Shown here: positions 1 to 64,000 of the stretch, piece by piece
Layout: every line of letters starts with the position of its first letter
How positions within the stretch are numbered: the stretch's first letter is position 1
NCBI GenBank assembly: GCA_024277115.1
Contig: JAJRVW010000119.1
Span: 1-64,000, forward strand
Length of the DNA: 64,000 nt
Source of the DNA: Calditrichota bacterium
GTDB taxonomy: Bacteria > Calditrichota > Calditrichia > Calditrichales > J004
Direction of reading: 5' to 3'
Position numbers and translations under genes: made by a program
The notes under the pieces: model-generated
Database searches by the model: none
The model's input: only the letters and a program-made list of their open reading frames with translations
What the model was told of the DNA's origin: nothing

Positions 1-502
1 TATATCGGGCCGGTTTTGAGTTATTTGGAATATACGAGTACAAATTTTAAACGGCTTACCGATGAGGAATGGCAAAAGGTTTATATGGATCCATTGACCA
101 TGCGGCCGGATTTTGTAAATTTGTATATGGCCAATAATGAAGGCGAAAGCAGGGGGGTCTGGCAGAACATTAAAAATGGCTAATAGTCTCGGGATTGAAC
201 CATCTGCTGTTCCTAAATCATCAATTTTAGCAAAAAATTATCCCAACCCCTTTAACCGGGAAACGGTCATTGCTTTTTCAGTTAGCCGCTCTTCCCAAAA
301 TCATTTGGTCGATGTTTCTATTTATGATGTGCAGGGGAGGGTAGTACAAACAATTTTACATGCCAACTTACCAAACGGAAATTACACAACCCGTTGGAAT
401 GGCCTCACTTCTTCCGGCGCGGAAGCAGCAAGCGGCCTGTACTTTTACCAGATAAAAGCGGGTGATTTGAGAACTACAGGCAAGATGCTTTTGACCAAGT
501 AG
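1..502 (+). pseudogene. C-terminal end of a secreted DUF3160-like protein with sorting domain, frameshifted (5' end outside window)
   Basis: Frame 1 is open from base 1 to a TAA at 181-183 and encodes a stretch with GPVLSYLEY and RLTDEEWQ, which resembles the C-terminal end of DUF3160 proteins. From about base 150 frame 2 takes over and encodes a typical C-terminal sorting domain (NYPNPFNRETVIAF, then GLYFYQIKAG and KMLLTK) that ends at 502. The two halves meet at a run of six G at about 155-160, so a one-base slip there most simply explains the break. The listed 137 start is not a believable initiation site. The domain is the FlgD-like/T9SS-like tail common in FCB bacteria and marks an exported protein. 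The DUF3160 call rests on motif memory and is moderate; the sorting domain is certain. Confidence 0.6.
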
Positions 503-529
503 CAGTTTTTTTTAGAATTTTTATTTTCC

Positions 530-566
530 ACAGTCCTCGGGTTCTTTCGGGGACTGTTTTTATTTC
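530..566 (+). terminator. Rho-independent terminator after the DUF3160-like gene
   Basis: ACAGTCCTCG pairs with CGGGGACTGT (one G-T wobble) around an 8-base loop and is followed by TTTTTATTT. It lies 28 bases after the stop codon. The rest of the gap up to 782 is AT-rich and shows nothing else I can support. Confidence 0.8.
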
Positions 567-782
567 CCCATTAATTTTTATTTCTTATAACTGGGTTTGA
601 TGTGACTCGAAACATTTTACGCTCTATTCTAATCCGTATATTTATCCGATCCCGTTTAGATAATTAGTTTTGTCAATATCTCTTATTCGCTTTTTTTAAC
701 TTTAGTGCGGGTCTGAATTAATTGACCACACTGAATTAAGTTGGCTCTCTTTTTATTTCAAAATTAAAACATTGGAGCAGAA

Positions 783-3700
783 ATGCGTATTTTGTTACAA
801 TTCTTTTTATCCCTTTTTCTCATAGTTCCCCTGTTTTCACAGTCCATTGAAAAGACATATTATTATGACGGTGAAGCCATCGAACTCATCCTTAAAGCAG
901 ATCAGTTAAACGTAACATTTAAAAATACCGTTACGGATAATGACGCTGAAAAGATATTGTCACAAATTGGCGGGGCGGGATTTAAATCGGTACTTAGCTT
1001 CAATAATCAAGGCCAGAAACTGCTGCAATTGGCCACCTATTTTTCGGAAGCAGAACTTTCGAACCTAATTGAGCGGCTTAACAAGTCATCTGAAATTATT
1101 ACCGCTGCGCCCGTTTTTATAAAAAACAATGTGCGCTCGCTGGTTACCAATCAATTTATAGTCCGTTTTGAAGATGGCACACGGTTAACAGAAATTGAAG
1201 CGCTCAATGCCGAAAACGGTGTTTCAATAATCCGTAAAATTGCAGAGCAAACCTATCTGCTGGCTACAAATAAATCAATACAAATGAATGGCCTGCAAGC
1301 CGCCAATATCTATCTTGATTTTGATGAAGTCTATTGGGCGCACCCAAATTTCAGTTATATAAATAACGAGATTTTAAATGCCGTGAACGATCCGTATTAT
1401 CCGCAACAGTGGGCGCATGTAAACACGGGGCAGGATGTGGCCAATAACGCGCCGGCGGGATTTCCACAATCGGTAAAAGGGTTTGTTGATGCCGACATGG
1501 ATGTAGACCTGGCCTGGGAAGCCTTGCAGGGCAAAGGGATAAATCCCGGTGAAAATATTTTAGTCGGTGTGATGGACAGTGGCGTTGAGTTAAACCATCC
1601 CGATCTAAAAGCCAATATCGCCGATCCCGGAAAAGATTTTACCGGCAGCCAGCAAAATGACGGCAATGATGTGGAAGGGCACGGGACAAACGTAGCGGGG
1701 ATTATTGCCGCCGTTGCCAATAATGGCGAAGGTGTTGCGGGGATCGCTTATGCCAGTAAGTTGCTTCCCGTAAAAATGAACAATGCCACCGATGCCAATA
1801 TTGCCGAAGCTTTTGATTATGCCTGGCAATCAGGGGCGGATGTTTTAAGCAATAGTTGGAGTGGCACAAATCCGGTGCAGGTAGTAACCGATGCCATCAA
1901 CCGGGCCAAAACGCAAGGTCGAAACGGAAAGGGCTGCGTGATCGTTTTTTCTTCCGGAAATGAAGGGCATGGTACGGTAAGTTACCCTGCACGACTAACT
2001 GATGTTATTGCGGTAGGCGCGGCCAATATGTTTAATGAGAAAACCAATCAGGCCAGCCGTGACGGGAATTTTGCCATTGGCAGTAATTATGGCGCTGAGC
2101 TCGATTTAGTTGCACCGACGCTTGTTTACACGACCAATCTGGAAAAAGGAAGTGGTTACGCCAACGGCCCATACAACGATGCTTTTAACGGGACATCCGG
2201 CGCATGTCCGCACGTATCGGCCACGGCAGCGCTGATTTTATCCGCCGACCCCTCACTTTCTTCCGATCAGGTGCAGGATATTTTACAGCGCTCAACGGAT
2301 CCAATCGAGCGTTATATGTACGATACAAAAGGCTGGAACAAACAGGTTGGCTACGGCCGCGTTAATGCCTATAATGCGGTACGGCTTGCTCTGGGCAATG
2401 ATGGTGATCTGCCCAATTTTTCTTTTAGCCGGATTGTTTCGGGGGTCGACACCCAGGCGCGTAAAATTACTATTGACATCACCGATGACTCGGGTATTGG
2501 CAAGGCCACTCTTTTTTACAGGACAAATTATCTAGGCACAGTTTCGGCCTGGAAGGAAATAGGTGCCGATGGTCAGAGTGGTAATACGTTCACCTTTTTA
2601 ATTCCCGGACAGCAATGGGAAACACAAGTGGAGTATTATTTTTACGCCGAAGATGGCGCCGGCAATTTTACAACCTTTCCTACTTTGGGCGATTTAAAAA
2701 ATGCCCCGCAGTTGGTTCTTTTTTATCATGTGGCCGAGCTTGAGGTTAAAAATTATGCCAGTAAAGATGTGCCTAAAAACTGGGATACGGCGTATGAAAT
2801 GATCTTTACCTCCACGCTTGATATTGCCGATGATTTTCTTATAGTTGATGCCGATGCGACGGTTTCCGTAAATGGCCAAATTCAGGATTTTGCCATTATT
2901 GTGGAAGCGCCATCCGGGGTTTCTACAACAATTCTCTCACAAAATGAAGGGGCAGAATATAGCAGTACAAATACCGATGATGAAGCTGCCACAGCAATCA
3001 CCGATGGACAATCGCCGTACCGTGGTTCATTTCAACCGGATAATGGTTTGTTTGTCTTCAATGGCGAGCAATCTAAAGGGCAGTGGCTTTTGCGTGGCTG
3101 GGATGCATTTTGGTTTAATAATGGCGGATCGCTCACCAGCTGGAACCTGGACCTGACCCGCATGTTGCCCAATGCCGTACCGGTTGTAAAGGGCATCCCC
3201 AGCCAAACCATCGATGAAGGGGGCAGCTTTACATTAATCCAGCTAAATAATTATGTAACAGACGGCAACCACACAGATGCGGAGATGACCTGGACAAGCT
3301 CCGGAAACAGCGCCCTGATCGTTACCATCGACAACAATAAAAACACCGCCACTGTGCAAACGCCCAATAGTGATTGGTCGGGTACTGAAACGATTCGCTT
3401 TACGGCAACCGATCCCGGCGCGGCAAGCGGCAGCGAGGATGTGGTTTTTACGGTAAATAATATTAATGATGCGCCTGTTGTGGCAGATATTCCCGATCAG
3501 ACTATTTCCGAGGGCGCCTCGTTTGCCACCATTACTTTAGATAATTATGTGAGCGATGTGGACAATGCCGATTCGGAAATAAGCTGGACTTCCAGCGGGG
3601 CAAAAGAACTTACTGTTTCCATTGATCAAAACCGGGTTGCCACAATCAACGCGCCCAATGCCGATTGGTATGGCGCAGAAACCATCACATTTACGGCGAC

Positions 3701-3956
3701 TGATCCCGGCCAGCTTTCGGATAATGACGCGGCAGCTTTTACGGTTACGGCTGTAAACGACGCGCCGGTTGTGACAGATATTCCCGACCAGACCGTGGAC
3801 GAGGGCAACACTTTTACCACTTTTGATCTCGATAATTATGTCTCCGATGTGGATAATTCTGACGGGGAGATGAGCTGGTCTTACTCGGGAAATAGCGAAT
3901 TGACTGTGAGCATCGATAATTTTAATGTGGTGACTGTAACAATCCCAAACAGCTAA
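783..3956 (+). CDS. Secreted subtilisin-like serine protease (S8) with P-like domain and cadherin-like repeats; N-terminal part of a gene split by an in-frame stop
   Basis: The start has GGAGCAGAAATG and a signal peptide (about residues 1-19, ending LFSQS). The S8 catalytic triad is complete: Asp265 in VMDSGVELNHPDL, His300 in GHGTNVAGI, Ser472 in NGTSGACPHVSA. A beta-rich segment at about 655-795 resembles the proprotein-convertase P domain. Cadherin-like repeats begin at about residue 799. The frame stops at TAA (3954-3956) in the middle of the third repeat, at PNS-stop-WAGSETITF. The same frame then stays open to 6674, so this and the next entry were one gene of about 1,960 codons. The truncated product would keep the protease but lose the sorting tail, so it would probably not be anchored or exported normally. 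Confidence 0.85.
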   Translation: MRILLQFFLSLFLIVPLFSQSIEKTYYYDGEAIELILKADQLNVTFKNTVTDNDAEKILSQIGGAGFKSVLSFNNQGQKLLQLATYFSEAELSNLIERLNKSSEIITAAPVFIKNNVRSLVTNQFIVRFEDGTRLTEIEALNAENGVSIIRKIAEQTYLLATNKSIQMNGLQAANIYLDFDEVYWAHPNFSYINNEILNAVNDPYYPQQWAHVNTGQDVANNAPAGFPQSVKGFVDADMDVDLAWEALQGKGINPGENILVGVMDSGVELNHPDLKANIADPGKDFTGSQQNDGNDVEGHGTNVAGIIAAVANNGEGVAGIAYASKLLPVKMNNATDANIAEAFDYAWQSGADVLSNSWSGTNPVQVVTDAINRAKTQGRNGKGCVIVFSSGNEGHGTVSYPARLTDVIAVGAANMFNEKTNQASRDGNFAIGSNYGAELDLVAPTLVYTTNLEKGSGYANGPYNDAFNGTSGACPHVSATAALILSADPSLSSDQVQDILQRSTDPIERYMYDTKGWNKQVGYGRVNAYNAVRLALGNDGDLPNFSFSRIVSGVDTQARKITIDITDDSGIGKATLFYRTNYLGTVSAWKEIGADGQSGNTFTFLIPGQQWETQVEYYFYAEDGAGNFTTFPTLGDLKNAPQLVLFYHVAELEVKNYASKDVPKNWDTAYEMIFTSTLDIADDFLIVDADATVSVNGQIQDFAIIVEAPSGVSTTILSQNEGAEYSSTNTDDEAATAITDGQSPYRGSFQPDNGLFVFNGEQSKGQWLLRGWDAFWFNNGGSLTSWNLDLTRMLPNAVPVVKGIPSQTIDEGGSFTLIQLNNYVTDGNHTDAEMTWTSSGNSALIVTIDNNKNTATVQTPNSDWSGTETIRFTATDPGAASGSEDVVFTVNNINDAPVVADIPDQTISEGASFATITLDNYVSDVDNADSEISWTSSGAKELTVSIDQNRVATINAPNADWYGAETITFTATDPGQLSDNDAAAFTVTAVNDAPVVTDIPDQTVDEGNTFTTFDLDNYVSDVDNSDGEMSWSYSGNSELTVSIDNFNVVTVTIPNS

Positions 3957-5798
3957 TGGGCGGGGAGCGAAACCATTACATTTAAAGCCACCGATCCGGG
4001 ACAGTTGTTTGATTCTGATCCGGCGGTTTTTACGGTAACCGCCATAAATGATGCGCCCGTAGTGAGCGACATTCCCAATCAAACCATCGATGAAGGCGCT
4101 ACTTTTACTACAATAACTTTGGATAATTATGTGGGCGATCCTGATAATGCCGACTCGGAAATAAGCTGGACTTACTCGGGGAACAGCGCATTAAGTGTCT
4201 CTATCGATGCCAATCGCATCGCCACCATTACAATCCCTGATATAAACTGGAATGGTGCCGAAACCATTACTTTTACGGCAACCGATCCCGGCAATCTTGC
4301 AGATAGCGACGCGGCGGTTTTTACGGTTAATTCGATTAATGATGCGCCTGTTGTAAGCGATATTCCCAACCAGGTTATTGACGAAGGCAGCAGTTTTGCA
4401 ACCATCCCTTTGGATAATTATGTAACGGACGTGGATGATGACGATTCTGCAATTTCGTGGAGTTACAGCGGGGCATCCGAGCTGACCGTGACGATAAGCA
4501 GCAACCGGGTAGCAACCATCTCAATTCCCAACGTAAACTGGTCAGGCAGCGAGACCATCACTTTTACGGCAATCGATCCGGGCAACCTGAACGATAGCGA
4601 TCCGGCCAGTTTTACCGTAGCCGCCATAAATTACGCACCGGTTGTTGAAGGTATCCCCAACCAAAATATTTCTGAAGGTGGGAGTTTTAACACAATTGCC
4701 CTGGATAATTATGTGAGCGATGTGGACAATGCCGATAGCGAAATGAGTTGGAGTTATTCGGGAAATACGGACTTGATTGTTTCCATCGATGCCAACCGAA
4801 TTGCCACAATTTCTACACCGAACAGCCAATGGAATGGCAGCGAGACGATCACGTTTACCGCCGAAGATCCGGGCAAAGCAAGTGATTTTGACGCGGCTGT
4901 ATTTTCTGTGGGGGCTCAAAATGATCCACCGGTTGTGAGCGGCATCCCTGACCAAACCATTACCGAGGGCAGCGGTTTTGCCACAATTTTATTGGATAAT
5001 TATGTTGCCGATCCGGACAATAATGATTCGGAAATGAGCTGGACTTATTCCGGAAACAGTAATTTACAGGTCAGCATTAACGCTTCGCGCATTGCCACCA
5101 TCACAGCGCCCAATACCGATTGGAACGGCAGCGAAACGATCACCTTTACGGCAACTGATCCCACCAATCTTTCCGATAGCGATAATGCGCAGTTTACGGT
5201 TACGGCCATTAATGATGCGCCAATTGTGTCGGATATTCCAAACCAAACCATAAATGAGGGGGCAAGCTTTAGCGCTATTTCACTCGATGATTATGTGGCC
5301 GATGTAGATAACGGCGATGCGGAGATGAGCTGGTCTTACTCCGGCAACAGCGCGCTTACGGTTTCCATTGATCAAAACAGGGTGGCGACAATTGCGGCTC
5401 CCGATGCGAATTGGAATGGCAGCGAGACAATCACCTTTACAGCCAAAGACCCCGGTAATTTAAGCGATAACAGCACGGCGGTTTTTACGGTGAGCTCCGT
5501 AAATAATGCGCCGGTCGTCAGCTCTATCCCGGATCAGACCATAGATGAAGGGCAAAGTTTTGCATCTATTCCGCTCGATAATTATGTGACAGACAGCGAT
5601 AATAGTGACGATCAGATAAGCTGGTCTGCTACGGGCAATACAAGCTTGCAGGTTTCAATCGATGCCAATCGCATAGCGACTGTTTCGATCCCCAATGAAA
5701 ACTGGAACGGGAGTGAGACGATCACCTTCACCGCTAAAGACCCCGGCAACCTTAGTGATTCCGATGAGGCCAAGTTTACCATAAATGCCCAAAATGAC
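3177..5798 (+). repeat. Nine tandem cadherin-like repeat units (one of 294 bp, eight of exactly 291 bp)
   Basis: Each unit opens with a variant of NDAPVVSDIPNQTIDEG and contains LDNYVSDVDNADSEMSWSYSG, then ITIPN..WNGSETITFTATDPG. Taking the Ala codon of NDAP as the landmark, units start at 3177, 3471, 3762, 4053, 4344, 4635, 4926, 5217 and 5508, and the next divergent unit begins at 5799. Eight consecutive spacings are exactly 291 bp with no indel. Two further divergent units follow at about 5799 and 6099. Confidence 0.9.
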
Positions 5799-6674
5799 GC
5801 GCCGGTAATTAACGCGGAGCTGCCTTTGCTCTCTTCAAAAGAGGATGTTCCTTTTGAACAATTGTTTTCAGCCTGGTACCCATTTGTGGACGATCCTGAT
5901 AATGCCGATGAAGAACTGGCCTATCTTGTAAGCGGGGATGGCGGGCCGGTAACGCTGCAATCGAATAAAAACAGTTACACGTTTAGCGCGCCGCAAAATT
6001 GGTTTGGCCAGGATACTTTTCTCTTAAAAATCAGCGATGGTTTTTTAGCGGACTCGGCTTTTTTTGTTGTAAGCTTTACTTCGGTTAATGACGCGCCAGA
6101 AATTATCAATTTTCCGGACAGCCTGGTTTTTGATAACAGCGAGACCTATGTTTTTGATTTAAGCGGACGTGAAAAGGATGTTGACTCGCCGGTAAAAAAT
6201 TTGAAATGGCAATTTACGGCGACCGATTCAAATATTGTGCTGGATTATAGCCGGGATGAAAAAGTGCTTATTTTAACTGCAGAAGGATTTGTGGGCGGGG
6301 CGCAGCTTTTTGCTGTTTTACTGGATGACAGCAATGCCGTGGCCATGGACACTTTACAAGTAAAAGTTGAGGATAAGGTTACCGCGCTTAGCGGTCTTGA
6401 AACCATGCCGATGGCTTTCAGTTTATCACAAAATTACCCGAACCCATTTAATCCGTCGACAACCATCCGTTATTCTTTGCCCACAAAAGCGCGGGTTCAG
6501 CTTCTGGTTTTTGATGTACGCGGCCGTAAAATTGCTGCTTTGGCAGATGGCTTTCAACAGGCGGGCAATTATTCGGTTCTTTTTGATAACAGCGAACTGG
6601 CAAGCGGGCTTTATATTTATATTTTAAGGGCAGGTCAATTTGTTCAACGCCGCAAAATGCTTTTGATTAAGTAG
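4005..6674 (+). CDS. C-terminal part of the giant repeat protease: cadherin-like repeats plus sorting domain
   Basis: Same reading frame as the 783-3956 gene, from which it is separated only by the TAA at 3954. The ATG at 4005 is internal to repeat three and has no convincing ribosome binding site, so this is more likely a severed 3' part than an independent gene. It contains repeats four to nine, two divergent Ig/cadherin-like units (about residues 600-790) and a C-terminal sorting domain (about 805-889) with LSQNYPNPFNPSTTIRYSLP, VFDVRGRKI and GLYIYILRAG, ending KMLLIK. Such tails direct export or surface attachment in FCB bacteria. The repeats are acidic and Asp/Asn-rich, as expected for Ca-binding adhesive stalks; that function is inferred. 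Confidence 0.7.
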   Translation: MFDSDPAVFTVTAINDAPVVSDIPNQTIDEGATFTTITLDNYVGDPDNADSEISWTYSGNSALSVSIDANRIATITIPDINWNGAETITFTATDPGNLADSDAAVFTVNSINDAPVVSDIPNQVIDEGSSFATIPLDNYVTDVDDDDSAISWSYSGASELTVTISSNRVATISIPNVNWSGSETITFTAIDPGNLNDSDPASFTVAAINYAPVVEGIPNQNISEGGSFNTIALDNYVSDVDNADSEMSWSYSGNTDLIVSIDANRIATISTPNSQWNGSETITFTAEDPGKASDFDAAVFSVGAQNDPPVVSGIPDQTITEGSGFATILLDNYVADPDNNDSEMSWTYSGNSNLQVSINASRIATITAPNTDWNGSETITFTATDPTNLSDSDNAQFTVTAINDAPIVSDIPNQTINEGASFSAISLDDYVADVDNGDAEMSWSYSGNSALTVSIDQNRVATIAAPDANWNGSETITFTAKDPGNLSDNSTAVFTVSSVNNAPVVSSIPDQTIDEGQSFASIPLDNYVTDSDNSDDQISWSATGNTSLQVSIDANRIATVSIPNENWNGSETITFTAKDPGNLSDSDEAKFTINAQNDAPVINAELPLLSSKEDVPFEQLFSAWYPFVDDPDNADEELAYLVSGDGGPVTLQSNKNSYTFSAPQNWFGQDTFLLKISDGFLADSAFFVVSFTSVNDAPEIINFPDSLVFDNSETYVFDLSGREKDVDSPVKNLKWQFTATDSNIVLDYSRDEKVLILTAEGFVGGAQLFAVLLDDSNAVAMDTLQVKVEDKVTALSGLETMPMAFSLSQNYPNPFNPSTTIRYSLPTKARVQLLVFDVRGRKIAALADGFQQAGNYSVLFDNSELASGLYIYILRAGQFVQRRKMLLIK

Positions 6675-6823
6675 GCTGGTTGGGAACGGTGAGGAATATG
6701 ATTTGGTTGCGGTTTTGGAACATGTATCTTTCAGTTTACATAGATGTTTATTTTGTGTAGTAATTTTTATATTTAGAATTAATTTCGGCATGCCGTGTGT
6801 TTTTGTTGTGGTGTTGTTATTCT

Positions 6824-7584
6824 TCATTCATTTTCTTCGTAATAATATGAGTAATCAATACCTTTCATAAACATTTCACGGTCATTTATTTTTGTGGTAA
6901 GTACATTTTTTAAAAGCGTTTTTAAAACACTACTATTTGTCGGACTCAGCATTATAGCATTCATATAATCACGCTTGCTTATTTTACTCCAATCCACGCA
7001 TTTCATAAGACGTTTCTTAAGAATCAAATCCAACCAAATCCGAGTACTTCTACCGTTTCCTTCCATAAAAGAGTGGGCGATGTTCATTTCTACATATTTA
7101 TCTATGATTTCATCAAATGTGTTTTCCGGCATTGCTTCTATTTGCTGTAAGCCATTGATTGTTCCAACTTCTATGCTGTTGATAAAAGAACTTTCAAAAA
7201 GGGCATACGCTTTTGTTTTACTTTTTCCGTCAATACTTTCGTCGCTGTAAGTAAACCATTCTATAAAACGATTTGCCTTTTTACCCGGAAATTCTTTGCC
7301 TAAGGCAATAATTCCGTTGTAGTCAAGCATATCAGATAAGCGTTTTTTACCATCTGGGGCAAGTAGTTTCAACTGGGTAGTAGCGCTAACCACTTCACTG
7401 TTTTCTTTTTTAACTTCGCTTTAAGATATTTCCAATAGTTGCGTGTTTTGGTGTAGTCGTCTTGGTCGGTGAGCACAGCAACAATATCCAACACGCTAAA
7501 CCACCATTTGGAATTTTGCTCGTCCCAAACGTCCCGGACTTCACGGTCATTAAAAAAACGTATGGATAGTTTCGCCTTATTCAT
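6824..7584 (-). pseudogene. BRO-N/Fic-domain protein, frameshifted and internally deleted
   Basis: The 5' part (7584 to about 7410) encodes a BRO-N domain (IRFFNDREVRDVWDEQN, WWFSVLDIVAVLTD). The 3' part encodes a Fic (AMP-transfer) domain with [12 protein letters not shown], matching HxFx(D/E)GNGRxxR, and ends [12 protein letters not shown]. The two parts are in different frames. One extra A in the A6 run (7406-7411, read on the minus strand) restores [18 protein letters not shown], the expected join. In addition, INGLQQI runs directly into EAMPENT; homologues I recall have roughly 35-40 residues here (HxYLFxGLYDFAGxIRxKNISKGGF), so an in-frame piece of the Fic fold including the flap strand is missing. 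The gene is AT-rich and lies in an accessory island. It is almost certainly inactive. Confidence 0.8.
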
Positions 7585-7677
7585 AATTTTCTATTTGCTC
7601 AGTTATTCTCTAATTTATATCTGTAAAGGTAAAAACACCTGTTTTTTGTTGTATCTTGGCGTTTATAGTTTTAATGC

Positions 7678-7772
7678 GCACTAACGGTTTGGCTATGCCC
7701 AGTAAGGGGTTTTGTAGCACTTCCGTTTCAATTTATAACTAAAATCCTTATTAGGTATAGCCTTTGTTGTGC
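7678..7772. repeat. 95-bp imperfect palindrome, attC-like, between the Fic and GHKL genes
   Basis: The left arm GCACTAACGGTTTGGCTATGCCC and the right arm (reverse complement GCACAACAAAGGCTATACC) pair over more than 20 bases, including CTATGCCCAGTAAGG against CTATACCTAATAAGG. Ends of GCACTAAC and GTTGTGC are reminiscent of integron attC core sites (RYYYAAC / GTTRRRY) but do not fit that consensus exactly. I recall similar sequences around accessory genes in Bacteroidota; this is recollection, not a search. Confidence 0.5.
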
Positions 7773-7781
7773 TTTCGTGCG

Positions 7782-10700
7782 TTATTTTCTAAAATGTTTT
7801 TTTATAAATTCTTCAAGAGAAATGCTTTCTTCTCTCCAAACTTTTGAATTTACTCTAAAACGAATATTTCTATCTTCTATATCAACTGATATTCCATCTT
7901 GTTCAAGCATTATTGAACTCTTTTTTTCTTCCATTTCTTCAAATTCTTTTAGTATAGTTGATAAATTTTGGCCAATATGATCAACTATTTTAGCATTCTT
8001 TTTTACATAATCTTTATCTGGTTCTGTTCCATCAAGTTCAACAACAACAAGAGCATAATTTGATTTTTTTTCGACTGCTGTTTCAGCTTGTAGTTGTGTC
8101 ATAGCAGCATAATCTTTTCCCGTTGCTTTTAATTCAACCAACCAATTACCAATTTGAAATATTTCTTCTGTTTTATTTTTATCTACTAAATCCGAAGAAT
8201 CTTCTGTTAATATATAATCACTTCCGAAAGGTTTTCTTTCAATGTTGATATTTACACCTTCTGATTTTAACTCTTCAATGATTTCACGGAATAAATTTTC
8301 AATTAATGCTCCTATTTGTTGATTTCTATTTATCAACTTCCTTTCATTTAATCTTTTTTCATATTCTTTTTGGATATTTGGGTCTTTAAAAATTTCTTCT
8401 ACTAATTCAGGGTCAACATTGCTTGTTATCATATTTGTTAATGCTTTATCCCATTTAATCCTTTCTTCATCAGATGATAATGTGTTGCGAATTAAATCAG
8501 AAACGCCAACACCTATTTGTGTTAAAAAATTAATTTGAGCTTCACCCTTAATTGTTGAAATAATTTCTTCTTTATCTTTTAATAACTCTGACAAGTTTTT
8601 GGAGGAAGGTCTTTCTGAAATAAATTTCTTTTCATTTGATTCATCAATATTTATTGTATTAACCCAAAGAACATTTTTTGCCCTTTTTAACCATAAACTT
8701 TCATCAAATAGTATCTTTTTCCCATTTATTTCCTTTTCTTCAACTGATTGAAAGAAATTATCTTTAATGGTTGCTTCATTTAGTAAAAAATTTAGAATTT
8801 TGAGACTAAATGCTGATGTTGTATTTCTTGAATAAATATGACCGTCAGTTGCAGTAAGATATGCAAAATCGCTGTATTCAAACTCTATTTCTTCAATTAA
8901 ACTACCATCATCATTTTTTATAAAGTTTGAGTCTTCTGAATTATGAATAAGTAAATCAATATCTTTTATGTTTATTTTCTCTTTTCTAATTACAAGCGGC
9001 ATATAATGGATAAAGCCCATTTCGGATAACTTTTTAAACATGTCATCATTTAAAACTTCATTATAAACAGTGTGTAAACAGTCTCGCTCCCTAATCAAAT
9101 TTGCATAAAGCGGAAATTGTATTTTAAAAAAATTAATTGGTGAAAGTAACAAATGACGCCCATCAGGGAAAGTCCTCTTTATTACTTCATCATTTGAACC
9201 TTTTGATATAATCTTCAAATCTTTAATAATTTCAGGCAAGTTTTCTTGAATTAACCATAATAAAAATTCCGCATTAGCCTTTATTATATCTTTATTACTT
9301 AAAAATTCTAATTCTTTGAAATCGTTTAATTTATCTTTTATCTTTGATATAGCTTTATCCCTTGTATATTCATCGATACCATTTATTTTTATTTTCGAAA
9401 TATTTGAGTTTATTAAAATTTCTCTTAAATCATCATTTATATTTTTTGATATATCTTTTAGTTTTTCCGGTACGTCATTATCCCAATAAATATTAAGTTT
9501 ATCTTTGAAAATACTATTTTGGTTTAAAATAATTCTTTTATTAGAAGGAAATTCTTCTAAATCAATAAGAATAAGTTTGTATAAATCGTCTAACCATAAA
9601 TGTACATTCTCAATTTTTTTGTTTATATCATCAAATCTTTCGTGTTCTTCAACAAAACTTATTAAGCCTTTTGTGCCTATAATGTTTTCAAATCCAAAAA
9701 TATCTTTGTCATAAATTTTAGATATATTTTTAAAAATGTGTTGCCAATATGTGAGGTTGCTTTTTTTAATTAAATTAAAAAAAATTATTTTTTCTAATAA
9801 ATCATATAGTTTTTCAGAATGTTCATAATCATATAAGTATGGTATTATTAAATTTTTGAAAGCAACTTTATTGTTTTACTATCTATAATTGACTGTTCTT
9901 TTAAGTTATCGAATAATTCTCGTTTTAAATTATTAAACCATTCATTATCAATCCATGAGTATTGTTTTGATACAGTAAAATTAAATAACTCAAATGAATT
10001 GTTAATTTGTTTAGTTATAATAAAATCTGGAAATATTTCAACTGCTTTACTTAAAGCGTTTGATATTATTTCTTTATTTCTTTCAACTCCATTTATTTCA
10101 TTATTATCAGTAACTAAATATATACCATCTCTTTCAATTCTTGGGTCAAAGAAAGTCGAATTTATTATAAAAGGAATACCAAATTCTTCTGTACCAATTA
10201 AAGGAAATGTAAAGAATAATTTAGGGTAGTTTTTAAGATTTATTAAACTTTCAGTATTTCCATTTATTTCTGATAGAATGCAAATCTCATATTCTTCTTC
10301 TTTTATCAAATAAGCCTTTATTTTTTGTTCACTTGCATCATCTTTTTTAGTTAACTCCCATTCTTCAACAAAACTATCTTTTTCTGTATGTTTTTGTATT
10401 AAATGCTTCTCAAAAAGAACATTCTTGTCAGAAAGCATGGAAATGTTATTTATTTGGTCATTAAATATCTGTACTATTGGTATTAAGTTGTTTAAGCTTT
10501 TTAGTCCCTTATTTGCAGTGTTTTCACCATGCTCATTTAACACATATTTAAATTGGGTTTGAAAATTATTATTTCCTAGATAACTCGTTTCTTTAATCGA
10601 ATTAATAAAGTTTTCCTTTGATTCTTTTTGAAATTGAAAAAATTCTTTAATATCCTTTCCGTCTCTGTTAAGTAGAAATTGGAAAAAGCCATCATTTTCA

Positions 10701-11074
10701 GTTAAACGACCAGAAATTTCAACTTTTTTTGAAAGCAAATAAGTCGTCATAAAGCCAGTTCCAAATCTTCCGGTTTTATCTTCTTTTTCTGTTTTTGTTG
10801 AACCTTGAAAAATAAGACTTAAAATTTCATCTAATTCAAAAGGCAGTCCAGTGTGTGAAAATATTATTTCTTTTTCCTTTTTTGTTAACTTTACATCAAT
10901 CTTTTCTCCGCTATTAATAGAATCTTTGGCATTTTGTAATAATTCCCAAAACCATCTTTCTTCGTAAATAGTTCTTTCTTTTTCTCTTGCTTGGATATCT
11001 CGGTACACACCACCAGCATGTCATTCTTCTGCTATTTCTCCACTTCTTTTTTCTATTTTACTTTTATTAATCAT
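7782..11074 (-). pseudogene. GHKL-ATPase (sacsin-like) with C-terminal PD-(D/E)XK/DUF3883-like nuclease domain; two lesions
   Basis: The N-terminal part carries a GHKL fold: WELLQNAKDS (N box), SHTGLPF, and GRFGTGFMTTYLLS (G box). The C-terminal part has GSDY, WLVELKAT and a TQLQAETA motif, a D..ExK nuclease signature like DUF3883. Large proteins of this build are commonly found among phage-defence genes; the role here is inferred. The ORF track shows two pieces (9848-11008 and 7782-9239), but the frame of the second is fully open up to about 9870, so one single-base shift at about 9869-9877 joins them (SKTNKVAFKNLIIPYL if one A is added). Upstream, the frame runs from ATG 11074 (MINKSKIEKR...) through a TGA at 11021-11023 into HAGGVYRDIQ. 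A GTG at 11008 could start a shorter protein. About 1,095 codons in total, very AT-rich compared with its neighbours. Confidence 0.7.
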
Positions 11075-11118
11075 TTTAATCTCTATGTTTCATATTTTTT
11101 TCGTTTTTCTTGCATGAA

Positions 11119-11154
11119 GCACAACATCGTACTATACCCATTGCGTATAGCACG
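11119..11154. repeat. Short palindrome upstream of the GHKL gene
   Basis: CGTACTATAC pairs with GTATAGCACG (one mismatch) around CCATTGC, preceded by GCACAAC. The GCACAACA and CTATACC elements also occur in the right arm of the 7678-7772 palindrome, so the two may be related cassette boundaries. The flanking 11083-11298 minus-strand ORF has no recognisable family and overlaps the transporter end; I do not call it. Confidence 0.35.
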
Positions 11155-11260
11155 AACATGTATTTCGTTTTGGTCTCGTTTACCATTCAATATAGCCTGC
11201 CAATAATGAAAAAACAAACTAAGCTTAGTGCGTTTATCAAAAGGCCTGCCATCGCTCTTT

Positions 11261-12166
11261 CTATTTTCCGGATACTTTGGGTTTAACATCGCGCACAAAC
11301 CAGATCCCTGTAAAAATAATTATCATGCCTGCAATTAATTTCCAGGAAATGGGCTCATCCAAAGCCAGCCAACCCCAGATAAGCGCCAACGGCGGCGTAA
11401 TAAAAGTAATGGACGACATCATCACCGCCGAAGTATTTTTAAGCATCCAAAAATAAACAACAAAAGCAACGGCCGTACCCATAATGGCCAGATAACTTAA
11501 TGAAAAAAGGGCCATGCCTGTAAATTGAACTAAGCTATGATTTTCAAAAAAAAGGGAAATCAACAAAAAACTAAGGCTGGCATAAAGCAATGGCAATGTA
11601 TTTAAAATGATAGGGTGAAAATCTTTTACAGCCCGCTTTCCAAGAATAGTCCCATAGGCCGAAAACAGAGGGCTAAGTAATATCCCACCCATAGCAAAAG
11701 CCTGCAAATAACTGCCGATACCAATTTCCAATTGGCCGCCAAAAATCAACAAGGTCCCTGCCAGGCCGATAAAAATCCCAATGGTTTTATTGCGCGTCAT
11801 GTCCTCTTCGGGTATCATTTTAGGCGCTAAAAGGGCCGTATAAAAAGGCATCACCGAGAAAAGAACGCTTGTAATCCCGGAGTCAACATATTGTTCGCCC
11901 CAATAAACCAATCCGTAAGAAATTGTAAAAATGGCTTGGCCAAATAACAGAAAAAATAAGTGGGATTTTAAGTCCTTCGGAAATTTTAGTTTTAAAAGGA
12001 AGGCGTAGATCGCCAGGGCCAAAAAAGCGATAAAAAAACGAATGCCCGCGCTTAAAAAAGGCGGCATGGTTTCCAGGCCCAGTTTTATAAAAAGCCAGGT
12101 TGAGCTCCAAATTAAGCAAAGCAGTAAAAATCCTAAAACCGATAAATTGGATTTAAAAAAATTCAT
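11261..12166 (-). CDS. EamA/DMT-family inner membrane transporter
   Basis: 301 residues with about ten hydrophobic segments arranged as two EamA repeats. The first begins at about residue 8 (GFLLLCLIWSSTWLFIKLGL) and the second at about residue 158. The internal GTAVAFVVYFWMLK and ALIWGWLALDEPISW are typical of the drug/metabolite transporter superfamily, RhaT/YdcZ-like group. Members export or import small metabolites such as amino acids; the substrate cannot be told from sequence. It stands alone, with the accessory island downstream on the same strand. The start ATG at 12166 agrees with the family N-terminus. Full length, no lesion seen. Confidence 0.85.
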   Translation of the reverse strand: MNFFKSNLSVLGFLLLCLIWSSTWLFIKLGLETMPPFLSAGIRFFIAFLALAIYAFLLKLKFPKDLKSHLFFLLFGQAIFTISYGLVYWGEQYVDSGITSVLFSVMPFYTALLAPKMIPEEDMTRNKTIGIFIGLAGTLLIFGGQLEIGIGSYLQAFAMGGILLSPLFSAYGTILGKRAVKDFHPIILNTLPLLYASLSFLLISLFFENHSLVQFTGMALFSLSYLAIMGTAVAFVVYFWMLKNTSAVMMSSITFITPPLALIWGWLALDEPISWKLIAGMIIIFTGIWFVRDVKPKVSGK

Positions 12167-12264
12167 GATAACATTAAAAATAGGGTGAAGGGTAATGTGA
12201 AGGGTGGAAGATAAATATTGTTTGGCAGAACATCAAAAAATGTAGGGAAAGTTTCTTGTTTATT

Positions 12265-13281
12265 TTATACAGGATTTGTTTTCCGTATACCTTTTGATTT
12301 AGACCGACTAAAAAGCAACTCAATGGTTTTGTAATCATTATAAAGTTTATTGTGTTTACTGATAAGGAGCTCCAACTCAAAATTAGCGTCTTCTTTAATT
12401 TGATCAAACGATAAGAGCGGCTCCATATTCTGGTTCATACTCTCCACCTGGTTTTGCACAAGATGGGGGATGGAGGCAAGTATGTCTTCCGCATCGGGTG
12501 CGGATTTTTGCCGTGAAAACAACCGTTCGTATTCTCTTTTAAACTGGGCAATTTTTGCAGCCTTGTTCCAGCCTAAAAATATATCAGCCACAATTCCACC
12601 AAGATAAGATTGCTTGACGATTAAATTAAATTCTTTACCCAGGTTTTTTTTAAACGCCAATTTTAGATTGTTTTGATAGCGGATCGCTAAAATTACCGAA
12701 TTAGGAAGTTGCCATTTTTCTGCGATGATAGCGCCGGCCTGTGCCTGGGTAATCTTTAAAATATTTTTTTCTACCAGTGCAAGCCTCACACCATATTCCC
12801 TGGCTTCTTCAATAATTTTCAGATAGTTTTTGCCCAGGTAGAACATAAAAACGAATGCACCCAGATTTTGCAGGAGGGCTGCGATAAATGATTCGGACCG
12901 GCTGGTAGTTTTGGAAATATCCGATAGGAGGTTTGATGCAATCCCCGCACAAAGCGAACGGTAAAATAAGCTACGATAGGCGTGCAGGTCTTCTTGTGGA
13001 AAAAGATTGCTGAAGGAGACCATCACAGTTATGTCGCGCATAGTGCGCACGCCAAGTATGGAAACAGCTTGATAAATATTACTGACAGGGGCGTTGAGTT
13101 TATAATAGCCCGAATTTACATTTTTTAAAATTCGGGTAACCATCGAGCTATCCGTTTCAATCAATTTTGAAATTGAGTGCAGCGAAACTTCAGGATCGCT
13201 CATTAACTGATTGAGTTGAAATGTAATATTGGGAAGTGTTGGGAAATCTTCAGCGTTCTCAATAATCTCGATTATATTCAT
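12265..13281 (-). CDS. HDOD domain signalling protein
   Basis: The ORF can be extended to a TTG at 13350, but the HDOD domain begins immediately after the ATG at 13281 (MNIIEIIENAEDFPTLPNITFQ), which I take as the start (338 residues). The HDOD core spans about residues 8-200: LPNITFQLNQLMSDPEVS, ISKLIETDSSMVTRILKNVNS, and AVSILGVRTMRDI. The C-terminal third is helical without a recognisable domain. HDOD proteins are catalytically inactive relatives of HD phosphohydrolases that act in signalling, often with two-component or c-di-GMP systems. No partner gene is adjacent. Function is known only at family level. Confidence 0.85.
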   Translation of the reverse strand: MNIIEIIENAEDFPTLPNITFQLNQLMSDPEVSLHSISKLIETDSSMVTRILKNVNSGYYKLNAPVSNIYQAVSILGVRTMRDITVMVSFSNLFPQEDLHAYRSLFYRSLCAGIASNLLSDISKTTSRSESFIAALLQNLGAFVFMFYLGKNYLKIIEEAREYGVRLALVEKNILKITQAQAGAIIAEKWQLPNSVILAIRYQNNLKLAFKKNLGKEFNLIVKQSYLGGIVADIFLGWNKAAKIAQFKREYERLFSRQKSAPDAEDILASIPHLVQNQVESMNQNMEPLLSFDQIKEDANFELELLISKHNKLYNDYKTIELLFSRSKSKGIRKTNPV

Positions 13282-13606
13282 TTTTGGCCGGCATTTTTGA
13301 TATATATGAGCAATCGAATAGAAATAGATTATCTTTAAACTATTAATCAATCAGCTAAAATAGTTCTCAATTTTGGTTTTATGTAATTTAGCGTAGGTGA
13401 TTAAATTGAGTCCTTAATCATACTCATACTCGCTTTTTAGTTTTAAAATATTGAATAAGTAAACTTTTAGTTGTATACCTAATAGATTTATAAAGTTTTT
13501 CGTTGGTATGCTTTGTTTTTCCTTTTTGAAAGTTATGTAAAAGCGAGTCCCAATTAAAATCATCGAGGATTTTAAATAAGAGTAAGATAAAGATTATGAG
13601 AAAGAA

Positions 13607-13687
13607 TTAAATACCTAAAAAATTGGTACTATTTATTAAATACAAAACTATATCTACACTATTCCATATCGAGGCGACAAAAAACAT
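13607..13687 (-). pseudogene. Remnant 5' end of a third GIY-YIG unit (26-codon ORF)
   Basis: After the third terminator copy the minus strand reads TTTTGGAGGATATATGTTTTTTGTC, close to TTTTGGAGACTTTCATGTTTTATGTC at the start of the two intact GIY-YIG genes. The short frame (MFFVASIWNSVDIV...) then diverges and stops. It keeps a better GGAGG site than the intact copies. I read it as a decayed copy, with low certainty. The remaining gap up to 13281 on the left is AT-rich with nothing else recognisable. Confidence 0.4.
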
Positions 13688-13708
13688 ATATCCTCCAAAA
13701 CTAAAAAA

Positions 13709-13730
13709 ACCGGTAAAAAATTACCGGGCT
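13709..13730 (-). terminator. Terminator hairpin, third (leftmost) copy
   Basis: ACCGGTAA/TTACCGGG around AAAA, with an A-run on the plus strand that gives a U tract on the minus strand. The stem is shorter than in the other two copies because AGCCCGG has become AACCGG. Confidence 0.6.
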
Positions 13731-13784
13731 CAGTATGCCGATTATCTAAAATAAGGTAAAAGAATCGCGCATGGCTTTCAGCTC

Positions 13785-13841
13785 AGTCCCAAGGGGATTT
13801 GAACCCCTGTCGTCCACGATGGAATCGGGATATCCTAGACC
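13785..13841 (-). pseudogene. Truncated tRNA-Glu, copy 2 (3' part only)
   Basis: On the minus strand it runs from GGTCTAGGATATCC through the anticodon arm, T arm (GACAGGGGTTCAAATCCCC) and acceptor 3' strand TTGGGACT. The 5' acceptor strand and first half of the D arm are absent. The anticodon loop reads ATTCCAT, so the TTC anticodon of copy 1 has changed to TCC. It cannot fold as a full tRNA. Confidence 0.75.
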
Positions 13842-14089
13842 TCCTCCAAGCCAAAAGTTTTCAAGGTTTGAATTCTGCTTTTTAGTTTCTTAATTCTTTT
13901 TTCTTCTTTCATGGCTTCGGCTCGTGTATTGAATGATTTGTAAGCAAGAAGTTTCCATGGCATACGTTGTTTTGTGTATGTACATCGTCCTTGGTTATGA
14001 TAATTATTGACCCTTTCTTGAACGTCATTGGTCTGCCCAACATAATAGGTGCCAAACTTTATCGACTCGATGAGATAGACATAAAACAT
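13835..14089 (-). CDS. Single-domain GIY-YIG (URI-type) endonuclease, copy 2
   Basis: 84 residues from the ATG at 14089, which follows GGAGACTTTC with good spacing; the TTG at 14101 in the ORF track is unlikely. It contains YVYLIES...YYVGQT (the GIY...YIG strands), a conserved Arg in QERVNNYHN and the Glu in AEAMKEEKRIKK, as in UPF0213/URI domains. The product is predicted to nick or cut DNA. Its stop codon TAG lies inside the truncated tRNA-Glu (GGTCTAGGA), so gene and tRNA fragment overlap by 7 bases. It sits behind a terminator hairpin, so expression probably depends on readthrough or its own weak promoter. Confidence 0.85.
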   Translation of the reverse strand: MFYVYLIESIKFGTYYVGQTNDVQERVNNYHNQGRCTYTKQRMPWKLLAYKSFNTRAEAMKEEKRIKKLKSRIQTLKTFGLEEV

Positions 14090-14106
14090 GAAAGTCTCCA
14101 AAACTA

Positions 14107-14134
14107 AAAAAGCCCGGTAAAAAATTACCGGGCT
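14107..14134 (-). terminator. Terminator hairpin, second copy
   Basis: AGCCCGGTAA/TTACCGGGCT, a perfect 10-bp stem around AAAA, with a U tract on the minus strand. It separates the copy 1 tRNA fragment from GIY-YIG copy 2. Confidence 0.8.
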
Positions 14135-14188
14135 CAGTATGCCGATTCTCTAAAGTCGGGCAAATGAATCGTGCATGGCTTTCAGCTC

Positions 14189-14245
14189 AGTCCCAAGGGG
14201 ATTTGAACCCCTGTCGTCCACGATGAAATCGGGATGTCCTAGACC
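14189..14245 (-). pseudogene. Truncated tRNA-Glu, copy 1 (3' part only, anticodon TTC kept)
   Basis: The minus strand reads GGTCTAGGACATCCCGATTTCAT and continues to the T arm and TTGGGACT. T arm and acceptor strand are identical to the intact tRNA-Glu at 14542-14614, but the anticodon stem differs (TCCCG/CGTGG against CCGCC/GGCGG), which suggests that it derives from a different tRNA-Glu gene. It begins exactly where the GIY-YIG gene ends. Confidence 0.8.
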
Positions 14246-14493
14246 TCTTCCAAGCCAAATGCTTTCAAAGTTTGAATTCTGCTTTTCAGTTTCTTAATTT
14301 TTTTTTCTTCTTTCATGGCTTCGGCTCGTGTATTGAATGATTTGTAAGCAAGAAGTTTCCATGGCATACGTTGTTTAGTGTATGTGCACCGCCCATGGTT
14401 ATGATAGTTATTGATCCTTTCCTGAACATCATTGGTTTGGCCAACATAATAGGTGCCAAACTTTATCGACTCAATGAGATAGACATAAAACAT
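14239..14493 (-). CDS. Single-domain GIY-YIG (URI-type) endonuclease, copy 1
   Basis: 84 residues from the ATG at 14493 with GGAG six bases upstream. The 150-residue ORF in the track runs back through tRNA-Glu and is an artefact. Same motifs as copy 2 (YVYLIES, YYVGQT, QERINNYHN, EAMKEEKKIKK) with a few substitutions between them. It directly follows the tRNA operon terminator. The TAG stop is supplied by the D-loop sequence of the truncated tRNA-Glu behind it. The family includes homing and repair nucleases; placement beside a tRNA suggests a small mobile unit rather than a repair role. Confidence 0.85.
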   Translation of the reverse strand: MFYVYLIESIKFGTYYVGQTNDVQERINNYHNHGRCTYTKQRMPWKLLAYKSFNTRAEAMKEEKKIKKLKSRIQTLKAFGLEEV

Positions 14494-14507
14494 GAAAGTC
14501 TCCAAAA

Positions 14508-14538
14508 CTAAAAAAGCCCGGTAAAAAATTACCGGGCT
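14508..14538 (-). terminator. Terminator of the tRNA operon
   Basis: AGCCCGGTAA/TTACCGGGCT, a perfect 10-bp stem with a 4-base loop and a U tract on the minus strand. It begins 3 bases after the tRNA-Glu discriminator base. Confidence 0.9.
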
Positions 14539-14541
14539 CAG

Positions 14542-14614
14542 TAGTCCCAAGGGGATTTGAACCCCTGTCGCCGCCGTGAAAGGGCGGTGTCCTAGACCCC
14601 TAGACGATGGGACC
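14542..14614 (-). tRNA. tRNA-Glu (anticodon TTC)
   Basis: On the minus strand GGTCCCATCGTCTAGG begins the acceptor and D arm. CCGCC-CTTTCAC-GGCGG is the anticodon arm, followed by the T arm GGGGTTCAAATCCCC and acceptor strand TGGGACT plus discriminator A. 73 nt, no encoded CCA. It is the last gene of a four-tRNA operon. Confidence 0.95.
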
Positions 14615-14649
14615 GTAAATCTTTTAATTTCTATTTTCACCTTACTAAG

Positions 14650-14724
14650 GGTGAGTGATGGGAATTGAACCCACGACCCCCAGAGCCACAATCTGGTGCT
14701 CTAACCAACTGAGCTACACCCACC
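14650..14724 (-). tRNA. tRNA-His (anticodon GTG)
   Basis: On the minus strand GGTGGGTGTAGCTCAGTTGG, anticodon loop TTGTGGC and acceptor strand CACTCAC with C73. The extra 5' G pairing with C73 is the histidine identity element. No encoded CCA. Confidence 0.95.
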
Positions 14725-14737
14725 ATAAACATTGTTG

Positions 14738-14811
<74 letters not shown>

Positions 14812-14828
14812 TTATGCCCAAATCAAAG

Positions 14829-14903
14829 TCGGGGTGAGAGGATTCGAACCTCCGACCCCCTGCTCCCAAGGCAGGTGCGCTAACCGGGCTGCGCTACACC
14901 CCG
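14829..14903 (-). tRNA. tRNA-Pro (anticodon TGG)
   Basis: On the minus strand CGGGGTGTAGCGCAGCCCGG, anticodon loop CTTGGGA, T arm GGAGGTTCGAATCCTCT, and acceptor strand CACCCCG with discriminator A. 75 nt, first gene of the tRNA operon. Confidence 0.95.
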
Positions 14904-14931
14904 AACAATCTCTATTTAAATAGAGTCGATG

Positions 14932-14960
14932 AATATAACTATATCAACTTCTTATGTCAA
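14932..14960 (-). promoter_or_regulatory. Sigma-70 consensus promoter of the tRNA operon
   Basis: On the minus strand TTGACA, a 17-base spacer and TATATT lie 28 bases before the 5' end of tRNA-Pro. A small palindrome CTCTATTTAAATAGAG lies in the leader between promoter and tRNA. Confidence 0.8.
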
Positions 14961-14974
14961 AAAAAAAGAGCAAA

Positions 14975-15571
14975 TTAGATCATTTTTTTTAAATATTCCG
15001 TAAGTAAATTAACAGCTCTTCCACGATGACTGATTTGGTTTTTTTCTTCTGTACCTAATTGTGCAAAAGTCTTATTTAATTCATCAATAAAAAAAAGGGG
15101 ATCGTAACCAAAGCCATTGCTGCCCACCGGATTCTCAATAATCCGGCCATAACACTTTCCTTCAAATATTTCTTCATGAGTGTCATCTTTATAAACTGTA
15201 ACACAATGGAAAAATGCATTCCGCTTTTCTATCGGAAGCCCCGCAATTTTCTTAACAAGCAATGCATTATTTTCATTGTCCGAAGCGTGCGGCCCTGCAT
15301 ATCGGGCAGAATAAACACCGGGTTCGTTATTTAATTCTGGCACTGTTAAACCGGAGTCATCGGCTATAATGGGCTCTTGAAAAACTGAAAAATAGGCACG
15401 TGCTTTAATCAAAGCATTTTCAAGAAAAGTACTTCCTGTTTCTTCGACTTCGGGAATGGGTTGGTTTTTTAACGCATCCAATTTTATAAGGGAGATAGTT
15501 GGAATATTTAGAAGCTCATTGACTTCCTTTAGTTTTCCCCGATTTGTGGTGGCAAAAATAATTCTGGTCAT
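14975..15571 (-). CDS. rdgB: XTP/dITP diphosphatase (non-canonical purine NTP pyrophosphatase, HAM1/RdgB)
   Basis: 198 residues, the usual length. Family motifs are in order: FATTNRGKLKE at the N-terminus (nucleotide/phosphate binding), ADDSGL at about residues 68-73 (metal and catalytic Asp), GVYSARYAG, GSNGFGYDPLF, and SHRGRA near the C-terminus. It hydrolyses ITP, XTP and their deoxy forms to monophosphates in the cytoplasm, keeping them out of DNA and RNA. It lies 71 bases upstream of the tRNA operon promoter on the same strand and diverges from a small membrane protein gene. Intact. Confidence 0.95.
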   Translation of the reverse strand: MTRIIFATTNRGKLKEVNELLNIPTISLIKLDALKNQPIPEVEETGSTFLENALIKARAYFSVFQEPIIADDSGLTVPELNNEPGVYSARYAGPHASDNENNALLVKKIAGLPIEKRNAFFHCVTVYKDDTHEEIFEGKCYGRIIENPVGSNGFGYDPLFFIDELNKTFAQLGTEEKNQISHRGRAVNLLTEYLKKMI

Positions 15572-15653
15572 TTTAATAGTTTTTTTAGTAATTGATTTAA
15601 TTATTTATTTTTTATCCGATGTTTAAAATATTCCATTAACTAATTCAGGTGAA

Positions 15654-15935
15654 ATGAAAAATCTTTTTAAGATTATTTTCCTTATTTTTGTAATTATTCT
15701 TTTTCAGATGCTTTATATTCAGCATCGTCTAAATGAGCGTATTGGGGTCATTTACGCAGAACAGGTGATACTTTCTCATAAAATCGATAATATTAATGTA
15801 AGGGCCGGACAGATAAGTTTAAAGGTTAAAAAGGTTGTTTTAAGATGTAATAAAAGTAATGGCTTTAGAAAGCCAATATTGGTAGTCGTTGATAACTCAT
15901 TTACTGTAAACCCTATCGAAGCAGGCCAACATTAG
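15654..15935 (+). CDS. Small single-pass membrane protein, unknown
   Basis: 93 residues. An N-terminal hydrophobic segment (about 5-22, LFKIIFLIFVIILFQMLYI) could be a signal anchor. The rest is basic and partly helical with no family I recognise. Upstream bases ATTCAGGTGAA give a plausible ribosome binding site before ATG 15654. It ends one base before the stop of the convergent sigma-factor gene. It is short, so reality as a gene is likely but not certain. Confidence 0.5.
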   Translation: MKNLFKIIFLIFVIILFQMLYIQHRLNERIGVIYAEQVILSHKIDNINVRAGQISLKVKKVVLRCNKSNGFRKPILVVVDNSFTVNPIEAGQH

Positions 15936-16505
15936 TTAAAACAATTTTCCACGTAATGCCTTGTTCAGCATTTCCCTTGCCCTAAAAATTCGGGCTTTTA
16001 CTGTTCCCAATGGTAGCTCAAGGTCTTCTGATATCTGCTCATAACTATATTCTTTTTGATGACGCATTTCAATTACAATCCGATATTTCTCAGGTAGCTG
16101 ATCAATAGCTGTGCGTATAATTTTTTTTCTCTCTTCGGCAACCAAGTCATATTCTACGTCCGGCTCGGGGTCGGCGTATTCCTGTTTAATTTCATCACCT
16201 TTATATTTGATCGATTCATCCATGGAATAGGTTTTTAATTTCCTTTTACGGAAAAAATCGATACAATTATTTGTGGCAATTTTAAATAACCAGGTTGAGA
16301 AAGCATAGTCTTCATTAAATGAATTAATGGACTTATAGGCTTTGATAAATGCTTCCTGGGTGAGGTCTTCCGCTTCCTGTTTGTTGCGGACCATGCGGTA
16401 CACAATACTAAAAACGACATCTTTATAAAGAAGTATTAATTTATCATACGCTTTACTGTCACCTAATTTTGCTTTTCGGACTAACTCAACGTCATCTTTT
16501 TTCAA
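15936..16505 (-). CDS. ECF-family RNA polymerase sigma factor
   Basis: 189 residues. Region 2 lies at about residues 22-92 (DKLILLYKDVVFSIVYRMVRN, EAEDLTQEAFIKAYKSI, FSTWLFKIATNNCIDFFRKRK) and region 4 at about 130-185 (AIDQLPEKYRIVIEMRHQKEYSYEQISEDL, LPLGTVKARIFRAREML). The two are joined by an acidic linker. It is an RpoE-like ECF sigma. No anti-sigma gene is adjacent: downstream is the convergent small membrane protein and upstream the divergent nnrDE gene. The single-TM small protein next door could be considered as a partner, but nothing in its sequence supports that. Confidence 0.9.
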   Translation of the reverse strand: MKKDDVELVRKAKLGDSKAYDKLILLYKDVVFSIVYRMVRNKQEAEDLTQEAFIKAYKSINSFNEDYAFSTWLFKIATNNCIDFFRKRKLKTYSMDESIKYKGDEIKQEYADPEPDVEYDLVAEERKKIIRTAIDQLPEKYRIVIEMRHQKEYSYEQISEDLELPLGTVKARIFRAREMLNKALRGKLF

Positions 16506-16711
16506 ATCAAAACCTTAGAAGATTAAAAGAAATTTGCTTGTTGCCTGTTACACTCGAAATTAGTTAAGTTTTGCTTTAATAACAGGTGTGAAACTAATTA
16601 TTTGTTCCTTATCATGTCAAGATAGAATTATCTAGCGGAATAAAAATAATAGTTTAAGTTTATCAATCCAAAACATAAAAGCAATCCACCCCATTTTACA
16701 GGGAATTTACA

Positions 16712-18253
16712 ATGATAAGTGTTGTCACAGGCAATGAAATGCGTGAGATGGACCAACGGTCAATAAATGATTTTGGCATTCCAGGGATTGTTTTAATGGA
16801 GAATGCCGGGCGTAATACAGCCGAGGCAATTTTAGAACTGTGTGATAAAGAAGAAATCTTTACAGTAATAATTTTTGCCGGAAAGGGAAATAACGGCGGT
16901 GATGGATTTGTAATTGCGCGCTACCTTGAGAAAAACGGTATTGATATTTATGTTTACCTGGCTGCAAAAAAGGAATCTATTAGCGGCGATGCGTTGACCA
17001 ATTTACAAATATGTTTAAACAGTGGTATTGATATCATTGAGGTTAGTTCGGCGCAGGATATTGAGGTGCCTCAAAATCCATTCATTATAATCGATGCCCT
17101 CCTGGGTACAGGCATACAAGGTGGCTCAAGAGGTATCTATGCTGAATTGATTGAGTGGATTAACGATCAGGGGCAATTTGTTTTTGCCGTTGATATACCG
17201 TCAGGTTTAAATAGTGATTTTAGCGTACCGGCCGGTCCTGTCGTGCTGGCAAACAAAACACTTACTATGGGGTTGCCTAAGCTCAGTCAGTATTTTTATC
17301 CTGCCCGTTCTTTTGTTGGTGAACTGGAAATTATCGATATTGGTTTTCCGCTTGACGTTGAAGATGACCCCAATATTGAAGTTCACCTAATTGACGAAAG
17401 TGATTTGTCCATAGAACCGCCTGATCCCGAGCTGCATAAACATACAGCCGGCCGGGTTTTTATTTTAGGCGGATCAACCGGAATGACTGGCGCTGTTGTG
17501 TTGGCGGCAAAAGGTGCATCACTTGCCGGGGCCGGGTTGGTTATAAGCGGTGTGGCGGAATCATTAAACCCGGTGTTGGAAACTAAATTAACAGAACAAA
17601 TGAGTCTGGCCTTGCCGGAGTATACGCCCGGTGTTTTGGGCAAGTCGGCATTTTCTTTAATAAAGGAAAAAATTGACTGGGCACATGGTGTGCTTGTTGG
17701 CCCGGGGATTGGCAGGGATGCGGAAACTATTCAACTTCTGGACCAAGTAATCCAATACGCTGTCAAACAAAAAAAGAAAATTATCATCGATGCCGATGCG
17801 TTGTTTTTTCTTTCAACTAAGCCTGAGATTATTAAGTCGTTAAATGGAAATGTACTACTTACGCCACATTTTGGTGAGTTTGGACGATTATTTCCAAAAT
17901 CAAAAAAAGTGCTAAAAAACCAACCCTGGAAAGCTTTACAGGATTTTAACAAACAGTGCAAAGCCGTAACAAACCTGAAGGGTGCGCCATCTATGGTGGG
18001 TAAAAAGGAAGATGGGGTTTTCATCAACCCGACAGGAAATCCGGGTTTGGCAAAAGGGGGCACAGGCGATTTGCTTGCCGGAATAATAACCGGGTTAACT
18101 GCCGGTGGGATGGATTTAACCGAAGCAGCTGTCACGGCTAATTTTATCCATGGAAAAGCGGCAGACAATGCTGTGGCAAAGTGGGGAATGCGATCGTTTA
18201 CCCTGGAAAATTTAATGGATGAAATAAAGCTTGTCATTAACGAAATATCGTGA
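16712..18253 (+). CDS. nnrD: Bifunctional NAD(P)HX epimerase / ADP-dependent NAD(P)HX dehydratase
   Basis: 513 residues, usual for the fused enzyme. The N-terminal epimerase domain (YjeF_N, about 1-215) has MRE.DQRSINDFGIPGIVLMENAGR, FAGKGNNGGDG and DALLGTG. The C-terminal ribokinase-like dehydratase domain (about 225-505) has HKHTAGRVFILGGS, DADALFFLS, LTPHFGEFGRL and AKGGTGDLLAGIITGL, the last holding the catalytic Asp. It repairs hydrated NADH and NADPH. nadE follows 39 bases downstream, so the pair makes and repairs NAD and is probably one transcript with rsmI. Intact. Confidence 0.95.
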   Translation: MISVVTGNEMREMDQRSINDFGIPGIVLMENAGRNTAEAILELCDKEEIFTVIIFAGKGNNGGDGFVIARYLEKNGIDIYVYLAAKKESISGDALTNLQICLNSGIDIIEVSSAQDIEVPQNPFIIIDALLGTGIQGGSRGIYAELIEWINDQGQFVFAVDIPSGLNSDFSVPAGPVVLANKTLTMGLPKLSQYFYPARSFVGELEIIDIGFPLDVEDDPNIEVHLIDESDLSIEPPDPELHKHTAGRVFILGGSTGMTGAVVLAAKGASLAGAGLVISGVAESLNPVLETKLTEQMSLALPEYTPGVLGKSAFSLIKEKIDWAHGVLVGPGIGRDAETIQLLDQVIQYAVKQKKKIIIDADALFFLSTKPEIIKSLNGNVLLTPHFGEFGRLFPKSKKVLKNQPWKALQDFNKQCKAVTNLKGAPSMVGKKEDGVFINPTGNPGLAKGGTGDLLAGIITGLTAGGMDLTEAAVTANFIHGKAADNAVAKWGMRSFTLENLMDEIKLVINEIS

Positions 18254-18292
18254 TCGAATTTTTAATAAAACAAAATAGTACGGATTAAAACT

Positions 18293-19108
18293 ATGTTAAA
18301 AATTAACCCGGAATGGGTTTGCAATGCCCTCGAATTATTTATTCGGGAGGAGTTGAATAAAATTGGCGTTACAAAAGCTGTCTTCGGGCTTTCCGGCGGT
18401 GTGGATTCTGCCGTGGTGGCCTGCCTGGCACAACGCGCTTTAGGTGCCGAAAATGTCCATGCCTTGATTATGCCTTACCGGTTAAGCAATCCTGAAAGCC
18501 AAAAACATGCGGAAATCCAGGCAAAGGAAATTAATATTTCGTATGATGTTGTGGATATTTCCGAACCCGTTGATGCTTTTTTTAAATCAAAGAAAGACGC
18601 GGATAGTTTAAGGCAGGGCAACCGGATGGCACGGGAGAGAATGTGCCAACTGTATGATTATTCGTCTGCCTCCGGCGCCTTGGTTTTAGGTACGAGCAAT
18701 AAAACGGAATTACTGGTAGGTTATGGTACAATTTTTGGCGACTTGGCCAGCGCTGTAAACCCCATCGGTGATTTGTATAAATTGCAGATTTGGGAGCTGG
18801 CCCGTTATCTGAATGTTCCAAAAGAAATCATTGAGAAGGCGCCTTCGGCCGATTTATGGGAAGGACAAACCGACGAGGATGAGCTGGGTTACTCGTATGC
18901 CCATCTCGATAAACTTTTATTTTATCTTGTCGATGAGCGCTACCCGGATGCGTTTATTTTGGAAAACGGCTATGACCAGGAAACCATCGACGATATAAAA
19001 AAACGTATTCAGCGCAGCCAGTTTAAAAGGCGCCCGCCAATTATTGCCAAGCTCTCCAACCGCACCATCAACCAGGACTTTCGTTATTGCCGGGATTGGG
19101 GGGTATAA
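18293..19108 (+). CDS. nadE: NH3-dependent NAD synthetase
   Basis: 271 residues. The PP-loop SGGVDSAV is at about residues 34-41. RERMCQLYDYSS, GTSNKTELLVGYGT, DLYKLQIWELARYL and APSADLWEGQTDEDELG are conserved NadE motifs. There is no N-terminal glutaminase domain, so ammonia is the direct nitrogen donor. It converts deamido-NAD to NAD with ATP in the last step of NAD synthesis. The frame closes with TAA at 19106-19108, only one codon before the TTG start of rsmI in the same frame. Confidence 0.95.
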   Translation: MLKINPEWVCNALELFIREELNKIGVTKAVFGLSGGVDSAVVACLAQRALGAENVHALIMPYRLSNPESQKHAEIQAKEINISYDVVDISEPVDAFFKSKKDADSLRQGNRMARERMCQLYDYSSASGALVLGTSNKTELLVGYGTIFGDLASAVNPIGDLYKLQIWELARYLNVPKEIIEKAPSADLWEGQTDEDELGYSYAHLDKLLFYLVDERYPDAFILENGYDQETIDDIKKRIQRSQFKRRPPIIAKLSNRTINQDFRYCRDWGV

Positions 19109-19111
19109 TAT

Positions 19112-19837
19112 TTGGAGACAATTGAAAATGCCCTTTACCTTGTTGCCACGCCAATTGGCAACCTTGCGGATATTACTTACCGTGCTGTACATATTTTAAA
19201 ATCAGTTGATTTAATTGCGGCCGAAGACACGCGTACCTCTTCTGTTTTGATGAACCATTATGCGATCCAGACACCTTTAAAAAGTTATCACAGCCACAAT
19301 ATTCCTACCCAAACACCCTGGCTTGTAGAGAAACTAAAAGCAGGGGAATCCATCGCACTTATCTCGGATGCCGGGACACCGGGGATTTCTGATCCGGGTT
19401 ATCATCTGGTTCGTGCCTGTGTGGAAAATGGGATCCGTGTTATCCCTATTCCGGGCGCGTCGGCTTTTATTGCCGCTTTGATTGCATCGGGCCTGCCCAC
19501 GCAAAGCTTTGTTTATGAAGGCTTTCTGCCGCATAAAAAAGGGCGTCAAACCCGTATTGCCTCTCTTGTTGATGAAACCCGCACGATAATTTTTTACGAA
19601 TCGCCGCACCGTATCCATAAAACCTTAGCCCAGCTTGCCGAGGCTTTGGGTGAACGGCGTTGTGTTCTTGCACGGGAGATTACAAAAAAGTTTGAAGAGT
19701 TTATCTCCGGTACCTTGCAAGAACTATCCGAATCATTGATAGATAAAAAAGTTAAGGGCGAACTGGTTTTGATTGTGGAAGGGAAAAGTAAAAAGAAATT
19801 ACGAATTAAAAATTATGAATTACGGGAACAAGGTTGA
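19112..19837 (+). CDS. rsmI: 16S rRNA (cytidine-1402-2'-O)-methyltransferase
   Basis: 241 residues. Motifs of the tetrapyrrole-methylase fold: VATPIGNLADITYRAV, AAEDTRTSSVLMNHY, SDAGTPGISDPG, IPGASAFIAALIASGLP, EGFLPHKKGR and FYESPHRI. It modifies C1402 in the ribosomal P site. The start is the TTG at 19112 because a stop in the same frame lies one codon upstream; the purine-rich end of nadE (TTGGGGGG) serves as ribosome binding site. The last residues (KLRIKNYELREQG) are encoded by a terminal inverted repeat of the 19810-20006 element, so the C-terminus appears to have been replaced. The usual C-terminal helical domain is absent. Confidence 0.92.
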   Translation: METIENALYLVATPIGNLADITYRAVHILKSVDLIAAEDTRTSSVLMNHYAIQTPLKSYHSHNIPTQTPWLVEKLKAGESIALISDAGTPGISDPGYHLVRACVENGIRVIPIPGASAFIAALIASGLPTQSFVYEGFLPHKKGRQTRIASLVDETRTIIFYESPHRIHKTLAQLAEALGERRCVLAREITKKFEEFISGTLQELSESLIDKKVKGELVLIVEGKSKKKLRIKNYELREQG

Positions 19838-20006
19838 AAATTGTAGGAGCTGTCTCCTGACAGAGATAAAAAAGGTAAAGACAATTTTTTACTGTTCTAT
19901 TCCAAGATTTTAATATCTTGGATAGACTGAAACAAAGTTTAAACTCATGAACGTTCCAAATCTGGAGATTTGGAACGAGGAAAACAATATTTGTAATTCA
20001 TAATTT
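19810..20006. mobile_element. 197-bp inverted-repeat (MITE-like) element between rsmI and tmk
   Basis: Exact 14-bp terminal inverted repeats AAATTATGAATTAC (19810-19823) and GTAATTCATAATTT (19993-20006) enclose two internal hairpins: CCAAGAT/ATCTTGG (19902-19921) and CGTTCCAAATC/GATTTGGAACG (19952-19977, a perfect 11-bp stem). It also contains AGGAGCTGTCTCCTGACAG. There is no coding content. It overlaps the 3' end of rsmI. Confidence 0.6.
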
Positions 20007-20025
20007 GAAATTAAAACAGGATAAA

Positions 20026-20658
20026 ATGATTTCTAAAGAACTAAACAAACGTTTCATCTCTTTTGAGGGGATAGATTTCTCGGGGAAAAGCACACAAATT
20101 GCGCGCCTAAAATCCTATCTTGAAAATAAAGGGCACAAGGTTTTTGTTTTGCGGGAGCCGGGCGGGACAGAAATTTCCGAACGAATCCGCGCCATACTTT
20201 TGGACAAAGAACATATCCGAATGAACGCCCGGGCCGAATTGCTTCTGTTTAGCGCGGCGAGGGTACAGCTTACCGAAGAAAAAATAATCCCTTTATTAAA
20301 AAAAGGCCATTATGTTATTGCCGACCGTTTTGTGGACTCGACCAGCGCCTACCAGGGATTTGGCCGTGAATTGGAACAAGCGACAATCGAGCACGTTAAT
20401 CAATTTGCAACTTTTGGGATTTTACCGGCGGTTACTTTTTATCTTAAGATAAGCCCGGAAGATGCTTTTCAGAGACGAATTGAGAGTGGCCAGGAGGCCG
20501 ATCGGCTGGAATCTGCCGGATTGGATTTTTATAAAAAAGTATGTAATGGCTACGAAACACTTGCCCGAAGCCAGCCAGAGAGGTTTGTGATTATTAACGC
20601 TACTCAAGTTATCGAGGCAATTCACCGACAAATAATAGAACGCATAAACTTACCATAA
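20026..20658 (+). CDS. tmk: Thymidylate kinase
   Basis: 210 residues from the ATG at 20026, preceded by CAGGATAAA; the TTG at 20005 in the track lies inside the upstream inverted repeat and is rejected. The P-loop is an unusual GIDFSGKST (most have GxDGxGKST). Other motifs: LREPGGTEISERIRAIL (DR-type motif region), ADRFVDSTSAYQGFGRE and RLESAGLDFYKKVCNGY. It phosphorylates dTMP to dTDP. A protease gene starts 13 bases downstream, so both are likely on one transcript. Confidence 0.95.
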   Translation: MISKELNKRFISFEGIDFSGKSTQIARLKSYLENKGHKVFVLREPGGTEISERIRAILLDKEHIRMNARAELLLFSAARVQLTEEKIIPLLKKGHYVIADRFVDSTSAYQGFGRELEQATIEHVNQFATFGILPAVTFYLKISPEDAFQRRIESGQEADRLESAGLDFYKKVCNGYETLARSQPERFVIINATQVIEAIHRQIIERINLP

Positions 20659-20671
20659 AACGGAGATCATT

Positions 20672-22330
20672 ATGAAAAAAAGGAACCTGATATTATTATT
20701 CCTTTCCTTTTTCTTCCTTTCTGCCAGCGCCTGGCCACCCGAAGCCGAACAGGATTATTATTATAAACTGAAAAAAAGCTGGCAGCACATGCAAAATGTG
20801 TTCGAACAAATCAATTTACATTATGTCGATGAAATCGATCCCTATCCACTGGTTAAGGCCGGGATTGATGGCATGCTTGAGGAGCTAGACCCATACACGG
20901 TTTTTATCGAAGAAGATGGTGAACGCCGCTTAAAAATGATCACCACAGGCAAGTATGGCGGGCTTGGTATGGAAATCGGGATGAAAAATAAAAAAATTAC
21001 AATCGTTTCTCCCATGGATAACTCACCGGCAAAACGTGCCGGAATCCAGGCAGGGGATATTATTGTAAATATCGACGGGCAAAATGTTGAAGGTTATAAT
21101 ATCAGTAAAGTATCTAAATTATTGCGTGGTGAAATCGGTACAACTATTGATTTGGAGCTTTATCGTGAAGGCTATTCTGAAAACCTTAAGATGACCCTTA
21201 CACGTTCTGAAATTTTAATCGAAGATGTGGGTTATGCCGGGTTTATTGATCCGGGCGTTGCCTATATAAGCCTAAATGGTTTTACCGATAAAGCAGCGCG
21301 GGAAGTAAAACGTGCCATCCGTGAGCTTAAAGAAAAAGGCACGATCAAAAAAGTTATTTTAGATTTACGTGGCAATCCCGGTGGTTTATTGGATGCAGCT
21401 GTAGATATTGTTAGTATTTTTGTTCCCAAAGGCCAAACGGTAGTTTATACAAAAGGTTTTAGGGAAAACGAAGTTGTTTTTAAAACCCGCAACCAGCCCA
21501 TTTTGGCGGATGTTCCGCTTGCGGTTTTGGTGGATGGCGGCAGCGCCAGCGCCTCAGAAATTGTGGCCGGCGCATTGCAGGATTTAGACAGGGCGGTAAT
21601 TGTGGGGGAGAGGACCTTTGGAAAAGGGCTTGTCCAAAAAGTGTATAATGTGGATAAAAACAGTGATACCAAGGTTAAAATAACCACGGCAAAATATTAT
21701 ATCCCCAGTGGCCGGTCTATCCAGAAAAGAGATTATTCTTTTAAAAACGAGGTGGTTGTTGGCGGTACGAACCAGCCCGATACTTTGGCGGATATTTATT
21801 TTACACAGAATAAACGCGAGGTTTTTGACCATGGCGGTGTGCAGCCCGATTTGTATGTAAAAGGCGATTCTTTAGATTATGTGGTGATAGAACTAATCCG
21901 TAAAAATATGTTGTTCAATTTTGCCGTACATTATCATCAAATTCATCCACAATGGCAGGGAAAGTTTGAAATTAGCAATGCGATTCTTGCTGAGTTTAAG
22001 ACCTATCTTAAAGAGAATAATTTTGACTATAGTGTTGAAGGAAGCCGTGAAATAAACCGTCTGAAAAAGATTGTGCGCAGAAAAGCCGCCAATAAAGAAA
22101 TGCTTGCCCTGCTTGGCGATCTGGAACAAAAATTACTTTCAGAAAAAGAGAATTATCTGGCAAGTTGTGATACGCAAATCAAAAAGTTTTTGAAGCTCGA
22201 ACTGGCCGAGAAGTATTTTGGCCGGAAGGGAAATTATCAATATTCTATTGATGATGATGCCCAGGTGGCCAGTGCCATCGAGGTATTAAAAAATCAATCG
22301 CAGTACAATAAAATTCTTGCTGTAAAGTGA
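20672..22330 (+). CDS. C-terminal processing peptidase, S41 family, with PDZ domain
   Basis: 552 residues with a signal peptide (about 1-20, ending SASA). A PDZ domain spans about 100-180 (KYGGLGMEIGMK, PAKRAGIQAGDIIVNIDG). The S41 catalytic region lies at about 200-375, with LDLRGNPGGLLDAAVDI, the nucleophile Ser in VDGGSASASEIVAGALQD, and the Lys in GERTFGKGLVQ. A C-terminal helical region of about 150 residues follows. It is a periplasmic protease of the CtpA/Prc type that trims C-termini of exported proteins. Start MKKRNLILLF follows CGGAGATCATT. A good terminator closes the unit. Confidence 0.93.
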   Translation: MKKRNLILLFLSFFFLSASAWPPEAEQDYYYKLKKSWQHMQNVFEQINLHYVDEIDPYPLVKAGIDGMLEELDPYTVFIEEDGERRLKMITTGKYGGLGMEIGMKNKKITIVSPMDNSPAKRAGIQAGDIIVNIDGQNVEGYNISKVSKLLRGEIGTTIDLELYREGYSENLKMTLTRSEILIEDVGYAGFIDPGVAYISLNGFTDKAAREVKRAIRELKEKGTIKKVILDLRGNPGGLLDAAVDIVSIFVPKGQTVVYTKGFRENEVVFKTRNQPILADVPLAVLVDGGSASASEIVAGALQDLDRAVIVGERTFGKGLVQKVYNVDKNSDTKVKITTAKYYIPSGRSIQKRDYSFKNEVVVGGTNQPDTLADIYFTQNKREVFDHGGVQPDLYVKGDSLDYVVIELIRKNMLFNFAVHYHQIHPQWQGKFEISNAILAEFKTYLKENNFDYSVEGSREINRLKKIVRRKAANKEMLALLGDLEQKLLSEKENYLASCDTQIKKFLKLELAEKYFGRKGNYQYSIDDDAQVASAIEVLKNQSQYNKILAVK

Positions 22331-22372
22331 TTGAAAGATTGCCCAATCCATCCTAAATTACCTTCATAACAA

Positions 22373-22407
22373 ATCCTCCACATTTTGTGGGGGATTTTCT
22401 ATTTTTA
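22373..22407 (+). terminator. Rho-independent terminator after the S41 peptidase gene
   Basis: ATCCTCCACA/TGTGGGGGAT (one G-T pair) around TTT, followed by TTTCTATTTTTATT. Confidence 0.85.
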
Positions 22408-22662
22408 TTAGGCTTATGCAATTGGGAAGCCAAGCATGGGCTTTAATATACCAAAAATTCTAAAGTACAAAGGAACAATCACTTAAATGCCATATAAAAA
22501 GTCCCCTGTCGGGGAATATTTATAGCCCGGAGTTTAGGTTTGTTATTTGATACTTGTTTTTTGTGATCTTCTAAATTTTACTTTAGCAATTTAGGTAGTA
22601 CATTTACTTTCGGAAAGCGTAAATGTTTTCGATTAGGGTTAATCACGAAGAGATAAAACGGT
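22408..22662. other. Intergenic stretch before cca
   Basis: AT-rich sequence with one short stem (CCCCTGTCGGGG at about 22503) and no ORF of note. I see no recognisable element; it probably holds the cca promoter. Confidence 0.4.
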
Positions 22663-24042
22663 ATGACAGAAAATGAACTTTTTAAAAGAATAAACGCCAT
22701 TGCGCAATCCTGTGATTACAAAATCTATGTGGTGGGTGGCTTTGTACGTGACAAGATTCTTGGTAAGCCGGGCAAAGATATCGATTTTGTCGTGGTCGGC
22801 GATGCCATGAAATTTGCCACTGTCCTGAAAAAAGAACTTAAGATTAAGACGCTTGTCCAGTATCCACGTTTTGGTACGTTTATGGCCAATTACAAAGGTT
22901 ATAGCCTGGAATTTGTAAATGCCCGCGAGGAGTCTTACGATTTTAATTCGCGCAATCCGGTTACAAAGCAGGCCGATCTTTTAACCGACTTAAGCCGCCG
23001 GGATTTTACCATAAATACCCTGGCCATGGATATTTCTGAAGAAAATTTCGGTGCGGTTATTGATGTTTATAATGGCCGGGAAGATATAAAAAAAGGGATT
23101 ATCCGAACGCCACTGGAGCCAGGTAAAACATTTAGCGATGACCCTTTACGCATGATGCGTGCCATCCGCTTTGCCAGCCGTTTTAAATTTGAAATTGAGC
23201 AAGACACTTTTGAGGCCATCACAAAAAATGCCGAACGCCTCGCCATTATTTCTGTAGAACGGATCCAGGATGAGTTTAATAAAATCCTGATGGCTGATGT
23301 GCCTTCTTTTGGGTTAAGGTTGTTGGAAGAGTGTGGGCTTTTAAAACAATTTTTACCCGAGGCAATCGTGATGAAAGGGGTGGAACAGAAAAAAGAATTT
23401 CATCACAAAGATGTTTTTTACCACACCTTGGAGGTAATAGACAATCTTGCCAAAACAAGTAATAAGTTGGAATTGCGGTTGGCGGGGCTGTTCCATGATA
23501 TTGCCAAGCCGCGGACCAAACGTTTTGTGGAAGCTACGGGTTGGACATTTCATGGCCACGAAGTTGTTGGTGAACGTATGGCGCGTGCCATCCTTAAACG
23601 TCTCAAATACTCCAATGAAATAATCGATTATGTAAAAAAACTGGTCCGTTTGCACCTGCGCCCCATGGCATTAATCAGCGACGAAGTGACCGATTCGGCG
23701 ATGCGCCGCTTGCTTTTTTTGGCCGGGAATGAGTTCGACGATTTGATGATCTTGTGCCGTGCAGATATTACTTCAAAAAATCCCAACCGGGTAAAACGGT
23801 ATTTGGGCAATTACGAATATCTTTTAAAAAAGGTAGTTGAAGTTGAAGAGCGTGACCGAATCCGAAATTTCCAGCCACCGGTGAACGGACAGGAAATTAT
23901 GGCAATTTTTAACTGTAAACCGGGACGTTTAATCGGCGAGGTTAAGAAATTTGTGGAAGAAGCCATTTTGGATGGCGAGGTAGAAAATGATCATGATGCC
24001 TGTATTAAATTTATCCTGGACAATAAAAATCGTTTTGAGTAA
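22663..24042 (+). CDS. cca: CCA-adding tRNA nucleotidyltransferase with HD domain
   Basis: 459 residues. The class II nucleotidyltransferase head has VVGGFVRDKILGKPGKDIDFVVVGD (with the metal-binding Asp pair), RRDFTINTLAMD (ribose/base recognition) and DDPLRMMRAIRFASRF. An HD domain follows (GLFHDIAKPRTKRF and HGHEVVGERMA, about residues 275-310). It adds or repairs CCA on tRNA 3' ends, which fits the four tRNAs above, none of which encodes CCA. A polyadenylating relative cannot be fully excluded. The gene stands alone. Confidence 0.93.
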   Translation: MTENELFKRINAIAQSCDYKIYVVGGFVRDKILGKPGKDIDFVVVGDAMKFATVLKKELKIKTLVQYPRFGTFMANYKGYSLEFVNAREESYDFNSRNPVTKQADLLTDLSRRDFTINTLAMDISEENFGAVIDVYNGREDIKKGIIRTPLEPGKTFSDDPLRMMRAIRFASRFKFEIEQDTFEAITKNAERLAIISVERIQDEFNKILMADVPSFGLRLLEECGLLKQFLPEAIVMKGVEQKKEFHHKDVFYHTLEVIDNLAKTSNKLELRLAGLFHDIAKPRTKRFVEATGWTFHGHEVVGERMARAILKRLKYSNEIIDYVKKLVRLHLRPMALISDEVTDSAMRRLLFLAGNEFDDLMILCRADITSKNPNRVKRYLGNYEYLLKKVVEVEERDRIRNFQPPVNGQEIMAIFNCKPGRLIGEVKKFVEEAILDGEVENDHDACIKFILDNKNRFE

Positions 24043-24212
24043 ATAAAAAACATGCACTCAATTTAGGTTAGTGTAGCTGATTATTTCTTTTTTGTACTTT
24101 TCTCTTTCCCGTAGTATTTCAGGTAAATCCTTTATAAATTATTGCTCAAAAATACAATCTTGCAACTTTTAAAATTACTTCACGTCAGTTAGATCGTTTT
24201 TAGGAGGCCAAA

Positions 24213-24929
24213 ATGACAGAACAAACCAATCAACAACCCGATGGTAATATGAACACTGTTTCATTATTAACAAAAGTTTTTACTGACCCTCAACAAGTAT
24301 TTGAAAGTTTAAGGACAAATCCAGTCTGGATTGTCCCCATTATTATAACGATGGCTTTTGGGCTTGTTTTTACTTATTCGACACAAGAGCTTCAGATGGA
24401 GTATTCCAAAAATATTATCAATGAATCTCAGATGATTCCGGAAACAGCCAAAGAAGCAGCGATAGATGACATAGAAAATCCTACAGATTTTAAAATATAC
24501 TATATGCCGGCAATTACCATTGTACTGATGACATTTGTTATCCCGCTAGTTATTGCCCTTGTTTTATTGGTATTTGGTAATTTTGTTTTTGGTGGAAGCG
24601 CGTCGTATAAAACATTGTTTTCTGCATCGGCTTGGGCCGGATTGATAGGTGTGCTCGAAGGAATCGTGAAACTGCCATTGATGCTTAGCAAGGGTACAAT
24701 GGAAGTTTATACAAGCCTTGCATTACTGTTGGATTTGGATGATTCCAAAACATTTTTATTCCAGGTGTTAAATTTAGCGGATGTTTTTGTTATCTGGAAA
24801 ATTTTCGTTTATTCAGTTGCCTTTTCCGTGATTTATAAATTCAGCGCGACAAAAAGTTACGCAACAATTATTTCATTATACCTTGTGTATGCATTTATCG
24901 GAATCGGCTTTGCACAAATGTTTATGTAA
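24213..24929 (+). CDS. Yip1-domain membrane protein
   Basis: 238 residues with a strong AGGAGG site eight bases before the ATG. After a short polar N-terminus come VFTDPQQVFESLRTNPVWIVPIII and four to five further membrane segments, the usual build of bacterial YIP1 proteins. These are uncharacterised inner-membrane proteins, often beside export or ABC genes. It is 26 bases upstream of the TolC-family gene and so likely the first gene of the export operon. Confidence 0.8.
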   Translation: MTEQTNQQPDGNMNTVSLLTKVFTDPQQVFESLRTNPVWIVPIIITMAFGLVFTYSTQELQMEYSKNIINESQMIPETAKEAAIDDIENPTDFKIYYMPAITIVLMTFVIPLVIALVLLVFGNFVFGGSASYKTLFSASAWAGLIGVLEGIVKLPLMLSKGTMEVYTSLALLLDLDDSKTFLFQVLNLADVFVIWKIFVYSVAFSVIYKFSATKSYATIISLYLVYAFIGIGFAQMFM

Positions 24930-24955
24930 TAAAATTTATTAAAGGAGATTTAAGT

Positions 24956-26320
24956 ATGAAATTGATGATAATATTCATCGCGGTTTTAATGTTTACAGGA
25001 AACGTGCTTGCACAGGAAAAACTAGGCCTTAATGATTGTATAAGTATAGCTTTAAAAAACAATAGTACATTAAAACAAAAAGAATACAGTAACCAGGCTG
25101 CCCAAAAAGATATACTGAGTAGCTACTCCGGTATTTTGCCGACTATAGATTTGAGCTTTCGTAAGGGAGAGACCACCGTTGGTAGTTCGGAAAGAACACT
25201 TAACGATGTTGTTGTTGATGTTGATCCTCTTACAGGCCGGCCTATTTATGGTACCGCTAGAATTAAAACAGATAAGCAGTATGTTAAGGATAACTCGTTA
25301 AATCTCTCGGTAAACCAAAATATTGTTGATGGTGGACGTTGGTGGAATCGGATTAGCAAAGCAGCGGTTGATGAGAAATCGTCTGATTATGATTTAGCCG
25401 CAGAAATGAATGCGGTGATTTTGTCGGTTCAATCCAGCTATTTTGACCTGCTTAAACAAATTAAATTGTACGAGGTAAATAAAGTAGCTGTTCAACGCAG
25501 CGAAGGCCAGCTAAAACTGACACAGAAAATGTTTGAACTTGGGTCTAAGGCCAAGCTGGATGTTTTTCAGGCTAAGGTGAACCTTGGTAATGATAAGATT
25601 AGCTTATTAAGCCAAAGAAACGTGATGGAAGCAGCGCGGCGTAATCTCAATTTGGCCTTGGGCAGAGAGCCTGACCACGCCCTGGAAATTCAAAGCGTTG
25701 TTGAAAACCAGGAAAAACTGCAATCAATAAATGCGCTTATCGACGATGCCCTGGAAAACCAGCCTGCTTTAAAACGGAATGAAGCGAATATTAAATCTTT
25801 TGAACATGGCGTCTCTTTGGCAGAAGCCCAGTACTACCCAAGCCTGTCCGCGTATTTTCAGTATAATCGTCGTAACTCGGAGTTGGAAAAAATATATAAA
25901 AAATTGAATCTGGAATATGTTTGGAGCGTCGGGATTTCTTTAAACTGGAATTTATTTAACGGCATGACGGATTATGTAAATGTTCAGAAAGCTAAAATCA
26001 ATAAAATGAATTCCCAGGAAATCCAGGTCGCTTATTTGCGCTCATTAAAATCCCGGATTAAGGGATATTATGATGATTATATCTCGTATGTGGAAATCAC
26101 TCATATCAATGAAGAAAACCTGGAAGCCGCAAAAGAAGAGCTTCGTTTAGCGAAAGAACGCTATACAATTGGTGCTGGTACGTCACTTGATGTACGCGAA
26201 GCACAGGTAAAACTTACACGGGCGGAAGAGACATTGATCGCGGCCCGCTATAATACATTAATCACCTTGGCGCAGTTGGACAATGAGCTTGGGATTACAG
26301 AAAAGAAACTGAAGAATTAA
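24956..26320 (+). CDS. TolC-family outer membrane efflux protein
   Basis: 454 residues, signal peptide 1-20 (NVLAQ), AAGGAGA ribosome site. Two OEP repeats: the first at about 25-225 (LGLNDCISIALKNNSTLKQKEY, LDVFQAKVNLGNDKI) and the second at about 240-450 (ALKRNEANIKSFEHGVSLAEAQYYPSLSAYF, GISLNWNLFNG). It forms the outer membrane channel of a tripartite export system with the periplasmic adaptor and ABC parts encoded next. Intact. Confidence 0.93.
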   Translation: MKLMIIFIAVLMFTGNVLAQEKLGLNDCISIALKNNSTLKQKEYSNQAAQKDILSSYSGILPTIDLSFRKGETTVGSSERTLNDVVVDVDPLTGRPIYGTARIKTDKQYVKDNSLNLSVNQNIVDGGRWWNRISKAAVDEKSSDYDLAAEMNAVILSVQSSYFDLLKQIKLYEVNKVAVQRSEGQLKLTQKMFELGSKAKLDVFQAKVNLGNDKISLLSQRNVMEAARRNLNLALGREPDHALEIQSVVENQEKLQSINALIDDALENQPALKRNEANIKSFEHGVSLAEAQYYPSLSAYFQYNRRNSELEKIYKKLNLEYVWSVGISLNWNLFNGMTDYVNVQKAKINKMNSQEIQVAYLRSLKSRIKGYYDDYISYVEITHINEENLEAAKEELRLAKERYTIGAGTSLDVREAQVKLTRAEETLIAARYNTLITLAQLDNELGITEKKLKN

Positions 26321-26366
26321 TTTACTCGGTTTGATCAATTCTGTTTATTGAGATTTGAGGAAAAAG

Positions 26367-27575
26367 ATGAAAAAAAAATTAATCATCATCGGGGTAGTGG
26401 TGATTGTAGGCGCGCTTATTATTGTAAATCTTTTAAAGGAAGAAAAAGGCCTGGAAGTTACCACAGAAATAATTGAAAAGGGTACAGTCATAAAAAAAGT
26501 GACAGGTTCCGGCCAGGTAGAGCCTGCGGTGGAAGTAAAAGTAAGCGCCAATGTTTCCGGCAAAATTGTAAACCTTACCGTTAAAGAAGGCGACCCGGTT
26601 AAAAAGGGCCAGCTTCTGGTGGAGTTGGAACGCAACCAGTACGCTGCCGCATTAAAAAGGGCCAACTCGGCTTTGTTGGCGGCCATTGCCAATGAAAAAA
26701 AAGCGGCCAGCGATTTGGAACGCTCCAAAAAATTGCATGAACAAGGCTTGATTTCTGATGCCGAATATGAATCGGCACTGGCAAGTTTTGATGCACAGTT
26801 GGGCAACCGCGAACAGATGGAAGCATCGAAAGACGAGGCTGCCGACCAATTAAGCAAAACCCGGCTTTTTGCCACGATGGATGGCGTCGTAACAAAACTT
26901 AATAAAGAACAAGGCGAGATCGCCATTGGCGCCACTTTTTCCGAAGATGTTATTTTGATTGTATCCGATCTCTCTGTGATGGAATCGGTGATAGAGGTGG
27001 ATGAAAATGAAGTTGTGGGGATTTCCATCGGCGATACGGCTGATGTTGAGTTAGACACTTTCCCCGATACAACTTTTAAAGGTGTTGTAACCGAGATCGC
27101 TAATTCGGCCATAACTAAAGGTTTAGGTACACAAGAACAGGTAACCAGTTTTAAGGTGACCATAACAATTAAAAATGCCGATGAGCGTTTCCGCCCCGGG
27201 ATGAGTACAACGGTAGATGTTTACACCGAAAAAATGGATAATATTTTGCGTGTGCCAATCCAATCGGTAACTGTACGGGAAAAAGACCGGCTCACTCAGA
27301 AAAAGAATGTTGAAGACCATCCCGATGAAAATAAGGAAGCGGTTAATAAAAAAGATAAAGAAGAAATGGTTGAAGTCGTTTTTGTAAAAGAGGGCAAAGA
27401 AGCTGTGGCCAAACAGGTAAAGCTGGGTATCAGTGATGACACGCATTATGCGATTTTGAGTGGTTTAAATGAAGGCGATGAGGTTATTACCGCACCGTTC
27501 AAGGCAATAAATAAAACGCTTAAAAATAGCGATCGTATTAAACTAAAAGAAAAGGAAGATAAAAATGCTGATTGA
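26367..27575 (+). CDS. Periplasmic adaptor (HlyD/MacA-type) of a tripartite ABC export system
   Basis: 402 residues from the ATG at 26367, which has TTGAGGAAAAAG before it; the TTG at 26355 overlaps that site. Order: membrane anchor (about 3-22), barrel-sandwich/lipoyl half ([22 protein letters not shown]), helical hairpin (about 90-160), second half ([22 protein letters not shown]) and beta-barrel domains with [13 protein letters not shown] charged insert at about 300-335 ([19 protein letters not shown]) is longer than usual. It overlaps the ATPase gene by 11 bases. MacA-like by context with MacB-type permeases. Confidence 0.9.
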
Positions 27576-28248
27576 CATGAAGAGCCTTTATAAGGTTTAT
27601 GATCTTGGTGAAACAGAAGTGTTCGCACTAAACGGTGTTGATGTTCAAATTGCAAAAAATGAGTATGTTGCGATAATGGGGCCATCGGGTTCGGGCAAAT
27701 CTACACTAATGAATATTATTGGCTGCCTGGATGTACCAAGCAATGGGGAATATGTTTTAAATGCCCAAAAAGTAAACGAACTTGTTGATGATGAACTGGC
27801 CGAGATACGCAACAAAGAAATCGGTTTTGTCTTCCAGACATTTAACCTTTTGCCGCGTGCCACCGCCCTGCATAATGTTGAATTACCGTTGATTTATAAC
27901 GGGACAACCCGGCAAGAGCGGAAAGAGATTGCTAAAAATACCTTGGAAAAAGTTGGGCTTGGCGACCGGATGCACCATAAACCGAACGAGCTATCCGGTG
28001 GACAAAGACAACGTGTGGCCGTGGCCCGCGCATTGGTCAACAACCCTTCAATAATTTTAGCCGATTAACCGACAGGCAACCTTGATTCTAAAACAGGTAA
28101 AGAAATTATGCAGCTTTTTGATGATTTGCATAAAGCAGGCAACACAATAATTTTAGTAACGCACGAAGAAGATATTGCCCAACATTCGCATCGTATTATC
28201 CGTTTGCTGGATGGTAAAATATTGTCGGACGAGCAGGTAAAACACTAG
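27565..28248 (+). pseudogene. MacB/LolD-type ABC ATPase with a stop codon at the Walker B glutamate
   Basis: Walker [11 protein letters not shown] at about residues 39-48, Q-loop [10 protein letters not shown] and signature [15 protein letters not shown] are all present. The frame then reads [19 protein letters not shown], where every relative has ADEPTGNLD, so GAA or GAG has become TAA (28066-28068). The same frame continues with no other lesion through VTHEEDIA (H-loop) to TAG at 28246, giving a normal 227-codon length. Product 167 residues if the stop is obeyed, lacking the catalytic Glu, D-loop and H-loop and so surely inactive. Everything around it in the operon is intact. Confidence 0.85.
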
Positions 28249-28373
28249 CATTGAAAGATTGAAGGCAGAATATCTCAAATGAAAAAAGTGTGCAGGTAAA
28301 TAGTTTTAATAATTTTCGTATTTAAAAATTTTAAACATTTATAAAGAAAAGATATTTACAATCATTTAAAATT

Positions 28374-29606
28374 ATGATTAAAAACAGTTTTGCGACAATC
28401 GCAGAATATTTTAGAATGGCCGGTGTTTCGATAGTTAGCCATAAACTGCGCTCCTTCCTTACAACACTTGGTATTTTTATTGGCGTTACAACCATCATTA
28501 CAATCTGGACAACCATTCAGGGCCTAAACGAATATATAAACTCGGTGCTATCGGATATTGGTTCATCGGTGGTTTATGTGGAAAAATTTCCCTGGGTGCC
28601 TACCGAAGAATTTTGGACTTACCGCAATCGTAAAAACATAACCTGGCAAGAATATGAAGCTGTAGAAAAATACAGCACACTTGCCGACTTTGTGGCCCCC
28701 CAAATCGTTTCCATGAAAACCGTCGGCTTTAGAGAAACCAAATTTGAAAATATCCCCGTTCTTGGCACAACAGAAAAGTTTCTTGAAACATCGGGCATAG
28801 TGCCGGGGCAAGGGCGGTTTCTAACGGAACTGGATGTGCGTAACAAAGTCCCTGTATGTGTGCTGGGCTCGGATTTGGCCCAAAAATTATTTGAGACAAA
28901 AAACGCCCTGGGCGAGCGTATTAAAATTGATGGTTTAAAATACCGGGTTGTGGGCATTTTGGAAAAGCGTGGCAACTTTTTCGGGCAAAGCCGTGATAAT
29001 TATGCCGTTGTTCCGGTGGGTACTTTTCGCAATGCCTTTGGTGGGCACCGTGGGCTAACAATCGCTGTGTTGACCGAAACACCCGAAAACGTAGAGGACA
29101 TGAAAGAAGAACTGCGTGGAATCCTTCGACGTGAGCGCCATGTGCGTCCGGCCGAGAAAGATAATTTTTCCATTAATGAACAGACCCAATTAACCGGGTT
29201 TTATAAGAACGCAACTTCGGGCCTCTACGCGATAATCATTATTATTGGCGCCATTTCTTTATTGGTGGGCGGCATTGGCATCACAAATATTATGTTGGTA
29301 AGCGTTACCGAACGTACAAAAGAAATCGGGCTGCGAAAAGCCGTTGGGGCCAGGCGGCGCAATATTTTAAGCCAGTTTTTGCTGGAGTCTGTGGCCATTT
29401 CGTCCATCGGCGGGTTTATTGGGATTTTTGCCGGTATTATCGTTGGCTCTTTAATTTTAAATATTATGACCGTGGAAGGTGGTGTGGCTTTTAGCTCCAT
29501 TGCCGTTGGATTTTTGTTTTCTACATTTGTCGGGGTTGTTTCGGGATTTTATCCGGCTTATAAAGCAGCCAATATGAACCCGATTGATTCATTGAGGTAT
29601 GAGTAA
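28374..29606 (+). CDS. MacB/FtsX-type ABC transporter permease, first copy
   Basis: 410 residues. One N-terminal membrane segment (about 25-47, SHKLRSFLTTLGIFIGVTTIITI), a periplasmic MacB_PCD domain (about 48-275) and three C-terminal membrane segments (FtsX domain) with ITNIMLVSVTERTKEIGLRKAVGARRRNI, the loop that contacts the ATPase. It ends MNPIDSLRYE, typical of the family. It works with the ATPase 5' to it; the second permease at 30164 is a paralogue, so the pump may be a heterodimer. The 125-base gap to the ATPase holds nothing recognisable. Confidence 0.92.
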   Translation: MIKNSFATIAEYFRMAGVSIVSHKLRSFLTTLGIFIGVTTIITIWTTIQGLNEYINSVLSDIGSSVVYVEKFPWVPTEEFWTYRNRKNITWQEYEAVEKYSTLADFVAPQIVSMKTVGFRETKFENIPVLGTTEKFLETSGIVPGQGRFLTELDVRNKVPVCVLGSDLAQKLFETKNALGERIKIDGLKYRVVGILEKRGNFFGQSRDNYAVVPVGTFRNAFGGHRGLTIAVLTETPENVEDMKEELRGILRRERHVRPAEKDNFSINEQTQLTGFYKNATSGLYAIIIIIGAISLLVGGIGITNIMLVSVTERTKEIGLRKAVGARRRNILSQFLLESVAISSIGGFIGIFAGIIVGSLILNIMTVEGGVAFSSIAVGFLFSTFVGVVSGFYPAYKAANMNPIDSLRYE

Positions 29607-29610
29607 TCTT

Positions 29611-30155
29611 GATGCTGGATACTGGATGCTGGATGCTGGATGCTGGCTTTTGGATACTTGATACTGGATATTTGAATTTATGTAGAGATTCTTTTTTGAT
29701 GAGAACTAAGTTATCAAATTAAGGAAACAATGTGAGTTTTAAAAAATTGGAAATTTGGCGGCTCGCACGGTAGATGACAATTGGAATTCATAAAATGAGT
29801 TTGTAATTGCCCAAGTTTGAACTGTATGAAGAAGGTAGTCAGATTCGACGCTCTTCAAAAAGTGTCCGATCAAATATTTTTGAAAAACATGGTCGTAGAA
29901 AGTAAAAAAATGATTTTATTCGGTTTATAGTTTATGCCCCTTCTTCAAACGACGAAACTATTGATCATCTCGAAACGATGTTTGAAACAGGCGCATTAAA
30001 GGATGGAAAGCAATTTAATTTTTTATACAATAATCTTAATGTTTTGGGCAGAAAAAGAAATAAATTTCTAAGCTCAGTAATATTAAAACATAGCGTTGAG
30101 AGATAAATCCAAAATCTAAAATCCAGTATCAAGTATCCAGCATCCAGTATCCAGA
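29611..30155. mobile_element. Decayed insertion: inverted short-repeat clusters around a four-helix-bundle (S23/IVP-type) gene relic
   Basis: The left cluster is GATGCTGGATACTGGATGCTGG... GGATACTTGATACTGGAT (29611-29675). The right cluster (30107-30155) is its inverse: read on the minus strand it gives CTGGATACTGGATGCTGGAT and ACTTGATACTGGAT. The clusters flank the relic 29732-30106 and the whole sits between two permease genes of one operon. Confidence 0.6.
29732..30106 (+). pseudogene. Four-helix-bundle protein (S23/IVP family) relic with three in-frame stops
   Basis: From GTG 29732 to TAA 30106 one frame encodes SFKKLEIWRLAR, then [31 protein letters not shown] and DETIDHLETMFETG, QFNFLYNNLNVLGR, which I recognise as the four-helix-bundle family first seen as 23S rRNA intervening-sequence proteins. 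Stops interrupt it at 29771 (TAG), 29804 (TAA, probably CAA originally) and 29903 (TAA, probably a Tyr codon). There is no frameshift along 124 codons. Conserved NIAEG-like residues are also changed (NIFEK). It is too short per piece for the ORF track. Non-functional. Confidence 0.75.
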
Positions 30156-30163
30156 GAATTTCT

Positions 30164-31390
30164 ATGTTAAAAGATAATTTACAAATTGCACTGGCTCAAT
30201 TGACATCGGGCAAACTGCGCTCTTTATTGACCGTCTTGGGCATTACCATCGGCATTGCCACGGTTATTGCCATTGTTGCCGTCCTCGAAGGCTATTTTGC
30301 GTCGCTTTCAGCTGATTTAAATATGTTGGGCGCTAACACTTTTCAGGTACAAAAATGGGATGCTTTCGGCGGGATTCAGGTTGGCGCAGGGGATAAACAA
30401 TATCGGAAAAATTTGCAACCGGAACTGGCCGAAGTCGTGCGCGAGGAGTGTGACCTTGTTCTTAATGCCGGCGCTGAAATATGGAAAGGCGGCCAGGTTA
30501 TACAATATAGTGATAAGAAGACAAACCCTAATATCAGCGTAGCAGGCGGCGAGCCGGAGTTTTTTCCCAATAACGGCTATTTTATAACCGAAGGCCGGGC
30601 CATTACCCGTGAAGATGTTGCCAGTCGACGAAAGAATGTTGTTTTGGGCATGGACACTGTAGAAAAGCTTTTTCCTTTTGAAGACCCTGTTGGCAAGTTT
30701 GTAAAAATAAAAGGGCTAAAATTTAAAGTTGTGGGGTTTATCGAGGAACTGGGCGAACAAGCGTTGGGAGGGAGTAAAGACAATATTGTTGTGATTCCAT
30801 TATCAACTTTTGTTGGGATTTTTGGAAGGGAACGATCGGCCAATATAACAATTAGCGTTAAAGATGTAGACCTCTTTGAGGAAGCTAAGGATCAGGTAAT
30901 CGGGGTTATCCGCCGTGAACGAAAAGTACCGCCGGGCGCGGATAATGATTTCGCCATTTTTTCCAATGATTCACTTGTAGATACTTTTCGTGGTATTGCC
31001 AATCAGGTTCAGATTGCCGCAATGTTCTTGGGGTTGATTTCACTTTTGGTAGGCAGTATTGGCGTGATGAACATTATGCTGGTCACGGTCACCGAACGAA
31101 CTCGCGAAATTGGTATCCGCAAGGCTGTGGGTGCCAGGCGCAGTACAATTATGGCCCAGTTTTTAAATGAATCGATTCTGCTTAGTTTGGTTGGCGGTGT
31201 ATTGGGCATGGCGCTGGGATTTGGTTTGGCCTTTGTTGCAAATATGTACCTCGATATTCCTTTTGTTATTCCCGTATGGATTGTTATTGCCGCAGTGTTT
31301 ATAACGAGTATTGTTGGCCTGGGCGCGGGCCTTTACCCGGCCGCAAAAGCTGCGAAGATGGACCCGATTATTGCTTTAGGGCATGAGTAA
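30164..31390 (+). CDS. MacB/FtsX-type ABC transporter permease, second copy
   Basis: 408 residues with the same layout as the 28374 gene: N-terminal segment SGKLRSLLTVLGITIGIATVIAIVAV, periplasmic MacB_PCD domain, then FtsX segments with VGSIGVMNIMLVTVTERTREIGIRKAVGARRSTIMAQFL. It ends MDPIIALGHE. It is clearly a paralogue of the first permease. The gap between the two is filled by the S23 relic, so the insertion separated them and may have cut the transcript. Substrate not predictable; lipoprotein release and macrolide/peptide export are the known roles of related systems. Confidence 0.92.
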   Translation: MLKDNLQIALAQLTSGKLRSLLTVLGITIGIATVIAIVAVLEGYFASLSADLNMLGANTFQVQKWDAFGGIQVGAGDKQYRKNLQPELAEVVREECDLVLNAGAEIWKGGQVIQYSDKKTNPNISVAGGEPEFFPNNGYFITEGRAITREDVASRRKNVVLGMDTVEKLFPFEDPVGKFVKIKGLKFKVVGFIEELGEQALGGSKDNIVVIPLSTFVGIFGRERSANITISVKDVDLFEEAKDQVIGVIRRERKVPPGADNDFAIFSNDSLVDTFRGIANQVQIAAMFLGLISLLVGSIGVMNIMLVTVTERTREIGIRKAVGARRSTIMAQFLNESILLSLVGGVLGMALGFGLAFVANMYLDIPFVIPVWIVIAAVFITSIVGLGAGLYPAAKAAKMDPIIALGHE

Positions 31391-31446
31391 TTTTTTTTAG
31401 CGTCAGAAGTAGTTGTGGCGTTGTACTAGTTTAAAATTTCAGAAAA

Positions 31447-32817
31447 TTAAACTTTTGACTTACCGATTAAAAACCCCACAAATAAAAATAGACTCACAAT
31501 CAACCCCGGAATAAATGGTTCCAACCCAAAGGGATATAGATTGTTATTTAAGGTTCCTATTAAAAACCAGGCCAGGCTTGTTGTAAATCCTGAGATCATT
31601 AAAACAACAATATTATTGCCGGGCAGCTTTATTTTTGGATAAAGCGCGCTAACCACCGGGATAAGCAGTGGGGGGATAAACAAACTGCCCAGTGTGTACC
31701 ACAAAGAAACCACCGATGGGAAAATCCAAATGAGCCCCAATGCAACAATCGCCGTAAGGCCAAGCCCAATTTGCGTGTAATGCTCAATTTCAGGGTCACT
31801 GTTCTTTTTATTCCAATAGGCGATTATATCCCGGCCAAATGTTTGTGCCGAAAGGAACGAAAAACTATCGATGGTGGACATGGCTGTGGCCAATAATGCA
31901 ATGATAAAAATACCTTTTAAAATGGGCGGCAATACCTGCTCTGCGATGAGCGGGTAAATCATCAATGGGTCGATATTGGGTAAAAGGGCGGCGGCGTAAA
32001 TACCTGTCCACAGCGTGAGCATATCAAAAACGAACCAAAATAAAACCGAAACCAGGATGGCTTTTTTTGCCGTGGCTGGGTTTTTGGCTGCTGCCGTGCG
32101 CTGATGAAAACCGGGATCGATAAAGGTCCAGCTGGCAATAAGAAACCAGACTAATATATTTTGGAAAGACATCCCACCGTTAAAACTTTGCTGTGATAGG
32201 CTGAGTTGTTCAAGCTGATTTAACGGGTTGCCATATTCAACCACTAAAAAAATAAACAATAAAATAAACCCGCCAAACATAAGCAGAAATTGAAACTTGT
32301 CTGTTTGAACAACCGAATTGAAGCCTCCTTTAAAAACATAAATTATTGAAAACAGGGTTGCGGCAATCACAGAATAAAATAGTGGAATATGCAGCAAATA
32401 ACTGATTAAAATACCGGTTATTAAAATATAGGGAGCCGGGGAGGTAATAAATAAAATAAAAAAGCTGCCAATTAAACCGGCAAGTGGGCCATAGTTTTTA
32501 TAGAGTAAATCGGGGATTGAAATATATTTTGCCCGGCGTATCTTGGGCGCAACAAACAGCGCGAAGAGAATTGCAAAAAAGTAGTAAGGAATGCCAAAAA
32601 CCACCCAAGCCGAGATGCCCTGTGTGTAAATGAATTCGCCTACGCCTAAAATGCCACCGTACCAAGTTGTAACCAGCGTAGCGACCAATGCGGGCAAACT
32701 TAATGAACGGCTGCTTAATAGATACGCTTCTTGTGTCGGGTTCTTTTGGCGGGCTTTCCAGCCAAGAAGCAGCAAAATAAAAATATAAATTGAAAAAATG
32801 GAAATATCTAAAAACAT
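31447..32817 (-). CDS. Sodium:solute symporter (SSS family), candidate thiamin transporter
   Basis: 456 residues with about 12-13 membrane segments. Family features: N-terminal ARQKNPTQEAYLLSSRSL, ATLVTTWYGGILGVGEF, and IALLATAMSTIDSFSFLSAQTFGRDI, the Na-binding helix. It is the third gene behind a TPP riboswitch, 130 bases after thiamin pyrophosphokinase on the same strand. An SSS-type thiamin/precursor transporter (ThiV) has been proposed in other lineages from riboswitch context; the same role is inferred here. Without that context only Na+/solute symport could be claimed. Confidence 0.88.
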   Translation of the reverse strand: MFLDISIFSIYIFILLLLGWKARQKNPTQEAYLLSSRSLSLPALVATLVTTWYGGILGVGEFIYTQGISAWVVFGIPYYFFAILFALFVAPKIRRAKYISIPDLLYKNYGPLAGLIGSFFILFITSPAPYILITGILISYLLHIPLFYSVIAATLFSIIYVFKGGFNSVVQTDKFQFLLMFGGFILLFIFLVVEYGNPLNQLEQLSLSQQSFNGGMSFQNILVWFLIASWTFIDPGFHQRTAAAKNPATAKKAILVSVLFWFVFDMLTLWTGIYAAALLPNIDPLMIYPLIAEQVLPPILKGIFIIALLATAMSTIDSFSFLSAQTFGRDIIAYWNKKNSDPEIEHYTQIGLGLTAIVALGLIWIFPSVVSLWYTLGSLFIPPLLIPVVSALYPKIKLPGNNIVVLMISGFTTSLAWFLIGTLNNNLYPFGLEPFIPGLIVSLFLFVGFLIGKSKV

Positions 32818-32947
32818 GAGGATAGCAGAATTATTGGATTAATGATTTGTATGATTAAAGACATGGTGCGATGAGTTTTTGTCATCGCTTGTTACGCAAT
32901 ATACAGTTTATGAAACATTAATTCAGTAATTCATAATTTCACACTTC

Positions 32948-33571
32948 TTATTGATTCAGCTCGTAAACCAATAGCTTGCCTTTTTCAAAACTTATAGAGG
33001 CGCTGTCTTTTGCTATCATATTACTTACACCTAAAAATGGTGTTGCCAGTTTCTCTCTGTTTACAGGGAACTCAAAACCATCTAACTGGATATCTAAGAG
33101 TTCTGAAAGGGCAAAAAGGGAAATGGTCTGGCCTTTCTTATTTGAAAACTTTTCTATTCCTGGCATCAGTATCGAAAAAGTACCAAAATGGTCGTGCATA
33201 ATAAGTTTTGGTCGTGCCGAATAATTGTTTAAAATAAAAACATTTCCCAGGCTATGGTCGGTCCGTTTTCCAAAAGAAGCAAAAACTTCAATCACTTCGG
33301 GGTTTAACGAAGCTGCATAAGCCAGGGCTTTTTGCATGTCGGTTGTATTTTGATCGGGAATCCTTAAAAGTTTTGTACTTTGTGATATGCCAACCGGAAG
33401 TGAGTCGAACGAATCCATGTCCCCAATCAGGCAATCGGGCGTTACATCATTGTCCAGGCACCAGCAAATTCCGCCATCAGCGGCAATAATATAGTCATAC
33501 TGTGTTTTTATGGTTTTTAATTGGTCAGGTGTAGGTGGTTCGCCATTGGCGATGATCACAATCTTTTTCAA
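32948..33571 (-). CDS. thiN: Thiamin pyrophosphokinase
   Basis: 207 residues. The N-terminal catalytic domain has IIANGEPP, IIAADGGICWCLDNDVTPDCLIGDMDSF and PDQNTTDMQKAL, the ATP and thiamin binding motifs. GKRTDHSLGNVFIL follows, and then a beta-rich C-terminal thiamin-binding domain (about 140-205). It makes TPP directly from thiamin with ATP, so it is a salvage enzyme. It follows the TonB receptor by 118 bases under the same TPP riboswitch. Confidence 0.93.
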   Translation of the reverse strand: MKKIVIIANGEPPTPDQLKTIKTQYDYIIAADGGICWCLDNDVTPDCLIGDMDSFDSLPVGISQSTKLLRIPDQNTTDMQKALAYAASLNPEVIEVFASFGKRTDHSLGNVFILNNYSARPKLIMHDHFGTFSILMPGIEKFSNKKGQTISLFALSELLDIQLDGFEFPVNREKLATPFLGVSNMIAKDSASISFEKGKLLVYELNQ

Positions 33572-33689
33572 TTTTCCCCCCTCAGAGAATTGTAAGAAAG
33601 CTGATTATTAGAGTAATTTCAGTATTCGGATAATTTAGTCTTTATGTAAACATGTTTTAATTGCCCCGTTGTGATAATTGTCCCACCTT

Positions 33690-36224
33690 TTACAGCATTA
33701 ATTGCAGACCTGCATATATATTTCTGCCTGCTGCCGGCCAATAATAATTTTGGTTGGACCAGGGATCGTAATATCCGGCAGTCTCATACTCTGCATCCAG
33801 TAGGTTATTAATTTTTAAGATTATCCTTACATCCGGCATATCATTATTTGTAATAATTTTATAAGATGAAAACAGCCCCATGGTGGTAAAGCTGTTTATA
33901 ATACGGGATTCATTTTCGGTGTTATCAAGATATTGTTTACCAATATGCTGAACCGAAAGTGAGGTAAAAAGCGTCCCATAATTTGCTGTAAACTTGAGGT
34001 TGGCGATTATAGATGGAAAGCTGGAAATGTTATTGCCGCTTAAATCCACTTCATCGACCTTGCCGGTGCTCCAGTTATATTGCTTCTCAATAAATTTTTT
34101 AAAGAAGTTTTGGCTGTAGGCAAAATTACCGCTCACCTGAAAATGGTTGCCCAGCTTTGATGTGGCCGTTAATTCTATCCCACGGTGGATGGTACTTTCC
34201 GCATTGCCTTTTATGGGCGAGCCATCTTTATCCAGGCCACCGGATGCAATTATTTCATTACGAAAATCCATCCAATATAAATTGACCGACGCGTTGATAA
34301 ATGTGTTGGTATAATTTATCCCCAGTTCAAAATCGACTAGTTCTTCCGGTTTTACATAAGGGTTTTTCCAATCAACGCCTGTAATTTTACCATTGCTGCG
34401 CAGTGTATCACTTTGGGCAAACAACGGCGCCACGCCAATATCATCAGGGCCGGTGAAGGTGTTGTATAAGTCATCATCCGATGGCTCACGCAGGGCACCT
34501 GATAGGTTGGAGTACAAGCTGAGATTTTTGTTGACTGTATAATTGATGCCCATGCGTGGGCTGAGAAAACTATAATCAATATTATAGCTGTTGATTTTGT
34601 CCCCGTTAAATAAAGCGGTTTCATTTTGCTTAAATCCGGCTGTTTTATATTCGTACAACAAATTGCTTAAAATATTTATATCGCTAGTATATTTATATAA
34701 ATAATTTACAAAGGCAGAAAGTGATTTTTTATCTCCGTTATAATTATAATATTCGCGTTCAGGGCTGTATTGGCTTGGCAGGTTTTTGGCCCAAACCACT
34801 TTACCGTAGTGCTCGGAATTAAAAAGATAGCCTGAAAGCCCAATGGTCATTTTACCTTCATCACTTTCAAAATTGGCCTTGCTGATAAAGCCCAGTTGTG
34901 TTTTATCGACCCATTTTTGGCGGACAAGGTCTGTCCGTTTTACAGAATATTGATTTCCACTTCGGATCAAAGTATCGGCATCAGAAAGATAATAATCCAG
35001 CGAATCGGTGCCAAAAAGCGAGGGGTCGGATGTTTGAAAAGTGGACATGCCGAAGTCGGATAATTTTTTACCCGTTTTTAAATTTTCATAATAACCCAGC
35101 CCTTTAATCATATAAACAGAGTTTGAAAGTTGCAGGCGGTCGGAAATATCCCATTCGTTTATTAACTGATAATGCTGCTGATGAAAATTATCAACACTAT
35201 TATTATAAGTCTCCTTTTTATAAGTGCGGTCTTTGGCGAGGATGTTTTGCGGGATGCCATCCCAATCCGGCTTAGTCAGTTCAGGGCCACCAAACAAGTT
35301 TAATTTGGTGACCATGTTGTCATCATAGCGTGCGGCATTAAAATAATAGGACCACAATTTACTTTCGGAGTTCTTACGGAAGCCGGTGCTCGATAATTGA
35401 GAATAACGCCCGTAGAAACTGTATTTCCCGGCAACCAGCCCTGAGTTGAAAGCGCTGGAAAATTTACGTGTATTAAAGGAACCCCCGCCATACTGAATAG
35501 TTAGTTTGGATTCCCCCGGTGTTGGCGAGGTGTTTATATTTATCGATCCGCCAAAAGTGGAGGTGCCATAAACCGAGCTGCCAATGCCACGTTGCACTTG
35601 TATGTCTTCAATATTCTCTGCGAGGTCGGGCATATCCACCCAATACACCTGCTGGTCTTCGGGGTCATTTAACGGAATATCGTTGATCATTACACCCACA
35701 CGTTTCTGGTCAAATCCACGGATTTTTACAAAGGAGTAACCGATCTCGTCGCCGGTTAGCGAATAAACATACATGTTGGGCATATCGTTGAGTAACATTG
35801 GCACATCACTGGCCGCGTAGCTGTTTTTTATTTCTTCTGCCGATTTGTTGCTAAAGGTTACCGGGGTCTCATGACGCGTTGCGCGGGTATCTGTAATAAC
35901 AATAGGCTGGCTTTCCATCACATAAGGTTTTAGCCGGAAGAGAATAGTGTTCGGGGCATTAGAAAAGTTAAAAATTTTAGACTGGGGTAAATAGGCCACG
36001 TGTGTTGCCAAAAGTGTTACAGATGTGGTGGGTTCAATTTTTAGCGAGAAAGCTCCTTCACCGTTGGTTGTTGTGCCAGCGCCGTTTTCTTTGATTTTAA
36101 TCTCGGCATTGACGATAGGTTTACCGGTTTCAACAGAAAGGACGCGGCCCTTAATTACTTGTGTCTGGGCGGAGAGAGAAGAAAGAAAAAGGAACAAAGA
36201 AAAAAGGAAAAAATGATGACGCAT
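33690..36224 (-). CDS. TonB-dependent receptor, predicted thiamin uptake
   Basis: 844 residues. Signal peptide 1-19 (LSSLSAQ), a carboxypeptidase-regulatory-like domain (about 22-105, VIKGRVLSVETGKPIVNAEIKI), a plug domain (about 120-230, PMLLNDMPNMYVYSLTGDEIGYSFVKIRGFDQKRVGVMINDIPLNDPE) and a 22-strand barrel ending AGRNIYAGLQLML with an aromatic-hydrophobic C-terminus. It lies directly downstream of a TPP riboswitch and terminator and upstream of thiN, matching the omr1-type receptors of thiamin salvage loci in Bacteroidota. The thiamin substrate is inferred from that context. Confidence 0.9.
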   Translation of the reverse strand: MRHHFFLFSLFLFLSSLSAQTQVIKGRVLSVETGKPIVNAEIKIKENGAGTTTNGEGAFSLKIEPTTSVTLLATHVAYLPQSKIFNFSNAPNTILFRLKPYVMESQPIVITDTRATRHETPVTFSNKSAEEIKNSYAASDVPMLLNDMPNMYVYSLTGDEIGYSFVKIRGFDQKRVGVMINDIPLNDPEDQQVYWVDMPDLAENIEDIQVQRGIGSSVYGTSTFGGSININTSPTPGESKLTIQYGGGSFNTRKFSSAFNSGLVAGKYSFYGRYSQLSSTGFRKNSESKLWSYYFNAARYDDNMVTKLNLFGGPELTKPDWDGIPQNILAKDRTYKKETYNNSVDNFHQQHYQLINEWDISDRLQLSNSVYMIKGLGYYENLKTGKKLSDFGMSTFQTSDPSLFGTDSLDYYLSDADTLIRSGNQYSVKRTDLVRQKWVDKTQLGFISKANFESDEGKMTIGLSGYLFNSEHYGKVVWAKNLPSQYSPEREYYNYNGDKKSLSAFVNYLYKYTSDINILSNLLYEYKTAGFKQNETALFNGDKINSYNIDYSFLSPRMGINYTVNKNLSLYSNLSGALREPSDDDLYNTFTGPDDIGVAPLFAQSDTLRSNGKITGVDWKNPYVKPEELVDFELGINYTNTFINASVNLYWMDFRNEIIASGGLDKDGSPIKGNAESTIHRGIELTATSKLGNHFQVSGNFAYSQNFFKKFIEKQYNWSTGKVDEVDLSGNNISSFPSIIANLKFTANYGTLFTSLSVQHIGKQYLDNTENESRIINSFTTMGLFSSYKIITNNDMPDVRIILKINNLLDAEYETAGYYDPWSNQNYYWPAAGRNIYAGLQLML

Positions 36225-36354
36225 ATAAAAAAATCTCCAAAAAATGTACAGCTATTGATACGGTTATCTCGTTTGTGATTAGGTTTGATCAACCTGTGAA
36301 CCAAAGTTTACCGACCCGACTTGAGCAGAGTGACAAAGTAAACTATGTCATTCC

Positions 36355-36396
36355 GAGGCACGAAGCATCCCCCTCATCTGACTATTCTCGTGCCTC
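36355..36396. repeat. Hairpin repeat in the leader of the thiamin operon
   Basis: GAGGCACGA and TCGTGCCTC face each other around 24 bases, within a TCATTCCGAGGCACGAAGCATCC sequence of the kind I recall dispersed between genes in FCB genomes. It lies between the riboswitch terminator and the TonB receptor start, inside the transcribed leader. Confidence 0.5.
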
Positions 36397-36445
36397 TCAT
36401 AACGACAAAACAACACATCTTTACTGTTGCATAAACAGGTTAAAA

Positions 36446-36476
36446 CAAAAAAAGTCTGCCGGGGGATGGCAGACTT
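36446..36476 (-). terminator. Terminator of the TPP riboswitch expression platform
   Basis: On the minus strand AAGTCTGCC-ATCCCCC-GGCAGACTT followed by a U tract, a perfect 9-bp stem about 12 bases after the aptamer. TPP binding is expected to favour termination before the receptor gene. Confidence 0.85.
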
Positions 36477-36487
36477 TATAGTTCTTA

Positions 36488-36572
36488 ATGCTTCCTACGC
36501 CGGTATAAACCGGTTCAGGTTCAAAGGGTCTGCTCTCAGTCCCACTACTGGCGGGACACCCCTGCGTATGTT
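36488..36572 (-). promoter_or_regulatory. TPP riboswitch (THI element)
   Basis: On the minus strand: CAGGGGTGTCCCGC, GGGACTGAGAG, ACCCTTTGAACCTGA, then CCGGTTTATACCGGCGTAGGAAGC. These are the conserved blocks of the TPP aptamer (GGGGUG, CUGAGA, ACCC..GAACCUGA, GCGUAGG). It controls the TonB receptor, thiN and SSS symporter genes downstream through the adjacent terminator. Confidence 0.95.
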
Positions 36573-36635
36573 TTCAAGTGGCTAATCTACAAAATTCATT
36601 TTGGCAAAACAAAGAAAAGTTGAGAACAATTCCCC

Positions 36636-38351
36636 TTACTTCAACTTTTTCGCCTCGTCCAATAGCTGCGAGGCATTGTCCAAAGCCTGTTGGGAAAGCG
36701 AAACCCCGCCAAGCAAATTGGCGATTTCTGAAATCTGTTTTTCAAACGCAAGTTCGGTAATTGAGACTTCTGTAGTGCCTTGTTCCGCTTTTTTATCCAC
36801 CTTATAATGGCTATCGGCAAAGGCGGCAATCTGTGGCAGGTGTGTGATACAAATAATTTGATGGTAACGCGAAAGCTCGCTGATTTTTTTACCGACAATC
36901 TGCGCCACTTTACCTGAGATGCCACTGTCAATCTCATCAAAAACCAAAATGGGCATTTTATCTTTTTCGGCCAACACAGATTTAAGCGCCAGCATAATGC
37001 GTGAAATTTCACCGCCCGAAGCAATCTTGTTAATAGGTTTTATGCCTTCGCCGGGATTGGGTGAAAAGTGGATTAAAACCTGATCAAAACCAGTAGCGAA
37101 AAGTTTTACCTTTTGTTGATTTATTTCAAAGGGGCTGTTCACATCATTCAGGCAATCCTGAACAAACTCGAAGCGACTGTCTTTCATGCCAATCTCATCT
37201 AAAAAAGCGCTTAACTTTCCTTCAAACTCCCGCGCGGCTTGTTTCCTTTTTTGCGATAGGCCAATCCCACTTTTTAAGATTAGTTTTTCAAGCTGTGACT
37301 TTTCTTTTTCTAGTCTGGAGAGGTGCGCATCGTAGTTTTCAATTTCGCCAAGTTTGTCTTTTAGCTCATCTTTAAAACCGAGTAATTCAGAAATGCTTAT
37401 TTTTTGATATTTTTTTAACAGGAACTCGATTTGTGCAATTTGTTGCCTTAGGGCTTCGGCGCGTTCCGGGTCAAATTCCAAATTGCCCAGGTAGCGCTCC
37501 GTAAACTGGCCGATTTCTTCGATGGTTTCCCGGGCGGAAATAAGGTTTTCGAGAAGCGCGTCAAATTGTGAATCGATGGATGCCAAATTGCGCAGGTGCT
37601 CCTCGGAGCCGGTAACCAGCTGTGACGCATTGTCCTCGCCGCTAATCAGGTTCTTCGCAAGTAATTGTGCCGCTTCGTGGATTTTTTCATAATTGGCCAA
37701 TCGTGTCAATTCATCTTTAAGCTGTTCCAGATCAACTTCATCTAGGCCTGCTTCTTCAATTTCGGCCTGTTGTAAATGGAACAAATCACGCATTTGTAAG
37801 GCCTGCGCGCGTTCGGCCTCCAGCTTTGTTAGATTGGTTTTTAGGGTTTCGTATGTTTTTACGAGGCTACCAAAATCTTTAATGCTGCTATGCAGGCCGG
37901 CAAACGAATCCAGATAGCTGAGGTGGTTTTCCGGGTGCAAAAGGACCTGGTGTTGATGTTGGCCGTGCAGGTCAATTAAAAAAGTGCTAATCCGGTTAAG
38001 GTTGGTTAGATGGACGGGCGTATCGTTTAAAAAAATACGCGATGTGCCGGAGAGGTTAATTTCCTTGCGGATAAGCAGGGTGTTGTCCTCAACTTCTATT
38101 TCCAGTTGTTGCAGATGGGGCAAAAGTTCCGGACGCTCATTGAGGTCGATCTCAGCTTCTATGATGGCTTTTTTTGCTCCGGCCCGGATAAAATCAAGAT
38201 TGCTGCGTTCGCCACATAACTGACTGATGGCATTCACTAAAATTGATTTCCCCGCGCCACTTTCGCCGGTAATTATATTTAATCCTTTTTGAAAATGGAT
38301 CTCGTTATGCTCGATTAAGGCGAAATTTTTTATTAATAAAGATTTGATCAT
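36636..38351 (-). CDS. recN: DNA repair protein RecN
   Basis: 571 residues. N-terminal Walker A GESGAGKSILVNAI (about residues 30-43), IRAGAKKAIIEAE and DLHGQHQHQVLL (family motif), long coiled-coil arms (about 160-380), then signature IASGGEISRIMLALKSVL and Walker B PILVFDEIDSGISGKVAQ, and ITHLPQIAAFADSHYKV. It is an SMC-like ATPase that acts at double-strand breaks. It lies 51 bases behind the PorZ-like gene on the same strand and directly upstream of the TPP riboswitch. Confidence 0.95.
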   Translation of the reverse strand: MIKSLLIKNFALIEHNEIHFQKGLNIITGESGAGKSILVNAISQLCGERSNLDFIRAGAKKAIIEAEIDLNERPELLPHLQQLEIEVEDNTLLIRKEINLSGTSRIFLNDTPVHLTNLNRISTFLIDLHGQHQHQVLLHPENHLSYLDSFAGLHSSIKDFGSLVKTYETLKTNLTKLEAERAQALQMRDLFHLQQAEIEEAGLDEVDLEQLKDELTRLANYEKIHEAAQLLAKNLISGEDNASQLVTGSEEHLRNLASIDSQFDALLENLISARETIEEIGQFTERYLGNLEFDPERAEALRQQIAQIEFLLKKYQKISISELLGFKDELKDKLGEIENYDAHLSRLEKEKSQLEKLILKSGIGLSQKRKQAAREFEGKLSAFLDEIGMKDSRFEFVQDCLNDVNSPFEINQQKVKLFATGFDQVLIHFSPNPGEGIKPINKIASGGEISRIMLALKSVLAEKDKMPILVFDEIDSGISGKVAQIVGKKISELSRYHQIICITHLPQIAAFADSHYKVDKKAEQGTTEVSITELAFEKQISEIANLLGGVSLSQQALDNASQLLDEAKKLK

Positions 38352-38402
38352 TTTATTTAGATGTTTTAACGGGCGCGCTGTTTTTCAGTAATAATGTGAC
38401 GC

Positions 38403-40745
38403 TTATTTTCTTACAACGGCAATTTTACCGCCAACGGATTTTCCGTCTTCGGTAAAGGCAAGATAAAGATAAATCCCTGATGCTACAACATGTCCGTTGG
38501 AATCCCTGCCATTCCATTTGGCGCGGCTACCATCCACCTGCTTATTATTTGCGGTAAGTGTTTTAATTAGTTTGCCGTTAAGGTTTAGGATTTTTACTAT
38601 CGAATTGTCTTTTAATTTTCTAATGGTGAACAGATCATTTTCACCATCTAAAATAAATGGGTTGGGCCCGGCAACCACAGTATCAAAATTCTTTTGTACT
38701 TCGGCAAAAGACCCTTTAAAAATAGAGAGTCCCCCTTCCGTTGCAATAAGTGCTTCGGCGCGGTCATTATCAACAAAAACACTATTTACGGAGTTGTGCA
38801 CAAGGCCACTGTTTTCAGTTGTATACTGAATCCAGGCATCCGGATCGAATGGACTCAGGTCACCCTTTAATATAGTAAGGCCGCTCGCTGTAGCAATCCA
38901 TTTGTTATTAAATTTATCGACAACTATCTGGCTGATAAGGTTATCGATCGGGCCGGTTTCACCAAAATGCCTAAAAATATTTTGCCCATCAAAAGAATGT
39001 AGTCCGCCACGCGTCCCTATCCAGATTACGCCGTCTGTATCAGTTGTTAATGCGGTAATTTGATCGCTGATTATCGTGCTGTTGCTAACCTTAAAATAAG
39101 TAAAAGAATCATCGGATTTGCTGCTGAGGGTATTGTCAAAATCAAACAGGTAAAGACCGGCCCCGTTTGCACCGACCCATACACGTCCAAAATCATCAAA
39201 AGTAATACTAGAGTATCCATCACTAAGTTCTAGCCCATCAGTTTTACCAAAATACGACCAATTGTTTTTATCCAGGTTCAATGTACCATTGCTGTTGTAT
39301 GGCGCTACGACAAGAAATTTTTCGTTCGATGCATAGGAATTGAGAATCCATAAATTCCCGTTAAAATCTTCTTTAAAGCCAGTAATTACGCCCTGGTCTT
39401 CCAGGTTACTGTTGTTGGGGCTAAAAAATCCCTGATGGTCGGGAGGTGTGGGTTCGATATCTTCATAAATCACTGTATCCTGGTTGGTAATTACCCGTTG
39501 GCCGGGATGGCTGTGACTGTTGAAATAGCTGTATTTTTCTCCATCAAAAACGGCCAGAGTACCGCCCCACGATGCAAGCCAGACATTGTTAAAGCGGTCT
39601 TCATAAATGTAGTTGATCGAGCTCAGCCGTGACCATACTTCACCTTTAAAATAGATACTTTGCCAGCTGCCATTTTCATAAAGTGAATAACCCTTGTCCG
39701 GTGTAAGTTTAAATTTACCGTGGCTTGCCCAAATTCGTCCGGCCTTATCCCGGATTACAAAACGTAGCTGATTTTGTGCCGGTCCGTCAAGTAAAAGCGG
39801 GTTGTCCGTCTCACTATTTTGGATGCCCCCTTTTTCCAGGCCAAGCCAAATAGAGTTGCTGTCATCAATCGCAAGTGCGTTGATATTTTTTGTATAACCG
39901 GTGCTTTTTTGGATGCCTGTCTCCGGTAAAAAATGATAAAGTGTTCTGCCACTTGCAACCAGCAATGTATTGTCATTTTTTAACAGGCGATCAATACTTT
40001 TTTCATCAAAGGTGTTGTCCGTAACAATAGAATAGTTGTTGTCAATAACGGCAAGCCCGCTTTCTGTACCAACCCAAAGTTTATTTTCCAGGATAGAAAA
40101 CGATAAAATATTATTATTGGGCAGGCCATCATCTGTTGTAAATAATTGCCAGTTTTCAGGATTGCTCATAGTAGAAAAATTAACATGCGCACTAAAAAGG
40201 CCTTTATCTGTTGCCAACCAAATTTGTTTATTATATAGGGCGATTTGATTAATGGAGGCGGCTATATCGGGGAAGTTGACAAAAAAATCGTTAAACTCAT
40301 ATTGCCCATCTATTTTAATAAAAGCGGCGATGGTTTTTCCAGGAAAATTTTCGCTCTCTGTTGCCACCCAAATCGTATCGTCTTTTACAATCATATTTGA
40401 GATCGTAAGCCCTGTGAAAGAGATATCATCCCATTCATTGGAAGCGGGGTTATATACCTGAAGATCGCCTTCTTTGCTTCCGGTGATTATATTCCCGCTG
40501 GCATCCACTGTTATGGCCTGAATATTAACTGATTTTAACCCGTTGGTATTTGTCCATTTTTGGACTTCTGAGGTAGACCGGTTGTAGATAAAAGCACCAC
40601 CATCGGTTGCAGCCCAAATAGCATCATCAATGATGGCAATGGATTTTACATTGTTCATATTGGTAATGGTCTCCCAATCCTGAAATTGGGCCGATAAATT
40701 TTGAGATAAAAGAATAAGGATAAAAAGAAAGAAGTTTTTTGACAT
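38403..40745 (-). CDS. Secreted two-propeller protein, PorZ-like, with sorting domain
   Basis: 780 residues. Signal peptide (1-19, QNLSAQ), then repeated beta-propeller blades (for example IWAATDGGAFIYN, IWLATDKGLFSAH, LWVGTESGLAVID, IWIGTRGGLHSFD, KWIATASGLTILK) of the two-component-regulator-propeller type through about residue 680. A C-terminal FlgD-like/sorting domain follows (VVAGPNPFILDGE, VKILNLNGKLIKTL, GIYLYLAFTEDGK). The opening WETITNMNNVKSIAI resembles PorZ of type IX secretion, which has the same layout. It starts 4 bases after the ribH stop. Function in secretion is inferred. Confidence 0.7.
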   Translation of the reverse strand: MSKNFFLFILILLSQNLSAQFQDWETITNMNNVKSIAIIDDAIWAATDGGAFIYNRSTSEVQKWTNTNGLKSVNIQAITVDASGNIITGSKEGDLQVYNPASNEWDDISFTGLTISNMIVKDDTIWVATESENFPGKTIAAFIKIDGQYEFNDFFVNFPDIAASINQIALYNKQIWLATDKGLFSAHVNFSTMSNPENWQLFTTDDGLPNNNILSFSILENKLWVGTESGLAVIDNNYSIVTDNTFDEKSIDRLLKNDNTLLVASGRTLYHFLPETGIQKSTGYTKNINALAIDDSNSIWLGLEKGGIQNSETDNPLLLDGPAQNQLRFVIRDKAGRIWASHGKFKLTPDKGYSLYENGSWQSIYFKGEVWSRLSSINYIYEDRFNNVWLASWGGTLAVFDGEKYSYFNSHSHPGQRVITNQDTVIYEDIEPTPPDHQGFFSPNNSNLEDQGVITGFKEDFNGNLWILNSYASNEKFLVVAPYNSNGTLNLDKNNWSYFGKTDGLELSDGYSSITFDDFGRVWVGANGAGLYLFDFDNTLSSKSDDSFTYFKVSNSTIISDQITALTTDTDGVIWIGTRGGLHSFDGQNIFRHFGETGPIDNLISQIVVDKFNNKWIATASGLTILKGDLSPFDPDAWIQYTTENSGLVHNSVNSVFVDNDRAEALIATEGGLSIFKGSFAEVQKNFDTVVAGPNPFILDGENDLFTIRKLKDNSIVKILNLNGKLIKTLTANNKQVDGSRAKWNGRDSNGHVVASGIYLYLAFTEDGKSVGGKIAVVRK

Positions 40746-40749
40746 AGTA

Positions 40750-41214
40750 TTATAATTTTGTTAGAAGGTCAGCCATTTCAATAGCAGTCAATGCCGCGTC
40801 CCAACCTTTGTTTCCTGATTTTGTCCCTGCGCGTTCCAGGGCTTGTTCAATTGTTTCTGTAGTTAATACACCAAAGCTTACTGGTATTTCAGACTCAAGG
40901 TTTAACTGCCCTATGCCTCTGGCAACCATACCTGCAACATATTCAAAATGGGGTGTTGCCCCACGGATAACCGCGCCAAGGCATATTACGGCATCATAAG
41001 AAGCAGAAGATACCATTTTTTTAGCAACTTGTGAAATTTCGAATGCCCCCGGGCACCATGCAACTGAAATATTTTCTTCTTCCCCTTCGTGCCTGATAAT
41101 GCAGTCTATCGCTACTTCAAGAAGCTTTGAGCTAATTAAAGAATTAAACCGGCCAACAACAATGCCAAATCTTTTCCCTTTTGCCGTAAGCTTACCTTCA
41201 ATAATTTTGGTCAT
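40750..41214 (-). CDS. ribH: 6,7-dimethyl-8-ribityllumazine synthase
   Basis: 154 residues, usual length. Motifs: [54 protein letters not shown] (with the catalytic His nearby), [33 protein letters not shown]. It condenses the DHBP from RibBA with the pyrimidine from RibD to make lumazine, the substrate of RibE. Last of four contiguous riboflavin genes. Confidence 0.96.
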
Positions 41215-41276
41215 GTTTTTTCCCTGGTTTTACTGTATGACGATTTAATATTTCTGTTTTTAAAACGAATCGACTA

Positions 41277-42500
41277 TCAATCTGCTTTTAATAAATGCCC
41301 TAGCTTTTCACGCTTGGTTTTTAAATAGCGATGGTTATTTTCGTTGGGGCAAATCTCAATGGGTATTCTTTCTGTAATTTCCAGGTTATAACCTTTTAAG
41401 CCAATAATCTTTTTGGGGTTATTGGTTAATAAGCGGATTTTTTTTAAGCCTAAATCAATTAATATTTGGGCGCCAATACCATAATCCCTCAAATCGGCCT
41501 TAAAACCCAGGATTTCATTTGCCTCAACGGTATCCTTTCCTTTTTCCTGAAGGGCGTATGCCAGGAGTTTGTTGACCAGCCCTATTCCACGGCCTTCCTG
41601 GCGCATATACAATACAACGCCTTTGCCTTCGTGCTCAATCTTGCGCATTGCCGTGCTTAGCTGGTCCCCGCAATCGCAGCGTAATGATCCAAAAACATCA
41701 CCCGTCAAACATTCTGAATGCACGCGGACAAGCGTTGGCTCTTCCGCAGAGATTTCACCTTTTACCAGTGCAACATGATGTTCGCTCGGGTTAAGCAGGC
41801 TCTCGTATGTGTACAGTTTAAAATTACCAAATTTAGTGGGCATATCAACGATGACTTTCCGTGTAATCAGTTTCTCCCTGGTACGCCGGTATTCAATCAA
41901 ATCCGCAATGGTTATCATTTTAAGGTTATGCTTTTGGCAAAAGGAAGCCAGGTCGTGCACACGTGCCATCGAACCATCCTCATGCATTATTTCGCATAAA
42001 ATCCCGGACGGTTTTAAACCAGCCAGTAGGGCTAAATCTACTGCGGCCTCTGTGTGCCCTGCGCGTCTTAAAACACCGCCTTTTTTTGCCACTAATGGAA
42101 AGATGTGTCCTGGCCGCGCAAAATCGTTTGCCTTTTTTTGTATATCAACCAATGCCCTGATTGTACTTGCCCTGTCGTGGGCGGATATTCCGGTGGTTGT
42201 ACCGTGTTTATAATCTACGGTTACAGTAAAAGGGGTTTGGTGCAAGGCCGTATTCTCACCGACCATATAATCCAGGTCTAAGGCATCGGCCCTGCCAGCG
42301 GTAATCGCGGCGCATAACATGCCACGGGCCTCGCGCGTAATAAAATTTACATGCTCCGGGAGGACCTTTTCTGAGGCCATGATTAAATCACCTTCATTTT
42401 CACGGTCTGCATCATCAACTACAACAACCATTTTACCTTGCCGGATATCTGCTAAGGCTTCTGCTATTGAAGCAAATCTGATCTCATTTTCTTTACCCAT
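41277..42500 (-). CDS. ribBA: Bifunctional 3,4-dihydroxy-2-butanone-4-phosphate synthase / GTP cyclohydrolase II
   Basis: 407 residues. RibB half (about 1-205): [69 protein letters not shown]. RibA half (about 210-405): [24 protein letters not shown] with the zinc Cys residues, [21 protein letters not shown], and [15 protein letters not shown]. It supplies both branches of riboflavin synthesis. One base separates it from ribE. Confidence 0.96.
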
Positions 42501-42501
42501 C

Positions 42502-43146
42502 TTAAAATCCTAAATCCTTTATTTTTTGAAATGATAGCTTTGCACTTGTTCCGTGTTGTTTAAAGGGTAAAAGTTTTTCAATATATTTGGCGATAACATC
42601 AACTTCAATATTCATGTTGTTACCTGTTTTTAAAGTGGCAAGATTGGTGTTTGCCCAAGTGTGTGGGATTATATTTATCCCGACCGTTGTGCCTGATAAA
42701 CGGGCAATTGTTAAACTGATGCCATCCAAGGCAATAGAGCCTTCTAAAATTGTGTAGCGCTCAAGCTGTCGGTCTAAAACCACATCAAGCGCATAGTTCT
42801 CGCCTAGTTTCTCAATGCGCGTAATAACTGCCTTGCCATTAACATGGCCCTGAACCATGTGGCCGCCAAGCCGGGTTTGCAAACTTACCGCGCGTTCCAG
42901 GTTCACTTTTTGATTTGGCTTAAATGTGCCCAATGTGGTTTTTTTCAGGGTCTCGCCAACTGCGTCTACCCAAAAACCGCTTTCTGACACCTTGGTGGCC
43001 GTCAGGCAAATTCCATTAACCGCAACAGAATCATCTGTTTTAAGGTCATCCAAAATTTGCTTTGCCCCAATCTGTAACTTTATACCGCCTGCAATAGGGG
43101 CGATATTCTTAACAATACCTAATTCTTCTATGAGTCCTGTAAACAT
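42502..43146 (-). CDS. ribE: Riboflavin synthase, alpha subunit
   Basis: 214 residues with two lumazine-binding repeats: [10 protein letters not shown]...[28 protein letters not shown], then [14 protein letters not shown] and [18 protein letters not shown]. It dismutates two lumazines into riboflavin and the RibD product. Also called ribC in some organisms. Placed between ribD and ribBA on the same strand. Confidence 0.95.
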
Positions 43147-43188
43147 AGTTTAATCTAATCATTTTGTATGATTTAAAAGATAAAATTT

Positions 43189-44262
43189 TCAATCTTTTTT
43201 TCGTAAGTTTAAATAATAATCCTCACCCAATTGTCTGCTTTCATAAAATTTAAGGTCTATTTTGTTGGGAAATTGCGCGGAAGGCAGCCCGTTGCCAAAA
43301 AAAATGGGCGCTTGCAGTACAATTATTTCATCAAACAGGTTATGGGAAATAAATTGTGAAAATACTTTATGCCCACCTTCCACCAGTAAACTGTTAATGC
43401 CCGATTTGCCTAAAACGGATAAAACATTATTTAAATCGATTTGTCCTGTATCATCACAAGCACAAGGAAATAAGCGCGTACCGGCACCGTTAAACAGAGC
43501 CGTTTTTTGGTCCGCAACGGTTTTATCGTGAAAAATCCAGGTTGCCCCTTTTTTTAAAATATGTGCTTCGGTGTTGGATGAAAGCTGTCCGTCAATAATT
43601 ATTTTTAGCGGGTCCCTACCTTTAACATGGCGTACATCTAATTGCGGATTGTCCGAAATAATTGTACCTGCCCCAACTAAAATGGCGTCATACGTTGCCC
43701 TTAGCATGTGCACATACCGCGCAGCTTCTTTGCCTGTAATCCATGTTTGGGTATTTTTCCCCTTACTGATTTTTGCATCCATTGTCTGGGCAATTTTGAG
43801 GGTGACCCATGGTTTCTGTTCAACAATGTGCTTAAAGAAAAAACGGTTTAATTCACGGCCTTCTTTCTCCAGGATATTTTCAATTACTTCAATCCCCGCT
43901 TTGCGCATTAGTTTTATGGACATGCCCGATACCTGCGGATTTGGATCGCCATTGGAAAGAACAACCCTCTTAATGCCCGAGCTAATAACCAGTGGCAAAC
44001 AAGGCGGTGTCTTTTTTTTTATGTGGCAGCAGGGTTCAAGGTTGCAATATAAGGTAGCGCCTTTAAGATTGCCTCCGGCCTTTTTTATGGCCATGGCCTC
44101 TGCATGGTCCGCACCGGGTTTTGTATGCCAGCCCTCGGAAACCATACGGTCGTCTTTAGTAATCACCGCGCCGACTAATGGGTTTGGGCTTACCTTTGCA
44201 ATACCCCTCCGCGCCAGTTTAAAGCAACGTTTTATAAAATATTTATCTTTTTCAGGATTCAT
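43189..44262 (-). CDS. ribD: Bifunctional diaminohydroxyphosphoribosylaminopyrimidine deaminase / 5-amino-6-ribosylamino-uracil reductase
   Basis: 357 residues. The deaminase domain (about 1-145) has SPNPLVGAVI, HAEAMAIKKAGG and EPCCHIKKKTPPC, the zinc ligands; the last motif has KKK where GRT is common. The reductase domain (about 150-355) has WVTLKIAQTMDAKIS, WITGKEAARYVHMLRA, VGAGTIISDNPQLDVR and LVEGGHKVFSQFI. It overlaps the NUDIX gene by 11 bases. No FMN riboswitch is seen upstream, so control is probably through the operon's 5' genes. Confidence 0.95.
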   Translation of the reverse strand: MNPEKDKYFIKRCFKLARRGIAKVSPNPLVGAVITKDDRMVSEGWHTKPGADHAEAMAIKKAGGNLKGATLYCNLEPCCHIKKKTPPCLPLVISSGIKRVVLSNGDPNPQVSGMSIKLMRKAGIEVIENILEKEGRELNRFFFKHIVEQKPWVTLKIAQTMDAKISKGKNTQTWITGKEAARYVHMLRATYDAILVGAGTIISDNPQLDVRHVKGRDPLKIIIDGQLSSNTEAHILKKGATWIFHDKTVADQKTALFNGAGTRLFPCACDDTGQIDLNNVLSVLGKSGINSLLVEGGHKVFSQFISHNLFDEIIVLQAPIFFGNGLPSAQFPNKIDLKFYESRQLGEDYYLNLRKKD

Positions 44263-44962
44263 CGGTTTGTTTTATGGTTGGCCCGGAATCCCCGTCTTTT
44301 GTCCGGACTATTTCATTGCCAATATCCCGTTGTAAGCCAAAAATAATGGAGAGAAAATTACTGATTAAGAATCCGGTAACGCCCCAAATAACATCACCAT
44401 TAAAATTATAATAATGGATTTTCCACTCATGGCCATAGCGGGTAATTTTTTGTATACGAAATATTTCTTCGTTGAGCAGATGGAGAAGGGGCACTTCAAT
44501 CAGCCGGTCAATTTCATCTTTGCTGACGGTATAATTGTATGGATGCGGGTATGCCCCAACAAATGGGCTTACTAAGAAATCTGAATTTGTAAGAAAAATA
44601 TCCGTTTGGCCAAATACCTCAATTTTATTCGGTTTAATTCCTACTTCTTCCTCCGTTTCGCGTAATGCCGTAAACAATAAATCGGGGTCAGTATCATCCT
44701 TGCGGCCACCGGGGAAGGAAATTTGCCCTTTATGTGTTGCCACTTTTGTAGTGCGTTTTGTAAATAAAATATGTGCCTGGCCGTCTTTAAAAAATAATGG
44801 GATTAAAACAGCGGCTGGCGAGGATGAGCCTTCTTTGTAAATAAAAGATTTTTGATCCCTATTGGCCAGGGTTTGTTTTATGTGGGAGTACAGCATTTGG
44901 GGTGAATGGCATAAATCCTTAATGTGTTCAGGATTTGATTCTGGCTTAATTGAATTCTTCAT
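44252..44962 (-). CDS. NUDIX hydrolase, CoA pyrophosphatase-like
   Basis: 236 residues. AAVLIPLFFKDGQAHILFTKRT precedes the Nudix region SFPGGRKDDTDPDLLFTALRETEEEVGI (RETEEEVG metal site). This layout (long N-terminal part, FPGG, TALRE) matches the NudL/CoAse type that splits CoA into phosphopantetheine and 3',5'-ADP. It overlaps ribD by 11 bases and the upstream sigma-54 regulator by 17 bases. Action on FAD or other riboflavin-derived dinucleotides is possible given its place in a rib operon; that is inference. Confidence 0.85.
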   Translation of the reverse strand: MKNSIKPESNPEHIKDLCHSPQMLYSHIKQTLANRDQKSFIYKEGSSSPAAVLIPLFFKDGQAHILFTKRTTKVATHKGQISFPGGRKDDTDPDLLFTALRETEEEVGIKPNKIEVFGQTDIFLTNSDFLVSPFVGAYPHPYNYTVSKDEIDRLIEVPLLHLLNEEIFRIQKITRYGHEWKIHYYNFNGDVIWGVTGFLISNFLSIIFGLQRDIGNEIVRTKDGDSGPTIKQTDES

Positions 44963-46295
44963 CTTTTATATCGTAATCTTCTAATTTGTTATATAAGGAG
45001 CGCCGGGAGATACCAAGCATTTCTGCTGCACGTAGTTTATTGCCTTTGGCCAGCGATAGTGTTTTAACAATAGATTTCCGTTCGATCTCCGGCAATGGCG
45101 TACCTGCGGGAAAACGGATTTCCTGCCCCGGGAGCATACCTTTCCGGATCATTTCCGGCAGGTCTTTTTTATGGATAATTTCTTTTGCCGAAATCATGGA
45201 TCGAAGTAATATGTTGCGTAACTCCCTAATATTGCCCGGCCAGGAATATTTTTGAAGAATGGCAGAGGCTTCATCGTCCACCGCAACAATCTTTTTATTG
45301 TATTCTTTGTTAAATTTTTCCAGAAAATAATTATTGATCAGGGGAATGTCATCCGTCCGGTCACGAAGGGGAGGTAGTTCAATATTATATACATTCAGCC
45401 TGTAATATAAGTCTTCCCTAAACTTTCCGGAAGCGATCATATCTTCCATATTTTCGTTGGTGGCAGCTACAATGCGCACGTTGATGGGGATTTCCCGCGC
45501 TCCGCCAACCCGGTCAATTTTATGGTTTTCCAACACACGTAGTAGGGCAATTTGCACTTGTTCGCTCATGGAGCTTATCTCATCGAGGAAAAGTGTCCCG
45601 CCATCGGCTTCTTCAAACTTGCCTTTTTTATTGTCTACAGCGCCTGTAAATGCGCCTTTAACATGGCCGAATAATTCAGAACTAATTAAATCTTTTGGGA
45701 TGGCCCCTGTATTTACGGCAATAAAAGGTGCGTTACTTCGTGTCGAGGCCGAATGAATGGCGTGGGCAACCAGCTCTTTACCTGTCCCGCTTTCACCAAA
45801 AATTAAAACAGGTACATCAATATTGGTGATTTCATTAATCTTTTTTACAACATTTTTTATGGGACGGGATTTCCCGATAATTTCACCAAAATGGACGAAC
45901 CGTTCGGGGACGGCCATATTTTTTTCCATGGCGGGCAACTCCAAAAGTCGTTCAATAACTTGTTTTAATTTGGTCTGGTCAACGGGTTTGGCGATATAAT
46001 CGATGGCGCCAAGGTGGATTGCTTCAACAGCGTGTTCGATTGAGCTGAATCCTGTGACCATGATAACCTTTAATAACGGGTCAAAATCATTGATCATTTT
46101 CAACAGTTCCATGCCGTCAACATCCTGCATTTTAAAATCGGTTATTACCAGGTCGTAATAATTTTTATAGACCAATTCCATGGCCGCTTTGGCGCCGTCG
46201 GCCTGGTCGACTTCGTATTTATATGTTTGCAGTAAAAGGACAAGGCCTTCACGATGGTTTTGGTCATCATCGATGACGAGTAAACGAGGGGTCAT
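44946..46295 (-). CDS. Sigma-54-dependent response regulator (NtrC family)
   Basis: 449 residues. Receiver domain (about 1-120) with phospho-acceptor Asp in DLVITDFKMQDVDG and switch Lys in IAKPVDQTKL. AAA+ domain (about 140-370) with FGESGTGKELVAHAIH (Walker A), GAFTGA (sigma-54 contact loop), GGTLFLDEI (Walker B) and NVRIVAATN. A Fis-type helix-turn-helix (about 410-449) ends in RAAEMLGISRRSLYNKLEDY. It is the 5' gene of a tightly packed unit with NUDIX and rib genes and diverges from the SpoIIE-type phosphatase. Its sensor kinase is unknown; the histidine kinase at 48323 is a candidate. Confidence 0.95.
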   Translation of the reverse strand: MTPRLLVIDDDQNHREGLVLLLQTYKYEVDQADGAKAAMELVYKNYYDLVITDFKMQDVDGMELLKMINDFDPLLKVIMVTGFSSIEHAVEAIHLGAIDYIAKPVDQTKLKQVIERLLELPAMEKNMAVPERFVHFGEIIGKSRPIKNVVKKINEITNIDVPVLIFGESGTGKELVAHAIHSASTRSNAPFIAVNTGAIPKDLISSELFGHVKGAFTGAVDNKKGKFEEADGGTLFLDEISSMSEQVQIALLRVLENHKIDRVGGAREIPINVRIVAATNENMEDMIASGKFREDLYYRLNVYNIELPPLRDRTDDIPLINNYFLEKFNKEYNKKIVAVDDEASAILQKYSWPGNIRELRNILLRSMISAKEIIHKKDLPEMIRKGMLPGQEIRFPAGTPLPEIERKSIVKTLSLAKGNKLRAAEMLGISRRSLYNKLEDYDIKDEEFN

Positions 46296-46496
46296 ATTTT
46301 TCTTAACAAATTATACTATTTTATTCTTTCGGTCTTGATTTTGAAATCTAAAAAAAGAAGGTGTAAAATTAAAATAATTCGCAGTTTAGGGCTTTGTTTT
46401 GGGACACAAACCACACGCCCATATATCGGCTATTTATTTTTCGCCCAAAAAGAGTTATGTTTGCCCTACTTCAAAACTCACAGAGAATTTTTTTTT

Positions 46497-48209
46497 ATGG
46501 CCATAAACCTTTCTGCAAAACAAAAAACCCAAGGGATTGGTGCAGAACAGGAAGGAGTCCTGACATTTTATAAGAGGCTTTTTAATTACAAATATTTGTA
46601 CATTTTTCCGCCGGTTAAAAGTAATGTAATCAGCCCTTCTACAGCGCTTGGCCGGGAAGAGAACCTCACCTTTTATAATGCCCGTGATATTGACTGGCTT
46701 AATTTTTATCATAAAATACTCAGCCTGGAAACCCTGAATGGCGAAAGCTCAATAAACCAGTTTTTTGATCATTACGAAATAGACCGTCTTTATCCGATCA
46801 GATTAAATGACGAATGTTTCGGGTTTATGGCGTTGGGCTCGCATGGCCGGCAAAGCAACCATCTGGAAAACCAGATTGCCCACCTCATTATCCGCTACCT
46901 TGCTTCGTTGTGGCATAATAATAATTTATTGGAAGATATTGAAAATTCTTCCCGTAAAACAGAGCAGGTCCTTGCCGAAATTTCCACTTTGCTGGAGGTA
47001 ACACAAGCGATAGAATCCGGTGGTAAAATCCAGAATTTACTGGAAATGACCATGGAAAAGTGTATGAAGGTGATGACGGTGGAAGCCGTTTCGCTGATGC
47101 TTATTACACGGGATAAAAAGTTTTTGGAATTTCGTGTAGCGCTGGGCCCAAAAGGAAAAGATGTAAAACGCTATAAAATAAAAATGGGGCAGGGCATTGC
47201 CGGAACCGTCGCCAAAACGGGAAAATCCTTACTTGTGCCCGATGCGTATGCGGACGATCGGTTTGACCCCCGTTTTGACCGGGTGAGTGGTTTTAAGACA
47301 GAAAGTATTTTATGCGTTCCATTAGTTTATCATAAAAAAGTATTGGGCGTGGTGCAGGCTTTAAACCGCTTTGACGGCAAAGTTTTTACCGAACATGATT
47401 TAAGCACTTTTAAGATTTTTGCCACCCAGGCCGCTTTGGCCATCCAGAATACCCGTTTATTGCATAAAGCCATAGAAAATGAAAAACTAAAAGCCGAAAT
47501 TGCCATTGCTTCGGAAATCCAACATTTAATTGTACCGCAGGAGTTGCCCGATATTAAAGGCCTGGAAATGAGCGGATGTTATATCCCAAGCCAGGGTATT
47601 GGTGGCGATTTTTATGCCGTCCAAAAAATAAATGATTCCGAATCCATCTTTTGTATTGCCGATGTTTCAGGCAAAAGTGTTTCCGGCGCGTTATTGGTTT
47701 CTACCTTACATGCCACCTTACGGGCCTACCTGGAGTTTACAACTGATCTTGAAATAATCATGAAAAAGCTAAATGAATTGATTATTAACCTCTCCACCGC
47801 CAACCGTTTTATAACTTTATTTATTGCCCGTTATGATGCACAACACGGGCAACTGGAATACATCAGCGCCGGGCATAACCCACAGTATTTACTGCGCCAG
47901 CCGTTTAAAATTGATAAACTTCCATCAACAGGCGTATGTGTTGGCCTAATTCCTTTTGAGTATAAAGTTAGTAAAGTGAACCTGCAAAAAGGGGATATGA
48001 TTATTTTGTACACCGATGGCATTGTTGAGGCCAGGAATAAAAAGAAAAATATATTTGGTGAAGATAGGTTAGGAAAAATATTATTTGAGAACCTCGGCCG
48101 CCCCTGTGATTTTATCCAAAAACAGATTATCCGTGCTGTAGAAGTTTTTAGCCCGGATGCCCACAAACAGGATGACCTGACACTTCTTGTTATCCGGAAA
48201 ACGGAATAA
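46497..48209 (+). CDS. GAF-domain PP2C (SpoIIE/RsbU-type) serine phosphatase
   Basis: 570 residues from ATG 46497; the TTG start at 46335 adds 54 residues without family support. The N-terminal region (about 1-150) is an unrecognised sensory part, then a coiled coil, a GAF domain (about 160-320, MTVEAVSLMLITRDKKFLEFRV, GQGIAGTVAKTGKSLLVPDAY) and a SpoIIE phosphatase domain (about 345-565) with GGDFYAVQKI, FCIADVSGKSVSGALLVS, ISAGHNPQYLL and LYTDGIVEARN, the metal-binding Asp and Gly residues. It probably dephosphorylates an anti-anti-sigma-type protein; no partner is adjacent. Confidence 0.9.
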   Translation: MAINLSAKQKTQGIGAEQEGVLTFYKRLFNYKYLYIFPPVKSNVISPSTALGREENLTFYNARDIDWLNFYHKILSLETLNGESSINQFFDHYEIDRLYPIRLNDECFGFMALGSHGRQSNHLENQIAHLIIRYLASLWHNNNLLEDIENSSRKTEQVLAEISTLLEVTQAIESGGKIQNLLEMTMEKCMKVMTVEAVSLMLITRDKKFLEFRVALGPKGKDVKRYKIKMGQGIAGTVAKTGKSLLVPDAYADDRFDPRFDRVSGFKTESILCVPLVYHKKVLGVVQALNRFDGKVFTEHDLSTFKIFATQAALAIQNTRLLHKAIENEKLKAEIAIASEIQHLIVPQELPDIKGLEMSGCYIPSQGIGGDFYAVQKINDSESIFCIADVSGKSVSGALLVSTLHATLRAYLEFTTDLEIIMKKLNELIINLSTANRFITLFIARYDAQHGQLEYISAGHNPQYLLRQPFKIDKLPSTGVCVGLIPFEYKVSKVNLQKGDMIILYTDGIVEARNKKKNIFGEDRLGKILFENLGRPCDFIQKQIIRAVEVFSPDAHKQDDLTLLVIRKTE

Positions 48210-48322
48210 TTAGTCCAGTTTAACACTTTTTATTCATATTTATAATTGATGTTGTTTGATCAAGATTGTTTTTATCGCGGCGAATATAGGAAGCCTTTAA
48301 AAGTTGAATACTGCGCATATCG

Positions 48323-50266
48323 ATGAACAGCACCGCCGGGCAAAATAATATAGATTATGTAAAACCTGCATTTTTACAAATCCTAAAAAGATTTGTTTTA
48401 ACATTTGCGCCGCTTTTTATCTTCGTGGTAATTATCCTCTCTACAATATACTATTCCCAGCTAAATGCATTGATGAATAAAATCTATGATGTTGAATATT
48501 TAGTTGTCAACCTTCAGAAGCGCCAAATTCAACTACATTCTGCATCATTGTTATCGCATATCCGTTTTCTCACACAGAGTGAACACTTTGAACAGGTTCT
48601 TGATAAAGCCGGTAAGGTGGACAGTAAAGCCAAAGCGATCATTACCAAAGAGTTTCTTAATTTCTCGAAGACAAGCCTAATGTATGACCAGATTCGTTTT
48701 GTTGGTGATAGCGGAATGGAATTAGTACGGGTTAACCTAAACAATGGCAGCCCGTATGTGGTTGATGATGATAAACTCCAAAATAAAAAAGATCGGTATT
48801 ATTTTCGTTTAATTTCCCGGATGGAAAAGGACCATATTTATATTTCGGACCTAGATTTGAATATTGAGCGGAATGAGGTTGAAATACCTTACAAGCCAAT
48901 GCTGCGGCTGGGTATGCCTGTTTTTAACGCGAAGGGAAAAAGAATGGGTATGGTAATAATTAATTATCTTGCCAACCATTTTTTAACTCTCATGGCGGAA
49001 ACAGGACAAATTAACCCCGGAGAGTTTATGCTTTTAAATGACAGGGGATATTGGCTTAAATCAAAAAATCCGGATGATGAATGGGGTTTTATGTTTTCTA
49101 ATAAGGTTAACCGGCGGTTTGCAAATAAGTATGAAACGGAATGGCATAAAATAAAAGAAATGGAATCCGGTCAATTTGAAAGCACTTCCGGGCTTTTTAC
49201 CTTTGAGACTGTCTATCCGTTCCGTGACAAAAAACGTCTCACCTCTAAAACAGAGTTGATGGCAAACAGCAAAATATTTTGGAAAATAGTTTCCCTGGTC
49301 CCTGTGGCGTATATCCAGTCAGAAAAAAGAGATTTAATCTACGCGATATTTCCGATGTTGTTTTTATTGACGACCGTACTGGTTTTCGGGTCTTGGCGCT
49401 TGGCACTTTTATCGATTCAAAAAACGCACAAAGATAGAGAGCTCGTAAAAATTAACGAACAGCTTGAGGAAAAAGTAACTAGCCGGACACGGCAGCTTAC
49501 GGCGATAAATAAAGACCTTGCCAAGCAGATAAACATACAAAAGCGGACTGAAAAACAATTGCAAAAACAAACGGTGGAGTTGCAACGATCTAACAAAGAA
49601 CTTGTTGAATTTGCCCATGTTGCATCGCATGACCTGCAAGAACCTTTGCGTAAAATTAAAAGTTTTTCCGATCTGTTGGCAAGGCGCTATCAGGGGAAAT
49701 TTGATGCCCAGGGCGATACCTATCTCACTTTTATCAGCAGTGCCGTAGACCGGATGAGCAACCTGATTTTTGACCTGTTAAAATACTCGCGTGTGGGCAG
49801 CGCAGAATTAACACTTGCCCCGGTTGATTTGAATGATGTTTTGAAGATTGTAGAAAATGATCTGGAAATGCGAATTAATGAAACCAATACAGAAATTAGC
49901 TATAAAAATTTACCCGAGGTTATTGCAGATAAAACACAAATTGTTCAATTGATGCAAAACCTGGTGGCAAATGCTATTAAATACCAAAGCCCGGAAGAAG
50001 AAAACCACCCTAAAATTAAAATATTTGCAGAAGGGCAACAGGGGAGTTGGCTTATCGCCGTTGAAGATAATGGCATTGGGATCGACCCAAAGCATTACGA
50101 AAAAATATTTGTTATTTTTCAGCGTTTACATGGCCGCAATGAATATTCGGGTACGGGTATTGGCCTGGGCGTTTGTAAAAAAATTGTTGAACGACATGGT
50201 GGCACAATCTGGGTGGAATCGGAAACGGGAAAAGGGTCTACGTTTTATTTTACGATTGCTGCCTAA
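48323..50266 (+). CDS. Membrane sensor histidine kinase with periplasmic Cache-like domain
   Basis: 647 residues. Membrane segment at about 26-46, a periplasmic sensor part (about 47-340) with DQIRFVGDSGMELVRVNLN and RLGMPVFNAKGKRMGMVIINY as in Cache folds, a second membrane segment at about 343-362, a coiled coil, then HisKA with His436 in FAHVASHDLQEPLRKIKSF and an HATPase domain with QNLVANAIKYQ (N box), VEDNGIGIDPKHYEKIF and GTGIGLGVCKKIVERHGG. It ends overlapping by 4 bases the convergent REC-DUF4388 gene, a plausible response partner. Confidence 0.92.
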   Translation: MNSTAGQNNIDYVKPAFLQILKRFVLTFAPLFIFVVIILSTIYYSQLNALMNKIYDVEYLVVNLQKRQIQLHSASLLSHIRFLTQSEHFEQVLDKAGKVDSKAKAIITKEFLNFSKTSLMYDQIRFVGDSGMELVRVNLNNGSPYVVDDDKLQNKKDRYYFRLISRMEKDHIYISDLDLNIERNEVEIPYKPMLRLGMPVFNAKGKRMGMVIINYLANHFLTLMAETGQINPGEFMLLNDRGYWLKSKNPDDEWGFMFSNKVNRRFANKYETEWHKIKEMESGQFESTSGLFTFETVYPFRDKKRLTSKTELMANSKIFWKIVSLVPVAYIQSEKRDLIYAIFPMLFLLTTVLVFGSWRLALLSIQKTHKDRELVKINEQLEEKVTSRTRQLTAINKDLAKQINIQKRTEKQLQKQTVELQRSNKELVEFAHVASHDLQEPLRKIKSFSDLLARRYQGKFDAQGDTYLTFISSAVDRMSNLIFDLLKYSRVGSAELTLAPVDLNDVLKIVENDLEMRINETNTEISYKNLPEVIADKTQIVQLMQNLVANAIKYQSPEEENHPKIKIFAEGQQGSWLIAVEDNGIGIDPKHYEKIFVIFQRLHGRNEYSGTGIGLGVCKKIVERHGGTIWVESETGKGSTFYFTIAA

Positions 50267-51987
50267 AATTCCGGCAGGTTTAATCCTAAAGAAAAAGCAA
50301 CTTTTAAGGCCGTTGTTTTAACCTGGTTGGCCACCTGCTCATCTTCACTTTTCATCAACAAATCTACAAGATTTAAATAGAACGTGTTGCCCATGCCATA
50401 AATTGAATCGATGGAATCCTTTTTTAAATGGCAGGAAGCAGATAAATTTATATGGGAGCGGATGAGCGAGATGGTTTTTTCTGCAGGTATAAAACTTTGG
50501 ATTTGAGAAATAAGTGTGTTGGATGCTTGTAAGTACAGGGCTTTCTCGATACCCTCCTTCACATCGTCCACTTTATTGATGCCAACTTGTAAAAGTTTTA
50601 AGCGTTCAACAAAATAATTTATATCCTTTCCTTCAATCAGTTTACCAAAACGCGGGGCGATTATTTTAGGCTTAGGCTCCAGCTCACTAATAATATTTAG
50701 TACTTTTAATTGCGCTTTGTTAGATGAAATATTTTTCTCGTGAAAACTCCGCATCGACTCCCAGTCTTCTTCTTTGGCATATAAACGGCAATCATTTTTA
50801 TCCGATGGCAGACAATAAGAGCTGAATAGCGCGCCACTAAAAAGTACCTGGCTTTTTCTATCATAAATCATAAATGCGCTGCCCGATCCACAAAAAGGGG
50901 TTTCGATAAATTGTAAACTGTGGCCGGATGCAAGTGTAACATTTTGTGTCTTTTTTGTATCGACTTTTTTTACGCTTTTTGGGTTGATGTCGTAATGTTT
51001 TATGCTTTCCCAGTTGTTGCGGCTTGTCATACATACGGCGCGTGGGTTGGCTTTTCTTAAAAAAACACTATTCAGACAAACTTCCGGCGCGGCATCCATG
51101 GGGATGTAAATATTTATATTGGATATGTTGCCCAATACAGTGGCGATCTTTTCGGAAAAACTATAAAAATAAAGAGGTGAACCGGGATCAATTACAGCGC
51201 ATATCATTTTTTTGTCTTTTTTAAACTTGCGCAGATATACATTTTGCTGAACACCTTTTGTCTCATCTATGTGGCCAACCCACCACACGTTTTCGCGGAT
51301 TTCATTCGGGCTGTTTAAATCTATTTTCGGGCTGCTAATTTCCTGCTCGACCTTAATTTTAATATCCAATGGCCTCACTACAAAAGTACCTTTGGTCCAA
51401 CTGCGCATGGCATCAAGCGCTACTTCGTCTTTCATATCATTAAAAGAGACCGAAATAATATCGCCGTGCTCCAGCTTTATTACGCCTACATCACTTTCAT
51501 TTTGTAAAACAAGTTCACCACTAATATTTTCGCGCAGGCACGATTCAATAATTTTCTCTACGGCAACATCTTCTATGCGCCCTTTCTGTTGGCTCGCTTG
51601 TTCGCGTGATTGTGAAACCCTGCGGAACATAGTCTCAATTTTTATCAGCACCTCTTCTATATTAAAAGGCTTCATCAAAAAATCATCACCGCCAACATTT
51701 AGTCCCTCAATCATTTTTTCTTTTTTTGCCGTAAGAAAAATAAAAGGGACAGATTTTGTTACAGGGTTTTCGCGTACTTTTTTACAGAGGGCAATGCCAT
51801 CCAAATTGGGCATGCTAATATCAGAAATAATTAAATCGGGGATAATGGTTTGAAGTTTCTCCAGGGCAATGGCGCCATCCTGTGCCAACACTGCTTCGTA
51901 CTCACCGGTAAGCTCGAGAATGCGTTGAAGGGCAATCAGGATAGGTTCTTCATCTTCTACGATGAGAATGGTTCTTTTTGAATTCAT
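50263..51987 (-). CDS. Response regulator with DUF4388-like and degenerate metallo-beta-lactamase/ODP-like domains
   Basis: 574 residues. REC domain (about 1-125): VEDEEPILIALQRIL, phospho-acceptor in LIISDISMPNLDG, Lys in FLMKPFNIEEVL. About 145-215 (ESCLRENISGELVLQNESDVGVIKLEHGDIISVSF) fits DUF4388. About 225-480 resembles the oxygen-binding di-iron (ODP) metallo-beta-lactamase domain (VWWVGHIDETKGVQQNVYL, FIETPFCGSGSAFMIYDRKSQVLFSGALFSS, KIIAPRFGKLI). The HxExDH motif is absent, the expected PxLHW and FSGD motifs read PFCGS and FSGA, and the final HG reads RFG. It therefore should not bind a di-iron site. The C-terminal 90 residues are helical. A gene of unknown output, tail to tail with a histidine kinase. 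Confidence 0.75.
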   Translation of the reverse strand: MNSKRTILIVEDEEPILIALQRILELTGEYEAVLAQDGAIALEKLQTIIPDLIISDISMPNLDGIALCKKVRENPVTKSVPFIFLTAKKEKMIEGLNVGGDDFLMKPFNIEEVLIKIETMFRRVSQSREQASQQKGRIEDVAVEKIIESCLRENISGELVLQNESDVGVIKLEHGDIISVSFNDMKDEVALDAMRSWTKGTFVVRPLDIKIKVEQEISSPKIDLNSPNEIRENVWWVGHIDETKGVQQNVYLRKFKKDKKMICAVIDPGSPLYFYSFSEKIATVLGNISNINIYIPMDAAPEVCLNSVFLRKANPRAVCMTSRNNWESIKHYDINPKSVKKVDTKKTQNVTLASGHSLQFIETPFCGSGSAFMIYDRKSQVLFSGALFSSYCLPSDKNDCRLYAKEEDWESMRSFHEKNISSNKAQLKVLNIISELEPKPKIIAPRFGKLIEGKDINYFVERLKLLQVGINKVDDVKEGIEKALYLQASNTLISQIQSFIPAEKTISLIRSHINLSASCHLKKDSIDSIYGMGNTFYLNLVDLLMKSEDEQVANQVKTTALKVAFSLGLNLPEF

Positions 51988-52267
51988 TTCTGCCTCATTT
52001 ATCGCGGGCCCCTATTTTAGTTCTGGGAAAGGCCACCAATTTTATTGTAATATTTGTCAAACAATTATAAATTTAAAATCAGGTAAAACCCATTATTCAT
52101 TTGTTCAACCTAAACATAAGGGGTTTTGAAATATAATGAAAGATGTGCCATAAAATAGTGCCACACCTTAAATAGTTTAGCCTAAATGGGTTTGGGATAT
52201 TGGTTTTTAAAGATGCATGTTATCATAATAATCAATAAATTTTTATAAAAGACAGGACAAATAATTA

Positions 52268-52705
52268 ATGAGTGATTCTTTAGAAAAACTTAAAAAAAGC
52301 GCAGAAGGAAGTTATTCCACTGTGCTCAATAATGCGGTTAATTTAAAAGATTTGGCCGAGGGTTATGGTAAAATCGCCAAATTAAAGTTTGAATTACACC
52401 AGTTGAAATCTGCAAGGGAAAAAAAACTGGCCTTGCTCGGCAAAACTGTTTTTCCCTATTTGTTAGAAAACAATACAAAGGCGTTGCAAACACACGAAAC
52501 GTTGCAAATGCTGTTAGATGAAATAAAAAATCTTGGCAACCAGGTGGAACTGGTGCAACATGCTATCAGCGATATTTCGGACAGGGAAAAAGTATACACC
52601 GAAAAGGATCATGGTAAAATCCAGGGTGAGATCGAAATACTTGAGCGGCAGATAGAAGAACAACTGGAAGAGTTGAAAGCTGTTAAAAAGGCATTGGACA
52701 AATAA
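52268..52705 (+). CDS. Coiled-coil protein, unknown
   Basis: 145 residues, mostly charged helix (for example KLKFELHQLKSAREKKLALLGK and EIEILERQIEEQLEELKAVKKALDK). No signal peptide and no recognised family. GACAGGACAAATAATTA before the ATG gives a modest ribosome site. The 280 bases upstream are AT-rich with nothing recognisable. Probably cytoplasmic. Confidence 0.65.
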   Translation: MSDSLEKLKKSAEGSYSTVLNNAVNLKDLAEGYGKIAKLKFELHQLKSAREKKLALLGKTVFPYLLENNTKALQTHETLQMLLDEIKNLGNQVELVQHAISDISDREKVYTEKDHGKIQGEIEILERQIEEQLEELKAVKKALDK

Positions 52706-52870
52706 GAAGGGTTTCGGTAAATTTTAGGTGCCAATTTTACTTTGGGGCATCGTTAAAAAAATTAATACGTATTATCTCTGCCATGAAATTGAACTACGAC
52801 ACTTAACATCTTGATTTTAAATATCCTTATGTCTATTTTCATGTGATCTAATTATACGATGGAGGCTTTA

Positions 52871-53524
52871 ATGCATCACAATAAATTTGATGCTTCTGAA
52901 ATATTTGGCGCGAGCCGTTTAAACAGGCATTTTCTCGGCCTTTTTAAAAAGAAAAAAGTACGTGTCCGGCCGGGCGCTTTAACGCCAGAGGAATTAAAGA
53001 CGATTGTGAACCAAATCGGAAAAAACAAAAAAGTCAATATTGTTCGGGTGGAATATGATGGTACGCCGGAAGACAAACCCGTCGCAATAAAAATTGCCGA
53101 TATTCAGGAAGATTATTTTACCGGGGTGATTGTTAACCTGGAACGCAGCATCAAACAAGAAATGGACCAAAAACTTGTTTTTGTAAAAGGTGGCGGCGGG
53201 ACAATCGATTTTTATTTTAATGAAGGCGATATCAAAAGCGTAGTCGAAGATATCGATGAGAGTATTCTTGAGCCGAAAGACCCGGCCGAGTTGTTGGAAA
53301 TTTTAGATGCGCTCGATTTGGACGAAGCAATTTTGCTCAGTTTTTATGATCGGGACAAGGGCGGCGTAATGAATGGCTCCGGCAAGTTGGTCGAGAAAGA
53401 TGTTGAGAATAAAACATTTAAGGTCGAGTTAAACCTTATCAACGATATTGAGTTGGATGTGCCAAAAACAATCCAGCTTGATCTTGACAAGGATACTGTT
53501 TTAGACCTTGAAATTGTAATCTAA
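52871..53524 (+). CDS. Unknown cytoplasmic protein, about 217 residues
   Basis: The GGAGG at 52861 sits five bases before the ATG at 52871, so the track start at 52859 would place the ribosome site inside the gene; I choose 52871. The product is acidic with alternating beta/alpha character (VNIVRVEYDGTPEDKPVAIKIADIQEDYFTGVIVNLERS, LDALDLDEAILLSFYDRDKGGVMNGSG). No known domain is recognised. A strong terminator follows, so it is a real single-gene unit. Confidence 0.7.
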   Translation: MHHNKFDASEIFGASRLNRHFLGLFKKKKVRVRPGALTPEELKTIVNQIGKNKKVNIVRVEYDGTPEDKPVAIKIADIQEDYFTGVIVNLERSIKQEMDQKLVFVKGGGGTIDFYFNEGDIKSVVEDIDESILEPKDPAELLEILDALDLDEAILLSFYDRDKGGVMNGSGKLVEKDVENKTFKVELNLINDIELDVPKTIQLDLDKDTVLDLEIVI

Positions 53525-53550
53525 GCGAATACGGCAACAATTTTTTTGAT

Positions 53551-53586
53551 AATGCCCGGTAATTAATTTGCCGGGCATTTTTTATT
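53551..53586 (+). terminator. Rho-independent terminator
   Basis: AATGCCCGG/CCGGGCATT, a perfect 9-bp stem with an 11-base loop, followed by TTTTTTATTTTT. Confidence 0.9.
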
Positions 53587-53720
53587 TTTAAGAACCGAGA
53601 ATATTATGTCACTTTCCATTGTTAAAACAATCCAATAAGTAAAAATTATCATTTTTGAACGCATTACCCGATACTGCAACTTTATATATTTTAAATTAAA
53701 ATTTTGTACAGGAGAAAAAC

Positions 53721-54761
53721 ATGCCATCAAAACAAGAAATTGTTGATCAACTAAAAGAAGTAAGCTACCCGGGCTTTACACGTGATATTGTCTCTTTTGG
53801 TGTTGTAAGCGATGTCGTTATCGACGGCAACAACATTGCGGTAATTATAAACCTTAAAAGCCAGGACCCTAAAATTGCCGAACAGGTAAAAAAAGATGTG
53901 GAAGCCCACCTGAAAGATAAAAACAACGATATGACGATTGAAGCAAAAGTGAGCCTGCAACAAGCCGCCCCTGCAGCCGGCGGTGTCCAGCAGATGTCCC
54001 TCTTAAAAGATGTAAAATATAAGGTGGCCGTAGCCAGTGGTAAAGGCGGTGTTGGTAAATCGACCGTGGCGGTTAACCTGGCCGTGGCAATGGCTAAGCA
54101 AGGATTAAAGGTTGGATTGTTGGACGCGGATATTTATGGTCCAAGCATTCCTTTGATGTTGGGCGTTACCGAACAACCAAAATTTGATGGTGAAAAATTA
54201 ATCCCAATTGAAAAGTTTGGTGTAAAACTAATGTCTCTTGGGTTTCTCGTGGATAGTAATGATCCTGTAATTTGGCGTGGCGCCTTGGTTACGCGGGCAT
54301 TGCAACAATTAATGACCGATGTAAAATGGGGCGATTTGGATGTGATGCTTTTTGATATGCCTCCGGGAACAGGCGATGCACAGTTGACTTTATCACAAAG
54401 TGTGGCATTAGATGGTGCAATAATTGTTTCAACACCGCAGGATGTGGCGCTGGCCGATGCTGTTAAAGGGGTCCAGATGTTCCGAAAAGTAAACGTACCA
54501 ATCTTAGGCGTAATTGAAAATATGAGTTATTTTGTTTGCGCCCATTGTGGTGGCCGGCATGAGATTTTTGACCATGGCGGTGTTGAACGTGAATGCAAAC
54601 GAATTGGCGCGGACCTGCTTGGCGAAATCCCTCTTGATGCTGAAATCCGTATTGGTGGCGATAAAGGTATCCCTGTTGTGTCGGATAGCGAGAACAAACC
54701 GCAGGCCATTGCTTTTCAGGAAGTAGCCAAAAAAGTAAGTGAAAAACTGAATAATAATTAA
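53721..54761 (+). CDS. mrp: Iron-sulfur carrier ATPase, Mrp/ApbC family
   Basis: 346 residues. N-terminal MIP18/DUF59 domain (about 1-80), then a deviant Walker A GKGGVGKSTVAVNLA, DADIYGPSIPLMLG, DVMLFDMPPGTGDAQLTL (Walker B), and the CxxC cluster-binding motif in YFVCAHCGGRHEIF. It assembles or carries Fe-S clusters to apo-proteins in the cytoplasm. ACAGGAGAAAAAC precedes the ATG. Single gene closed by its own terminator. Confidence 0.95.
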   Translation: MPSKQEIVDQLKEVSYPGFTRDIVSFGVVSDVVIDGNNIAVIINLKSQDPKIAEQVKKDVEAHLKDKNNDMTIEAKVSLQQAAPAAGGVQQMSLLKDVKYKVAVASGKGGVGKSTVAVNLAVAMAKQGLKVGLLDADIYGPSIPLMLGVTEQPKFDGEKLIPIEKFGVKLMSLGFLVDSNDPVIWRGALVTRALQQLMTDVKWGDLDVMLFDMPPGTGDAQLTLSQSVALDGAIIVSTPQDVALADAVKGVQMFRKVNVPILGVIENMSYFVCAHCGGRHEIFDHGGVERECKRIGADLLGEIPLDAEIRIGGDKGIPVVSDSENKPQAIAFQEVAKKVSEKLNNN

Positions 54762-54768
54762 TTTCAAA

Positions 54769-54800
54769 GCCTTCCGGGTTCTCCCGGAGGGCTGATTTTT
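54769..54800 (+). terminator. Rho-independent terminator after mrp
   Basis: GCCTTCCGGG/TCCCGGAGGGC with wobble pairs, followed by TGATTTTTCC. Confidence 0.75.
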
Positions 54801-55016
54801 CCTCCGCTTTGCATACCTTTTTTTACAAATCGATTATATCGTTTCAACGAAAAATTAAAATCAAAAGAATAATTATAACACGAATAAAATAAAACTTTCT
54901 GCCCTCATTTTTAAGACTGATAACTTTCCACGCCTTTAGTTGATATAATTAAAAATATAGACCCGCCTGCCCGATACCTAAAGTTAATTATAAATTAACC
55001 TATGGTTTCCCATTTT

Positions 55017-55874
55017 ATGAAAATTATAAGCTTACTTCTTTTTGTCTTCCTTTTTAGTGCATGCAGCGTTCTATCGGTTTTTGTAGATAGAGATACGGAC
55101 AAAAAAGATAATCAAAATAATTTATCGATTAGCTACCCGGAAATTGAAGGTATGGTTTATGTGCCCGGTGGATGGTTTAAGATGGGTTCAAAGATGAGGG
55201 CAGACGAATCGCCAGTGCGAAAGGTTTTTATTGAAGGTATTTATATGGACCGAACAGAAGTAACCGTGGCCGAATATCGGAAATTTGCCAAGGCGACCAA
55301 AAGAAAAATGCCCAAACAACCCGATTGGAATTTAGAAAATCATCCGGTAGTTAATGTTACCTGGCAAGACGCCAATGCCTATGCGCGTTGGGTTGGAAAG
55401 CGTTTGCCAACAGAGGCCGAGTGGGAATATGTGGCCCGGGGCGGTAGTAAAAATTTTAGATATGTTTATCAGAATAATAACCAGTATGGAAAAAATTATG
55501 AAAACATCGCAGATGAATCTATGCGTACTTATAAATATCATTTTCCGGTTGTAAGTGGTTATGACGATGGTTATATCTTTACCGCGCCTGTTGGGATATT
55601 TGCCCCCAATGTATTTGGCGTACACGATATGAATGGCAATGTACTTGAATGGTGTTCGGACTGGTACTCTGATAAAAATATAAAAGGTGAACAAAAAAAT
55701 CCGGTGGGCCCCGCTTCAGGAAACTATAAAGTTATCCGGGGTGCATCGTGGAACCGCAGTGGAAATTATATGCGTGCTACTTACAGGACCTACTACACCA
55801 TGAGCGTACGGTTTGATTTTATTGGATTCCGTTGCGCAAAAAATGCCGAGCTCCCAATTACTCAGGTAAATTAG
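55017..55874 (+). CDS. SUMF1/FGE-domain lipoprotein (GldK/GldJ-like group)
   Basis: 285 residues from the ATG at 55017, which gives a compact lipoprotein signal (MKIISLLLFVFLFSAC with the lipid-accepting Cys). The ATG at 55002 adds five residues and cannot be excluded. The FGE-sulfatase fold fills the rest: GMVYVPGGWFKMGS, DESPVRKVFIEGIYMDRTEVTVAEYRKF, HPVVNVTWQDANAYARWVGKRLPTEAEWEYVARGG, NVLEWCSDWY, VIRGASW and FRCAKN. Membrane lipoproteins of this fold in FCB bacteria include gliding/T9SS components GldK and GldJ, but many are uncharacterised, so a secretion role is only possible. Confidence 0.85.
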   Translation: MKIISLLLFVFLFSACSVLSVFVDRDTDKKDNQNNLSISYPEIEGMVYVPGGWFKMGSKMRADESPVRKVFIEGIYMDRTEVTVAEYRKFAKATKRKMPKQPDWNLENHPVVNVTWQDANAYARWVGKRLPTEAEWEYVARGGSKNFRYVYQNNNQYGKNYENIADESMRTYKYHFPVVSGYDDGYIFTAPVGIFAPNVFGVHDMNGNVLEWCSDWYSDKNIKGEQKNPVGPASGNYKVIRGASWNRSGNYMRATYRTYYTMSVRFDFIGFRCAKNAELPITQVN

Positions 55875-56043
55875 TCTTTATATCGCGATCTGATTAAATA
55901 CATTCCTCTTGTAAATTAATTGTATTGATTTTAACTAAAAAACCTGTCTCTCCCATTTACTTACTTTTTTGTAGGTTTGATCCTTGATAATATTATTATT
56001 TTCTTAAATTAACAGAACTAATTATAATTTATAAAAGGAAAAT

Positions 56044-58881
56044 ATGTCCAGGTTTATCCTCCTCATTTTAATATTGGCTTCAAGTCAGCTTTTTGCAGAA
56101 GAAGGCTGGAGTTTTTTAAATACGGGTCGTATTGGTGCTGCCCGGTTTTTAAAAGAACGCCCAAATGCCGACGGAAAAAATACAATCATTTTTATAATGG
56201 ATAGTGGTGTAGACCCCGGTGTGGCCGGCCTGAAATCCTTGCCCAATGGCAGCCCAAAAGTGATTGATGTGCATGATTTTAGCGGCGAAGGCGATGTGTA
56301 TCTTGAAGAAGCCGAAAAAGGCGAAGAGAACGACGAGTATTTTCTTACAACGGGCTACGGGTATAAATTGTTCGGTTATAAGCTACTTAAAGAAGAACCG
56401 GTCGACAGCCTTTATCTGATCGGTGTGTTGGAGGAGCGGAATTTTTTAAATACAAAGGTGCGTGATATAAACGCCAATGGAAAAACAGATGACCGCTTTG
56501 GTGTGATCCTTTTTAAAAATAATAATAATAAATGGGTTGCCTATGTTGACCTTGATGCGGATGGAAATATCTCCGATGAAAAACCACAAATAGATTATTC
56601 AGAAAATAAACAGGTTTTACAATTTCGTGGTTATGATAAAAAATATGACTATCTCCCCTTAAATATGGCATTGAAAATATTTCCGGATGAAGAGAAAGTA
56701 AATTTTCATTTTGATGGTACTGGGCATGGAACACATGTGGCGGGGATTGCCGCCGGGTATAAAATAAATGGCCTTGAAACCCTAAATGGCATTGCGCCGG
56801 GCGCTAAAATAATCAGTTTAAAAATTGGCATGACCCGTTTTAAAGGGGCCGGCACGGTGACAGGAAGTATGCGCTCGGCTTACGAGTTTGTTGCCGGGTA
56901 TGTTCAAAACAATGATACGCCTGTTGTAATAAATATGAGTTATGGCATCACCTCGGTGGCCGAGGGTTTCTCGGATATGGAGGGTTTTCTAAATGATTAT
57001 CTCGCAGAGAACCCAAATATTGTTGTTTGCCTGAGCGCTGGAAATGAGGGGCCGGGGATATCATCGGTAGGCCTGCCCGCGGCAGCTTCTTCAGCCATTA
57101 GTGTTGGCGCTTTAAACACGGTGCAGAATGCAAAGGACCTTTATGGCGGAAATATTAAATCAGATAAAATTTTTATTTTTAGCTCCCGTGGTGGTGAGGT
57201 AAATAAGCCGGAGATTATTGCGCCAGGCGCCGCTTCTTCTACCATTCCACCGTTTTCTTCATCGGAAGTAAAGTGGGGGACTAGTATGGCATCGCCACAG
57301 GTGAGTGGCGCGGTTTCTGTACTGCTCTCTGCCTTGGGCGAGGAGTTTCCAAATAATAGGGCCGATGCTTTTATGGTGAAAAGGGCATTGCTCAACTCTG
57401 CTGTGCCGGTGCCGGGTTATTCGGTTCTGGATCAGGGTAATGGCGTGGTTAATATTCCGGATGCTTACACGCTTTTAAAAAAATATGTGCAAAAAGACGA
57501 GGCAATCACAGGTTTTGAAGTGAGTACAATCAGCCCTGCTTTTGATGATGGCTATGGCCCGGCTGTTTACTGGCGGCATGGATTGGCACATCCGACGAAA
57601 GAGAAAAAACAGACAATTTATATAAATGCCCAATTTAAGGAAGGTCTTTCTGTTGAGCGGAAAAGAGGGTTTTATCGGGCTTTTAAATTATCATCGGGCG
57701 CTGACTGGTTAAAGGTTAAGCAGGGTAGTGTCTATTTAAAAGGTGAGGCACCGGCTGAAATCGAGGTATATTGTGACGAAGAAAAAATTAAAAAACCGGG
57801 TCTGTACTCAACCTATATTTATGGTTTTGAAAAAAGCAGTTTTCTTAGCTCCAAATCGGATGTGAATAAACAATTCCAGATTTTATGCACGGTTATAATC
57901 CCAGAGACAGTCGATGAAAATGTGGCGTTGTCCATCCATAAATCCAAAATTAAACTTAGTCCCGGCGATATTCATCGTGTGTTTGTTTTAGTCCCAAACA
58001 GTAGCTCTGCCATGAGTTTGCGTGTAAAACAGAACGGGCGGGAATATGGCAACCTGCGGATATATGCTTTTAATCAGCAAGGGAGTGAGGGGGCAAAAAC
58101 TTTATATTGGGATGCGCAAAAATCAGGTGAAGCATTACGCCGGATCACCACCGATGAGCTGACGCCCGGCACATGGGAATTTGTATTTTACGCGCCTTTT
58201 ACAAATATAAAAATGTCTCTTTTTGATTTTGAGATCAGCTTTTCGGGATTGGAAATCCTGCAAAAAGAGATTTCACGATTTAGAATCCGAAACGGGGAAA
58301 ACCCCACGGGCACGTTCTCGGCAATCAACCATTTTGGACAAACCCTAAACGGTAAAGTTGGTGGACGCATTCGAGGCGTACAAAAAAGTTTTTCGTTGAG
58401 GGAAGAGTATGGCAGCTATCAGCACGCGTTTAACGTGGGGGATTTATACCGATCGGTCGAGTTTGAATTTGACATGTCCAAATCGGTTTATAATAAACTG
58501 ACTGATTTTACCATAAATATTAAAAATACGAACGGCAAAGTTTTAAAAACTGTTGGGATAGACGGCACGCATACAAAAGTTACTTTTATCCCACCCTCAT
58601 CGGATAGTTACACGCTTGAGCTCGTACCGGCCTTTACTTACGAAGGCCAAAGCTGGAACATACAAATCAAAGAATCTTTTTTCTATTTCAGGCAGCCAGC
58701 TGTTACGAGCCGACGGGTAGACTTTTATCCTTTTACAAAAAAGAAGGTTTATTTCTCATTGGATAGCCCGATTAATGTTGCGCCGGACGGCTTTCACCTT
58801 TTTGGTGAAATTTGGATCGACAGCCTGGACAAAAATAAAATACGTACCATGGTTCCAATTAAGATGGATTCAAGTCTTTAA
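56044..58881 (+). CDS. Secreted subtilisin-like protease, tripeptidyl-peptidase II-like
   Basis: 945 residues with signal peptide 1-18 (SSQLFAEE). The S8 triad is intact: Asp53 in FIMDSGVDPGV, His228 in GTGHGTHVAGIAAG, Ser414 in WGTSMASPQVSGAVSVL. A long insertion of about 175 residues between Asp and His, and a large C-terminal beta-rich region (about 490-945), are the hallmarks of the TPP II group. No sorting tail is seen. AAAAGGAAAAT precedes the ATG. A small lipoprotein gene follows 28 bases downstream, possibly co-transcribed. Confidence 0.88.
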   Translation: MSRFILLILILASSQLFAEEGWSFLNTGRIGAARFLKERPNADGKNTIIFIMDSGVDPGVAGLKSLPNGSPKVIDVHDFSGEGDVYLEEAEKGEENDEYFLTTGYGYKLFGYKLLKEEPVDSLYLIGVLEERNFLNTKVRDINANGKTDDRFGVILFKNNNNKWVAYVDLDADGNISDEKPQIDYSENKQVLQFRGYDKKYDYLPLNMALKIFPDEEKVNFHFDGTGHGTHVAGIAAGYKINGLETLNGIAPGAKIISLKIGMTRFKGAGTVTGSMRSAYEFVAGYVQNNDTPVVINMSYGITSVAEGFSDMEGFLNDYLAENPNIVVCLSAGNEGPGISSVGLPAAASSAISVGALNTVQNAKDLYGGNIKSDKIFIFSSRGGEVNKPEIIAPGAASSTIPPFSSSEVKWGTSMASPQVSGAVSVLLSALGEEFPNNRADAFMVKRALLNSAVPVPGYSVLDQGNGVVNIPDAYTLLKKYVQKDEAITGFEVSTISPAFDDGYGPAVYWRHGLAHPTKEKKQTIYINAQFKEGLSVERKRGFYRAFKLSSGADWLKVKQGSVYLKGEAPAEIEVYCDEEKIKKPGLYSTYIYGFEKSSFLSSKSDVNKQFQILCTVIIPETVDENVALSIHKSKIKLSPGDIHRVFVLVPNSSSAMSLRVKQNGREYGNLRIYAFNQQGSEGAKTLYWDAQKSGEALRRITTDELTPGTWEFVFYAPFTNIKMSLFDFEISFSGLEILQKEISRFRIRNGENPTGTFSAINHFGQTLNGKVGGRIRGVQKSFSLREEYGSYQHAFNVGDLYRSVEFEFDMSKSVYNKLTDFTINIKNTNGKVLKTVGIDGTHTKVTFIPPSSDSYTLELVPAFTYEGQSWNIQIKESFFYFRQPAVTSRRVDFYPFTKKKVYFSLDSPINVAPDGFHLFGEIWIDSLDKNKIRTMVPIKMDSSL

Positions 58882-58909
58882 TAATTTCTAAAAATTAATC
58901 AGGTAAAAG

Positions 58910-59482
58910 ATGAACTCAACTACTAAAAGATTATTTCTATTTTTTTTCATACTCCTTCTTGCTTCATGTGCCATTTTAAATCCTAAAAAAGAGGTCGTTC
59001 ATGATCCGGGAGATATAGTTAGATGGACTGAAAATTATAAACTTACCTGGGATGATTTTAAAGCTACACCCATTAAAGGGGCACAACACACATCAGAGAT
59101 ATACATATATCTTAGTGCAGAGTACAACAGGCCTGCATTATTTTTACCGGGAGAACCAATAGTTGAATGTTATATGGATAAAAATTCTTCCTGGGTGGTA
59201 AAGTCAAGCGCATCAAAAACTATACTGTTTTATCACCAGACTATTTTTGATATTTATGAACTGTATGCACGCAAACTGAGAAAAAAGCTGGCAGAAAAAA
59301 ATTTGGGAATAGTTGACCCAATGGGTGTATTCAATAGCATTTATAAGACAAACAATAATGCTTTAAATAAGGAAATTAATACATTTCGCACAGAGTCAAA
59401 GATGGGTACTGATTTCGATATAATGAAATTATGGTCAGAGAAAACAATCAAGAAAATTTTGGCTTTAGACGGTTACAGGTAA
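58910..59482 (+). CDS. Lipoprotein, degenerate DUF922-like protease fold
   Basis: 190 residues. Lipoprotein signal with lipid-accepting Cys in FFFILLLASCAI. KLTWDDFKATPIKG and FDIYELYARKLRKKL match the two conserved blocks of DUF922-type Zn-proteases as I recall them, where the second reads HEQxHFDIxELYARKLRK. Here the block is YHQTIFDIY, so both metal-binding His and the catalytic Glu of HExxH are missing. Likely a non-catalytic relative. Family assignment is moderate and rests on the ELYARKLRK block. Confidence 0.6.
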   Translation: MNSTTKRLFLFFFILLLASCAILNPKKEVVHDPGDIVRWTENYKLTWDDFKATPIKGAQHTSEIYIYLSAEYNRPALFLPGEPIVECYMDKNSSWVVKSSASKTILFYHQTIFDIYELYARKLRKKLAEKNLGIVDPMGVFNSIYKTNNNALNKEINTFRTESKMGTDFDIMKLWSEKTIKKILALDGYR

Positions 59483-59591
59483 TAATATTTTGATATTTCA
59501 TGTAAAAAATGTGGGATGGTAAAATTAAAATAAGTAATTTCATCATTAACTCGTAGTTGCACTAAATTTTGATAAATAGGATGAAGTGTTC

Positions 59592-60274
59592 GTGGAATTT
59601 ATTGGCTTAAGCGCCCTAATAGCTTTATTTGGCCTGGATCAAAACACGCTTTTCAGCTTGCCCTTTCCCAACCGTTAATATTGTGCTCTGCCATTGGTTT
59701 GTTTTTGGGCGATTTCCAAACGGCGATTTATTTTGGGTTGTTTGTGCAGCTTATCTGGTTGGGCAACCTGCCTGTGGGTGCATCCATCACCCCCGAGGGT
59801 AACCTGGCTTCGGCCATCGGCTGCGTCCTTTATGTTCAATTTAACGAGAGTTACATTGCGTTTGGACAATTATTGTTGCTAATCGTTTTTTTCTATACAA
59901 TTATTGTCAGTTATTTTGGCGGCCAGTTGGATGTGGCAATGCGTAAGTTTAACATCCGGCTTTTTAATTACACAATAAGCAGTATTAATGATCAAAAAAA
60001 AGCAAATGTAGGCAAGATTGCATTTTTGGCGTTATTATTACAATACAGTGTCCTCTTTATTTTTATTCTTTTAACAATACACGCCGGCAACCTGCTGTTT
60101 TCAAACATTTCCGATTTTTTTTCAGAGGAATATACGCCGCTTTGGCAATACACAAATGTAGCGATTGTTGGCGTTGGTGTTGGTATGGTGATGAGTGTTT
60201 ACAAAGGACGGGACTTAAAAAAAATTATTTTGGCCGTGAGTATATTTGGCCTTATTCTTTTTAAGATAATATAA
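59592..60274 (+). pseudogene. PTS EIIC component, mannose/sorbose family, with a 5' frameshift
   Basis: The GTG at 59592 (after GGATGAAGTGTTC) opens a frame encoding VEFIGLSALIALFGLDQNT that ends at TAA 59676. The main frame, open from about 59648, encodes AFQLALSQPLILCSAIGLFLGDFQTAIYFGLFVQLIWLGNLPVGASITPEG and the rest of a membrane EIIC to 60274. Adding one base at about 59646-59648 joins them into a normal N-terminus. The track start (TTG 59681) would lose the first membrane segment. It forms the sugar channel with the EIID encoded 1 base downstream. No EIIA or EIIB gene lies next to it, which is unusual. Confidence 0.75.
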
Positions 60275-60275
60275 A

Positions 60276-61037
60276 ATGCGGCGATACCTGACATATATCA
60301 AAATATTTTTACGTTCCTTTTTTGTCCAGAGTGGCTGGAACTACAAAAGCATGCTGTCCATAGGGTTTTGTTTTGCCCTTCTTCCTGTGGCCAAAAAGCT
60401 TTATAAAAATGATATTGTAAAATACAACCAGTTTGTACGAAGGCATCTCGGATTTTTTAATGCCCATCCATATTTTACCGCCTATGCCTTAGGGGCAATT
60501 ACCCGCTTGGAAGAAGATGTAGCCCGGAACAAAGGTTCGGAAGTTCAGGTGGAACGGTTTAAAAATGCTTTGATTGGGCCTTTTGGCGCATTGGGTGATC
60601 AAATATTTTGGGCGACAGTAAAACCGGCAACGTTCACTTTGGGAGTCCTTGCTTTTTTACTGGTAGAAAGTTTTAGCGCCCGTTTGACTTTTTTAATGCT
60701 TTTAGGTATTCTTTACAATCTACCTCACCTGTATGTTCGGATTTTTGGTATGCTTCAGGGCTATCAACAGGGATTTTCGATTTGTAAACATCTTAAAATA
60801 GACAATTTTAAATTTATTAAAAAAACCTATTTAATAGTGGGGATTTTATCCATATGTCTTGTAGTTGGCTACATCGGGACTTTTTGGGTAGGTAATGATC
60901 TTTTTGCCATGCTGGTTTTTGTTAGCAGCATTATTGTGTCAGTATATTTAAAATCGAAGAAGGCGAAAACATACCTGGCTATGCTTCTCCCTCTCTTAAT
61001 AGCCATAATTGTTGGATTAATAAAAAGCAGGATATGA
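60276..61037 (+). CDS. PTS EIID component, mannose/sorbose family
   Basis: 253 residues. FLRSFFVQSGWNYKSMLSIGFCFALLP at the N-terminus, HLGFFNAHPYFTAYALGAITRLEED, NALIGPFGALGDQIFWATVKPATF and hydrophobic C-terminal segments (about 180-250) are typical for EIID. With EIIC it makes the membrane channel for mannose-type sugars. It overlaps the HPr gene by 4 bases (ATGA), so translation is coupled. Confidence 0.93.
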   Translation: MRRYLTYIKIFLRSFFVQSGWNYKSMLSIGFCFALLPVAKKLYKNDIVKYNQFVRRHLGFFNAHPYFTAYALGAITRLEEDVARNKGSEVQVERFKNALIGPFGALGDQIFWATVKPATFTLGVLAFLLVESFSARLTFLMLLGILYNLPHLYVRIFGMLQGYQQGFSICKHLKIDNFKFIKKTYLIVGILSICLVVGYIGTFWVGNDLFAMLVFVSSIIVSVYLKSKKAKTYLAMLLPLLIAIIVGLIKSRI

Positions 61038-61300
61038 TAGAAGAAACTTTAAAAATAACAAATAAACACGGCTTGCATGCCCGGCCGGCGGCACATCTGG
61101 TTAAAATTGCCGGAAAGTTTAAATCGGAAGTAAAAATATTTAAAGATGGGCTAGAGGTAAATGCCAAAAGCATTATGGGTGTTATGATGCTGGCAGCGGA
61201 GCCCGGAAGCGATGTATTGGTGCATATTGATGGTGAGGACGAAAAGGAAGCTTTTATAGAAATTAAAGAATTATTTGACAATAAATTTAATGAAGAATAA
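61034..61300 (+). CDS. ptsH: PTS phosphocarrier protein HPr
   Basis: 88 residues. The phosphorylated His15 is in NKHGLHARPAAHLV and the regulatory Ser46 in NAKSIMGVMML. It carries phosphate from EI to the sugar-specific EII. The Ser46 site suggests possible control by HPr kinase; no hprK gene is in the window. Overlaps EI by 11 bases. Confidence 0.96.
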   Translation: MIEETLKITNKHGLHARPAAHLVKIAGKFKSEVKIFKDGLEVNAKSIMGVMMLAAEPGSDVLVHIDGEDEKEAFIEIKELFDNKFNEE

Positions 61301-63065
61301 AGAGAGCACAAAGCAAATAATCATTAAGGGGCTTGCCACAGCCCCGGGAATTGCTGTTGGTTCCGCTTATGTCTTTAAACCATTTGCCATTAACCTGACG
61401 GAGCTAGATTCGGTAGCGCCTTCTGCAGAAGAAGAGTGCGAGCAATTTAAAACTGCGCGGGCCAAGGTTTTAGAGCAGTTAAAATTTGCCTCCAAACAAA
61501 GTTTAGAGTCTTATGGTGATGAATTCTCGGACATATTTGATAGCCAAATTGCCTTTTTAAAAGACACCCTCTTGCTCGAAGAAATAAGCGCTAAAATTTA
61601 CGAGTCTAATCAATCGGCCGCTTACGCTGTTACCGCAGTCCTTTCGCAAAAAAGTAACCACTTTATCAACCTCGAAAACAGATACTTCCGCGAGCGTGCT
61701 TTTGATATAATCGACCTCAAACAAAAACTTCTCATGGCCCTGTTCGGGATTAAAATAGATTATCATCTTACGGCCCCATCAATCATTATCTCCGAGAACC
61801 TTTCACCAACCGATACAGTCAATTTTAACCGGAACTTAATCCTTGGTTTTTTAACGGACCAGGGAGGGAAAACGTCGCATTCGGCGATCCTGGCGCGGGG
61901 TTTGAAAATTCCATCGGTCGTAAATGGTAAGGGGCTTTCCAAGGTCATTAAAAATGGCGATGAAATAATCCTGGATGGTTTTGAGGGGACGATCGTCATT
62001 AACCCGGAGCCTGAAACACGGGGGCGCTATCTTGAACTAAAAGAAAATTATGGGCAGCGGCAGGCCGTGCTTGTTGCAGAGAATGTTAAAGAGGCGGTCA
62101 CCAAAGATAATACTAAGATAAATTTGCTGGCCAATATCGAATTTGCCCACGAGCTTTCGGAAGTTACAGGGTATGATGCAGACGGTATCGGGCTTTTCCG
62201 GACAGAGGCTTTATTTATCGAAAACAATTCTGTACCGTCTGAGCAAGAACAATTTAAAATCTATAAAAAAATAGCCAAAAGCTTAGAGAAAGGTTTTTTT
62301 GTAATTCGTACCATTGACCTTGGTGGGGATAAATTGCTTGAAGGGTTGACCGATGCCGAAGAGTCCAATCCTTTTTTAGGTTGGCGTGCCATCCGTTTTT
62401 GCCTGGATAACCCGCAAATATTTAAGCCGCAGTTACGGGCAATTTTACGCGCTTCGGCACATGGCAATGTGCGTATTCTTTTACCCATGATAAGTTCTAT
62501 CTCAGAAATATTACAGGTAAAAGAATTGCTAAGCGAAACCAGGCACGAGTTGCAAACAAAAGGGTTTAAAATCCCATCCAAAGTAGAATTGGGTGTGATG
62601 ATCGAAACACCGTCCGCCGCAATCATGGCGCCGACAATCGGGAAATATGTAGATTTTTTAAGCATCGGGAGTAATGACCTGACCCAGTACACATTGGCTG
62701 TTGACCGGACTAATTCAAAGGTTGCCCATAGTTACAGTTCTTTCGATCCCGCAGTGATCCGGCTTATGCACTCTGCGACGAATGCGGGGATTGCCAATAA
62801 TATTCCTGTTTCAATTTGTGGCGAGTTTGCCAGTGTGCCATCTGCCGTGCCGCTTCTTTTAGCCATGGGCCTGCGTAGCCTCAGCGTTACACCGCATTTT
62901 ATTCCGCGTATAAAAAAAATTATTCGCTCGGTTCATATTAAGTCTTGTATTAAATTATATGATAAAATTCAGACACTGCATTCAGCATCAGAAATTGAAC
63001 ATGAATGTGATGAATTTATCCAAACACATGTTCCGGAATTATCTATTTCAAAGGAGGATATTTAG
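61290..63065 (+). CDS. ptsI: PTS enzyme I (phosphoenolpyruvate-protein phosphotransferase)
   Basis: 591 residues from ATG 61290; the ATT/ACA-region start in the track (61275) adds five residues. Phospho-His domain with GGKTSHSAILARGLKIPSVV (active His in TSHSAI), then the PEP-binding TIM barrel with GIGLFRTEALFIE, RTIDLGGDKL, NPFLGWRAIRFCL, LGVMIETPSAAIMA, FLSIGSNDLTQYTLAVDR and SICGEFAS holding the catalytic Cys. It starts the PTS cascade by taking phosphate from PEP. Its last codons hold the AAAGGAGG ribosome site of the next gene. Confidence 0.95.
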   Translation: MKNKESTKQIIIKGLATAPGIAVGSAYVFKPFAINLTELDSVAPSAEEECEQFKTARAKVLEQLKFASKQSLESYGDEFSDIFDSQIAFLKDTLLLEEISAKIYESNQSAAYAVTAVLSQKSNHFINLENRYFRERAFDIIDLKQKLLMALFGIKIDYHLTAPSIIISENLSPTDTVNFNRNLILGFLTDQGGKTSHSAILARGLKIPSVVNGKGLSKVIKNGDEIILDGFEGTIVINPEPETRGRYLELKENYGQRQAVLVAENVKEAVTKDNTKINLLANIEFAHELSEVTGYDADGIGLFRTEALFIENNSVPSEQEQFKIYKKIAKSLEKGFFVIRTIDLGGDKLLEGLTDAEESNPFLGWRAIRFCLDNPQIFKPQLRAILRASAHGNVRILLPMISSISEILQVKELLSETRHELQTKGFKIPSKVELGVMIETPSAAIMAPTIGKYVDFLSIGSNDLTQYTLAVDRTNSKVAHSYSSFDPAVIRLMHSATNAGIANNIPVSICGEFASVPSAVPLLLAMGLRSLSVTPHFIPRIKKIIRSVHIKSCIKLYDKIQTLHSASEIEHECDEFIQTHVPELSISKEDI

Positions 63066-63067
63066 CT

Positions 63068-64000
63068 ATGTTTTCACACGATAAATCGGGATTCAAACAA
63101 TTATTATTAGATTTTTATAAACAGATTGATACCGCGGATGAGATAGTAAATTCTGCACATATCAAGATTGATGCGTCAAGGGTTAAAAATATTTTATATT
63201 TTGGCATGGGTGGCTCGGCCATTTCCGGCGATCTTTTAAACGATATTTTATTTAAAGAGTTGAAAGTGCCCATCAAGGTAGTACGGGGCTATATGTGCCC
63301 ACAGTTTTGTTCGGAGGAGACACTTGTAATTATCTCAAGCTATTCGGGTAATACGGAGGAGACAATCAGCGCGGCAAATATGGCTGCAGAAAGCGGTGCG
63401 CAGTTTTTAGCCGTCACATCGGGTGGTACAATAGGTGATTTGGCCAAACAGCATGGTTGGAGCAGAATTAATCTGCCGGAAGGTTTTCCACCGCGACAAG
63501 CTTTAGGCGTTATGTTCTTTTCACTTTATCATGCGCTCGGCAAAGCTGGCCTTACAGATAATTACACTGCAGATTTAAGCAATTTACGCAAATTCGCCAT
63601 TCACGAGATTTCCAAGCACGATACACTAAAACACGATGGACATGTTCTTGCGCAGGAGTTGGCGCGTACGATCCTTCACAACTTACCTGTAATTTATTCC
63701 ACTTCGCCCTTTTTAAAAACAGTTTCGCGTCGCTGGCAAAACCAGTTGCACGAAAACTCAAAATCATTAGCATTTTGCAATGTAATCCCAGAAATGAACC
63801 ACAACGAAATTGTAGGCTGGGAAATGGAGAGCGATATGAAAAAATCCATTATCGCTGTTTTCCTTGAAAATGAAGAAGTCCATCCACGTATACGCGAACG
63901 CATCGAACTTTCTAAAACAATCATTAAAGAGAACGGTGCAAAGGTCGTGGATGTGTATGCTTCGGGGAAAACGATCCTTGAAAAAGTGTTCTCATTGATC
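63068..64000 (+). CDS. Bifunctional phosphoglucose/phosphomannose isomerase, 3' end outside window
   Basis: The frame from ATG 63068 is open to the window end (311 codons) and is absent from the ORF track because it has no stop here. SIS-domain motifs are clear: FGMGGSAISGDLL, ISSYSGNTEETISA, LPEGFPPRQALGVMFFSLYH, and NHNEIVGWE. These match the PGI/PMI family (usual length about 325-350), so only the C-terminal tail is missing. It interconverts glucose-6-P, mannose-6-P and fructose-6-P, the expected next step after uptake by a mannose-type PTS, which fits its place 2 bases behind ptsI. Confidence 0.93.
   Translation, partial: MFSHDKSGFKQLLLDFYKQIDTADEIVNSAHIKIDASRVKNILYFGMGGSAISGDLLNDILFKELKVPIKVVRGYMCPQFCSEETLVIISSYSGNTEETISAANMAAESGAQFLAVTSGGTIGDLAKQHGWSRINLPEGFPPRQALGVMFFSLYHALGKAGLTDNYTADLSNLRKFAIHEISKHDTLKHDGHVLAQELARTILHNLPVIYSTSPFLKTVSRRWQNQLHENSKSLAFCNVIPEMNHNEIVGWEMESDMKKSIIAVFLENEEVHPRIRERIELSKTIIKENGAKVVDVYASGKTILEKVFSLI

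Follow-up and report, generated by a model that had tools for sequence, protein, structure and literature searches.

A predicted thiamin scavenging operon with a sodium:solute symporter in the place of PnuT in a Calditrichota bacterium

The genome of a Calditrichota bacterium that is predicted to be auxotrophic for thiamin (vitamin B1) contains what is very probably an operon for scavenging this vitamin, in which a TonB-dependent receptor (TBDR) and a sodium:solute symporter (SSS) would import thiamin and a thiamin pyrophosphokinase (TPK) would make thiamin pyrophosphate (TPP) from it. The window, that is, the whole stretch of DNA analysed here (64,000 nucleotides), comes from one contig of an assembly of 4.97 Mb in 255 contigs, with a completeness of 95.6%. 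A sequence-only reading of the window had described a thiamin operon consisting of a TPP riboswitch, a terminator and genes for a TBDR, a TPK and an SSS, and every one of these parts is indeed present, as follows:

36475-36573, minus strand: TPP riboswitch aptamer, RF00059 (cmscan, 71.7 bits, E=4e-12)
36528-36533, minus strand: GCAGAC segment inside the aptamer, complementary to 36474-36469, the proposed antiterminator arm
36451-36477, minus strand: intrinsic (rho-independent) terminator, AAAGTCTGCC-loop-GGCAGACTTT followed by a T run
33690-36224, minus strand: TBDR, 844 aa, predicted outer-membrane thiamin receptor (Pfam PF00593, PF07715, PF13715)
32948-33571, minus strand: TPK, 207 aa, with a TTG start (PF04263, PF04265, TIGR01378)
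31447-32817, minus strand: SSS, 456 aa, predicted inner-membrane thiamin importer (PF00474)

The order of transcription on the minus strand is thus riboswitch, terminator, TBDR, TPK and SSS; an oppositely directed permease gene ends at 31390, facing the end of the symporter gene, and the operon therefore ends there. The receptor combines the TonB plug and barrel domains with a CarbopepD_reg_2 domain. The kinase, whose TTG start is preceded by a GAGGGGGG stretch, contains the TPK_catalytic and TPK_B1_binding domains and passes the cut-off of the NCBIfam equivalog thi_PPkinase TIGR01378 (131.8 bits against 76.4), and the symporter matches the Pfam SSF profile PF00474 with 81.1 bits, against a gathering score of 22.8, and an E-value of 1e-22. 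With 118 and 130 nt between the genes, the spacing exceeds that of most relatives, and the operon may contain an internal promoter. A search for signs of symporter transcription independent of the riboswitch found no intrinsic terminator-like site between the genes, and promoter-like matches at about background level; the predicted link of symporter transcription to the riboswitch is further supported by the gene order, with the TPP riboswitch followed by TBDR, TPK and SSS, which is kept across Calditrichota.

From this layout, we infer thiamin as the cargo of both receptor and symporter, the Na+ coupling, the mode of switching and the co-transcription of the three genes. The receptor would bring thiamin across the outer membrane, the symporter would carry it across the inner membrane in a Na+-coupled manner, and the kinase would convert it to TPP. 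When plentiful, TPP would bind the nascent leader RNA, with the aptamer then keeping GCAGAC (36533-36528) off the 5' arm of the terminator, so that the terminator would form and the three genes would be shut off; when TPP is scarce, antiterminator pairing would allow transcription to read through.

The leader has the elements that such a switch would need. The aptamer is full-length (model positions 1-105), scores well above the gathering score of 54.3 bits, and is the only TPP riboswitch recovered by a whole-genome covariance search, located at the head of the operon. It is followed by a terminator with a 10-bp stem and a T run, and aptamer and terminator together fold more stably than shuffled sequences (z = -3.5); terminators directly 3' of the aptamer are also present in six of 10 relatives examined. 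In the usual transcription-termination arrangement, the TPP-bound aptamer corresponds to the terminator being on, and the state without TPP to an antiterminator. An antiterminator is plausible in this leader, given that, for a transcript ended at the terminator loop, the most stable predicted fold (minimum free energy -33.5 kcal/mol) includes the pairing of GCAGAC with the 5' arm (36474-36469). The pairing is offered as a proposal because a six-base complement could arise by chance within about 95 bases perhaps once in 10 cases, by our own estimate. The remainder of the leader, from the terminator to the receptor start (36225-36450, about 226 nt), contains two more inverted repeats, at 36302-36347 and 36355-36396; a dispersed repeat suspected at 36347-36396 was rejected, the motif being single-copy in the window and the fetched loci.

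Family searches of the 95.6% complete assembly, in which absences are not absolute, produced no match for the PnuC/PnuT family (PF04973), ThiT, the ThiB-type ABC binding protein family, ThiC or ThiE, whereas the same searches gave matches in control genomes. Accordingly, the sequence-only observation that the window lacks thiamin synthesis genes extends to the whole genome for ThiC and ThiE, and the search that it had suggested, for thiC and for a PnuT or ThiT gene under its own TPP riboswitch, yielded neither such a gene nor a second TPP riboswitch. Because of the missing ThiC and ThiE matches and the single riboswitch, the host is predicted to need ready-made thiamin and is apparently unable to make vitamin B1. 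Across the phylum, ThiC is found in none of the 40 Calditrichota genomes, and a PnuC-family gene in only one (G007), where it adjoins a NadR-like gene; we rejected this protein as a PnuT for that reason, and it is probably a transporter of NMN or nicotinamide riboside.

The proposal that an SSS takes the inner-membrane place of PnuT thus gains support from the lack of PnuC/PnuT and ThiT matches in the host genome, with the cargo assigned from context. The comparison through which it was originally framed, with PnuT as the typical choice of Bacteroidota, is reasonable for gut species, where OMthi and pnuT occur together in 91 of 114 genomes (PMC5613172), but is the wrong yardstick for this host, which belongs to Calditrichota, not Bacteroidota: the nearest relatives of its symporter are that of a genome from the same genus (G020, 79% identity), followed by named Calditrichia and Calditrichaeota records, and this list of kin places the genome in Calditrichota. 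The Bacteroides OMthi-PnuT-Tnr3 system nevertheless offers a close analogy, with a TPP riboswitch, a TonB-dependent outer-membrane thiamin receptor, an inner-membrane transporter and a TPP-forming enzyme that share one operon in most genomes, and with the difference that its inner-membrane step is PnuT, of the PnuC family, of which no gene was found in our host (PMC5613172). The receptor of our host, a TonB receptor by its Pfam domains, is a candidate for the thiamin-specific type represented by OMthi/BT2390.

The arrangement is sound but mostly known. In Caldithrix abyssi, a different species of the same phylum, the same gene set is found at Cabys_3975-3977, with a TPP riboswitch 163 nt upstream of the TBDR gene and with a sodium-solute symporter and a TPK; in the part of the 2017 report that concerns this locus, the authors predict thiamin transport for these genes as well as thiamin auxotrophy (PMC5317091). 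There, the receptor is named as the thiamin transporter, and the symporter is not considered as a step equivalent to PnuT (PMC5317091). The present analysis adds to this that PnuT-type and ThiC genes are absent across the phylum, that the link to TPK is nearly constant from phylum to phylum, and that the lack of ThiE speaks for thiamin over its pyrimidine precursor HMP as the cargo; it also provides a comparison of residues with the choline transporter CHT1.

The association of symporter and kinase holds over a broad range of genomes. The symporter ortholog is present in exactly one copy in 30 of the 40 Calditrichota genomes; by our own reading of the symporter and riboswitch match lists, 28 of these 30 possess a TPP riboswitch, which in 23 lies 3-5 kb upstream of the symporter on the same contig. 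Among the 18 loci fetched from other genomes of Calditrichota, Bacteroidota/Ignavibacteriota and Marinimicrobia, TPK adjoins the SSS in 17, and a TBDR and a TPP riboswitch precede the TPK-SSS pair in 10, all from Calditrichota and Bacteroidota/Ignavibacteriota-labelled records. The Marinimicrobia-type loci (L006-L012) keep the pair, with no TPP riboswitch match and no such receptor nearby, and another gene precedes TPK wherever the contig reaches far enough and was read. In one Calditrichota genome (G034), the symporter is on a different contig from the riboswitch-TBDR-TPK block (L074, L075), and riboswitch control of the symporter is therefore not universal. In the phylogenetic tree, the orthologous symporters cluster together with good support, and the eight paralogs of the host genome that were tested, PanF and PutP fall outside this cluster, whose deeper placement is unsure because of long branches. 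The symporter was also considered, and rejected, as a PanF or PutP, scoring below the cut-offs of both models, and as a PnuT, its domain being PF00474 rather than PF04973.

The assignment of the symporter to the SSS family is borne out by the PF00474 profile, by Foldseek matches of the AlphaFold2 model (pLDDT 89.5) to the LeuT-type folds of CHT1, SGLT and SiaT, the best of them to the choline transporter CHT (TM 0.84), and by the sodium-site residues kept in alignment with CHT1, namely, S314 and T315 of Na2 and D173, D317 and S318 of Na3. The sequence-profile matches point the same way, to bacterial CHT (1.5e-28) and human CHT1 (9e-23). In CHT1, the quaternary nitrogen of choline is caged by W62, Y91, W141 and W254, and the substrate is further surrounded by Y67 and W406 (PMC11589582). 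In an alignment at about 20% identity, in which the placement of TM3 and TM6 is the least certain, W62, Y91 and W406 correspond to W52, Y78 and W373 of the symporter. W52 and W373 are invariant among the orthologs whose sequences reach these positions, and a single ortholog lacks Y78. W254 aligns with an invariant aspartate, D234, and W141 with a variable serine, S126, such that the five-aromatic choline site is incomplete here, subject to the same uncertainty over TM3 and TM6. Thiamin is a thiazolium cation, for which a Na+-coupled carrier whose site is partly aromatic and acidic would be suitable. CHT1 and sfCHT therefore resemble the symporter in being its best profile and fold match and in the aligned aromatics, both sodium sites and a substrate with a quaternary nitrogen, and differ in the low identity, the two substitutions and a substrate, choline, that is not a B1 compound (PMC11589582, PMC13220886).

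Intact thiamin, rather than HMP, is the likeliest cargo of the symporter, because HMP brought into a cell that lacks ThiE would serve no purpose; moreover, because TPK acts on ready-made thiamin, a co-operonic transporter would most simply bring thiamin. That the symporter is instead an importer of the ThiV type, for HMP or an aminopyrimidine breakdown product rather than intact thiamin, appears unlikely. This possibility draws on ThiV of SAR11, the best studied bacterial SSS of such physiology, which is controlled by a TPP riboswitch, probably accounts for the HMP uptake whose kinetics were measured in whole cells, and is assigned to HMP rather than thiamin (PMC11452348); in addition, in one relative (G014), the symporter operon directly follows a TPP-led cluster of thiM-thiE-thiL-thiD-tenA, and precursors could be used there. 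In the host, by contrast, there is no ThiE-family match, and HMP could not be joined to thiazole without ThiE; in the phylum, ThiE exceeds the cut-off in three of the 40 members, against 30 that encode the symporter, and the partner enzyme TPK acts on thiamin itself. SSS proteins under TPP riboswitches also include SSSP and SSSQ of algae and bacteria (PMC4260697). ThiV of SAR11 and the SSSP of marine bacteria and algae share with our symporter the PF00474 domain, the riboswitch and, as predicted here, B1-related uptake (PMC11452348, PMC4260697). Of the residues noted for ThiV/SSSP, the TM2 tyrosine (SiaT position 78) may be matched by Y78, via the alignment with CHT1 Y91, and D139 in TM3 (SiaT position 139), part of the published D139/F254 signature, appears to be absent, the TM3 motif in the symporter's own sequence being PAPYIL with no Asp near. 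These proteins differ further in a cargo given as HMP or HMP/thiamin and in partner genes that are often biosynthetic. A thiamin-transporting SSS has a genetic precedent in fungi, where deletion of Dur31/NCU01977, a family member under a TPP riboswitch, confers resistance to pyrithiamine, although this protein is eukaryotic, belongs to another subfamily (SSSQ) and is controlled by a splicing-type riboswitch (PMC5997356).

It is very unlikely that the symporter moves an unrelated solute, such as choline, proline or pantothenate, and merely adjoins TPK. Sequence is a poor guide to the substrates of SSS proteins, the PanF and PutP models do match the protein below their cut-offs, and choline is the substrate of the solved transporter nearest to it in sequence and fold; yet the adjacency to TPK in nearly all loci across phyla, the single copy and riboswitch association in Calditrichota, and a clade separate from PanF and PutP all argue against this, as do the two cage residues of CHT1 that are not kept (W141 to S126, W254 to D234). 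We consider it similarly improbable that thiamin phosphates or TPP are taken up, with dephosphorylation in the periplasm and the symporter as one of several inner-membrane routes: none of the other recognised importer families searched for (PnuC/PnuT, ThiT, ThiB) was found, and a cell that took in TPP unchanged would have no need of TPK.

Extending the reading of the symporter as a carrier of intact thiamin beyond this operon, we propose, with moderate confidence, that the orthologs constitute a distinct, single-copy SSS subfamily of FCB bacteria dedicated to intact thiamin, with a CHT-like aromatic site in which the invariant Asp would hold the thiamin cation, and that this subfamily would be the standard replacement for PnuT across Calditrichota, Ignavibacteria-type Bacteroidota and Marinimicrobia. 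Microbial communities are shaped by the exchange of thiamin, for which the inner-membrane importer often goes unannotated. Should the cargo be confirmed, members of the clade could be annotated as thiamin importers in numerous genomes of uncultured FCB bacteria, which could then be called thiamin rather than HMP auxotrophs, and ThiV, for HMP, would be joined by a bacterial sodium symporter with specificity for the complete vitamin; beyond this, the arrangement is ordinary.

Several additional observations accompany these findings. Six plasmid records with relatives of the SSS that we inspected have no thiamin context, and the plasmid proteins fall outside the clade in the tree; the one from Clostridioides difficile (L030:3866-5260) has the WYGG, E61 and DP-F residues as in the clade, without Y78 and W373, and with no riboswitch or thiamin genes nearby. 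The receptor seems to have had a history of its own. Against the same-genus genome G020, identity is 79% for the symporter, 63% for TPK and 32% for the receptor, whereas the window receptor is 54% and 48% identical to those of the more distant L005 and L004, and the receptor tree groups that of the window with those of L004, L005 and G036 (the loci concerned, besides the window, are L079:6055-8520, L004, L005 and L076); this suggests a history different from that of its operon partners, with the receptor replaced in place. In G014, a genome without ThiC, the TBDR-TPK-SSS operon directly follows the second TPP-led cluster (L073, C156:1-12000), so that two TPP riboswitches stand back to back.

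In one genus without the symporter (G039 and G038; similarly G037, L068), a TPP riboswitch leads a gene for an AIR-synthase-related protein (L067:3409-4533, L077:1288-2367), which in G039 is closest to HypE/ThiL, below their cut-offs, and in G038 is followed by thiE. In the Marinimicrobia-type loci, a conserved protein of about 305 aa is encoded directly upstream of TPK-SSS (L006:6438-7355, L008:3740-4657, L010:6419-7336, L011:6447-7370, L012:6377-7297). Pfam gave no match for two members, nor did NCBIfam for one; the low-confidence structural model (pLDDT 66) gives weak matches (E at least 0.005), mostly to acetyltransferases and FeeM.
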